From: Dehalococcoidia bacterium
Lineage (GTDB): Bacteria; Chloroflexota; Dehalococcoidia; GIF9; AB-539-J10
DNA: 38,480 nucleotides
Direction of reading: 5' to 3'
Assembly: GCA_030611085.1 (NCBI GenBank)
Contig: JAUWQI010000012.1
Location: 1 to 38,480 of the forward strand
Shown here one piece after another: positions 1-38,480 of this stretch (the stretch's first letter is position 1; every line of letters begins with the position of its first letter). Position numbers and translations under genes: made by a program. The notes under the pieces were generated by a model. The model was not told where the DNA came from, did no database searches, and was given only the letters and a program-made list of their open reading frames with translations.

Positions 1-107
1 AATACATTGAGATATTTTACAACCGGCAGCGTTTACAGGCTAAACTGGGATTCTTATCACCTGTAGCTTATGCCCAGAAATACTATGCCAGGCTGGTGGC
101 AGCATGA
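1..107 (+). mobile_element. IS3-family transposase (OrfB), C-terminal fragment
   Basis: The reading frame starting at base 3 is open from the window edge to TGA at 105-107. It ends in the typical tail of the IS3-family integrase-core transposase: YIEIFYNRQR, then LGFLSPVAYA. In IS3 OrfB proteins the motif YIxxFYNxxRxHxxLGYLSP lies close to the C-terminus, just after the DDE catalytic core. Only about 34 residues are visible, so completeness cannot be judged. No terminal inverted repeat could be identified with confidence downstream, although a palindromic repeat follows at 138-214. Confidence 0.7.
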
Positions 108-137
108 AAGGTTTCGTGTCCATTATTGACATCCGAC

Positions 138-214
138 CTCATTCTGAGCGTAGCGAAGAATCTCGAAGTGCTCAAGACGACTTCTAGAGACTCTTCACTT
201 CGTTCAAGGTGACA
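138..214. repeat. dispersed palindromic repeat, copy 1
   Basis: Imperfect inverted repeat. The left arm CATTCTGAGCGTAGCGAAGA pairs with the right arm CTTCACTTCGTTCAAGGTGA. Related copies lie at 8174-8230, 9833-9914, 20906-20988 and 21802-21857, with a fragment at 2250-2267. It resembles non-autonomous MITE-like elements scattered through intergenic regions of many bacterial genomes. Confidence 0.8.
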
Positions 215-280
215 ATTGAACATTCCTCATTGAAACTTAATTTTGCACTTTGTTGAAGCTGATGCTACAATGCTAACTGT

Positions 281-493
281 ATGTTGCTTAGCGCTCGGGC
301 GATAAAAGGCGAGATTGCTAAGGGCAGGATAGTTATTGAGTCTCTGAATCCGGCCTCTATTCAAGTTTCTTTCCCGCATTTGACTTCTCTTGCAGGAAAG
401 CTGTATGGTTCAACTGGTTTGGGAAGTAAATAGCAGGGGTAAAGTGGACCTGTGGCTACTATATATTGTGAGGATTTTATCAAGGAGAAGTAG
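281..493 (+). pseudogene. dcd: decayed dCTP deaminase (dcd) remnant
   Basis: The frame from ATG 281 begins like dCTP deaminase (MLLSARAIKGEIAKGRIVIE) and then jumps to its C-terminal signature (KLYGSTGLGSK). Most of the central enzyme, including the catalytic region, is missing. The C-terminal frame continues after two stop codons, TAG 431-433 and TAA 440-442, as QG-stop-SGPVAT...EDFIKEK to TAG 491-493. This matches the usual SKYQGQxGP tail with Tyr and Gln codons mutated to stops. Family length is about 180 residues, and only about 28 N-terminal and 40 C-terminal residues survive. The last codons carry the ribosome binding site of ribD. What is seen: both ends and the stops. Inference: internal deletion followed by point decay. 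Confidence 0.75.
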
Positions 494-1612
494 ATGTTAA
501 TGCCACCTACGGATTATATGGAATGCGCGCTCGGCTTAGCCAGATTGGCTATGGGTTATACCAGCCCTAACCCAGCTGTAGGAGCAGTAGTTGTTAAGGA
601 TGGACTCGCTGTAGGTACGGGATATACACAGCCCGCTGGTTCAGAGCATGCTGAAGTGATGGCACTTCGTCAGGCTGGGGATAAGGCACAAGATGCTACT
701 ATGTACGTTACTTTGGAGCCCTGTTGTTATCATGGGCGTACCCCACCTTGCACCCAGGCTATAATTGATGCTGGCATCTCAGAAGTTCATATAGCTTTGC
801 TTGACCCAAACCCACTGGTTTCAGGGCGCGGGGTAAGCAAGCTAAATGAAGTTGGTATTAAGACCTATGTTGGGGCATATCAGCAAGAAGCTTACGAAAT
901 AAATGAGGCTTATATTAAGCATATTACTACGGGTTTACCTTATGTTGTGGCTAAATTTGCAATGAGCCTTGACGGTAAAATTGCTACCAAAACCGGCGAC
1001 TCTAAGTGGATAACTAGTGAAGAGGCAAGGAAGTATGTACATACCTTGCGCCATACCAGTGATGCCATAATGGTGGGGGTAAATACTATCATTGTTGATA
1101 ACCCTCGCCTCACTGCCAGAGGTTGTGGGGGCAGGGGCGGTATGAGGAAGACGCAGCCGCTACGTCTGGTTGTTGATAGTAAAGGGAGAGTGCCATTGAA
1201 TGCTCATATCTTTGAGTCACCTGGGGGGGTTTTGCTTGCAGTGGCGGCACCTTTTGATGCAGAAAAAAGGGAAGAATTCACCCGGGCAGGTGCTGAAGTG
1301 TTGGAATTACCAAGTGAGGAAGACTTGGTAGATATTGAGGAGTTATTAAAGGTGTTGGGGAAACGAGGAGTAGTCAGTATTTTAGTGGAAGGAGGGGGCA
1401 AGCTTCTTGGTTCACTTTTTGACCATCACTTGGTAGATAAAGTATTAGCTTTTGTTTCACCAATTATCATTGGTGGCAAGAAGGGTAAGACTGCGGTGGA
1501 GGGGAACGGAGTTGATAGTGTAGCTGAGGCTTTGCAGCTTAATCAAGTTGGCACTAGGAGCTTCGGCGATGATATATTGGTTAGCGGATATGTGAAGGAA
1601 GCACAAACATAA
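494..1612 (+). CDS. ribD: riboflavin biosynthesis bifunctional deaminase/reductase RibD
   Basis: Catalyses deamination of the 2,5-diaminopyrimidinone ribosyl phosphate from GTP cyclohydrolase II, then NADPH reduction of its ribose side chain (cytosolic). 372 residues, a normal length. The N-terminal zinc deaminase domain shows the HAE motif (SEHAEVMALR) and PCCYHGRTPPC with the zinc cysteines. The reductase domain starts near residue 147 (LPYVVAKFAMSLDGKIATK) and has the glycine-rich VEGGGKLLGSLF near the end. The start ATG 494 has GGAG at 484-487, six bases upstream; a second ATG at 500 is possible. It is the first gene of ribD-E-BA-H and abuts the dcd remnant. No FMN riboswitch is visible upstream. 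Confidence 0.96.
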   Translation: MLMPPTDYMECALGLARLAMGYTSPNPAVGAVVVKDGLAVGTGYTQPAGSEHAEVMALRQAGDKAQDATMYVTLEPCCYHGRTPPCTQAIIDAGISEVHIALLDPNPLVSGRGVSKLNEVGIKTYVGAYQQEAYEINEAYIKHITTGLPYVVAKFAMSLDGKIATKTGDSKWITSEEARKYVHTLRHTSDAIMVGVNTIIVDNPRLTARGCGGRGGMRKTQPLRLVVDSKGRVPLNAHIFESPGGVLLAVAAPFDAEKREEFTRAGAEVLELPSEEDLVDIEELLKVLGKRGVVSILVEGGGKLLGSLFDHHLVDKVLAFVSPIIIGGKKGKTAVEGNGVDSVAEALQLNQVGTRSFGDDILVSGYVKEAQT

Positions 1613-1659
1613 GCACTCAGCATCTGGCTAAGATAAGAACTGATAGCTAATAAAGATAA

Positions 1660-2325
1660 ATGTTTACCGGCATAATTGAGGAAATTGGTGTAGTTAGGGA
1701 AGCAAGCTCGAATTGCCTAACCTTTGAAGCTCATAAGGTGCTCAAAGGAACGAAAGCGGGTGATAGCATAGCTGTTAATGGTGTTTGCCTGACAGTTACT
1801 TTCCTGAGTGACCATAGCTTTGGTGTTGAGGTTATGTCTGAGACATTACGCAGCAGTAATCTTGGTGGACTTCGTTACGGTGACCGAGTAAATCTAGAGA
1901 GAGCACTGGTAGCAGGAGGGCGTCTTGGCGGTCATTTAGTATTAGGTCATGTTGATGATATAGGAGAAGTGATAACAGTAACTCCTGAAGAAACTGCGCG
2001 TATTGTAAGGATTTCGGCACCGGCTAAACTAATGCCCTATGTAGTAGCTAAAGGCTTTATTGCTGTTGATGGTGTTAGCCTTACCATTGCCGGCCTTGAT
2101 GGTTTTTCCTTTACTGTGTCTCTGGTAACCTATACCCTGGAGCACACTACCTTGGGAAACAGAAGGCCTGGTGGCGCGGTTAATTTAGAGGTAGATATTA
2201 TAGCTAAATATGTGGAAGGGCTCTTGCCTATCACTACGATGAGCCGAAGCCCTGAGCATAGCGAAGGAGAAGTGAGGCAATCAGGCTTAACCCTCGATTC
2301 TCTTAAGGAATACGGATTCGTATAG
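1660..2325 (+). CDS. ribE: riboflavin synthase alpha chain, with repeat-derived insertion
   Basis: Dismutates two 6,7-dimethyl-8-ribityllumazine molecules into riboflavin and the pyrimidinedione; it works with RibH. The two tandem lumazine-binding barrels begin with MFTGIIEEIG (residues 1-10) and GGHLVLGHVDDIGEV (about 91-105). The repeated VNGVCLTV and VDGVSLTIA strands are typical. At 221 residues it is longer than the usual roughly 200. The excess is a short segment before the normal C-terminal helix (LTLDSLKEYGF). That segment, SRSPEHSEGEVRQ, is the translation of a dispersed palindromic repeat fragment (DNA 2250-2267). The ribosome binding site is weak, which suggests coupling to ribD 47 bases upstream. 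Confidence 0.94.
   Translation: MFTGIIEEIGVVREASSNCLTFEAHKVLKGTKAGDSIAVNGVCLTVTFLSDHSFGVEVMSETLRSSNLGGLRYGDRVNLERALVAGGRLGGHLVLGHVDDIGEVITVTPEETARIVRISAPAKLMPYVVAKGFIAVDGVSLTIAGLDGFSFTVSLVTYTLEHTTLGNRRPGGAVNLEVDIIAKYVEGLLPITTMSRSPEHSEGEVRQSGLTLDSLKEYGFV
2250..2267. repeat. repeat fragment inside ribE
   Basis: CCCTGAGCATAGCGAAGG differs from the left arm of the copy at 8174 (CCCTGAGCGATAGCGAAGG) by loss of one base. It lies in frame inside ribE and is translated as SPEHSEG. The right arm is absent. Confidence 0.65.
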
Positions 2326-2336
2326 GGAGATTTTAG

Positions 2337-3551
2337 ATGCTAGCTACTATTTCTGAGGCAATTGAAGATATAAGGGCGGGTAACCTTGTCATAATCATTG
2401 ACGATGAATCTCGCGAAAATGAAGGAGATTTGGCAATGGCGGCGGGGAAAGTCACTCCAGCGGCCATAAATTTTATGGCTAAGTATGGCCGTGGGCTGAT
2501 TTGTTTTCCTATTACTGGACAAAGGCTTGATGAATTAGGAATACCGCTGATGGTTCAGAATAATACCTCACAGCATTCCACTGCCTTCACGGTATCCATC
2601 GAAGCAAAGGATAAAGTAACTACCGGTATTTCTGCTTCTGACCGAGCGCAAACCATAAAAACAGTGTTAGACCCCAATACTAAGCCCGAGCATTTGGTTC
2701 AGCCGGGACATGTATTTCCCATTCGAGCTAGGGAAGGTGGAGTACTAGTAAGAGCAGGACATACTGAAGCCATTGTCGACTTAGCTAGATTGGCTGCATT
2801 CTATCCTGCCGGTGTCATATGTGAAATTATGAACGAAGATGGTACTATGGCGAGGTTACCCGAGCTTGAACTCATGGCCTCTAAGCATAATTTAAATATC
2901 ATAACCATCGCCGATTTGATTGCTTATCGCCGTCGACACGAAAAGCTGGTGCAAAGAGTAACTGAGGCTAAATTGCCTACCAAGTACGGCGAATTTACTG
3001 CTATGGCTTATAAAAGCACTGTTGATGCTGCTGAGCATGTTGCTTTGGTTAAGGGTGATATATCAGGTGATGAGCCCGTGCTGGTACGTGTCCACAGTGA
3101 ATGCCTTACCGGAGATGTCTTTGGCAGCCTGAGATGTGATTGTGGTGATCAGATTAGGATGGCGTTGCAAAGCATAGAGAAAGGAAGGCGAGGAGTTTTT
3201 CTTTATATGAGACAAGAGGGAAGGGGAATTGGGTTCCACAATAAGCTCCGTGCCTATGCTCTTCAAGACCAGGGGATGGACACAGTAGAGGCGAATATAG
3301 CTCTAGGCTTCGCTCCAGACTTAAGAGATTATGGAATTGGTGCCCAGATATTAGCGGATTTAGGTTTACATAATATTCGACTGCTTACTAATAATCCCAA
3401 AAAGGTAGTTGGACTAGAGAGCTATGGGCTTAGGATAGTGGAAACAGTGCCATTGATAGTTCCAGCCAACCCTTACAATGTCCGTTATTTGGAAACTAAG
3501 CAAAAAAAATTAGGACATCTTCTAGGTATAAAGGAGGAAATTAATGGCTAA
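2337..3551 (+). CDS. ribBA: bifunctional 3,4-DHBP synthase / GTP cyclohydrolase II RibBA
   Basis: Supplies both riboflavin precursors: 3,4-dihydroxy-2-butanone 4-phosphate from ribulose 5-phosphate (N-terminal half) and the diaminopyrimidine from GTP (C-terminal half). The RibB half has the acidic loop [10 protein letters not shown] (residues 22-31) and [12 protein letters not shown]. The RibA half has the zinc motif [17 protein letters not shown], then [11 protein letters not shown] and [12 protein letters not shown]. 404 residues is the normal fusion length. It follows ribE by 11 bases with GGGAG just before the ATG. The last 8 bases overlap ribH. Confidence 0.97.
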
Positions 3552-4011
3552 TCGCTATGAAGGGCTACTGTTAGGAAAAGGTCTCAAATTTGGCATAGTT
3601 ATATCCCGCTTTAATGAGTTGATAACTACGAGGCTGCTTGAGGGAGCAAGAGATGCTTTGTTGCGTCATGGTGTTGATGAAGGGGATATTGATATTGCTT
3701 GGTGTCCAGGCTGCTTGGAAATTCCGCTTATAAGCAAAAAAATGGTGCAAAGTAATAAATATGATGCTGTGATATGCCTGGGTGCTGTGATTCGCGGTGG
3801 GACTCCACATTTCGAATATGTGTCCTCCGAAGTAAATAGAGGGCTTGGTAGAGTGAGCTTGGATGCTGGCTTACCGGTGATACAAGGTATAATTACTGCT
3901 GATAACCTGGAGCAGGCTATTCAAAGAGCCGGGACTAAGGAAGGCAACAAAGGCTTTGCCGCTGCAACAAGCGCTATCGAAATGGCAAACTTAATTAAGG
4001 TTATTCAGTGA
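3544..4011 (+). CDS. ribH: 6,7-dimethyl-8-ribityllumazine synthase RibH
   Basis: Condenses the diaminopyrimidine with DHBP to give lumazine, the RibE substrate. The family forms pentamers or icosahedral 60-mers. 155 residues, normal length. Motifs: [16 protein letters not shown] near residue 20; [14 protein letters not shown], containing the catalytic-region histidine; and the C-terminal [16 protein letters not shown]. The start ATG 3544 sits inside the end of ribBA (8-base overlap) and has a consensus AAAGGAGG, so translation is probably coupled. Its 3' end overlaps the convergent gene at 4001-4255 by 11 bases. Confidence 0.97.
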
Positions 4012-4255
4012 CTTTATAAACCTTGTCACCTCGCCTTATCCTATCAGGAACTTTTATGCCCACAAGGTCGCCAGACTTGCCCTCAGTAATATCAACTCGG
4101 TCAATTTGCATGGATTCTATAGCGAGTTCCATATCTGTGGTGCTGCCCTTAATATGAATTTTATCACCTATTTTCAAGACACCACTTAGTTCCACGCCGG
4201 CTACCACGGGCTTAGCAAAAAAGTCGGTCACCTTACCAATTTCCACTTCAGGCAT
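4001..4255 (-). CDS. small EF-Tu domain-2-like protein (translation elongation factor-like)
   Basis: 84 residues that form a single beta-barrel of the EF-Tu/IF2 domain 2 type: [43 protein letters not shown] and [19 protein letters not shown]. There is no GTPase domain. Free-standing proteins of this kind are widespread and often named translation elongation factor-like protein, but their function is unknown. The start is supported by AGGAGGT (reverse complement of 4264-4270), 8 bases before the ATG. It converges on ribH, and the genes overlap by 11 bases without an intervening terminator. Confidence 0.85.
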
Positions 4256-4327
4256 TTCCAGACACCTCCTTTATAGAAATATATATCCTCCATCATTAAA
4301 AATCAACAACACTCTCGACACAAGCTC

Positions 4328-4355
4328 TTGACAAAAAAGGGAATTAGTTTATAAT
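4328..4355 (+). promoter_or_regulatory. sigma-70-type promoter of the DtxR-family gene
   Basis: Perfect TTGACA (4328-4333) and perfect TATAAT (4350-4355) separated by 16 bases. This is the best promoter match noticed in the window. The expected start of transcription falls within the operator that follows at 4359-4374. Confidence 0.8.
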
Positions 4356-4358
4356 TTT

Positions 4359-4393
4359 GTTAGATATTTTTAACAATTATAGCCATGGCTAAC
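4359..4393 (+). promoter_or_regulatory. tandem candidate DtxR-family operators at the dtxR promoter
   Basis: Box 1 at 4359-4374 reads GTTAG-ATATTT-TTAAC, an inverted repeat with a 6-base spacer, flanked by TTTT and AATT. Box 2 at 4378-4393 reads TATAG-CCATGG-CTAAC; its right arm is perfect and its left arm weak. The box centres are 19 bases apart, close to two helical turns. Their position just after the -10 element fits repression and autoregulation. The same GTTAG-N6-CTAAC geometry recurs at 4930 and 10288. Confidence 0.6.
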
Positions 4394-4406
4394 AATTAGT
4401 ATTAGG

Positions 4407-4901
4407 ATGAAAGAAAAAGTGCCAAAAGGGTATAGCCCCAGTATGGAAGATTATCTCGAGGCGATAGCTATGCTTTGTGGGGGGAGGAGGGCAGCGAGAG
4501 TAAGTGAGATCAGCCGAAGGTTGAGAGTTAAGATGCCCAGCGTTACCTCTGCCGTGAAAAAACTTTCAGAGCAAGGACTCGTGGTGCATGAAAGGTATGG
4601 CTATGTGGAGCTTACCGCTGAAGGTGATAGGGTTGCCGAGGATGTGATTCGCCGTCACAAGGCATTAAGCCGCTTTTTTGCCGAAGCATTGGATATTAAC
4701 CAGGAAGTGGCAGAGGAAGATGCTTGCAAGATGGAGCATGTCATCAGCCCGCTTAGCTTAGAAAGGGTGATTAAGTTCATAGAGTTTATAGAGGCATGTC
4801 CATTGGGAGAAACTAATTTCCCAAATAGGTATAAATACTATCTGGAGCATGGGGAACTTCCTGAAGAGTGTCTGGAGAGGGGGTTGAGGGAGAAAGAGTG
4901 A
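4407..4901 (+). CDS. DtxR/MntR-family metal-dependent transcriptional repressor
   Basis: 164 residues. The N-terminal winged helix (about 10-70) has the family signature MEDYLEAIAML, then VSEISRRLRVKMPSVTSAVKKL (recognition helix) and the wing GLVVHERYGYVELT. The dimerisation and metal domain (about 75-145) has RRHKALSRFF and EEDACKMEHVIS, where C, E and H are the usual metal ligands. There is no C-terminal SH3/FeoA-like domain, so it is of the short MntR/IdeR-lite type. The metal cannot be read from sequence; the neighbouring feo genes and flavodoxin favour Fe(II). It sits behind a consensus promoter overlapped by palindromic operators, which suggests autoregulation. No clear Shine-Dalgarno precedes the ATG. 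Confidence 0.9.
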   Translation: MKEKVPKGYSPSMEDYLEAIAMLCGGRRAARVSEISRRLRVKMPSVTSAVKKLSEQGLVVHERYGYVELTAEGDRVAEDVIRRHKALSRFFAEALDINQEVAEEDACKMEHVISPLSLERVIKFIEFIEACPLGETNFPNRYKYYLEHGELPEECLERGLREKE

Positions 4902-4908
4902 AGGAGTC

Positions 4909-4945
4909 AAAAAAATTTAGTGTCATAAAGTTAGCTAAAACTAAC
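4909..4945 (+). promoter_or_regulatory. candidate iron-repressor operator in front of the feo block
   Basis: GTTAG-CTAAAA-CTAAC at 4930-4945, followed by AAAA and preceded, 21 bases earlier, by AAAAAAATTTA (4909-4919). The site before the flavodoxin (10267-10303) has the same 11-mer at the same distance. It lies between the repressor gene and the truncated methyltransferase/feo genes. A clear -35/-10 pair was not found here, so the position of the promoter is open. Confidence 0.6.
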
Positions 4946-4971
4946 AAAATTTAATTAAGTTAGGAGAAAAA

Positions 4972-5244
4972 TTGGAAAAGCCTATGCCTAGCAAAATGAA
5001 TCATTTAACCAAGTTTACTGATTTCTCGGCTTCGTTCTATGACCTGATTTTTAGGATGTTTTGGTTGGGGCATGAAAGTGATTTCAGGGAAATGGTCGTT
5101 GATTTTATGGGTTTAACTGGCGATGAATCGGTATTAGATGTGGGTTGTGGGACAGGGATGCTGACTTTTATGCTCGCCGACAAGATGAATGGCAAGGGAA
5201 GCATGATTATTTCAGCAGGGAAATTGATGAAAGAAAGGAGGTGA
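4972..5244 (+). pseudogene. truncated SAM-dependent methyltransferase (N-terminal part only)
   Basis: 90 residues from TTG 4972 (TAGGAG at 4961-4966) or ATG 4984. The sequence YDLIFRMFWLGHESDF and SVLDVGCGTGMLTFMLADKM is the N-terminal helix and SAM-binding motif I of a class I methyltransferase. After MNGKGSM the similarity stops, and the frame ends in IISAGKLMKERR, with no motif II or later. Complete relatives are 200 or more residues. It is probably the remnant of a deletion; a small SAM-binding protein is less likely. It is the first reading frame after the operator at 4930. Confidence 0.7.
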
Positions 5245-5247
5245 TAT

Positions 5248-5280
5248 ATGCCGATTAAAGCTTTGTATAAGACAAGCTAG
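5248..5280 (+). other. 10-codon ORF with a consensus ribosome binding site
   Basis: ATG 5248 to TAG 5278-5280 encodes MPIKALYKTS. It is preceded by AAAGGAGG at 5234-5241, six bases before the ATG. The feoA that follows has its own AGGGGG site. Either this is the left-over start of a deleted gene, as the truncated methyltransferase just upstream suggests, or it is a leader peptide. Nothing else supports expression. Confidence 0.3.
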
Positions 5281-5291
5281 GCAGGGGGTAA

Positions 5292-5513
5292 ATGGCAATG
5301 ATGCTAAGTCAAGTTGGGATTGGTGAAATGGCGAGGATTACAGTGGTTGAAGGGGGGCGAGGGTTAAGGCAGAAGTTGTATTTGAGAGGTCTATTTGAGG
5401 GCAAGGTGGTAAGGGTAATATCCAATTATGGGCCGGTGACGGTGGAGGTTGATAGAAGCGTTGTTGCTATTGGTCGGGGGATGGCACAAAAAATTGTAGT
5501 GGAGAGGAGTTAA
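5292..5513 (+). CDS. feoA: FeoA-domain protein (ferrous iron transport), first copy
   Basis: 73 residues, one SH3-like FeoA barrel: VVEGGRGLRQKLYLRGLFEGKVVRV, then the GPVTVEVDRSVVAIGRGMAQKI tail typical of the family. FeoA is a small cytosolic partner that acts on the FeoB ferrous iron channel. The start ATG 5292 has AGGGGG at 5283-5288. The stop is two bases before the next feoA. It lies downstream of the candidate operator at 4930. Confidence 0.92.
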   Translation: MAMMLSQVGIGEMARITVVEGGRGLRQKLYLRGLFEGKVVRVISNYGPVTVEVDRSVVAIGRGMAQKIVVERS

Positions 5514-5515
5514 TT

Positions 5516-5743
5516 ATGGAAAAGAAATTGTCCCAGATGAAGTATGAAGAGAAAGGCAGGATTAAGAAAATTGATAAGAGTCTAAGAGCACAGGTAGCAG
5601 GTATGGGGATTAGGGAAGGGAAGGATGTTGAGATGATGACCAGGCAGCCAATAAAGGGCCCTGTAGTGGTGAACGTAGATAGGTCTAATACATCTATCGG
5701 CCTTGGGCTAGCGGACAAAATCATCGTGGAGGTGGAGAGATGA
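5516..5743 (+). CDS. feoA: FeoA-domain protein, second copy
   Basis: 75 residues with the same fold and order of motifs as the preceding gene: LSQMKYEEKGRIKKI, AQVAGMGIREGKDVEMM, GPVVVNVDRSNTSIGLGLADKI. The two are clearly diverged, so this is not a recent duplication. It has a GGAGAGGAG ribosome site at the end of the first feoA. The final ATGA overlaps the start of the FeoB G-protein by 4 bases, so coupled translation is likely. Paired FeoA proteins may act as a hetero-oligomer on FeoB (inference). Confidence 0.92.
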   Translation: MEKKLSQMKYEEKGRIKKIDKSLRAQVAGMGIREGKDVEMMTRQPIKGPVVVNVDRSNTSIGLGLADKIIVEVER

Positions 5744-6282
5744 GAAAAGTATTGCTGATGGGTCAAGCCAATGTAGGCAAATCCGTGCTTTTTAATCGTC
5801 TGGCTGGAGCGCATGTTACGGAGTCAAATTATTCCGGAACAACAGTCGATTTCGCCAAAGGGCGTATGCGACTTGACCACGAGGATGTTGAAATCATAGA
5901 TGTTCCTGGCACCTTTTCCTTGGAGCCCAAAGATAGAGCAGAAGAGGTAGCAGCAAGCATGCTCAAAGAGGAGAAAGGTGCTTTAGTCGTATGTGTTATC
6001 GATTCTTCCAAGATAGAGCGGGGCCTCTACCTAACTTTGGAGGTCATAGAAAAGGGCTATCCAGTGGTAATCGCTTTAAATATGTGGGATGTAGCTAAGG
6101 GTGGCAATATAAAGGTAGATGCCAAGAAATTGGAGCAAATCCTCGGCGTACCCGTGGTGCCTACGGTAGCCACGAGAGGAGAGGGGCTGAAGGAATTGGC
6201 ATTGAGGATGAAGAACGCAGTACCTGCCGATGTAGAAAAAATCATGAAAAATGTGGGGGTGAAAAGTGGAACTCACAATTGA
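5740..6282 (+). CDS. feoB: FeoB N-terminal GTPase as a separate polypeptide
   Basis: 180 residues covering only the G domain of FeoB. G1 GQANVGKS (residues 8-15), G2 YSGTT, G3 DVPGTF (switch II), G4 NMWD and the G5 region ATRGEG are all present, so GTP binding should be intact. Normal FeoB proteins (about 600-770 residues) carry this domain, a helical GDI domain and the membrane permease on one chain. Here the frame ends after the G domain and the permease starts in another frame, overlapping by 17 bases. Most of the GDI domain seems missing. Confidence 0.93.
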   Translation: MRKVLLMGQANVGKSVLFNRLAGAHVTESNYSGTTVDFAKGRMRLDHEDVEIIDVPGTFSLEPKDRAEEVAASMLKEEKGALVVCVIDSSKIERGLYLTLEVIEKGYPVVIALNMWDVAKGGNIKVDAKKLEQILGVPVVPTVATRGEGLKELALRMKNAVPADVEKIMKNVGVKSGTHN

Positions 6283-7519
6283 CCAGAGATGGGATTTAGT
6301 AGAGAGAATATCCAAGGAAACTGTAGAAGTTGGTGTCTATGAGCCTTCCTTGAAGGATGCCCTTGCTGATGTTACCGTCAGGCCAGCCACAGGGATACCA
6401 TTCGCCATTGCAGTTATTTATGGTTTCTGGGCATTCTTCTGCGAGTTTGCCGGGACGCTGTTTACCGATGGCTTCTTTTGCAAGATTTTCGATGGTCATT
6501 GGTTGCCCTGGTTGCAAGGTGTCTTTGCCGGAACGCCCGCCTGGGTGTTTAACATTTTTGTGGGAGACCCATTAGCCGACAATTGCTTTGAAGCCTTTGG
6601 TGTGCTCAGTAGCGGGATTTTCCTTGCCATAGGTGTGGTTCTACCGGCAATAGTGGCATTTTATCTCATATTTGCCATTCTAGAAGATGTAGGGTACATG
6701 CCCAGGCTAGCAGTTCTCGTGGATACGCTACTGCATAAAATAGGTTTGCATGGCTATGCTATCGTGCCCACCATTCTTTCCTTGGGATGCAATGTTCCTG
6801 GTGTGACGGCCGTGCGACCCCTGGAAACGAGAAAGCAAAGGTTTTTGGCTATAGTTTTGTTGAGTGTTTTCGTTCCCTGTGGTGCTCAGATTGGCATCAT
6901 GGAAGGAATGATTCCCGGCCTGATAGGTTGGGTTTTCCTCGCCTTGGTTATAGGTTATTTTGGTGTCGGCTGGGTAATCAACAAGATTGTGCCCGGCGAA
7001 TCGCCAGAGATTCTAATGGACGTGCCACCATATCAAATGCCAACAGCGAGAAATATATGGGCGAAGCTCTGGACCAGGACATCAAAGTTCCTCACAGTGG
7101 CAGTTCCCTTTGTCCTGCTTGGCTGCGTCATCGTGGCTGTTTTATATATAACCGGAGCTATGGATGCCATAGCAAGTGGATTAAGCCCGGTGATAACTGG
7201 CGTGTTTGGGCTACCGCAGGATACGGCAGCGGCTATGATTGCAGGATTTCTGAGGAAGGATTTGGCTGTGGGAACAATCGGCATGCTGGCGGCAGGGGGG
7301 ATGACAATAACCGTTTTTCAAGTATTTACCGCTGTGGTTCTGCTTAGCATATACTTCCCTTGCTTAGCCACATTTGCCCTGATGATAAAAGAATTGAATT
7401 GGAAGGAGACTCTAGGAGCTCTAGCTACTCTTATAGTGATGGTATTCGTTTATGGGGCAATACTTCACCTAATAGGATTGTCTGGAATAGGGAGCAGCGT
7501 TTGGGTTCCGCTGGAGTAA
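6266..7519 (+). CDS. feoB: FeoB membrane permease as a separate polypeptide
   Basis: 417 residues starting at GTG 6266 with GGGGGTG just upstream. It opens with the amphipathic helix normally linking GDI to the membrane part (DQRWDLVERIS), followed by about eight hydrophobic segments. The FeoB permease signature GCNVPGVTAVRPLETRKQRF and the cysteine-containing FVPCGAQI are present, as is the second Gate-domain repeat with FLRKDLAVGTIGML. It transports Fe(II) across the cytoplasmic membrane. Because it retains a clean start and ribosome site, the split looks like a real two-protein arrangement rather than a recent frameshift. A sequencing error cannot be fully excluded. Confidence 0.93.
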   Translation: MELTIDQRWDLVERISKETVEVGVYEPSLKDALADVTVRPATGIPFAIAVIYGFWAFFCEFAGTLFTDGFFCKIFDGHWLPWLQGVFAGTPAWVFNIFVGDPLADNCFEAFGVLSSGIFLAIGVVLPAIVAFYLIFAILEDVGYMPRLAVLVDTLLHKIGLHGYAIVPTILSLGCNVPGVTAVRPLETRKQRFLAIVLLSVFVPCGAQIGIMEGMIPGLIGWVFLALVIGYFGVGWVINKIVPGESPEILMDVPPYQMPTARNIWAKLWTRTSKFLTVAVPFVLLGCVIVAVLYITGAMDAIASGLSPVITGVFGLPQDTAAAMIAGFLRKDLAVGTIGMLAAGGMTITVFQVFTAVVLLSIYFPCLATFALMIKELNWKETLGALATLIVMVFVYGAILHLIGLSGIGSSVWVPLE

Positions 7520-7523
7520 GTGA

Positions 7524-7543
7524 AGTTGCCTGATTTATCAGGC
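7524..7543 (+). repeat. short hairpin repeat (AGTTGCC family), copy 1
   Basis: AGTTGCCTGATTTATCAGGC contains the perfect hairpin GCCTGA-TTTA-TCAGGC (7528-7543). The related hairpin at 21019-21034 has a different stem but the same architecture. Part of this copy is found inverted at 29333-29349. It lies between the FeoB permease and the next gene and lacks a T-run, so it is not a standard terminator. Confidence 0.5.
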
Positions 7544-7566
7544 TTAATAAAAGGAGGTGACATAAA

Positions 7567-8028
7567 ATGAGTAATAGAGCAGCAAAGTTTGGCAGCATAT
7601 ATTTTGGCGTCTTTGGCGCCATCGTATTGCTCTTCGGCATAGCAGGATTTGTAGTGATGGGGGTGTATGGAATGGAAGGTGTTACCTGGGGACCTTTGGA
7701 GATGTCGGGCATGTTCCTGATATGGGAAGCAATTATCCTTATCTCTGCTGGCGCTATGTACCTATCCAGCGTGTCCAAATTCGGGGAAGTTCGCCAGCTA
7801 GCAAAATCTGTAGCAGCTAGCATAATGATATGGATTGTTGCTGGAATGGCAATCTGGGCAATGATAGCCGGTTCCATTCCGGGAGGAGAAGAAGGTCCTT
7901 GGTTTAATCCTCCAGTGGATTTCATAGCCACTTATGCTCCGCCATATATGCCGGCAATCTTTTTGTTACCCTTCTCGCTGGCGATAATCTATTTTATTCG
8001 CAGCAGAAGAAGGAGTGTGACGGCATGA
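7567..8028 (+). CDS. small integral membrane protein of the feo operon, unknown function
   Basis: 153 residues with four predicted membrane helices (about 9-32, 45-68, 83-104 and 124-146), a short acidic loop (GGEEGPWF) and a basic tail RSRRRS. I do not recognise the family. It starts at ATG 7567 behind a consensus AAAGGAGGTGA and lies 47 bases after the FeoB permease in the same direction, so it is probably co-transcribed with feo. It could be an accessory subunit of the split FeoB (inference from position only). Confidence 0.75.
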   Translation: MSNRAAKFGSIYFGVFGAIVLLFGIAGFVVMGVYGMEGVTWGPLEMSGMFLIWEAIILISAGAMYLSSVSKFGEVRQLAKSVAASIMIWIVAGMAIWAMIAGSIPGGEEGPWFNPPVDFIATYAPPYMPAIFLLPFSLAIIYFIRSRRRSVTA

Positions 8029-8043
8029 TATAAGAAACTAAAA

Positions 8044-8116
8044 GCACCAGGGAGCTTAACACTTTCCAAATTTGGACTTTGGACGGTCGCTTTCGGAGGT
8101 TTTTCATCCCTAGTGC
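8044..8116 (+). other. possible structured RNA or hairpin element downstream of the feo operon
   Basis: GCACCAGGGA (8044-8053) pairs with TCCCTAGTGC (8107-8116) apart from one G-T pair. Inside lie the perfect palindrome TCCAAATTTGGA (8065-8076) and GGTCGCTTTCGG. No protein-coding frame is apparent. It could be a structured 3' region or small RNA. No known riboswitch was recognised. Confidence 0.35.
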
Positions 8117-8173
8117 ATTGTAAGTATAACACGAATTTGGATTTTGAAAAGCAAAATAAAGCTGCCGTTTAGT

Positions 8174-8230
8174 TGTCACCCTGAGCGATAGCGAAGGGTC
8201 TCTAGATTCTTCACTTTGCTCAGGATGACA
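8174..8230. repeat. dispersed palindromic repeat, copy 2
   Basis: Compact 57-base inverted repeat: TGTCACCCTGAGCGATAGCG at the left and GCTCAGGATGACA at the right. It is the clearest full-length copy in the window, in the gap between the 4-TM protein and the triple-FeoA gene. Confidence 0.85.
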
Positions 8231-8286
8231 GGCAGGGTTGTTAAATAAACTTAGTCAAGGTCAAAATGATGAAAGGAGGGCAAGAA

Positions 8287-8997
8287 ATGAAGTTGTTAAC
8301 ACAGGTGGAGCCTGAAACCAAGGTGGTGGTTAAAAAAGTTGAAGGAGGTTCAGAACTCAAAACATCTCTTGGTGATCTAGGAATTGAAGAAGGGGTGGAG
8401 CTTACTTTGCTTGCTTCAGAACCGGTGCATGCCCACATAGGGCCTATTTCCTTAAAGGTAGCTGGTAAGGAGATAATCGTGAGCCAGGGGTGGGCAGACA
8501 AGATATTTGTGGAAAAAGAGGGAATGCTGCTTCCCCTCTTAAGGCTAGAAAAAGGAGATAAGGCAGTGGTTAAATCTATTGAAGCCGGGGGAGCCTTTAA
8601 GGAATGGATTTCCGAGCTGGGCATCAATGAAGGTGGTGAAGTGGAGTTTTTAACGCATATCCCTGATGAGACATTGGTTCTCAAATTAGCTGAGAAGGAG
8701 GTAAAAATGGGGCCAGGCAAGATGTCGAGGGTGTGGGTGGAAGTCGAGGGGAAGGTTATGCAAATCAATTACCTGGAGCAAGGCAAGAAAGCTAAAGTAA
8801 CCAAGGTAACTGGCGGTACCCAGCATAAGCAAGAGATGGAGGAAGCGGGAATTAAGGAAGGGATAGAGGTAACTTTACTTGGAAGGGAAAAGGGTAAAGG
8901 GCTACCCAAAAGAAAAGGCAACTATGTGCTGGCGAAAGTAGGGGAGCAAATGATAACCATTGGTCGTGGCATGGCGGAAAAGGTTTTGGTGGAGTAG
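8287..8997 (+). CDS. protein of three tandem FeoA domains
   Basis: 236 residues made of three consecutive FeoA-type SH3-like barrels, roughly residues 1-76, 78-152 and 154-236. Each has the pattern KVxGG..K..L..LGIxEGxEVxLL, followed by G(K/E)xxxI(S/G)xGxAxKIxVE. The third is closest to canonical FeoA (MITIGRGMAEKVLVE). There is no membrane segment. ATG 8287 is chosen because AGGAGG (8274-8279) lies 7 bases upstream; the ATG at 8266 has no such site. By family it should act around FeoB or bind metal. The three covalently joined copies mimic a FeoA trimer, which is an inference. Confidence 0.85.
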   Translation: MKLLTQVEPETKVVVKKVEGGSELKTSLGDLGIEEGVELTLLASEPVHAHIGPISLKVAGKEIIVSQGWADKIFVEKEGMLLPLLRLEKGDKAVVKSIEAGGAFKEWISELGINEGGEVEFLTHIPDETLVLKLAEKEVKMGPGKMSRVWVEVEGKVMQINYLEQGKKAKVTKVTGGTQHKQEMEEAGIKEGIEVTLLGREKGKGLPKRKGNYVLAKVGEQMITIGRGMAEKVLVE

Positions 8998-9010
8998 TAA
9001 GGAGTTAGAT

Positions 9011-10312
9011 ATGTCCTCACAAAAAAGAAGACTATGGGAATTTTATGGCCCTCTAGTCTGCCGTCTCATCGGGCTCACCTTCGATGAAGACCAACTGAAC
9101 AAAGTTGTAAAGAAGCTGAGACCTAAGGATGTCCAACCACTGCTGACATCCCCGGAAGAACACGCGGTGTTGGTTGAAACCTGCGCCAATCAGAATGAGG
9201 TTTCCAAGTATGTAGAAAAGATACTGGAAAGGCAGTTTGAGCTATACCGAAAGTTAGTTGACGGAATAGGTCCAGAGGACATTTGTCAATTTATCGAAGG
9301 CGAAAGGGAAATTAACGGACTCAAAAATGTCCCTCTTCCTGCCCTAATTTGGTTTACAGTGCGAGGGCAGCATGAAAGGATAAATGAAATTGAAGCCAGA
9401 CTTTTCTGCATTATTCACCACAAGGAACACCAAGCTTTAAGGTTCTATGACGCCCTTTCCAGGGAGCTATCTAATGGCAAGGTGGAGAATGTGCTGGAGG
9501 AATTGAGGGGGGCATTGAAATCGAAGGAAGAACTTCAAAAGAGATGTGAAAGGTCGGAGCGAAAAAGAGAGCAGTTAAAATTGGAAGTAGAAGCGATTAA
9601 GAAAGATAAATCGCAAGTCGCTCTGGCTTTGGCTGAGCAGGAACAGCTAAATGAGAGGCTAAAGAATGACTTGGAGAGGTTAGGTGGGCAGTCAGCTTTC
9701 GACCAAATCGAAAGCCTGAAGAAAGAAGTAGAGCTTTTGAATCAGGAAATCAAAACTCTGACTCAAGAATTGCTCCACCAGGAATATTATGGAGCAAGCT
9801 TCATGATTGATGAGTCTGCAACAGAAGTTTCCTGTCATTCTGAGCTTCCTCCATTGTCATTGCGAGCGGAGCGAAGCAATCCAAGAGACCCTTTGCTATC
9901 GCTCAGGGATGACATAGATAAAGAGCAAGATGGCCAGCTATCTCTTAAAGGTATAAAGGTGGCTTTTGTGGGAGGACTACAATCGCTTGTGCCTCATTAT
10001 CGCCGAATGGTAGAAAACTTGGGCGGCGTTTGTGAGTATCGTGAAGGGTGCCGAGGGAGGAAAGAGGCGGAAAATCTTGTGGGCGGTGCCGATATAGTGT
10101 TTTGTCCCATAGATATGAACAGCCACGGTTGCTACCGCTGTATCAAAAGAGCCTGTAAGTTAACAGGCAAACCTTGCTGTTTCCTCCGCAACTCCGGCTT
10201 GAGGATGTATGGAAGGGGGCTGGTTGATTTTGCCAAGAGCTTAAGTGAGCAAAGAAATAGTGAAATAAAAAAATTTACGCTAATTAAGTTAGTTAGGACT
10301 AACAAAACCTAG
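9011..10312 (+). CDS. DUF2325-domain protein with coiled coil, carrying a repeat insertion
   Basis: 433 residues. The N-terminal part (1-160) is of unknown type. A long charged coiled coil spans about 155-265. A segment at about 275-302 is the translation of a dispersed repeat. The C-terminal DUF2325 domain spans about 315-420: KVAFVGGLQSLVPHYRRMVE, then DIVFCPIDMNSHGCYRCIKR and GKPCCFLRNSGL. DUF2325 is a Rossmann-like domain with conserved Cys/His, often encoded near metal transport genes; its biochemical role is not established. The start ATG 9011 follows TAAGGAG. The last ten codons coincide with the candidate operator at 10288, so gene and regulatory site overlap. Confidence 0.82.
   Translation: MSSQKRRLWEFYGPLVCRLIGLTFDEDQLNKVVKKLRPKDVQPLLTSPEEHAVLVETCANQNEVSKYVEKILERQFELYRKLVDGIGPEDICQFIEGEREINGLKNVPLPALIWFTVRGQHERINEIEARLFCIIHHKEHQALRFYDALSRELSNGKVENVLEELRGALKSKEELQKRCERSERKREQLKLEVEAIKKDKSQVALALAEQEQLNERLKNDLERLGGQSAFDQIESLKKEVELLNQEIKTLTQELLHQEYYGASFMIDESATEVSCHSELPPLSLRAERSNPRDPLLSLRDDIDKEQDGQLSLKGIKVAFVGGLQSLVPHYRRMVENLGGVCEYREGCRGRKEAENLVGGADIVFCPIDMNSHGCYRCIKRACKLTGKPCCFLRNSGLRMYGRGLVDFAKSLSEQRNSEIKKFTLIKLVRTNKT
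9833..9914. repeat. dispersed palindromic repeat inside a coding region, copy 3
   Basis: TGTCATTCTGAGC at the left and GCTCAGGGATGACA at the right enclose a second repeat type, TTGCGAGCGGAGCGAAGCAA, related to the copy near 22790. The reading frame of the DUF2325 gene stays open through it and gives residues such as SLRAERSNPRD. Confidence 0.85.
10267..10303 (+). promoter_or_regulatory. candidate iron-repressor operator in front of flavodoxin
   Basis: GTTAG-TTAGGA-CTAAC at 10288-10303, followed by AAAA and preceded 21 bases earlier by AAAAAAATTTA (10267-10277), as at 4909-4945. It overlaps the final codons of the DUF2325 gene and lies 49 bases before the flavodoxin start. Iron repression of flavodoxin is common in bacteria. 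Confidence 0.6.
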
Positions 10313-10351
10313 CCCTTACAGCAGAAATATGAAGAAAAGAGGTATTTAAAA

Positions 10352-10804
10352 ATGTCAAGAGCTATTGTGATTTATGGCTCAAACACTGGGAATGCAGAGG
10401 CATTGGCTCAGAGCGTGGCTTCGGGGTTTGAAGAAGGCGGCGTGGAAGTCACTATAAAAGATGTAGCTACGGCTAAGGGCGATGACCTGGCCAGCTATGA
10501 TTTGGTTGTGCTTGGTAGCTCTACTTGGGATGGGTTACACGATGATTTTGAGGATTTCTACCAAAAAATGGCTGGTTTGTCCCTGGCAGGGAAGAAGGCA
10601 GCAGTATTCGGTCCGGGTGATAGTGCGAACTATCCCGACACATTCTGCGAGTCCGTAGACATACTCGAAGAACGGCTCAAACAATGTGGGGCTGATATGG
10701 TAACAGCGGCGTTGAAAATTGATAGGCCTATGGGAGAGGAAATGGATGAGGCTGCCAAGGAAGAAGCTAAGACATGGGCGGTAAACATAGCAAGAGCGCT
10801 TTAG
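10352..10804 (+). CDS. flavodoxin (short-chain type)
   Basis: 150 residues, the length of Desulfovibrio-type flavodoxins. The FMN phosphate loop is SNTGNAE (residues 10-16). The aromatic loop near residues 58-66 reads SSTWDGLHD, with a Trp typical of FMN stacking. The third loop FGPGDSANYPDTFC contains the second FMN-contacting aromatic. It is a low-potential one-electron carrier that can substitute for ferredoxin. The candidate iron-repressor operator directly upstream supports expression on iron shortage. The ribosome site is modest (AGAGGT). Confidence 0.95.
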   Translation: MSRAIVIYGSNTGNAEALAQSVASGFEEGGVEVTIKDVATAKGDDLASYDLVVLGSSTWDGLHDDFEDFYQKMAGLSLAGKKAAVFGPGDSANYPDTFCESVDILEERLKQCGADMVTAALKIDRPMGEEMDEAAKEEAKTWAVNIARAL

Positions 10805-10838
10805 AGAAATTTCTAATCGAGATATAGGAAGTTTTACT

Positions 10839-11240
10839 ATGAGGAAGAGGAACTACCAAAAATTTATCATTGATTTTTGTCAGTATCAATTATTTGCGCA
10901 GCATATCTACGAATATAAAAAGAGGTTAAGAGACCTAGTTCTCTTTACCACAAGGATATCAAATAAGAGTGCGATTGAAGAGAGATTAAGGAAGGAAGGC
11001 ATAGATTATTTTATCCAGGAGGTCAATGCAAACAAAGTAAACATCTTTTTTGGTGATAGAAGATGTGTAGATGTCATAAGGGAAATGAGATTTAACTCAT
11101 TATCAGATTTAAGCGATGAGGAGGATTTTATCATTGGCATAATGTTGGGTTATGACAGATTGAAACAGTGTGAGCGCTATCTTAAAAGAAAACATAGCAT
11201 GGAGTGGCTTTGGGTGGGGAGCGTGAAAGCTGGTACCTAG
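10839..11240 (+). CDS. DUF2023 family protein
   Basis: 133 residues. The body matches DUF2023: HIYEYKKRLRDLVLFTT, KEGIDYFIQEVNANKVNIFFG and DFIIGIMLGYDRLKQCERYL. This small uncharacterised family is commonly found beside flavodoxin genes. The last 17 residues (RKHSMEWLW and onward) go beyond the usual end of the family and may reflect a lost stop. It follows the flavodoxin by 34 bases and is probably in the same transcript, pointing to a role tied to flavodoxin or iron limitation (inference). Confidence 0.85.
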   Translation: MRKRNYQKFIIDFCQYQLFAQHIYEYKKRLRDLVLFTTRISNKSAIEERLRKEGIDYFIQEVNANKVNIFFGDRRCVDVIREMRFNSLSDLSDEEDFIIGIMLGYDRLKQCERYLKRKHSMEWLWVGSVKAGT

Positions 11241-11269
11241 AGGAGAAACTCAAAGGAGAAAGAGCAAAT

Positions 11270-11830
11270 TTGGATAGCATGCAAGTTCTAGCTGGAGCTT
11301 TGATTCTATCGGTGATTCACGGGGTGATGCCAGACTACTGGATTCCATTGGTTGCAGTCAGCAAAACCGAAAAATGGTCTCGCCGGGAAAGTTTATTAGC
11401 TACAATCCTCGTTGGTATCCCTCATACAATCAGCACTGTTGGGATTGGGATTATCGTTGGTCTAATCGGCTATAAGATTTCCTCCTCCTATGAAATGGTA
11501 GGAAGAATTGTTGCTCCTTCGATTCTGGGTATCTTAGGGCTTATTTATATATTCTTGGATTTTAAACGCCAACGCCAGCACAACTTTATAAAGATAGGCG
11601 AATTTTCGAGAAAGTCTAAATTTGCCGTCATAGCCCCTTTGGCTACTGCATTGTTCCTTTCACCTTGCGTTGCTATTGGAGCATATTATTTTGTAGCAGG
11701 CGGCTTTGGCTGGTTTGGTATCGCTATGGTTTCAGCTACATATCTAATTGTGACTGTTGGCACTATGATTCTCATGGTAAATCTAGGTCTAAAGGGAGTA
11801 GAAAGAATAAGATGGCATTTCTTGGAGTAG
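11270..11830 (+). CDS. NicO/UreH-like membrane protein, interrupted before its last helix
   Basis: About 187 residues from TTG 11270, chosen because AAAGGAG (11252-11258) is 11 bases upstream; ATG 11279 is the alternative. At least five membrane helices are present, with the opening SVIHGVMPDYWIPLVAVSKT resembling the H-x3-PD(H/Y) motif at the start of NicO/UreH-type nickel or cobalt transporters. The frame hits TAG at 11828-11830. Past it the same frame continues as HERLVTGIVLVILGMFIYFV to TAA 11897-11899, a convincing final membrane helix. So the gene probably once reached 11899 and now lacks that helix, or the stop is read through. Metal specificity is unknown. Confidence 0.65.
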   Translation: MDSMQVLAGALILSVIHGVMPDYWIPLVAVSKTEKWSRRESLLATILVGIPHTISTVGIGIIVGLIGYKISSSYEMVGRIVAPSILGILGLIYIFLDFKRQRQHNFIKIGEFSRKSKFAVIAPLATALFLSPCVAIGAYYFVAGGFGWFGIAMVSATYLIVTVGTMILMVNLGLKGVERIRWHFLE

Positions 11831-11912
11831 CATGAGAGGCTTGTTACCGGAATAGTATTAGTTATTTTAGGCATGTTCATTTACTTTGTGGAGATATAAG
11901 GGAGGTTAGAAA

Positions 11913-12740
11913 ATGAACTGGAGAGAGGTATGGGGGAGAAAGTACAAAGAAAGAGCTAGTGCGGGCATTAAAACGGAACTTGGCTCAGAATATTGGGACA
12001 AAGTGGCGGAGGATTACTCGCAGTGGAATAAGTCCAACGACTATGAATATGGAAGAAAAGCGATAGAGGCAATGAAAGAGATAATAAATCTAGATTTTGA
12101 AGCTCTAGATATTGGGGCAGGCCCGGGAACACTGGCGATACCTTTTGCAAAAGCAGTGCTGAAAATGACTGCCATCGAACCTTCGCCGGTCATGCGCAAG
12201 TATTTGTTGAGAAATGCGAGAGAAGAAGGAATCCAAAATATCGAGGTAATGAACAGAAGTTGGCAGGAAGTCGATGACTTTGATATCAGGAAAAGGTTCG
12301 ATATTGTCGCCTGCTCTCATCTCCTCTGGCAGTTCGCGGATGTTGATAAGCAACTTGAGCGGATGGAACACGCATCCAGGGGCTACTGCTACGTAGTTCA
12401 TCCCGCTGGTGGGACAGACCCAATGGTTAAAGCTCTATGGACTGAGGTGATGGGGAAGAATTACGCAGGAGAAGTGGACCCAGACCTGGATGACCTGGTT
12501 TTTGTAATGCTACGCCAGAGGGAAATACTGGTAAATGTCAAAGTGATAGATTACACCACGAAACTACCAGTGGAGCAAGAAGTCAGGCTCATAGCACGTC
12601 TTCTGAGCAAACATGCGGAAGTTACTCCTGCCCTGATGGAGCTTATCGGGAAAAGCGTCTTAGGGAAGTCGCGAAATGGTGTGTATGAAACGAGAAGCAA
12701 TGCAGTGGTGATGTGGTGGGAAATGCTCCCAAGTGAATAA
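11913..12740 (+). CDS. class I SAM-dependent methyltransferase
   Basis: 275 residues. The N-terminal helical part has YWDKVAEDYSQWNKSNDYEY. Motif I is ALDIGAGPGTLAIPFA (about residues 60-75), followed by the acidic strand TAIEPSPVM and the later strand FDIVACSHLLWQF. The C-terminal half is variable, and the substrate cannot be told. It starts behind GGGAGGT and lies 14 bases after the end of the interrupted membrane protein frame, so it belongs to the same direction and possibly the same transcript as the iron locus. Confidence 0.88.
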   Translation: MNWREVWGRKYKERASAGIKTELGSEYWDKVAEDYSQWNKSNDYEYGRKAIEAMKEIINLDFEALDIGAGPGTLAIPFAKAVLKMTAIEPSPVMRKYLLRNAREEGIQNIEVMNRSWQEVDDFDIRKRFDIVACSHLLWQFADVDKQLERMEHASRGYCYVVHPAGGTDPMVKALWTEVMGKNYAGEVDPDLDDLVFVMLRQREILVNVKVIDYTTKLPVEQEVRLIARLLSKHAEVTPALMELIGKSVLGKSRNGVYETRSNAVVMWWEMLPSE

Positions 12741-12794
12741 CAAAGAAGTGCCAATGAGCATGATCGTTCGAAAATTTTATATAGGAGGTTAAAA

Positions 12795-13463
12795 ATGCCG
12801 GGAAGCGAAAAGGAATATAAGTATTGGGGCGAACGTGCCAGCACACACGATAATGACTACCTCTACATAACCGGACCTACAATTAACCGAGAAATAAAGG
12901 AGTGGCTCATACTTCAATTTGAGGTTACTGATATGGTTTTAGAATTGGGCTGTGGCTCGGGGGGCTTTTCAGAAATGATTGCCGACAAAGTAAAGCACCT
13001 GACGGCGACAGATTTGGCTCCAGAAATGGTTGGGAAGGCTAAGGGGAAGCTAAGTCAGTTCGGTAATGTAGAAGTCCAGAAAGAGGATTGCTATAACACT
13101 TCATTTAAAGATAATACCTTCGATGCTGTTCTAATGGTGAACTTACTTCACATTGTGAAAGAGCCGGTCACGGTTCTGGAAGAAAGTCGTAGAGTTCTAA
13201 AGGATGACGGAAGGGTGGTAATAGTGGATGTTACTGGATGTGGGATGCCCTTTTTATCAAAGATGGCTCTGGGATTTCGTTATATGAAAAAATGGAGTCG
13301 TCCCGCGCCGTATAGCAGAAATTTTGCTCCTGGGGAAGTCACCAAAATTGCTCAAGAGGCAGGTTTTATGGTTGAAGAATTAAACCTAATTGGAAAGGAC
13401 ACCAAGGCGGTATGTGTAACAGGTCGGAAGACGATGAGTGAAGATATGCAGAATGAAAGTTAA
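12795..13463 (+). CDS. class I SAM-dependent methyltransferase (UbiE/arsM-like fold)
   Basis: 222 residues. Motif I is VLELGCGSGGFSEMIAD (about 48-64), then TATDLAPEM for the adenosine ribose and FDAVLMVNLLHIV. The methyltransferase-11 ending follows: VLEESRRVLKDDGRVVIVDV. The sequence AGFMVEELNLIGKDTKAVCV closes the fold as in UbiE-type enzymes. It starts behind ATAGGAGGT. The substrate is unknown: quinone, lipid and metalloid methyltransferases all share this pattern. The next frame begins inside its 3' end. Confidence 0.88.
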   Translation: MPGSEKEYKYWGERASTHDNDYLYITGPTINREIKEWLILQFEVTDMVLELGCGSGGFSEMIADKVKHLTATDLAPEMVGKAKGKLSQFGNVEVQKEDCYNTSFKDNTFDAVLMVNLLHIVKEPVTVLEESRRVLKDDGRVVIVDVTGCGMPFLSKMALGFRYMKKWSRPAPYSRNFAPGEVTKIAQEAGFMVEELNLIGKDTKAVCVTGRKTMSEDMQNES

Positions 13464-13662
13464 TAACAAAAGCTTATCCCAAAAATTGACCGAAAAATTT
13501 ATATGGCTTGGTTCAAAATATAGCCATCCTCCTTATCATAAACGGCTTATGAAGGAGGTATTTTCCCTTGTGCTTGGTAAAAAAGACAGGATAATCGACA
13601 TCGGCTGTGGGGCAGGTGGGCTTTCCAGGAAATTAGCTCAGAGGGAAGGTGAATCATGTTAG
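13453..13662 (+). pseudogene. truncated SAM-dependent methyltransferase (N-terminal part only)
   Basis: From ATG 13453 the frame encodes about 69 residues: an N-terminal helix (FIWLGSKYSHPPYHKRLMK) and motif I (IIDIGCGAGGLSRKLAQ), ending at TAG just after the SAM-binding loop. No motif II or catalytic part follows. It overlaps the preceding gene by 11 bases and runs 7 bases into the next. Like the fragment at 4972, it breaks right after motif I. It is probably a deletion remnant whose downstream part was replaced by the next gene. Confidence 0.7.
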
Positions 13663-14222
13663 GTCTCTGGAATTTGTGGCTTTTCTTTGTTCTTGGATAC
13701 GGGATAATCTGGGCTTCGATGATATGGGCTAATCGGAAACGAGGAAAACTTATTGAAGACCCTGAGCTTTATAAATTTCACGGCAAGAAAGTCGTGGTTA
13801 TCGGCTGGACATGGCTTATAGCAGTTTTCTCAATTAGTCTGTTCACGCCCGTTAACTTTGGGCTACTATTCTGGGTTGGTCTGCCATTTTTTATTGTGGG
13901 AATAATCCTGAATGTGGTTTCTATGCATTCATTTGCCCAGTTCACCGGTGGAGTCAACGCCACAGGGATTTATCGCCACTCGAGACATCCAATGTATGTT
14001 GGCGGATTTTTCTTTCTTTTAGGATTGTGCCTCATGGGCTGGTCTACTTCAATTTGGAGCATCGCTTTCCTTGCTCTATTCATTATTTCCATACCTTATT
14101 ATCACTGGAACGCTCTGCTTGAGGAGGCTTTTCTAGTGCACAAATATGGTGATTCCTACCGTGAATATATGAATAGAACGCCGAGATATTTTTTATTCTC
14201 TAAGAAGGAGGTTAAGTCATGA
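13656..14222 (+). CDS. isoprenylcysteine carboxyl methyltransferase/PEMT-like membrane methyltransferase
   Basis: 188 residues with about five membrane helices and the C-terminal SAM-binding signature of the ICMT/phospholipid methyltransferase group: GIYRHSRHPMYVGGFFFLLG (about 107-126), then NALLEEAFLVHKYGDSYREY and MNRTPRYF. Bacterial members methylate diverse lipids or metabolites, so the substrate is open. The start ATG 13656 overlaps the truncated methyltransferase. Its terminal ATGA overlaps the next gene by 4 bases, so the two are translationally coupled. Confidence 0.88.
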   Translation: MLGLWNLWLFFVLGYGIIWASMIWANRKRGKLIEDPELYKFHGKKVVVIGWTWLIAVFSISLFTPVNFGLLFWVGLPFFIVGIILNVVSMHSFAQFTGGVNATGIYRHSRHPMYVGGFFFLLGLCLMGWSTSIWSIAFLALFIISIPYYHWNALLEEAFLVHKYGDSYREYMNRTPRYFLFSKKEVKS

Positions 14223-15245
14223 AGAAACTACCGGAAGTAAATGTTAGTTTCGAGGAGCTTTATCGGATGCTCATTGGGCCGATTAAATCGAAGCTAATGT
14301 TAACAGGCATTGAGCTTGGGATATTCAAGCACTTGTCTGAACCCAGGCCAGCCGAAGCTGTGGCGGAGGCCATCGACACTCATCCGGTGAACACCAGGAT
14401 TTTTCTTGATGGGCTGGCAGCGAGCAACCTATTGGTGAAAAATGACGGTCTCTACCAGAACACACCCGTCACGCAGGCATTTTTGGTGGAAGGAGGGGAG
14501 ACATTCCTGGGGCAGTTGTTCACTCTCTCGACGCAAATGTCATGGTATGCTGCCCTCGACGATCTGCCCAAGGCTGGTCAAGGAAGGCCCTCCACCGCCT
14601 TCGCCACAAGCGGATATGGGCTCTGAGGAGATGTGGATGCAGCTTGCAGTCTCTATGGCTGACCATGAGCGGGCCAGCCTGGTACAGCAGGCGGTGGAGA
14701 TTGTCTCTCAACTGCCGGAGTTTCTGTCGTTTCGGAGAATGCTGGACTTGGGTGGGGGGCCGGGGCTTGTCGGAATTGCCATCGTGTCCGCTCACCCAAG
14801 CATGGAGGGGGTCATTTTCGACCGCCCTGCTATAATCAAAGTGGCTGAGACTTTTATCAAAGAGTATGAGATGGAGGATAGGATGGAGGTTATGGGTGGC
14901 GATTATAACTATGACTCCATTGGTGAGGGGTACGACATGGTCTGGGCCAGCAACGCACTCAATTTTGCCAGACACGACATGGACTCGCTTATGAAGAAAG
15001 TTTACGATGCCCTCAGTCCTGGTGGGGTATTCGTTGTCCTCCACGAAGGTCTGACTCACGAACGAACCATGCCTGACGCTCATGTGCTCTGCATGATGTC
15101 TATGGCGCTGATGGGGCAGGACATGTGCTTCGACCAGGGCTTTATTGCCGATTCTATGCTTCGCGTGGGATTCAAGTCCGTCCGCAGCCGCACATTGGAC
15201 ACGGATTGGGGTCCGATGGACTTAGACATCGGGCGGAAGGCATAA
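14219..15245 (+). pseudogene. frameshifted O-methyltransferase (plant/ASMT-like family)
   Basis: The first frame (14219-14626) encodes the N-terminal dimerisation domain of the acetylserotonin/caffeate O-methyltransferase family (KSKLMLTGIELGIFKHLSE). The SAM domain continues one frame over to TGA... stop at 15243-15245: RMLDLGGGPGLVGIAIVS, VIFDRPAIIKVAE, SNALNFARHDM and LSPGGVFVVLHE. Joining them at about 14570-14574 restores the family sequence DLPK-LVKEGPPPP; one extra base near the AAGGCTGG run causes the shift. Without it the protein would be about 341 residues, the usual size. It is either a pseudogene or a sequencing/assembly error. A programmed shift is not supported by any clear slippery site. 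Confidence 0.8.
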
Positions 15246-15437
15246 ATGTAGGAAGGAATATTTAAATCATGTCCCTTCATTCGCTCTATCGTCTAACATC
15301 GGATAAAAGTCTTTGCTACACTGCACCCAAATTGCCTTTATCCGCGGAACATTATATGAAATTCCGAACTCTGCCGTTAGAGGGACAAAAGCTATTTGAA
15401 TAATTTAAATTCAACTTTAGATGTGGAGGAAACAAAA

Positions 15438-16124
15438 ATGGGGCCAATAGAAAAGCTGATGGGAAAGATGGTAAAACAATGTAGAAAGCCAACAGGGGGA
15501 TTCGGCAGGCTCATAGCCAGGTCAATGAATTATGGGCACAGTAAAGTTACCCGGTGGGGATTAAGTCAAGTATCAATAAATGAGGAGGATATGATTCTTG
15601 ATATAGGTTGTGGCGGAGGTAAAACCGTCAACACTTTAGCGAAAACAGCTACCGAAGGGAAGACATATGGCATTGATTACTCAGAAATTTCTGTGGCAGT
15701 GGCAAGTAAAACCAATAAGAGATTCCTCGATGCAGGGCGGGTTGAAATTCTTCTCGGTTCTGTAGAATCCTTACCTTTCTCTGATGGTTTCTTTGACCTG
15801 GTAACGGCTGTAGAAGCCTATTATTTCTTTCCAGATTTAATCAATAACCTTAAAGAAATACGCCGAGTGTTGAAGTCTGGAGGCACTATAGCACTTATCA
15901 ATGAAGCGTACAGGCATGATAAGTTTGAGAAGAGGAACGCGAAGTGGGCAAGAATGGGCGAATTCGATTATCATTCACCAGAGGAATTTAGAAAAGTTCT
16001 GAAAGATGCTGGTTTCTCTTCAATAAAAATTCACACACTTGAAGATAAGAATTGGATTACTGCTATAGGGAGGAAAGATGAAGACTCTAATAATTTACAT
16101 TTCAATACATCACGGCAATACTGA
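15438..16124 (+). CDS. class I SAM-dependent methyltransferase
   Basis: 228 residues from ATG 15438, chosen because GTGGAGGA lies just upstream; a TTG at 15396 would add 14 residues without a ribosome site. Motif I is MILDIGCGGGKTVNTLA, followed by KTYGIDYSEISV and VTAVEAYYFFPDL, then the post-motif RRVLKSGGTIALINEAYRH. Short methyltransferases of this type are common in anaerobes; the substrate is unknown. The natural end is probably WITAIGRK: the last 15 residues lie over the start of the next gene and have no family counterpart. The 192-base gap upstream contains only an 8-base inverted repeat (15300-15307 with 15337-15344). Confidence 0.87.
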   Translation: MGPIEKLMGKMVKQCRKPTGGFGRLIARSMNYGHSKVTRWGLSQVSINEEDMILDIGCGGGKTVNTLAKTATEGKTYGIDYSEISVAVASKTNKRFLDAGRVEILLGSVESLPFSDGFFDLVTAVEAYYFFPDLINNLKEIRRVLKSGGTIALINEAYRHDKFEKRNAKWARMGEFDYHSPEEFRKVLKDAGFSSIKIHTLEDKNWITAIGRKDEDSNNLHFNTSRQY

Positions 16125-16575
16125 GAAAATTGCTAAAGAGATAGCCGAAGTGCTTGATGCAAAACTACTAAAACCATGGGAAGTAAATGAGGATAATCTC
16201 TCAGAATACGATTTAATCGGCTTTGGTTCAGGGGTCTATTTTGGCAAACACCATAAAAGTTTATTAAGTCTTATTGATAGATTACCTGAAGCAGAAAACA
16301 GAAAGACATTTATCTTTTCCACAAGCGGAATGAGAAATGGAATAGCACAGCGGCCTCATGGTAGTAGCGATTTTAATCAACTATTGAAAGAGAAGTTATT
16401 GCAGAAGGACTTTGATTTGATTGGAGAGTTTTCTTGCAGGGGTTTTGATACATATGGGCCATTCAAGTTTATTGGCGGGATAAGCAAAGGCAGACCTAAT
16501 AAAGAAGATTTAGGGAAAGCAAGAAAATTCGCACAGGAATTGTTGGTGAAATTACCAGCAGGTTACGGAATTTAA
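16078..16575 (+). CDS. flavodoxin-domain protein (HemG/long flavodoxin-like)
   Basis: 165 residues. The N-terminus MKTLIIYISIHHGNTEKIAK has the flavodoxin phosphate-loop position, though as SIHHGNTE rather than the usual T/S-x-T-G. Next come YDLIGFGSGVYFGKHHKSL and RKTFIFSTSGM. This pattern matches flavodoxin-domain proteins related to HemG and multimeric WrbA-like enzymes rather than the carrier flavodoxin at 10352. AGGGAGG precedes the ATG. It overlaps the methyltransferase gene by 47 bases, an unusually long overlap that probably arose from loss of the methyltransferase stop codon. Confidence 0.85.
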   Translation: MKTLIIYISIHHGNTEKIAKEIAEVLDAKLLKPWEVNEDNLSEYDLIGFGSGVYFGKHHKSLLSLIDRLPEAENRKTFIFSTSGMRNGIAQRPHGSSDFNQLLKEKLLQKDFDLIGEFSCRGFDTYGPFKFIGGISKGRPNKEDLGKARKFAQELLVKLPAGYGI

Positions 16576-16659
16576 GGGTCGGTTAGAAGATAAAGTAGGG
16601 GACAGGGGGATTGCAAGCCTTACCGTATTTAAGAAGTGTAAAGAGAGAAGAAGATAATT

Positions 16660-17223
16660 ATGTGTAAAGGGAGTCTTAATGCCAAAACCAGGGTAGAATA
16701 TTTTCTTTTAGGGTTAAGGGATAAATTTGGTATTCCCTTCAAGCCAGAAAAGGAATTAGAAAAACTAAATATTGAAGAAGGACAGAGAATATTGGATTAT
16801 GGCTGTGGCATCGGTTCTTTTACTTTCCCCGCTGCCAAGTCAGTAGGTAAGGAAGGAAAAGTTTACGCTGTGGACAAACAACCATTAGCTATAAAAAAGG
16901 TTGAGAGAAAAGCCCGAATGGAAGGATTTCGTAATGTAGATACAATCTTATCCGATGGAGATACTGGCTTGCCTGACGAAAGTGCAGATGTGATTTTGCT
17001 ATACGGAGTGCTGCCTGAAATTGAGAATAAGGAATCCTTACTAAGAGAATTACATAGGGTTTTGAAACCAAATGGATACCTTTCTACGCGTTTTTGCTTT
17101 CGTATAAAGAAGGAAAGAGTCCTGGAAATTATGGAAGCAGCAAGTTTATTTTCTCTAAGAGAGCAAAAAGGTCATATACTTAACTTTGAAAAAGCAAAAT
17201 TAGCGAGTACCCCTCTGGTTTAA
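16660..17223 (+). CDS. class I SAM-dependent methyltransferase
   Basis: 187 residues. GQRILDYGCGIGSFTFPAAK is motif I, then KVYAVDKQPLAIKKVERKA and LPDESADVILLYGVL, and the closing LLRELHRVLKPNGYLSTRF. It resembles methyltransferase-11/31 proteins of anaerobes; the substrate is unknown. The ribosome site is weak (AGAGAAGAAG). It is the last methyltransferase of the run that begins at 11913. Confidence 0.87.
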   Translation: MCKGSLNAKTRVEYFLLGLRDKFGIPFKPEKELEKLNIEEGQRILDYGCGIGSFTFPAAKSVGKEGKVYAVDKQPLAIKKVERKARMEGFRNVDTILSDGDTGLPDESADVILLYGVLPEIENKESLLRELHRVLKPNGYLSTRFCFRIKKERVLEIMEAASLFSLREQKGHILNFEKAKLASTPLV

Positions 17224-17316
17224 TAAAGTGTTAGTAGGCCTCGTAAATTTCTAGGGGTGTACATAGCTGTTGCGCTTGCTAAAGAGTTCGTTTTGTAAGA
17301 CGGATTAAGCGGTAGT

Positions 17317-18141
17317 ATGGAAATTAACCTGTCATTTGCCATATTACTCACCACCCTGGCTGGGCTATCCACCGGGATAGGCAGCACTATTGCTTTTTTC
17401 ATACGGACTCCCAAGTATTCCTATTTAGCTGTGGCGCTTGGCTTCTCTGCGGGTGTGATGGTGTATATCTCCTTCACTGAACTCCTGGGAACAGCTATTG
17501 AGGATGTTGGTTTTGCTAGAGCCAATATAGCATTTTTTGTTGGCATCGGTTTCATTGCGTTGATAGACATACTTGTCCCTCATGAGTATGAGGAAGAGCG
17601 TGTAGCAACTGCTCCTCAAAATACTACTGAGGAAGGACAGCGAGAAGTGCTGGGCTTGCCACCGCAGCTTACAGTTCCATCACAAGCAACACTTATGAGG
17701 TCTGGCGTCCTTATCGCACTTGGCATTGCCATCCATAACTTTCCTGAGGGGTTGGTCACTTTCTGTAGCGCTGCTACTGGGGATGTTGCCTTCGGGATAA
17801 TCATAGCCGTAGCTATTGCTATCCACAACATTCCTGAGGGCGTCGCAGTATCGGTACCCATCTTCTATGCTACAGGCAACCGTCGCAAGGCTTTCACATA
17901 CTCATTCTTGTCAGGGGTAGCTGAGCCGGTGGGAGCTCTTATTGGTTATGGGATTCTATTCTCTTTTTTGACTCCCACGCTGTTGTCATGCATGCTGGCG
18001 TTTGTAGCCGGCATAATGGTCTTTATAAGCTTGGATGAAATACTTCCCCTGGCTCACCGATATGGCAAAGAGCACCTTGTGCTCATAGGGGTGGCGAGCG
18101 GTATGCTGGTTATGGCTCTCAGCCTGTTCTTGCTGCACTAG
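17317..18141 (+). CDS. zupT: ZIP-family divalent metal transporter (ZupT-like)
   Basis: 274 residues, eight hydrophobic segments. The two ZIP metal-site helices are clear: IAIHNFPEGLVTF and IAIHNIPEGVAVS, with His, Asn, Pro and Glu in the expected positions. ZupT proteins take up Zn(II), Fe(II), Mn(II) or Co(II) into the cytoplasm. The loop between helices III and IV (about 90-120) is acidic and lacks the usual histidine run. No good ribosome site precedes ATG 17317. Its 3' end meets the convergent nitroreductase with an 8-base gap. The place beside the iron regulon is suggestive, but no operator was found upstream. Confidence 0.92.
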   Translation: MEINLSFAILLTTLAGLSTGIGSTIAFFIRTPKYSYLAVALGFSAGVMVYISFTELLGTAIEDVGFARANIAFFVGIGFIALIDILVPHEYEEERVATAPQNTTEEGQREVLGLPPQLTVPSQATLMRSGVLIALGIAIHNFPEGLVTFCSAATGDVAFGIIIAVAIAIHNIPEGVAVSVPIFYATGNRRKAFTYSFLSGVAEPVGALIGYGILFSFLTPTLLSCMLAFVAGIMVFISLDEILPLAHRYGKEHLVLIGVASGMLVMALSLFLLH

Positions 18142-18149
18142 CCTTTTTC

Positions 18150-18818
18150 CTACACTCCAAGCCAGGTAGCTATGTTGTCCAGTGGTTCTCGAGTGCTCTC
18201 TAATTTATTTGCCGGGAAATCCCAGTCGGGATATCCAATAGCTATTGCAATGGCGATTTTCTGGGACTCAGGAATGCCAGTAATTTGTCTTATTGGCTCG
18301 GGGTAAAATACAGGGTCTTGTTCTATGCATGTGCCCAGGCCAAAGTCTACTGCTGCTAAGGTGATGGTTTGGCTTATAATGCCAAGGCTAAATATGGATA
18401 GGAAATCGCTAACTTCCTTCTCTACGCTAATAATTATGGCGTTGGGAGCATCGAAAAAGCGAATCATTTTCAATGTCCACTCTACTCGCTTTCCTTTGTC
18501 CTCTCGGGCAATTCCCATGAGTTGAAATAAGCTCTTCCCAAGCTCTACCTGGCGGCTTCTATAAATCCCGGTAAAGTGGGGGTATGGGCCAAAGTCAGGG
18601 TAGGGCTCTACCCCGGCTAAGAATTTCTCTTGTAAAGCTTGCTTCAGTTCATCCAGCACCTTGCCACCTAAAATAGTAAACTTCCATGGCTGGATATTCA
18701 TAGCGGAAGGTGCGCGGATGGCTGTTTTCAAAACATTGGCGAGAATTTCCTTGGGGATGGGGGTTGGTTTGTAACCTCTAATGCTTTTTCTTGACTTTAT
18801 AGCTTCCACAAGTTCCAA
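18150..18818 (-). CDS. nitroreductase-family FMN protein
   Basis: 222 residues. The start MELVEAIKSRKSIRGYKPTP is the FMN phosphate-binding opening of the nitroreductase family, followed by AIRAPSAMNIQPWKFTIL and the C-terminal GIPESQKIAIAIAIGYPDWD. Such NAD(P)H-dependent FMN enzymes reduce nitro compounds, quinones or related substrates; the true substrate is not predictable here. AAAAAAGGAGGA lies upstream of the ATG on the minus strand. Confidence 0.92.
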   Translation of the reverse strand: MELVEAIKSRKSIRGYKPTPIPKEILANVLKTAIRAPSAMNIQPWKFTILGGKVLDELKQALQEKFLAGVEPYPDFGPYPHFTGIYRSRQVELGKSLFQLMGIAREDKGKRVEWTLKMIRFFDAPNAIIISVEKEVSDFLSIFSLGIISQTITLAAVDFGLGTCIEQDPVFYPEPIRQITGIPESQKIAIAIAIGYPDWDFPANKLESTREPLDNIATWLGV

Positions 18819-19130
18819 TTAAATGTCCTCCTTTTTTGGTTTAAACTAGCATATGCTTTGCCAGCAGCTAAATTCACATAGGCAAGACGAGCTCAAGATG
18901 AAACTTTTTGTTTTGCTCATCGGGTTAAATAATACATTAAATATTGAAATTGAAAAAGGTTATATGGAACTAAGGGCTGGCTAATCGTGGTAAAATAGTA
19001 ATATTAATCTTACTGGAAATAGAGGTAACACTCGAAAAAGGCAAGGCTCTGCCACACGGAGTAGAGGTTGCTAAGGGTAAACTGGAAAATCCTCTGATAT
19101 GGGGAAGTTGTCTGTTAAATCCAGACTAGA
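18819..19130. other. 312-base gap with a short coding-like remnant
   Basis: Between the divergent nitroreductase and CoA-transferase genes. The plus frame ending at TAG 19127-19129 reads ...LEIEVTLEKGKALPHGVEVA and then KGKLENPLIWGSCLLNPD, without a normal start codon. It looks protein-like, but I cannot assign it to a family, and it may be the end of a deleted gene. No riboswitch, repeat of the families above or convincing promoter was found. Confidence 0.35.
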
Positions 19131-20363
19131 ATGGCGATAAAAGGACCTTTAACTGGAGTTAGGATTTTAGACCTTACTGTAGCTCATGCAGGTCCCTATG
19201 GGGCTAAGCTTTTAGGGGACTTAGGTGCGGAGGTAATTAAGGTTGAGCCACCGAAGTATGGAGACTTTACGAGAAATGTTGGCCCCTTTTTAGGTAGTCC
19301 TAGCGACCTTATTAGCACTTTTATTTTAGCGATGCTCCGGAATAGAAAGAGCGTAGCTCTAGACCTAGGTACTGAATTAGGAAAGCAGGCTTTCTATGAT
19401 TTGGTTAGGGTATCAGATGTCGTTTTTAGTCAGCAGAGAGCTGAGGTAGCGAAAAGAATGGGCACGGATTATGAAACTTTGAGCCTGCTCAATCCTGGAA
19501 TCATTTCATGTCTCCTCACGGGCTTTGGTTCTTCAGGTCCATATGTTAATCGGCCAAGCTACGATGATATTGCCCAGGCTTATAGTGGCATGGGTAGTCT
19601 TTGTGGTGAAAAAGGTGGACCGCCAATAAGGTCTGCCGTGGCTACCGCTGATATTGTAGCTGGACTCCACGCAGTAGTGGGCATAATAGCTTGTTTGTAT
19701 GAAAGAAAAAGCACTGGAAAGGGGAGGAAGATAGAAGTCAATTTATTAGATGCTTGCTTATCAGCTTTAGATACACAAATCGAAGTATACTGGCTTACTG
19801 GAAAAGTGCCTGAGCCGCAGGGCTCGAAGTCCCCAAATATTCCCCTATTGGGGGCTTTCAAGACCAAAGATGGCTATATAATGGTAGGTCCATCTTGGCC
19901 ACGAATATGCCGCGCTATAAATCGAGAGTGGATGATTGATGACTCCAGATTTAATTCCCCAGCCAAAAGATATGAAAATAAGGAGGAGTTGGAGAAGCTG
20001 ATAGAGGAGGCAACAGAAAAAGAGACCACAGAGACTTGGGAGGCAATATTTGAGGTAGAAGATATTGCATTTGCCCCAATAAATACCTTAGATAAAGCGC
20101 TCGCTGATTCGCAGATAGTTCATAATAAGCCAGTTATAACCTTGAACCATCCCCAATATGGGGAAATTAAGAACATAGATTGTGCTATAAAGATTGCTGG
20201 CGGCATTGAAGGCAAGCCTCTGCCTCCACCCATGCTGGGAGAACACACTGAGGAGGTGCTCAGGGAAATTCTGGGTTATTCTGATGAAAAAATAAGGGAA
20301 CTGGGTGAGGAGGTAGAGAAGCACGCTGAAGAATTGAAGTCTCATGTGCGACGAAGCATTTAA
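19131..20363 (+). CDS. CaiB/BaiF (class III) CoA-transferase
   Basis: 410 residues, normal for the family. The opening GVRILDLTVAHAGPYGAKLL and GDLGAEVIKVEPP is diagnostic. GFGSSGPYVNRPSYDDIAQA carries the catalytic aspartate (Asp145, equivalent to Asp169 of formyl-CoA transferase). These enzymes move CoA between carboxylic acids through a mixed anhydride and an aspartyl-CoA thioester. The acid is unknown. No clear ribosome binding site precedes ATG 19131, and the gene stands alone. It could activate an acid imported by the Liv system or used by the B12 mutase operon (inference). Confidence 0.93.
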   Translation: MAIKGPLTGVRILDLTVAHAGPYGAKLLGDLGAEVIKVEPPKYGDFTRNVGPFLGSPSDLISTFILAMLRNRKSVALDLGTELGKQAFYDLVRVSDVVFSQQRAEVAKRMGTDYETLSLLNPGIISCLLTGFGSSGPYVNRPSYDDIAQAYSGMGSLCGEKGGPPIRSAVATADIVAGLHAVVGIIACLYERKSTGKGRKIEVNLLDACLSALDTQIEVYWLTGKVPEPQGSKSPNIPLLGAFKTKDGYIMVGPSWPRICRAINREWMIDDSRFNSPAKRYENKEELEKLIEEATEKETTETWEAIFEVEDIAFAPINTLDKALADSQIVHNKPVITLNHPQYGEIKNIDCAIKIAGGIEGKPLPPPMLGEHTEEVLREILGYSDEKIRELGEEVEKHAEELKSHVRRSI

Positions 20364-20386
20364 TGTCTTAAAATTCCTGCCTCGTT

Positions 20387-20848
20387 TCAGCTATACAACC
20401 CCTTCCTTTCATTTTCTTTTATGACGGAATAGTATTCTTTGTCTACATCTACGCCTTTCTCTCTCAAGACGCGCTCAGTCATTTCAATGGCGTGGGCTAA
20501 GTCTAAAAAGCGATTTAGCCAAATTTGAGGATTTTCTGGCGATTTCTTGAAGTCGCTGGCGTACTCTGAAAACTCTACCGATATCTTGTCAAATTGGTGA
20601 CGGAGGTCAAAGCTGCCCTTGATGCGCGGGAACTTGAAAATCTCTTTTACTCTGCTGAAATGGCGTCGGAAGATATATTTATCTACATACCAGAAAACGC
20701 AGGCTAGAAGCAACTGGTTCAAAAGAAAAGCAGGAATAGTATGAATACCAAGTTTGTCGGCAAACAGGTATTGAACTAAAGCGCCAGCAATTCCTGATAG
20801 TAGAATCCATCGCCCGAAAACATAAATAAACCATTCTTTAGAAAGCAT
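20387..20848 (-). CDS. uncharacterised protein with two N-terminal membrane helices
   Basis: 153 residues. Two hydrophobic segments (about 10-30 and 38-57, LLNQLLLACVFWYVDKYIF) precede a soluble charged domain with helices around EFSEYASDFKKSPENP and LDLAHAIEMTERVLREKGVD. I do not recognise the family. AGGGGAAG lies upstream of the start on the minus strand. It converges with the CoA-transferase gene (23-base gap) and is followed upstream by a repeat. Confidence 0.7.
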   Translation of the reverse strand: MLSKEWFIYVFGRWILLSGIAGALVQYLFADKLGIHTIPAFLLNQLLLACVFWYVDKYIFRRHFSRVKEIFKFPRIKGSFDLRHQFDKISVEFSEYASDFKKSPENPQIWLNRFLDLAHAIEMTERVLREKGVDVDKEYYSVIKENERKGLYS

Positions 20849-20884
20849 ATCTTCCCCTTTACACTTAAATTTTAAATTCTAAGC

Positions 20885-20899
20885 TGTAAGCGTTCAGCC
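20885..20899 (+). repeat. 15-base inverted repeat, left end of the thyA segment
   Basis: TGTAAGCGTTCAGCC is a perfect reverse complement of 21865-21879 (GGCTGAACGCTTACA). The pair encloses the thyA gene and two palindromic repeats. Confidence 0.75.
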
Positions 20900-20905
20900 T
20901 GCTTG

Positions 20906-20988
20906 TGTCATATTGAGCGAGGCGAAGGGTCTGTGAGATTCTTTGGTCAAGTTTCTTGGCTCATGCTCAAGAGTCCCTCAGTGTGACA
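20906..20988. repeat. dispersed palindromic repeat, copy 4
   Basis: TGTCATATTGAGCGAGGCGA at the left and CCCTCAGTGTGACA at the right, with a longer centre than the copy at 8174. Confidence 0.75.
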
Positions 20989-21010
20989 GTAGGGTGAATA
21001 ATTGTCTTAC

Positions 21011-21046
21011 GTGTAGTTGCCCAATTTATTGGGCGTTCTCTTTTTA
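21011..21046 (+). repeat. short hairpin repeat (AGTTGCC family), copy 2; terminator-like
   Basis: GTAGTTGCCC leads into the perfect stem GCCCAA-TTTA-TTGGGC (21019-21034), followed by GTTCTCTTTTTAT. On the plus strand it resembles a weak rho-independent terminator, but no plus-strand gene ends nearby. It shares its architecture with the hairpins at 7524 and 29301. Confidence 0.5.
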
Positions 21047-21050
21047 TATC

Positions 21051-21698
21051 TCATTCACTCAATCTACATACTTGCTTGGCAAAACTCCATGTGTGGTCAT
21101 AAAGGTGCAACCCTTTGCTTGCTGCTATGAGCTCTCCGTCTTCACAGCCAATCTCGCTAGCCATAAATTCCTTCATTAGCTGTAATCCTCCCAGATTGGA
21201 GGGGAAGGCAGCCCATAAATCCCAGCTCCTAAAATACACCATGAAATGAAGCTTCCCGTATCTCAATCTGGTATCTACTATTCTGAGGCATGGCGGGTCA
21301 TCTAAATCAATAGAATTCTTGGAACCGATTGTCATACAGGCTTGATTGGTATCAGAGTGATGCTTATACATATCTATTACCTTGAACATCTGAGATTCTA
21401 AGTCTTCACCATAGGTGTATTGTTCGTTTTCCTGTTTTTCTGCAGTCATCAGGTAGCTTAAATATTTGGCTATATATTCCTCGGAAGCAGGAGGGGGCAC
21501 TCCTTCTGGCACTATTGGTGCCAATGGTCTTTGCCCGGGGTTAATTATCTCTATTGTGGCGTAATCCAGTTCCCGCCTTTTGTGTCCTACAAAACTACCC
21601 CTGGCTATCGTATATTCATAACCCCTGGTTAGCACCTTACCCAGGCATTGAAACCAGGCGTCTTCTATATTCCTGGCTGTGATACTTGTTATGTTCAT
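21051..21698 (-). CDS. thyA: thymidylate synthase ThyA, short archaeal/methanogen-like type
   Basis: 215 residues, shorter than the 264 of E. coli ThyA. The core aligns with ThyA: DDPPCLRIVDTRLRYGKLHF carries the catalytic cysteine (Cys137; canonical LPPCH...DGKL). FRSWDLWAAFPSNLGGLQLM holds the phosphate-binding Arg-Ser and the substrate-specific Asn. It methylates dUMP to dTMP with methylenetetrahydrofolate. GGTGGAG is upstream of the start. It is divergent from metF, which uses the same folate. The gene is enclosed by inverted repeats at 20885 and 21865, suggesting movement as a unit. Dehalococcoidia-like relatives with this short type would support vertical descent instead. Confidence 0.88.
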   Translation of the reverse strand: MNITSITARNIEDAWFQCLGKVLTRGYEYTIARGSFVGHKRRELDYATIEIINPGQRPLAPIVPEGVPPPASEEYIAKYLSYLMTAEKQENEQYTYGEDLESQMFKVIDMYKHHSDTNQACMTIGSKNSIDLDDPPCLRIVDTRLRYGKLHFMVYFRSWDLWAAFPSNLGGLQLMKEFMASEIGCEDGELIAASKGLHLYDHTWSFAKQVCRLSE

Positions 21699-21801
21699 AG
21701 CATGTCTCCACCCTATGCTTTATTTGTAAAGTCAATAATATAGGGTAGTATAGCATTCTACTTAGGGCTATAATAAAACAATTGTAACTATTTACCCCAA
21801 G

Positions 21802-21857
21802 GTCATTCTGAGCGCAACGAAGAATCACGGAGACCCTTCGCTTCGTTCAGGGTGACA
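21802..21857. repeat. dispersed palindromic repeat, copy 5
   Basis: GTCATTCTGAGCGCAACGAA at the left pairs with TTCGTTCAGGGTGACA at the right. It lies in the thyA-metF divergent gap, so both promoters must be near it. Confidence 0.85.
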
Positions 21858-21864
21858 TGGGCTG

Positions 21865-21879
21865 GGCTGAACGCTTACA
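21865..21879 (-). repeat. 15-base inverted repeat, right end of the thyA segment
   Basis: GGCTGAACGCTTACA, the exact reverse complement of 20885-20899. Confidence 0.75.
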
Positions 21880-21907
21880 AATAATTAATAAGCTATGGTG
21901 GTAGCAA

Positions 21908-22777
21908 GTGAAGATAAAGGACATTATTAAGCGGCAAGGGAAAAGCCTCTCCTTTGAATTCTTTATGCCTAAGGGTGAAGAAGGGAGAAGCTTACTAGTT
22001 GAAACTATTCGAAGATTGGAGGCATTAAGTTCCACTTTTATCTCAGCGACGCAAAGTGCTGGGGACAGCGGTCTAAAGAATACTAGACGCATGGTGGAGT
22101 GCATCAAGGGAGAAACTTCCCTGGAGATTATGCCTCATCTTGCCTGTGTTGGCCGGAGTAAAAGCGAACTTAGGCATACTCTGGAAGATTATAGAGGTCT
22201 TGGCATTGAAAATATTCTAGCTCTGAGAGGAGATCTACTGCAGGGAACAACAAAATTCCCCGAGGGTGGGTTCAGCTATGCTAAAGACTTGGTGAAACTC
22301 GCTGTCTCATTAAAAGCCTTTTCCATTGGGGTGGCAGTCTATCCCGAGGGGCATATGGAATCTCCGAGCCTGGAGGTGGATATGCTCCATACCAAAGAGA
22401 AGATAGATTATGGGGCTGATTTCGCTATCACGCAGATGTTTTTCCAAAATCACTTCTTTTATGATTTCATGGAGAGGGCACAAAAAGCAGGGATACAGAT
22501 TCCAATTATTCCAGGCATAATGCCTATTACCGATATTAATAGGTTGGAGAGGTTTAGCCAATTATGTGGCGCCACTGTGCCCGGTACGCTGGTGGAGAAG
22601 ATGGAAAAGGCGAAAGGTTCCACGGATGATGCTAGAAAAATTGGCATGGAGTTTACTATAAAGCAGTGTGACGACTTATTGAAGAATGGGGTACAGTATC
22701 TTCACTTTTTTACCTTGAATCAAGGTGAGGCTGTAATAAAGATACTTGATAGTCTTGCTCTCAAGCCATTATTGTGA
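21908..22777 (+). CDS. metF: methylenetetrahydrofolate reductase MetF
   Basis: 289 residues from GTG 21908. The TIM-barrel family motifs are present: SFEFFMPKGEEGRSLL (catalytic Glu region), STFISATQSAGDSG, IMPHLACVGRSKSELR, GIENILALRGD (FAD/NADH region), YPEGHMES and FAITQMFFQN. It reduces 5,10-methylene- to 5-methyl-tetrahydrofolate, feeding methionine synthesis and, in acetogenic-type metabolism, the methyl branch of the Wood-Ljungdahl pathway. The choice cannot be made from this window. The ribosome site is poor, and a palindromic repeat lies 50 bases upstream. Confidence 0.94.
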   Translation: MKIKDIIKRQGKSLSFEFFMPKGEEGRSLLVETIRRLEALSSTFISATQSAGDSGLKNTRRMVECIKGETSLEIMPHLACVGRSKSELRHTLEDYRGLGIENILALRGDLLQGTTKFPEGGFSYAKDLVKLAVSLKAFSIGVAVYPEGHMESPSLEVDMLHTKEKIDYGADFAITQMFFQNHFFYDFMERAQKAGIQIPIIPGIMPITDINRLERFSQLCGATVPGTLVEKMEKAKGSTDDARKIGMEFTIKQCDDLLKNGVQYLHFFTLNQGEAVIKILDSLALKPLL

Positions 22778-22784
22778 GCTACTT

Positions 22785-22885
22785 TTGCCATTGCGAGGAA
22801 CGCTGGTGGTTGCGAGGCGTAGCCGAAGCAAACTCGGAGCGGATTCTTCGCTTACGCTCGGAACAGGCTCCGCAATCCCGAGATT
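22785..22885. repeat. second type of palindromic repeat (TTGCGAGG family)
   Basis: CCATTGCGAGGAACGC...GGAGCGGATTCTTCGCTTACGCTCGG...CCGCAATCCCGAG. It shares the TTGCGAGCG-GAGCGAAGCAA unit seen nested in the repeat at 9833-9914. It starts 7 bases after the metF stop. The rest of the gap to 23094 is A-rich and shows no gene. Confidence 0.65.
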
Positions 22886-23094
22886 GTCTCGCCATCATAC
22901 AATTAGTTGGGGACAAGCCCCAACCCTACGATAAGGGAAACCCTAAAGGAAATCAAAAAGCAAAAGTAAAAATGCAAAATGTCAGGGCAACAGTAAATAA
23001 AAGATTAAAATGCAAAAACACAGAGCAAAGGTAAAAACGTTTTTAGGTTTTGAGTTTTGATGTGTGCCAGGCGACTTGCCTGAATAAAAAAGAG

Positions 23095-23126
23095 AGGAGG
23101 GAGACTATTTGTCTCCCTCCTTTTTA
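23095..23126 (-). terminator. strong rho-independent terminator of the Liv substrate-binding gene
   Basis: An 11-base-pair perfect stem, AGGAGGGAGAC / GTCTCCCTCCT, with a 5-base loop. On the minus strand it is followed by CTCTTTTTT, 22 bases after the stop of livK. On the plus strand it is followed by TTTTTA, so it can work in both directions. Confidence 0.85.
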
Positions 23127-23147
23127 CCCTGGTTTATAAGGAAAACA

Positions 23148-24500
23148 TCAATAAGGACCTGCGGGTGGCCAGGTGAAACCTGTTGGTGGCATATGAGGTG
23201 CTTCCTCCCAATCAGACATCGGTTCCGCCTTACCTTCATGATAGCGCACCATATACATAGAATTTACCCCGGCACGGTTGCCGCCGCTAAAATCGACAGG
23301 TCCCATCATCCCGTGAGAGGGGTAATCCGGTCCCATCTTGGATAGACCATGCACAGCTATATCTTCAGGCGTCAGATCCTCAAAGGGCACATCCTCCAGA
23401 GCAAGCTTTATCGCCTCTATAGCTAGAAACGTCTTAACCCACCCTATGCCATAGCTATTGCACATGTGTGTTGATTTACCAGGATAGTTCTGTAGAAAGT
23501 ACTTGCCCATGGACTCCATTGCGGGGTCGGAACACTCTCGGAAACCGAAACCGCCGTACCAATTCTCCATGGTCTCAGCCCCAGCATACTCAAGTGTAGC
23601 TTGGTCGAAAGCATCAGGTGTCGGAGCAGAAAACCAAAATGTTCCTTCAGGCTTGGGGAAGACTTTCTCCTTCCACATTTTTCCCATCCTTGTTGCATCC
23701 TTGGCAAAAACTGTTGGCAGTGGGTTAATGAAGTGGAAAAAGACGTAATCGACTCCCCATTCACTAGCCTGGTTAACCTGGAGGGTAGCAGTAGTCATAC
23801 TAATTGGAACAAAGAGCTTCTTGGGGGGAGCCCATTCCCATCCTATGCTCTCGGCATAGGCAACGACTTCAGAAGTAAAGTTAGCCCGACCATATGGGTG
23901 GTCAGGAGATATAAACAAACAGCGAGGAGCCCTATCGGGCACCTTGCCTTCTGCCCGGAACTCTTCCCACCTGGCCATAAAGAACTTAAGCCCAAAGGCG
24001 TACTCATCTGGGTACGTGGGTCGCGTGATAAAGTAATACTTCGGTGGCCAAAAGACGGAGTTCGGACTGGAACAACTGAAGACGGGCATTTTGTCTCTAT
24101 TTGACGTCTCAGTCGTAGCCACGGCGCAAGGGGATATCTCGGTTGTCATACATATAGCGCCCTTGCTTTTAAGTTCCTCATAACCACTTACACACTTGGG
24201 GGTGTCGTAGTGTGAATCAATCACATCAACAACTATCTTAATCCCCTTCAAATAGTCAACGTCATTGGCATAGCGAACATACCCTATTCCGCCCGCCGCA
24301 ATTATTCTGCCTGAACTAGACGCTGCTCCTGTAAGGTCAGCCATGTGACCTATATGTAATACTTTTTCTACTGGTGGTGGTGGCGGTGGCGGCGTTATCG
24401 GTCCTGGTTCTTCCTTAGGGGCACAGCCAATAATAAACGATGCCACTAATACAACCAGAACAGAAACCGTCGCCAACCCTCTCTTACTGAACTTCCTCAT
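23148..24500 (-). CDS. livK: Liv-type ABC transporter substrate-binding lipoprotein
   Basis: 450 residues. It has a lipoprotein signal peptide: basic start MRKFSKRG, hydrophobic core and lipobox FIIGC, with Cys26 as the lipidated residue. A proline run linker follows (seven prolines near residue 37). The periplasmic-binding type 1 fold begins at VLHIGHMADLTGAASSSG and shows PVFSCSSPNSVFWPPKYYF and ISPDHPYGRANFTSE. It is the external receptor for the permease and ATPases encoded upstream. The ligand may be an amino acid, amide, urea or carboxylate; the family does not tell. AGGAGGTGA precedes the start. It has its own promoter. Confidence 0.93.
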   Translation of the reverse strand: MRKFSKRGLATVSVLVVLVASFIIGCAPKEEPGPITPPPPPPPVEKVLHIGHMADLTGAASSSGRIIAAGGIGYVRYANDVDYLKGIKIVVDVIDSHYDTPKCVSGYEELKSKGAICMTTEISPCAVATTETSNRDKMPVFSCSSPNSVFWPPKYYFITRPTYPDEYAFGLKFFMARWEEFRAEGKVPDRAPRCLFISPDHPYGRANFTSEVVAYAESIGWEWAPPKKLFVPISMTTATLQVNQASEWGVDYVFFHFINPLPTVFAKDATRMGKMWKEKVFPKPEGTFWFSAPTPDAFDQATLEYAGAETMENWYGGFGFRECSDPAMESMGKYFLQNYPGKSTHMCNSYGIGWVKTFLAIEAIKLALEDVPFEDLTPEDIAVHGLSKMGPDYPSHGMMGPVDFSGGNRAGVNSMYMVRYHEGKAEPMSDWEEAPHMPPTGFTWPPAGPY

Positions 24501-24662
24501 TCTATATCACCTCCTATGAAAGTATAGACCGAGTTTTAACTGACCAATTCTTTCTCTAGTGCATCACCTCCTTTGCTCCTGGTCTTAGGCCTTATTAAGA
24601 TATCCTTCTGTCTGCTGGGCCATAACACCATATAATAACTTGCGAGCCCTAACCCTTAATTG

Positions 24663-24691
24663 ATTCTATATTTACAAGGGGGAAAAGTCAA
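24663..24691 (-). promoter_or_regulatory. sigma-70-type promoter of livK
   Basis: On the minus strand TTGACT (24686-24691) and TAGAAT (24663-24668) are separated by 17 bases. The leader to the livK start is about 155 bases. It contains an orphan AAAGGAGGTGATG (24562-24574 on the plus strand) followed by a stop after two codons, and I see no gene there. A separate promoter fits the higher demand for binding protein than for permease. Confidence 0.6.
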
Positions 24692-24736
24692 TAGATTCCC
24701 CCGGTATTGACAAAAGATTTGTATTTTGAGGCGCAT

Positions 24737-25525
24737 TCAACCTAGCCATCTCTTTCTTCTTCTATAATGCTTTACTTCCCTGTAGCTTTTTCTCTTACCT
24801 ACCTCATTCAAGCCAAGGTAAAATTCCTTTATATCCTCGTTATTCTTGAGCTTCTCTGCTGCACCATCAAGAACTACCCTACCATTCTCCATTACATAAC
24901 CGTAATTAGCTAGAGAGAGGGCAGCCAGGGCGTTCTGCTCCACCAAGAGCAAGGCGGTTTTGGCACCTTGATTGATGCTTTTCAAAATGCCGAAAATTTC
25001 CTCCACCAGCAGAGGGGCTAAGCCCAGGGATGGCTCATCCAAAAGCATCAAAGTGGGGCGAGCCATTAAACCTCTCCCGATAACCAGCATTTGCTGCTCT
25101 CCCCCGGAGCAATAACCAGCAGTGCTATTGCGGACATCCCTGAGTCTGGGGAAGTATCCATAGACCCTTTCCAGGTTCTTTTTAGCATCACCACTTACCT
25201 TGTATCCTCCCACTCTCAGATTTTCCTCTACAGTAAGGTGCTCCAATGTCCTCCTCCCTTCCATAACCTGGGCAATTCCCAGACCAACTGTTACCTCTGC
25301 ATCTCCATTCTCTATTCTTTTTCCGTTAAACATAATGCTGCCCTCGGTTACCTTTCCCAGCTCCGTGGCCAGCATTCCCGATATAGCCTTAAGGGTGGTA
25401 GTTTTGCCAGCACCGTTGTTGCCCATAAGAGAAACTATTTCTTCATCTGGCACTTCCAAAGAAACACCTCTTAAGACCAGGATAATATCGCTATATTTGA
25501 CCTCGATATTATTTATTGCCAGCAT
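24737..25525 (-). CDS. livF: Liv-type ABC transporter ATPase LivF
   Basis: 262 residues. Walker A GNNGAGKTT (about 36-44), Q-loop region VMEGRRTLEHLTVEENL, ABC signature YCSGGEQQMLVIGRGLM, Walker B LMLLDEPSLGLAP, and H-loop region replaced by the LivF-type LLVEQNALAAL. Family length is about 235; the extra tail (RKSYREVKHYRRRKRW) is basic and unusual. It powers import together with LivG. It is the last gene before the separate livK unit and starts 26 bases after livM. Confidence 0.95.
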   Translation of the reverse strand: MLAINNIEVKYSDIILVLRGVSLEVPDEEIVSLMGNNGAGKTTTLKAISGMLATELGKVTEGSIMFNGKRIENGDAEVTVGLGIAQVMEGRRTLEHLTVEENLRVGGYKVSGDAKKNLERVYGYFPRLRDVRNSTAGYCSGGEQQMLVIGRGLMARPTLMLLDEPSLGLAPLLVEEIFGILKSINQGAKTALLLVEQNALAALSLANYGYVMENGRVVLDGAAEKLKNNEDIKEFYLGLNEVGKRKSYREVKHYRRRKRWLG

Positions 25526-25551
25526 TTCTCACCTCCATTCCATTAGCTTAC

Positions 25552-26604
25552 TCAATAGGCAAAGGGCCATAGGCGGTACCAAGATTTAAAAATTTCCCAG
25601 CGGTGGTATAAGCCTCGGGGTTCAAAAATGAGGAAGAGAATAATAATTAAGCCATAAGTAAACGGACCTATCCCAAAGCCAGCTGTTCCCATTCCCGCAG
25701 GCATTAGCAGAGTTGCAAGAGGGGCGAGGTACATATAGGTTAACTGGGAGAACACTCTCAAGAAAACCACTCCCATAATGGTCCCTGCCACACTCCCCAG
25801 ACCGCCTACAATCAGGAAACCCAGGCACCATACCGAGTCCATAAAGGGATACTCGTCGATGTGAGCGTGTGTTATATAACCAAGCATCAGACCACCAGCA
25901 AGCCCGGCATACACGGCGCAAATGAAGAAAGCAATCAGCTTATAGCGAAAGACATCCACCCCCATCATCTCAGCAGCAAGGTCGTTGTCCCTTATAGCTA
26001 TAAAGGCTCTGCCTGGCTTGGTCCTGACGATATTCTTGGTGATAATAGTCATGATTATCACTACACCCATGATGAGGTAAAAGAAATTGTGGTGCGAATC
26101 AAAAGTTACACTCCCTATATGGGGAGGAGCTATATTTAGCCCCATAGTGCCCTGCAAGGCTGGTATATGCAATATGACAAATAGAATGATAAAGTGGGCT
26201 GCCAGAGTTATTATAGCCAGATAAAACCCCTTGACTCTAAGGGAAGGAATGCCAAAAATTAGACCTATCCCTCCAGTGAAGAAAGCTGCGACAATCAGGG
26301 CAGGCCAGTACGACAACCCGCCATAATTAACCAAAGCAGCGCAGGAAAAAGCACCCGCAGCCATAAAACCGGCTTGCCCCAGGGATATCTGCCCACAATA
26401 TCCCGTGAGGAGGCTGAGCCCCAGAGCAGCTACAATCCAGATTCCAATAAAATTGGCTACGATTAACCAGGTGTTGGAAAGGTAGGAAGGAAGGGTAAAA
26501 AGCAGAACAATAGCAGCTATCGCCAGCCCCCAATGTGTGCGGGTGCGTAGTATAGCCATATCCTCTCTATATTCTGCATTAAAAGTCCCGCAAGGTAATC
26601 CCAT
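25552..26604 (-). CDS. livM: Liv-type ABC transporter permease LivM
   Basis: 350 residues with about nine membrane helices. Typical motifs: GLSLLTGYCGQISLGQAGFM, the cytosolic coupling region GRAFIAIRDNDLAAEMMGVD (EAA-like loop) and VWCLGFLIVGGLGSVAGTIMG. The start at 26604 has AAAGGAT about 9 bases upstream; an internal ATG at 26559 (MAILRTRTHW) is the alternative. It lies 28 bases after livH in a single transcript. Confidence 0.94.
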   Translation of the reverse strand: MGLPCGTFNAEYREDMAILRTRTHWGLAIAAIVLLFTLPSYLSNTWLIVANFIGIWIVAALGLSLLTGYCGQISLGQAGFMAAGAFSCAALVNYGGLSYWPALIVAAFFTGGIGLIFGIPSLRVKGFYLAIITLAAHFIILFVILHIPALQGTMGLNIAPPHIGSVTFDSHHNFFYLIMGVVIIMTIITKNIVRTKPGRAFIAIRDNDLAAEMMGVDVFRYKLIAFFICAVYAGLAGGLMLGYITHAHIDEYPFMDSVWCLGFLIVGGLGSVAGTIMGVVFLRVFSQLTYMYLAPLATLLMPAGMGTAGFGIGPFTYGLIIILFLIFEPRGLYHRWEIFKSWYRLWPFAY

Positions 26605-26632
26605 AGCTCTTACATCCTTTCTGTTATTATTA

Positions 26633-27523
26633 TTACACTCGTTCTATTCTCTCCAAGCCGAAGAGGCCATAAGGACGGAAATAAATAATGATACACATTA
26701 TTATGAGAGGGAACACATCCATGAGCCCACCCCCTATGTAGGGGTCTATGTATGCCCCTGCCAGTTGCTCCAGCACTCCCACCATTAAGCCAGCGATGAG
26801 AGCCCCAGGGATGGAGTCTAGCCCCCCAATAATAGCAACAGCTATAGCCTTTATGCCAATTTGCCAGATGCCAAGCTCAAGCCCGTTCATGCTCCCTAAG
26901 ATGAAGCCAGCAACCAAAGAAATTAAGGTGGCAAGAGCCCAAACGGCAGCAAAGACAAACATTACAGGCACGCCGAGGACTTTAGCCACCTGGTGGTCCT
27001 CAGCGGTGGCTCGCATACCAAGCCCTAATTTGGCATACTTAAAGAACAGGGCACAAAGCCCAAATAAAACCAGCGTTACTATAAAACCCAGTGTATGCGG
27101 CTTAAGAAGCACAATCTGACCAATATGCAGTGCCCCGGCACTGATACCTAGAGGGTCAAAATTTCTGCATCCTCCTATGTCTCCCCACACCATTATGCAT
27201 AAGCCTTGAATTAAACCCAGAAGGGCAATAGTCACCATAACTGGGGCGATAAGAGGCTGTCCTACCAGGGGATGCATGAAAAGTCGGTTAATTGCAAGTC
27301 CAAGGCCGATGGCTACTCCTGCAGAGAGCAAAAGACCTGCCCATATGGGAAAAGTTCCAAGGGATATCACTGCATGGCAAAGATAGATAGTCAGCATCAC
27401 TATACTGCCCTGAGCAAAGTTAATCACTTTCGTCGCTTTGTAAACCAATACAAATGCCAGAGCGATCAATCCATATATTGCCCCTATTTGCAAACCCCAG
27501 AGGCATATTTGAAGAGTATTCAT
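26633..27523 (-). CDS. livH: Liv-type ABC transporter permease LivH
   Basis: 296 residues with about eight helices. The start GLQIGAIYGLIALAFVLVYKAT and KVINFAQGSIVML is the LivH hallmark. The coupling loop reads MRATAEDHQVAKVLGVPV, and the end GGLDSIPGALIAGLMVGVLE is conserved. The ATG follows the livG stop codon directly, with AAAGGAGG located inside livG, so translation should be coupled. Confidence 0.95.
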   Translation of the reverse strand: MNTLQICLWGLQIGAIYGLIALAFVLVYKATKVINFAQGSIVMLTIYLCHAVISLGTFPIWAGLLLSAGVAIGLGLAINRLFMHPLVGQPLIAPVMVTIALLGLIQGLCIMVWGDIGGCRNFDPLGISAGALHIGQIVLLKPHTLGFIVTLVLFGLCALFFKYAKLGLGMRATAEDHQVAKVLGVPVMFVFAAVWALATLISLVAGFILGSMNGLELGIWQIGIKAIAVAIIGGLDSIPGALIAGLMVGVLEQLAGAYIDPYIGGGLMDVFPLIIMCIIIYFRPYGLFGLERIERV

Positions 27524-28327
27524 TTAACCCTCCTTTGGCTTACCCAGGTAAGCGGCAAGCACCTTCTCATCCTCCTTGATTTCTGCTGGAGAGCCCTCAG
27601 CGATTTTCTGGCCAAAATCCAGCGCAACTATCCTTTCGGCAATATCCATAACTAGCCCCATATCATGCTCTACGAGGAGGATGGTGGTTCCTTGCATGTC
27701 GTGGACATCCAGAATATAGCGAGCCATATCCTCCTTCTCCTCTACATTCATTCCTGCCATAGGCTCGTCAAGAAGAAGAAGTCTTGGTTCTAATGCCAGG
27801 GCTCTCCCCAGCTCGACTTTCTTGCGTTGACCGTAAGGTAGAGCTCCTACGGGTTTTTTCCTCATTGGCTCTAAATCCAGGAGGTCAATGATATCTTCTA
27901 CTCTCTTGCGGTGCTCAATCTCTTCATTGTGGGCCCAGCCAAAGTAGATTGCTCCTTTTAAAGTGCCGTATTTTAGCTTAGCATGTCTGGCGGCCATCAA
28001 ATTCTCTAAAGTGCTCATACCGGTGTAAAGGGCAAGATTTTGGAATGTCCGAGATATACCCATCTCGGCTATCTTATGAGGTGCTAAGTGAGTGATTTCC
28101 TTGTCTTCAAAGTATATCCTCCCCTTTTGGGGACGGTAGAATCCATCTATGCAGTTAATCATGCAGGTCTTACCGGCACCATTAGGCCCGATGAGGGCTA
28201 ATATCTCTCCTTCCCTTATTTCTAAACTCACTCCCATTAAAGCCCTAACGCCACCAAAAGTAAGATCTATGTCGTCGGCATGAAGTTTAATCTTGTTAGA
28301 ATTATCCAAGAGCTTACCCCTTTCCAT
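27524..28327 (-). CDS. livG: Liv-type ABC transporter ATPase LivG
   Basis: 267 residues. Walker A GPNGAGKTC, the LivG-type ISRTFQNLALYTGMSTLENL, the family-specific signature LPYGQRKKVELGRALA (with Y-G-Q-R in place of S-G-G-E), Walker B LLLLDEPMAGM and the H-loop LLVEHDMGLVM. It is the first gene of livG-H-M-F. No Shine-Dalgarno precedes the ATG, so the 25-base leader may be read inefficiently or by a different mode. Confidence 0.95.
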   Translation of the reverse strand: MERGKLLDNSNKIKLHADDIDLTFGGVRALMGVSLEIREGEILALIGPNGAGKTCMINCIDGFYRPQKGRIYFEDKEITHLAPHKIAEMGISRTFQNLALYTGMSTLENLMAARHAKLKYGTLKGAIYFGWAHNEEIEHRKRVEDIIDLLDLEPMRKKPVGALPYGQRKKVELGRALALEPRLLLLDEPMAGMNVEEKEDMARYILDVHDMQGTTILLVEHDMGLVMDIAERIVALDFGQKIAEGSPAEIKEDEKVLAAYLGKPKEG

Positions 28328-28358
28328 TTATTATTAGCGGATTTAACTTACATTATAT

Positions 28359-28389
28359 AGTATAACAAGAAATGTAGAGGAAAAGTCAA
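28359..28389 (-). promoter_or_regulatory. candidate promoter of livGHMF
   Basis: On the minus strand TTGACT (28384-28389) and TATACT (28359-28364), spacer 19 bases, which is long for sigma-70. A TATAAT (28352-28357) also occurs in the same AT-rich stretch. It is divergent from the sirtuin promoter. Confidence 0.45.
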
Positions 28390-28423
28390 GGGGTGTGCAT
28401 CAAAAAATTTAAAATTCGAGCCA

Positions 28424-28452
28424 TTGCCTAACTTTCTTCCCTATGGTAATAT
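28424..28452 (+). promoter_or_regulatory. candidate promoter of the sirtuin gene
   Basis: TTGCCT (28424-28429) and TAATAT (28447-28452) with a 17-base spacer, ending 31 bases before the start codon. The AGGGAGG ribosome site is at 28468-28474. Confidence 0.5.
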
Positions 28453-28483
28453 ATGTCGATATTACAAAGGGAGGAAGTAAGTG

Positions 28484-29275
28484 ATGGAGAAATTAAATCA
28501 TTCCATTGATGTATTCTCCGATTTAATTATAGCGGCTAAAAGGGTTGTGGTCTTTACTGGTGCGGGGGTAAGCACTGAGTCAGGCATACCAGATTTTCGC
28601 AGTCCTGGAGGAATTTGGAGCAAATATGACCCTGAGGATTTCACTTATCAAAAGTTTCTCAGCAGCCCGGAGGCTCGCAAGATACATTGGAAGATGCTCG
28701 GTGAAGGTGGACTGACCGCAGAAGCTGAACCAAATCCGGCTCATTATGCCATTGCTGAGCTCCACCGCTTAGGCAAATTGGACTGTGTCATTACCCAAAA
28801 TGTGGACAATCTTCACCAAAAAGCGGGTGTTCCCGAGGACAAGGTATTTGAACTCCACGGAAATATGCAACGGGTTATATGCTTAAGCTGCCAGCGGCAT
28901 TTTCCCATGAAAGAAATATTACAGAGGATAGAAGAAGGAACTGAGGTTCCTGATTGTCCCTATTGCCATGGTATTGTGAAGCCAGATGCCGTTTTCTTTG
29001 GTGAGGCACTGCCACAGGAAACTTTAATGGAAGCTAGCCGCCACTCACGGGACTGCGACCTTTTTATCGTTATAGGCTCCACCCTTGTTGTTTACCCCGC
29101 TGCCTATATGCCGACATATGCTAGGGAAGCTGGCGCTAAACTGGTTATCGCTAACTTGACATCAACGCCGCTTGACCATTATGCTACATTGGTTATTCAT
29201 GGCAAAGCTGGTGAGATAATGTCCGAAGTGACGGAAAAAGTAAGAAGTAGAATATCTTCCAGTGGGAAGATGTAG
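28484..29275 (+). CDS. cobB: NAD-dependent protein deacylase (sirtuin, CobB-like)
   Basis: 263 residues from ATG 28484. The NAD site FTGAGVSTESGIPDFRSPGG (about 24-43), TQNVDNLHQKAG and the catalytic histidine in ELHGNM are intact. Four zinc cysteines occur as CLSC and CPYC. Then come KPDAVFFGEALP and VIGSTLVVYPAA. It removes acyl groups from lysines using NAD, commonly controlling acyl-CoA synthetases; a link to the acyl-CoA genes nearby is inference. GTG 28481 is a possible alternative start. Confidence 0.95.
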   Translation: MEKLNHSIDVFSDLIIAAKRVVVFTGAGVSTESGIPDFRSPGGIWSKYDPEDFTYQKFLSSPEARKIHWKMLGEGGLTAEAEPNPAHYAIAELHRLGKLDCVITQNVDNLHQKAGVPEDKVFELHGNMQRVICLSCQRHFPMKEILQRIEEGTEVPDCPYCHGIVKPDAVFFGEALPQETLMEASRHSRDCDLFIVIGSTLVVYPAAYMPTYAREAGAKLVIANLTSTPLDHYATLVIHGKAGEIMSEVTEKVRSRISSSGKM

Positions 29276-29300
29276 CTACGGTTAGAAGCTATTTAAAAAT

Positions 29301-29351
29301 GTAGTTGCCCAACGAATTGGGCAATGAGAGAGTGATAAATCAGGCAACTAC
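29301..29351. repeat. compound hairpin repeat (AGTTGCC family), copy 3, in the mutase leader
   Basis: Outer perfect arms GTAGTTGCC (29301-29309) and GGCAACTAC (29343-29351). Inner hairpin GCCCAA-CGAA-TTGGGC. The right part, TGATAAATCAGGCAACT (29333-29349), is the reverse complement of 7524-7540. It lies in the 168-base gap before the mutase. It lacks the conserved boxes of a cobalamin riboswitch. Confidence 0.6.
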
Positions 29352-29443
29352 GAAAGTTTGGAGGTGAAGCCTTTTCAAAATGTTCAAATCGAGTAGAAAA
29401 ACAAAATTAAACAGCCAAGCAATTTTAGAGAAGGAGGTTAGAT

Positions 29444-31168
29444 ATGGAAATATTCTCTGAGGTAGCAAAGGAGCAGGAAAAGAGTCTGCGTGAAGAGTGG
29501 GAGAAGGAGATAAAGGAGACCTATGAAAAGAAACTAAAATTTACTTTGCCACAATATCATGATGACTCAGGCATACCATTAAAGTATGTCTATGAGCCAC
29601 AGGACATAGCGGACACGCCGCTGGAGATGCCGGGACAATATCCCTATACTCGAGGAATTCGTGCTCTGGGTTACCAATATATGCCATGGATGATTCAAAT
29701 GCTCCATGGCTATGGCACCAGCGAGGAAACACGCAAGAGGTCAGATTTCCTACTTAAAGAAGGCATGCGTGGGTTCAAGGAAGAACAGCCTGTTATCTTG
29801 ATAGAGGTTGACCCACCCACCACAGTTGGTTTTGATCCCGATGACCCTAGAGCCTTTGGAGCTGTAGGACTTGGTGGTCCCTCAGTGAGCACATTAGAAG
29901 ATCTGGATAGTTTGCTTGGGGGACATGACTTAAGCAAGACACGCTTCGCTCCAAATACTCGGTTTACTTGCCTTCCTATGCTAGCCATGTATGTAGTGTA
30001 CGGTGAGCAAAGAGGTTATAAGCCCAATGAGTTAAATGGTCAAAGCCAGAATGATGCATTGACTCGGTGGATAACCACCGATATAGGTGGACCTACGCCA
30101 TCAACGCAATTCAAGTTGCATATTGAGCTGATCAAATATTGCACTGAAAACATGCCTGGATGGAATCACATGAACTTGTGTGGCTATTTATATGGGGAGA
30201 CATGTGCTAGCCCGGCACAAGAGGTAGGTATAGTAATGGCTAACGCTGTTGGAAGCATAGAGGCAGGAATCAAAGCTGGGCTTAAGCCCGATGATTTTGT
30301 AGGTAGATATAGTTCTCAGGTTCATATGGGCATGAGCTTCTTTGAGGAAATCGCTAAACTTCGCGCCTGGCGGAGAATTTGGGCAAAAACCATGAAGGAA
30401 AGATTCCATTGCCAAAAGCCCCGGTCGCTTCAGTATAGAATGCATGTCCACACTGGAGGGTCGAGCCTAACGATGGAACAACCTTTGAATAATATAGCCA
30501 GGGCGACTCTTCATGTTCTTGCTTCTGTATTGGGAGGAGTCCAGTCCCTCCATACTTGTTCTTATGATGAAGCCATTGGTCTGCCTTCGGAAGATGCTGT
30601 GCGTACTGCTATACGAGTTAACCAGGTAATTCAGCACGAGACAGGGGTTCCTAATGTCTCTGACCCTTTAGGCGGCTCATATTATGTTGAGTGGCTTACT
30701 AATAAAGTGGAAGAAGAAGCTTATCATGTGATGAATCAGATAGAGAGCCGGGGAGGCTTTGCTAAATGCGTAGAAGATGGCTGGCTGCGCCACTTATTGG
30801 AAAGTCAGGTGTTACAGTGGCGGAAGCAGATAGATAGCGGAGAAAGGGTAATGGTAGGCTTAAATAAATTCAGGGGTGAGGAGGAAGAGGAGGTGCCGCC
30901 TTTTGTGCTCGAATCGGAGAAGAGTGCGAAGGCAGCTGTAGAGCGAATAAAAAAGTGGAAAGCTAATAGGGATAATGCAAAGGTAGAAAGGGCTCTGGGC
31001 GATGTCAAGGAAGCTATGGAGAAATATGATTCTATAGAAAAGGCAGGAATACTTATGCCCACTTTACTGGAGGCCGCTAGAGCAAAGTGCACCCTAGGAG
31101 AGATGATGGGGGCAATATTTGATGGAGGTGGTGGACGAGTTTATACCAGCGAATATGGAAGGAGGTAA
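29444..31168 (+). CDS. B12-dependent acyl-CoA mutase large subunit (methylmalonyl-CoA mutase family, divergent)
   Basis: 574 residues, the catalytic TIM-barrel subunit. The family core is clear: YPYTRGIRALGYQYMPWMIQ, the glutamine in GQSQNDALTRW, GMSFFEEIAKLRAWRRIWAK, HVHTGGSSLTMEQPLNNIAR and DPLGGSYYVEWLTNKVE. By eye alignment with methylmalonyl-CoA mutase, the GYHMQEAG segment is replaced by GYLYGETC, so the catalytic-site histidine is absent. The region with the carboxylate-binding arginine reads WITTDIGG. The substrate is therefore probably not methylmalonyl-CoA. GAAGGAGGT precedes the ATG. It forms an operon with the B12-binding subunit and an MmgE/PrpD gene. Confidence 0.92.
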   Translation: MEIFSEVAKEQEKSLREEWEKEIKETYEKKLKFTLPQYHDDSGIPLKYVYEPQDIADTPLEMPGQYPYTRGIRALGYQYMPWMIQMLHGYGTSEETRKRSDFLLKEGMRGFKEEQPVILIEVDPPTTVGFDPDDPRAFGAVGLGGPSVSTLEDLDSLLGGHDLSKTRFAPNTRFTCLPMLAMYVVYGEQRGYKPNELNGQSQNDALTRWITTDIGGPTPSTQFKLHIELIKYCTENMPGWNHMNLCGYLYGETCASPAQEVGIVMANAVGSIEAGIKAGLKPDDFVGRYSSQVHMGMSFFEEIAKLRAWRRIWAKTMKERFHCQKPRSLQYRMHVHTGGSSLTMEQPLNNIARATLHVLASVLGGVQSLHTCSYDEAIGLPSEDAVRTAIRVNQVIQHETGVPNVSDPLGGSYYVEWLTNKVEEEAYHVMNQIESRGGFAKCVEDGWLRHLLESQVLQWRKQIDSGERVMVGLNKFRGEEEEEVPPFVLESEKSAKAAVERIKKWKANRDNAKVERALGDVKEAMEKYDSIEKAGILMPTLLEAARAKCTLGEMMGAIFDGGGGRVYTSEYGRR

Positions 31169-31174
31169 AGCTAA

Positions 31175-31576
31175 GTGAACAAAGGTAAACTCAAAATTCT
31201 TTTGGCTCGTTATGGGCTGGATGGACACGATAAAGGAGTTATTTCCGTCATAGACGCCTGTAAAAATGCAGGCATGGAGATAGTCTATATCCATTTTGCC
31301 AATCCCAAGGAGATTGTAAAGTCAGCTATAGAAGAAGATGTAAATTTGATTGGAATTACGAGTTCCTTAGGGCAACATTTATTGGTTTCTTCAATGCTGG
31401 CGGAAGAGCTTAATAACAATAAGGTGAGTATTCCTGTTATTATGGGTGGGGTAATACCTAATGTGGATGTACCGAAACTGAAGGAAAGGGGGGTGAGGGG
31501 AGTTTTTGGACCAGGCTCGACCCCGCAAGAAGCAGTGTCTTTTATCTCACAAATAGCGCAAAAGGAGGAGTTATGA
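31175..31576 (+). CDS. B12-binding small subunit of the acyl-CoA mutase
   Basis: 133 residues, one cobalamin-binding Rossmann domain. DGHDKG (residues 16-21) is the DxHxxG motif with His18 as the lower cobalt ligand, followed by GITSSLGQHLL and PVIMGGVIPNVDVPKL, which line the B12 tail pocket. The start is GTG 31175 with AAGGAGG 9 bases upstream. It is separated from the large subunit by 6 bases, as in ICM-type split mutases. Its stop overlaps the next ATG by 4 bases. Confidence 0.95.
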   Translation: MNKGKLKILLARYGLDGHDKGVISVIDACKNAGMEIVYIHFANPKEIVKSAIEEDVNLIGITSSLGQHLLVSSMLAEELNNNKVSIPVIMGGVIPNVDVPKLKERGVRGVFGPGSTPQEAVSFISQIAQKEEL

Positions 31577-32988
31577 GTTATTACGCTGAAGAAGTAGCAG
31601 AATGGGCAACTTCGCTGGATTTCAATGACATCCCCCAGGATGTTATTGATGTAGGTAAGCATTGCCTTTCTGACTGGACTGGAATAACCATTTATGGCTT
31701 GACATCACCATGGAGCCAAGCAATAGCAAGCATAGTGAAAGACGAGAAGGGGAAGGGAGAAGCTTCGATTTTAGGTGATGGAATGAAAGTTCCTGCGCCT
31801 AATGCTGCTCTGGTTAACGGGATAATGACATTGAGCTACGATATTAGTGATACTTTTATGGAAACTGCGTTACATCCAAGCTGTGGAATTATTGCTTCTG
31901 CTTTAGCTGCAGCAGAGCGAGAGAAAGCTTCAGGCAGGGATTTACTTACCTCTATAGTAGCAGGATACGAAGTGACGGAAAGGATAGGTCGAGCTCTAAA
32001 TAAACCGCCGCAGCGAACTATGTCAGTCAAAGGTTTGGAAACCAATGCCGCGATTCCTGCCTTTGGGGCTACTGTTGTTGCGGGCAAGCTCCTAAAGTTA
32101 AATCGGGAGCAGATGGCTAATGCTATAGCACTTTGTAGCTGCTCCATGACTGCAGGATTGATAGAGTATCTTGTAGATGGAAATTGGACCTATCGGCTGA
32201 ATGCGGGGAAGTCAGGTCATGATGGAGTGCTAAATGCATTGATGGCGCAAAAAGGATTTATTGGACCGCTTGGCATTTTTGAGGGGGGTTGGGATAAGAA
32301 GGGCAGGTTTGGGGTAATCAATGCCATTACCGATAGTATAGACACTGCTCCGGAGGTAACAAAAGATTTAGGCCAGGAGTGGCACTTAAGGGATATTGGC
32401 TTCAAATATTATGGTTGCTGCCATTATATTCATGGGTTTATTGATGGTGCGTTAAAGTTGATAAAACAGAATCAAATAAAGCCTGAGGACATTGAGGAAA
32501 TAACTTGTTTTCTTCCTCACATGACTTTATTTCTCGCTGTACCTCGAAGGGTAAAGGTGAGGCCAGCGAATCTAACTGTATCCCAATGGAGTCTACCTTT
32601 CTGTTTGGCTGCTGCCATAATTGGGGGGCATCTATTGGACCCTGCGGAGCAACTATCCCCAGAAAGGTCGGACATTGCCAGGGTTTACGAACTGTCAGAG
32701 CGAATTAAAGGAGAGCTTAAAGAAGACCTGGATGAAGTTATTGAAAAAGAACATATTCTTCGCTCTCCATTAAAATTAAAGTTAAAAAATGGTAAGGAAT
32801 ATGAGGTAACCACAAATTGCAAAGGTTTCTCGTATAATCCATTAAGCAAAGAGGAGATAGAGTTCAAATTCAATACTTTAGCATCAAAAGTGTTGAGTAA
32901 AGAAAAGACAACGGACCTCTACTCAATGCTAAACAAGGTTGAGGAAGTAGAAGATGTTTCTAAGCTAGCTGGAGCTATGTGTCGCTAG
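31573..32988 (+). CDS. MmgE/PrpD family protein (dehydratase/decarboxylase fold)
   Basis: 471 residues. The family runs from 2-methylcitrate dehydratase to cis-aconitate decarboxylase. Visible family features: LSDWTGITIYG, DDTFMETALHPSCGIIASAL-like segment at 87-110 (ISDTFMETALHPSC), VAGYEVTERIGRALN, GATVVAGKLLKLN, ALCSCSMTAGLIEYL and GFKYYGCCHYIHGFIDGAL. It has no cofactor motif. AAAGGAGG precedes the ATG, which overlaps the B12 subunit stop, so the three genes are translationally coupled. Its reaction is unknown; the coupling suggests a tricarboxylate- or dicarboxylate-like substrate connected to the mutase. The 3' end overlaps the convergent gene by 24 bases. Confidence 0.9.
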   Translation: MSYYAEEVAEWATSLDFNDIPQDVIDVGKHCLSDWTGITIYGLTSPWSQAIASIVKDEKGKGEASILGDGMKVPAPNAALVNGIMTLSYDISDTFMETALHPSCGIIASALAAAEREKASGRDLLTSIVAGYEVTERIGRALNKPPQRTMSVKGLETNAAIPAFGATVVAGKLLKLNREQMANAIALCSCSMTAGLIEYLVDGNWTYRLNAGKSGHDGVLNALMAQKGFIGPLGIFEGGWDKKGRFGVINAITDSIDTAPEVTKDLGQEWHLRDIGFKYYGCCHYIHGFIDGALKLIKQNQIKPEDIEEITCFLPHMTLFLAVPRRVKVRPANLTVSQWSLPFCLAAAIIGGHLLDPAEQLSPERSDIARVYELSERIKGELKEDLDEVIEKEHILRSPLKLKLKNGKEYEVTTNCKGFSYNPLSKEEIEFKFNTLASKVLSKEKTTDLYSMLNKVEEVEDVSKLAGAMCR

Positions 32989-35052
32989 CTCCACTAGCTC
33001 AGCGATATCTAAGTCTTGCAGCGATTCCTCTAGCCCTTTGGCTTTAATGGCATCTTCAAGCATCTGCAGACAGAAGGGGCAAGCTGTAGCTACAATATCA
33101 GCTTTAGTTTTTATAACATCTTCGAGGCGCAAATTGCTTATCCTTTCCCCACTTGCTTCTTCGATCCAAAACCGTCCGCCGCCACCACCACAACAGAAGC
33201 TATTCCAATAGGAACGCTGCATCTCTACCAGGTCAATTTGGGGAATCGCTTTTAAGACTCTTCTCGGTGGCTCGTAAATATCATTATGCCTGCCTAGATA
33301 GCAAGGGTCATGATAAGTTATCCTCTTGTTTATCCCTGAATTTAATTTTAATTTGCCTTCTTTTATTAACTGAGTAATAAGCTGGGAATGATGAATAACT
33401 TCAAACTCTCCATCGAACTGGGGATATTCATTTTTAATGGTATTGAAACAATGGGGGCAAGTAGTAACTATTTTCTTAACATTATAGTTTTTCAGCAATT
33501 CGATATTCTTCACAGCTTGCATCTGAAATAGGTACTCATTTCCCATCCTCCGAGCCGGGTCACCACAGCAGCTTTCCTCTGTCCCAAGTGTAGCAAAGTT
33601 AATCCCTGCTGCTTTCAATATCTTGGCAAAGGCTTGGGCTATTTTCACGCTACGGTCCTCCAGGGATGCTTGACAACCCACCCAGAATACCAAATCAACC
33701 TGACTATCCTCGGAGAGGTGCTTTATGTCCAGTCCTTGCTCCCAATCAGTCCTGGTAGCCGTAGTGCCCTTGCAGCTATGCCCCCTAGTTTCAATGCAAC
33801 TCAGTATCGGCTCAGCTAGTTCAGGAACTTTAGCCTGCTCTAAAACTAGATTGCGACGCATATCGATAATTTTATTTATATGTTCGGCATATATGGGGCA
33901 TATCTCTTGGCAGGCACCACAAGTGTAGCAACTCCATATGGCTTCCTCAGGTATTACCTCGCCAATAAGCGCTCGGGGAGGGTCTGCCTCCGCTGCTACT
34001 TCAGGCTGCGCTGTTATTAAAGATGTCTGAGGTACCTTGGTTAGGAAGGGATAATGGGATTCTTCCAACAAGTGTTCTTTCAATGACTGAATGATTTTCT
34101 TAGGAGATAAAGGCTGACCGCTGAGGTAAGCAGGGCATCTCTCCTGGCATCTGCCACAGCGAGTGCAAGCATCCAAGTCCAGTAACTGTTTCCAGGTAAA
34201 ATTACCAATTTCACCAACACCGTAGAATTCGGCTTCTTCCAAATTAATGGGCACTAATGCGCCTTTAGGCTCTCGGTTGCGGAAAAACGCGTTTGCCGTA
34301 GAGGTAATGATATGGTTTAGCCTGCTATAGAAAAGGGAAATATAGAGCACGGCACCTACGGTAATCAGAATATGCACATACCATAATATCCTGTGCCATG
34401 TCAGTAATGTCCCTAGCGATGAATCGGCGAAGGCTTTGCCGACTATCCAACCCCCCGGTGACCAAAGGCTCCAGGCGGCTTCTTGAGTACCTGGCCCAAT
34501 AGTCGCAATGCGAAATGCTTCTACAAAGAAGCCGGTGACAACTACCAACAAGATTAAAATAACAGTGATGAGGTCATCGCTAGACCTGTCCAATCTCTCT
34601 TGGAACGCTCCTGGTTTTTGCGCATATCTACGGACGATAAATACTATTGTTCCTATAAAGATGAGTATGCCCCCAATATCGCTAATTAAAGAATGGATTA
34701 AACCAGGAGTTCCTCCTGTCCAGGAATGAAACCAATAGTGACTGAGGAAATCCACTCCAGCACAAAGCAAAAGAAACACACATCCCCAGAAAATGAGAAG
34801 GTGTGGTATCCCGGGGTAAGGTTCTCTAAGCATTCTCTTATGAGCGAGACCGTCTACAATGCCGGTCTTTATAAAAGCACCTATCCTCCGCCAGAAGGGA
34901 TGGAACCTATCCTCCGGCTTACCTCGTCTCCAGACAACCCAGAAGCGAGCAACAATGGCGTAAACAAAAATGAGAACTGCAACAATGGCTAATGTATATA
35001 CAATCCAGGGGCCCTCAGGGACATTCCAGAAAACTTCACGAATTGACTCCAT
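32965..35052 (-). CDS. membrane heme/Fe-S oxidoreductase (Etf:methylmenaquinone oxidoreductase-like)
   Basis: 695 residues in three parts. Residues 1-250 hold about six membrane helices of the NarI-like heme b type. Residues 290-390 hold two 4Fe-4S clusters (CTRCGRCQERCP with Cys296/299/302/306, and CYTCGACQEICP with Cys375/378/381/385). The C-terminal HdrD-like part has two CCG motifs (EESCCGDPARRMG and FCCGGGGGRFW). This layout is that of FeS/heme oxidoreductases that pass electrons from acyl-CoA dehydrogenases via Etf to menaquinone in anaerobes. Other partners are possible, since no etfAB is in view. Its location beside the acyl-CoA mutase operon is consistent. AAAGGAGA lies upstream of the start. 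Confidence 0.9.
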   Translation of the reverse strand: MESIREVFWNVPEGPWIVYTLAIVAVLIFVYAIVARFWVVWRRGKPEDRFHPFWRRIGAFIKTGIVDGLAHKRMLREPYPGIPHLLIFWGCVFLLLCAGVDFLSHYWFHSWTGGTPGLIHSLISDIGGILIFIGTIVFIVRRYAQKPGAFQERLDRSSDDLITVILILLVVVTGFFVEAFRIATIGPGTQEAAWSLWSPGGWIVGKAFADSSLGTLLTWHRILWYVHILITVGAVLYISLFYSRLNHIITSTANAFFRNREPKGALVPINLEEAEFYGVGEIGNFTWKQLLDLDACTRCGRCQERCPAYLSGQPLSPKKIIQSLKEHLLEESHYPFLTKVPQTSLITAQPEVAAEADPPRALIGEVIPEEAIWSCYTCGACQEICPIYAEHINKIIDMRRNLVLEQAKVPELAEPILSCIETRGHSCKGTTATRTDWEQGLDIKHLSEDSQVDLVFWVGCQASLEDRSVKIAQAFAKILKAAGINFATLGTEESCCGDPARRMGNEYLFQMQAVKNIELLKNYNVKKIVTTCPHCFNTIKNEYPQFDGEFEVIHHSQLITQLIKEGKLKLNSGINKRITYHDPCYLGRHNDIYEPPRRVLKAIPQIDLVEMQRSYWNSFCCGGGGGRFWIEEASGERISNLRLEDVIKTKADIVATACPFCLQMLEDAIKAKGLEESLQDLDIAELVELATHSSS

Positions 35053-35119
35053 CTTCTTTTACTCTCCTTTCATAGGATTGCTTTAGCTAACTCGCGTATT
35101 TAACTTGCACCTTAAACCT

Positions 35120-35956
35120 TTACAATTCAAGGCTCTTCCCTGCCAGGGTAAATAGCTGTTCCACTGATTCTCGGGGCAAAGCTATCTCTGGTAGCATATC
35201 CATCGATTCACCATCTAATCCATGAAAATCGCTGCCGCCAGTGGGAATGAGTTCATATTTGTTAGCTATTACCAACAATCTGCTAATTATAGCAGAAGAA
35301 TAATGGGAATAAAAGACTTCCAGCCCTATAAGCCCAACATTTTTAAGCTCATCAAGAAGCTCATTCAAATTGCTAAGTCCGGCAGGGTGAGCTAGAACAG
35401 GTAAGCCTTGAGTCTCTTTTATCAGCTTGACTGCCTCTGCAGGTGTTAGCCTTGTATATTCCACATAAGCCGGTTTACCTTGACCTATATATTTATCAAA
35501 GGCGTCTTTGATAGAAGATACATAGCCTTGTTCAAGCAAAGCTTGTGCTATATGAGGACGCCCTATAGAGGCATCCTGAGCTAATTCCTGCACACGATGC
35601 CAAGCAACAGCTATGTCTAAAGTGCGAAGTTTAGTAACCATCCTTTCTGCCCTCTTCTGCCGTAGGTCGTGTAGCCATTGCAGAGTAGAGCGTAACTTAG
35701 GATTAGTGTAATCAATAAAGTAACCCAAGATGTGGATTGTGTTAGGCGGAATATCAGCATTAATCTCAATGCCAGGGATAACTGTAAGGTTTGGGAAAGC
35801 TTTGGCTGTAGCTAAAGCCAAAGGTATACCGTTTACTGAATCATGGTCTGTAATAGCGATAAGACTGAACCCGAGTCTAGCTGTTGAATAGACAATTTCT
35901 TGCGGGGTAAGCTTCCCGTCGGAAGCAGTGGTGTGGAGATGAAGATCGACCTTCAT
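35120..35956 (-). CDS. PHP-domain phosphoesterase
   Basis: 278 residues. The metal-binding PHP pattern is complete: DLHLHTTASDGKL, AITDHDSVNGI, IPGIEINAD, HILGYF, LAHPAG and GGSDFHG. Relatives include RNase AM / 3',5'-nucleoside bisphosphate phosphatases (YciV/TrpH type), which trim nucleotides or 5' ends of RNA. That role would fit the RNase Y gene two genes upstream, but specificity cannot be read directly. It lies 2 bases after the YmdB-like gene in one transcript. Confidence 0.9.
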   Translation of the reverse strand: MKVDLHLHTTASDGKLTPQEIVYSTARLGFSLIAITDHDSVNGIPLALATAKAFPNLTVIPGIEINADIPPNTIHILGYFIDYTNPKLRSTLQWLHDLRQKRAERMVTKLRTLDIAVAWHRVQELAQDASIGRPHIAQALLEQGYVSSIKDAFDKYIGQGKPAYVEYTRLTPAEAVKLIKETQGLPVLAHPAGLSNLNELLDELKNVGLIGLEVFYSHYSSAIISRLLVIANKYELIPTGGSDFHGLDGESMDMLPEIALPRESVEQLFTLAGKSLEL

Positions 35957-35958
35957 AC

Positions 35959-36726
35959 TTAGTCTACTGTTTCTTGAATGCGTTTAATATCTATCGCTTT
36001 ACCAGTTTCCTTATTTACTTCGACTAAAATGGCGTTGAAGCCAGAGGCTCCCTTTCCTACCGATAACCTTTTAGGCATCTGGGTAAGAAAACGATTGATT
36101 ACAGAATCTGCATCATCACCAATAACTGAATCCACAGGGCCAACCATGCCTATGTCGGTAACATAGGCAGTGCCTCTGGGTAATATGTGAGCGTCAATGG
36201 TGCCTACATGCGTATGTGTGCCGAGCACGGCGCTAACTCGACCATCGAGATACCTGCCCATTGCCACTTTTTCTGAAGTTGCCTCAGCATGGAAGTCAAC
36301 AATGACGACATTTGGTTTGTCCTCAAGCTCAGCTAGCAATCGATCCATGGCTCGAAAGGGACAATCAAGATTGCCCATGAAAGTACGCCCCATGATATTA
36401 ACCACTAAGACTTTGTCTTGGGATAAATAGCCACGTCCAGGGGTCGCGGGTGGATAATTTAGTGGACGGATAATAGGAAAGCTGCCATCTAGATAGGGGA
36501 GGATTTCTTTATGACGCCAAACATGATTGCCTGTCGTTATTACGTTGATACCAGAGGCGAGAAGCTCTTGTGCTGTGCTTGGGGTTATCCCGATGCCACC
36601 AGCAGCATTCTCGCCATTGCCGATCACTAAATCAATTCTATATTCGTGACGTAAGCCTGGCAAAAGCTCCCTTACCGCCTTCCTACCAGGCTTGCCAATA
36701 ATATCGCCTATCGCTAATATCTTCAA
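35959..36726 (-). CDS. ymdB: YmdB-like (TIGR00282) metallophosphoesterase
   Basis: 255 residues. The motifs ILAIGDIIGKPGRKAV, NGENAAGGIGITP, TTGNHVWRHKE, DFHAEATSEK and GTHTHVGTIDA are those of the binuclear-metal YmdB family, a 2',3'-cyclic nucleotide phosphodiesterase in Bacillus subtilis. There too the gene follows rny, so the pair is conserved across phyla. It starts 3 bases after the rny stop and is followed by the PHP gene: a transcription unit for RNA/nucleotide turnover. Confidence 0.95.
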   Translation of the reverse strand: MKILAIGDIIGKPGRKAVRELLPGLRHEYRIDLVIGNGENAAGGIGITPSTAQELLASGINVITTGNHVWRHKEILPYLDGSFPIIRPLNYPPATPGRGYLSQDKVLVVNIMGRTFMGNLDCPFRAMDRLLAELEDKPNVVIVDFHAEATSEKVAMGRYLDGRVSAVLGTHTHVGTIDAHILPRGTAYVTDIGMVGPVDSVIGDDADSVINRFLTQMPKRLSVGKGASGFNAILVEVNKETGKAIDIKRIQETVD

Positions 36727-36729
36727 TTT

Positions 36730-38256
36730 CTACTTGGCATAATCTATCGCTGTGGTCTCTCGCACCACTACCACTTTTATCTGGCCAGGATAGGAGAGGC
36801 TATCTTCTATTTTCTTAGAAATATCTCGAGCTAGCCTCATTGCCGTTAAGTCATCAACTTTGTCAGGCTTTACTAAGACGCGCACCTCACGTCCAGCTTG
36901 GATGGCAAAGGCTTTTTCCACTCCAGAGAAACTGGTTGCTATATCTTCTAAGTCTTTGACGCGTTTCAGGTATCGTTCTAAGGACTCTCGCCTAGCGCCG
37001 GGCCGTGAACCGCTTATAGCATCAGCAGTAGTGACAACAAAACCCATGACACTAGTTGTTGGTGCTTCGCCATGGTGTTCCGCGATAGCTTGAGCCACTT
37101 CTGCAGATTTGTCCCACTGCTTAACCAGGTCAGCACCTATCAAGGCATGAGGACCCTCCACTTCATGATCTACTGCCTTCCCGATATCGTGAAGCAGGCC
37201 AGCTTTCCTAGCCATATTAGCGTTAACTCCCAGTTCACTAGCCAACATTCCTGCAAGATGGGAAGTCTCAAGGCTATGAAGCAAGACATTTTGACCGTAA
37301 CTGGTGCGGAATTTGAGCCGGCCCAATAACTTGATTAGTTCAGGATGTAATCCTGACACTCCAGCTTCATAAGCAGCTTGCTCACCCTCGCTGTGGATAG
37401 TAGCTTCAACCTCCGCTTTGGTTTTCTCCACTACTTCCTCAATTCGAGCTGGCTGAATGCGCCCATCCAAAATAAGTGTGTTTAAGGAGATACGAGCTAT
37501 TTCGCGTCTTACTGGGTCGAAGCTAGAAACAGTGACTATCTCTGGGGTATCATCAACAATGAGATTAACGCCGGTGGCTTGCTCTAGGGCTCGAATGTTG
37601 CGTCCTTCACGCCCAATAAGCCTCCCTTTCATCTCGTCACTAGGTAAGGAAACAGTGGAAACTGTAGTCTCAGAAACAACATCAGTAGTGCATCTCTGAA
37701 TAGCTGTAGCTAAAATGCATTGGGCTTTCTTACCAGCCTCCTCCTGTATTTGTGTTTCCCAGACCCTAACCTGTCGTGAGGCATCTTCCTCAACTTCCTG
37801 TTTTACAGCTTGGAATAGAAGGTCTTTTGCCTCGCTACTAGATATACTGGAAAGGGACTCCAGTCGTGCAAGCTCCTTTTCTTTTATCTTTTGGAGCTCA
37901 GCTTTTGTTCTTTCAATGTCCTTTTCTCTGTTGTCTAAATTCCTCTCATGTTGTCCTAGGGAGTCTAGCTTCCGCTCTAGTGCTTCTTCTTTTTGGTTAA
38001 GCCGCCTCTCTAGCCGTTGTGATTCAAGGCGACGCTCCCTATTTTCCGACTCAGCAGCGTTCCTAACCTTGATAGCTTCTTCTCTAGCTGAGGAGAGTAG
38101 CTCATTGTGCTTGGTTGTTGCTTCATCTAATAGCCTCTGTGCTTCCTTTTTGGCGCCTCGAACCTGCTGATTGGCTATTAACTGTCTGGCGAAGTACCCA
38201 ACAAGACTGCCCAAAACAAATGCAAGGACACTTACTATTATATATATATGCTCCAT
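36730..38256 (-). CDS. rny: ribonuclease Y
   Basis: 508 residues. The N-terminal membrane anchor (about 4-26) is followed by a long coiled coil (30-190), a KH domain ([20 protein letters not shown]) and an HD domain with [24 protein letters not shown] and AEHHGEAP, giving the metal-binding His/Asp residues. It is the endoribonuclease that starts mRNA decay at the membrane. GAGGGAAA precedes the ATG. It is the first gene of the rny-ymdB-PHP unit. The 224 bases upstream hold a direct repeat and the start of a divergent gene. Confidence 0.97.
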
Positions 38257-38346
38257 TTTCCCTCTTTATTTCGTTAGAATTATGCTTGTAATACATTGCA
38301 CCCTAATATTAACCTTTTATCAAGCTGGCGTCAACCTGTCGAATTG

Positions 38347-38405
38347 AATCATCTAAAATCAAACCGAAGGGGAGGCTGTTAAATCACATAAAATCGAACC
38401 GAAGG
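38347..38405 (+). repeat. two 24-base direct repeats upstream of rny
   Basis: AATCATCTAAAATCAAACCG at 38347 and AATCACATAAAATCGAACCG at 38382, both continuing into AAGG. There are 3 mismatches over 24 bases, and the period is 35 bases. The arrangement suggests tandem protein-binding sites in the divergent promoter region between rny and the gene entering at the right edge. Confidence 0.6.
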
Positions 38406-38454
38406 TATTTAAGATATGCTCTGGCTACCACTATAAAGGAGGTTAAGCCAGACT

Positions 38455-38480
38455 ATGGAGAGAATGGACATGCACGCGAG
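38455..38480 (+). CDS. start of a divergent gene cut by the window edge
   Basis: ATG 38455 opens a frame MERMDMHA that runs off the window. AAAGGAGG at 38435-38442 lies 12 bases upstream, a long but usable spacing. Too little is visible to name the product. Confidence 0.4.

What the first reader, a model, noticed from the sequence alone, without database searches (positions are those of the whole stretch)
4328..10303. Iron regulon defined by a phased GTTAG-N6-(C/T)TAAC operator
Three sites with identical 16-base geometry stand before the DtxR-family gene (4359), the feo block (4930) and flavodoxin (10288). The last two also share AAAAAAATTTA exactly 21 bases upstream of the box and AAAA directly downstream. 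The dtxR site overlaps the expected transcription start of a consensus promoter and has a second weaker box 19 bases further on. The motif resembles but differs from the classical DtxR/IdeR box, whose GTTAG and CTAAC arms are nearly adjacent. It may represent an undescribed operator for this lineage.
Basis: partly seen in the sequence, partly recalled or inferred. Interest (0 to 1): 0.72.

Follow-up and report, generated by a model that had tools for sequence, protein, structure and literature searches.

The report
Iron-repressor operator boxes in Dehalococcoidia
A bacterium of the Dehalococcoidia uses a 16-letter DNA switch before its iron-sensing regulator, its iron-uptake genes and a flavodoxin gene; the switch is real and conserved across many microbes, but it is one half of the long-known diphtheria-repressor-type switch rather than a new kind.

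Summary
GTTAG-N6-YTAAC occurs at exactly three places in the host genome (1.16 Mb, 83% complete), all in this window: before dtxR (4359), the feo operon (4930) and flavodoxin (10288). In the same family, 55 of 68 exact GTTAGN6CTAAC sites in 52 genomes lie before dtxR or feo genes. Genomes with a dtxR gene have the box at the iron locus (26 of 30); genomes without it do not (0 of 7). The box also precedes dtxR genes of other phyla, with a sharp peak at a 6-bp gap (18 of 71 loci; at most 3 at any other gap).

The claim of an unusual, lineage-specific geometry is wrong. The classical 19-bp box TTAGGTTAGSCTAACCTAA is two overlapping TTAG-N6-CTAA units, each gripped by one dimer; this operator is one such unit.

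Best model: an SH3-less, MntR-shaped, Cys-liganded repressor binds as one dimer. At dtxR a weak second box 19 bp on probably takes a second dimer, matching B. subtilis MntR. The A6-7T3 tract upstream of the feo and flavodoxin boxes is a real, phased promoter module of unknown role.

A new member of a known kind; Fe(II) rather than Mn(II) sensing is inferred.

The parts
4328..4355 (+). dtxR promoter, TTGACA-16-TATAAT
   Evidence: 12 of 12 match; the same -35/-10 arrangement just before the box recurs in dtxR promoters of relatives
4359..4374 (.). operator 1 (dtxR), GTTAGATATTTTTAAC; dtxR-type flanks TTTT..AATT
   Evidence: orthologous sites in relatives
4378..4393 (.). weaker second box TATAGCCATGGCTAAC, offset 19 bp from operator 1
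   Evidence: 19-bp offset enriched in dtxR-upstream regions
4407..4901 (+). DtxR-family repressor, 164 aa, two domains and no SH3 domain; ligand positions D15, E18, H84, C107, E110, H111
   Evidence: Pfam Fe_dep_repress and Fe_dep_repr_C; alignment to MntR; C107 invariant; MntR-like model
4909..4919 (+). A7T3A tract, 21 bp upstream of the feo box; phased promoter module
   Evidence: positions -20..-12 nearly all A/T, TTT at -14..-12 in 18-19 of 19 family feo boxes
4930..4945 (.). operator 2 (feo operon), GTTAGCTAAAACTAAC
   Evidence: matching box between dtxR and feoA in relatives
4972..5244 (+). truncated methyltransferase-like ORF between operator 2 and feoA
   Evidence: UbiE-type match over the N-terminal part only; fragments at the same place in L043, L046, L048
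5292..5743 (+). two feoA genes (5292-5513, 5516-5743)
   Evidence: Pfam FeoA
5740..7519 (+). feoB split into a G-domain gene (5740-6282) and a membrane gene (6266-7519)
   Evidence: Pfam FeoB_N; Gate and FeoB_C
7567..8028 (+). 153-aa hydrophobic protein of unknown family, probably in the feo operon
   Evidence: no Pfam or NCBIfam match; ortholog at the same place in L034
8266..8997 (+). protein with three FeoA domains
   Evidence: Pfam FeoA, 3 stretches
10267..10277 (+). A7T3A tract, 21 bp upstream of the flavodoxin box
10288..10303 (.). operator 3 (flavodoxin), GTTAGTTAGGACTAAC; overlaps the 3' end of the DUF2325 ORF
10352..10804 (+). short-chain flavodoxin
   Evidence: Pfam Flavodoxin_1; NCBIfam TIGR01753, 122.6 bits against a cut-off of 123
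10839..11240 (+). DUF2023 protein, possibly co-transcribed with flavodoxin
   Evidence: Pfam DUF2023, E=5.8e-40

Best explanation
The protein at 4407 is the metal-activated repressor of a small ferrous-iron regulon, and GTTAG-N6-YTAAC is its operator. With enough intracellular metal (most likely Fe(II)), one dimer grips the two TTAG half-sites in successive major grooves and blocks RNA polymerase at its own promoter, the feo operon and the flavodoxin gene. When iron falls, uptake and the iron-free electron carrier are switched on. At the dtxR promoter a weak second box 19 bp on probably recruits a second dimer cooperatively. Shown here: the sites, their conservation and co-occurrence with the regulator gene, geometry equal to one dimer unit of the DtxR/IdeR box, overlap of the dtxR box with the promoter, and the predicted MntR-like fold. 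Inferred: binding itself, Fe(II) as co-repressor, direction of regulation and cooperativity.
For: Only three genome sites, all before iron genes. 55 of 68 exact sites in 52 family genomes are at dtxR/feo loci (my tally). Box at the iron locus in 26 of 30 dtxR+ genomes and 0 of 7 dtxR- genomes, Fisher p=3e-5. Outside the class the box before dtxR (at least 9 of 10 arm bases) is found in 18 of 71 loci against 0.29 expected, and peaks only at gap 6. The one-dimer site TTAGGNNNNCCTAA binds a single IdeR dimer, Kd about 78 nM (PMC8464063). Aligned to MntR, the protein keeps the other ligands but has Cys at the E99 position; Cys there raises Fe selectivity in IdeR (PMC10317159). The conserved T at dyad position -7 and the invariant Y64 (MntR Tyr57) agree with the MntR-DNA structure (PMC11275975). 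A 19-bp second box is enriched: 14 regions at 6 or more of 10 arm bases against 2.4 expected; 4 at 8 or more against 0.02. MntR dimers on mneP sit on 18-bp sites with 1 bp between them.
Against: No binding or expression data. The metal site keeps MntR's Asp where IdeR has Met10, so Mn(II) is possible. A review states that SH3-less family members reported so far are not Fe-responsive in vivo (PMC7762939). dtxR-lacking relatives also seem to lack FeoB, so the co-occurrence cannot separate 'operator follows regulator' from 'operator follows feo'. Several of the -19 second boxes overlap the -10 element, and the relatives are not independent samples.
Confidence: 0.8

Rival explanations
1. The same operator and repressor, but Mn(II) (or Mn and Fe together) is the physiological signal, as in MntR, and feo is tuned to the Mn/Fe balance.
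For: Closest solved structures are MntR, by sequence and by fold; no SH3 domain; Asp at the D8 position; two Fur-family proteins in the genome could handle iron.
Against: Targets are FeoA/FeoB and flavodoxin, both tied to ferrous iron; Cys at the E99 position is invariant in the clade; MntR equivalog cut-offs are missed (85.5 against 138, 83.7 against 153).
Confidence: 0.2
2. A Fur-family protein, two of which the genome encodes, is the regulator that binds these boxes.
For: Two Fur-family genes in the host; Fur often controls feo and flavodoxin (general knowledge).
Against: Every genome searched for Fur has Fur-family genes, yet none of the 7 dtxR-less family genomes has the box at an iron locus; the sequence is a TTAG-N6-CTAA palindrome and not the AT-rich Fur box; it lies before dtxR itself in many phyla.
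Confidence: 0.03
3. An undescribed operator class with its own geometry, restricted to this lineage.
For: No held paper prints GTTAGN6CTAAC; flanks and inner C/G differ from the IdeR consensus.
Against: The spacing is that of one dimer on the classical box; found in many other phyla.
Confidence: 0.04
4. Chance pattern in AT-rich intergenic DNA.
For: Genome-wide counts equal the reversed-pattern control (68 against 76 in 52 genomes).
Against: Positions are not random: 55 of 68 at dtxR/feo loci, conserved in register in orthologous promoters.
Confidence: 0.01

Closest known systems
DtxR/IdeR box of Actinobacteria (TTAGGTTAGSCTAACCTAA) and its one-dimer half-site TTAGGNNNNCCTAA (PMC8464063)
   Same: TTAG-N6-CTAA spacing per dimer; palindrome; overlaps the transcription start of repressed genes; iron targets
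   Different: No overlapping second dimer site at +-5 bp; the first C of CCTAA is not conserved; extra conserved outer G/C and TT or AA flanks; regulator lacks the SH3 domain
MntR of Bacillus subtilis and the mneP array (PMC11275975)
   Same: Two-domain protein, best fold match; one dimer per site of about 18 bp; T at -7; 19-bp centre-to-centre tandem sites
   Different: Half-site sequence; Cys in place of Glu99; targets feo and flavodoxin instead of Mn transporters; the mneP array activates, here repression is expected
Archaeal DtxR-family regulators of feoAB (called FetR by Leyn and Rodionov 2015, PMC4285986; not held here, content recalled)
   Same: DtxR-family control of FeoAB through short palindromes
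   Different: Not compared directly; two Altiarchaeota loci here carry similar boxes near feo

Membership tests
DtxR superfamily (protein) | winged HTH plus metal-binding/dimerisation domain | tested here: met
   PF01325 E=2.9e-15 and PF02742 E=8.6e-21, both above cut-off; AF2 model with MntR as top PDB match and DtxR also matched
IdeR/DtxR proper (iron sensor) | C-terminal SH3-like domain | tested here: not met
   164 aa with only the two domains
IdeR/DtxR proper (iron sensor) | Met10 and Cys102 sulfur ligands | tested here: inconclusive
   Cys present and invariant (C107), Asp at the Met10 position (PMC10317159)
IdeR/DtxR proper (iron sensor) | full 19-bp two-dimer operator | tested here: not met
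   TTAG-N6-YTAA present once per site, no second copy at +-5 bp
One-dimer DtxR/IdeR half-site operator | TTAG-N6-CTAA spacing | tested here: met
   gap-6 peak
One-dimer DtxR/IdeR half-site operator | binding of exactly one dimer | not testable with these tools
   needs EMSA or mass photometry
MntR | NCBIfam MntR equivalog score | tested here: not met
   85.5 against 138 and 83.7 against 153
MntR | Glu99 ligand | tested here: not met
   C107 at that position, invariant in 27 sequences
MntR | Mn(II) response | not testable with these tools
   no metal data
Fur regulon | site present independently of dtxR | tested here: not met
   0 of 7 dtxR-less family genomes have the box at an iron locus, though Fur-family genes occur in all 37 genomes searched

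The most novel reading that the evidence does not exclude
A widespread clade of SH3-less, MntR-shaped repressors with a mixed Asp/Cys metal site senses Fe(II) in anaerobic bacteria and archaea and uses the single-dimer DtxR half-site as its normal operator, adding cooperative dimers at 19-bp steps at its own promoter. This would be the general case of which the actinobacterial two-dimer box is a compacted derivative, and would bear on what 'half sites' are for.
Probability: 0.4. Interest if true: 0.55.

Novelty: new member of a known kind. Interest (0 to 1): 0.36.

Why it matters
It defines a predicted iron regulon (dtxR, feo, flavodoxin) in uncultured Dehalococcoidia, where nothing on it was found in the papers held. 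It also bears on an open question in the IdeR field, whether one-dimer half-sites occur and matter in other genomes (PMC10317159): here they appear to be the standard operator across several phyla. The phased A/T tract and the 19-bp second box give concrete features to test.

Tried and rejected
Raw genome-wide counting of the pattern: at background, so useless alone; location is what matters. The one-mismatch site at 35259: inside a PHP-domain-like coding gene. Four further near-matches in the host: all inside genes. Orthologs of the flavodoxin promoter: no close flavodoxin ortholog in relatives (best 35% identity over most of the gene), so that site cannot be tested by orthology. dtxR-less relatives as a test of box loss at feo: their FeoB_N matches are at most 63 bits, often paired in one frame as in Der-type GTPases (172 bits for the window's FeoB_N), so they seem to have no feo. 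A conventional -35/-10 for the feo promoter: none found in the right place by eye. RNA element: no Rfam match in the window. Leyn and Rodionov 2015 is not held.
Full report
What was checked. The second box at dtxR is at 4378, 19 bases on. In the host genome (30 contigs, 1.16 Mb, 83% complete) the exact pattern occurs nowhere else.

Host. Relatives found by the regulator are Dehalococcoidia/Chloroflexota metagenome genomes (for example PCSL01000017.1, 73% identical), so the host is taken to be of that class (inference).

Conservation. The regulator is found in 30 of 37 genomes of the same family-level group. Upstream of dtxR, and in most also between dtxR and feoA, they carry the box. The matrix from 56 distinct sites is (A/T)TTGTTAG-nCnnGn-CTAACAA(A/T); these sites were chosen by the near-exact core, so only the flanks and the inner C/G are informative there. 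Of 68 exact GTTAGN6CTAAC places in 52 genomes, I count 55 at dtxR or feo loci (or the window's flavodoxin) and 13 elsewhere, several of them inside ORFs. At iron loci the exact box is present in 26 of 30 dtxR-bearing genomes and 0 of 7 without (p=3e-5), but the latter also appear to lack FeoB.

Beyond the class. Loci pulled by a regulator alignment include Nitrospirota, Omnitrophota, Deltaproteobacteria, Elusimicrobia, Bacillota, Spirochaetota and archaea. In 71 such upstream regions, 18 hold a site with at least 9 of 10 arm bases against 0.29 in shuffles, and 8 an exact one against 0; varying the gap from 0 to 12 gives 18 at gap 6 and at most 3 elsewhere. The operator therefore belongs to a broad clade of often feo-linked DtxR-family proteins and not to one lineage.

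What the box is. The classical 19-bp box contains TTAG-N6-CTAA twice, at positions 1 and 6. In crystals one IdeR dimer takes repeats 1 and 3, the other 2 and 4, and a DNA with only one such pair binds one dimer at about 78 nM (PMC8464063). The window's boxes are thus single-dimer sites; no second copy lies at +-5 bp.

The protein. It has 164 aa, the two DtxR-family domains and no SH3 domain; nearest solved structures are MntR by sequence and by fold of an AlphaFold2 model (mean pLDDT 85). Aligned to MntR (offset 7, then 8 after a one-residue gap), the ligands D8, E11, H77, E102 and H103 are kept and E99 is Cys (C107, invariant in 27 sequences). IdeR has Met10 and Cys102 where MntR has Asp and Glu, and the sulfur ligands favour Fe(II) (PMC10317159); this clade has one of each. 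In the recognition helix P44 aligns, by my reading of the known DtxR sequence, with DtxR Pro39, and S48 with Gln43, which in IdeR contacts the first C of CCTAA; that base is not conserved here. Y64, invariant, aligns with MntR Tyr57, which reaches the minor groove at positions 8-9, where this operator has conserved G and T or A. These matches are inference from alignment.

The 19-bp second box. In dtxR-upstream regions of all loci, 19 bp is the most frequent offset for a second box: 14 regions at 6 or more arm bases (null mean 2.4, maximum 7 in 300 shuffles), 4 at 8 or more (null 0.02, maximum 1) (a matrix-based scan gives the same peak). It occurs on both sides; some upstream ones coincide with the -10 element, and relatives are not independent. 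B. subtilis MntR binds the mneP control region as four cooperative dimers on 18-bp sites separated by 1 bp, i.e. every 19 bp. A cooperative second dimer is the simplest reading.

The A/T tract. At 19 distinct family feo boxes, positions -20 to -12 are nearly all A or T, with T at -14, -13 and -12 in 18, 18 and 19 of 19. dtxR boxes instead have TTGACA near -30 and TATAAT just before the box. The composite A/T tract plus box occurs 17 times in 52 genomes against 1 control match; by position and adjoining sequence I assign all but two to the dtxR-feoA gap, the exceptions being one dtxR promoter (G070) and the window's flavodoxin. In the host it occurs twice, feo and flavodoxin, with no control match. 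So flavodoxin carries the feo-type module, which supports its membership although close orthologs are missing in relatives. The role of the tract is open; an UP-like element beside a weak -35 is my guess, since no standard -35/-10 fits.

Verdict. A real, well-conserved operator and a small iron regulon; I put metal-dependent repression by the 4407 protein with iron as the likely signal at about 0.8, with Mn(II) as the main rival signal. The kind is known; use of the single-dimer site as the standard operator by an SH3-less, mixed-ligand regulator is the interesting part.

Noticed in passing
window 5740-7519: FeoB is encoded by two overlapping genes in different frames (G domain and membrane domain, 17-bp overlap); the same split is seen in L034 and L201.
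   Followed up: partly
window 8266-8997: One protein made of three FeoA domains, besides two single feoA genes in the same cluster.
   Followed up: no
window 4972-5244: Truncated methyltransferase-like ORF between the feo operator and feoA; similar fragments at the same place in L043, L046 and L048.
   Followed up: partly
L178 2501-2600: A duplicated dtxR promoter with a perfect box followed by a broken dtxR start, about 2 kb upstream of the intact dtxR.
   Followed up: partly
L201 2501-3485: A feo operon very similar to the window's, in a relative that also has the dtxR-linked feo; its box precedes a 307-aa protein with a signal-peptide-like start and no Pfam match.
   Followed up: partly
window 139, 8179, 9857-9908, 20908, 21803: Short REP-like repeats with a TCATTCTGAGCG(N)AGCGAAG core; one lies in frame inside the DUF2325 ORF.
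   Followed up: no
window 10839-11240: DUF2023 gene directly after flavodoxin, possibly in the same transcript.
   Followed up: no
feo and dtxR boxes of the family: Two operator flank types: dtxR boxes are TTGTTAG..., feo boxes are mostly AAGTTAG....
   Followed up: partly
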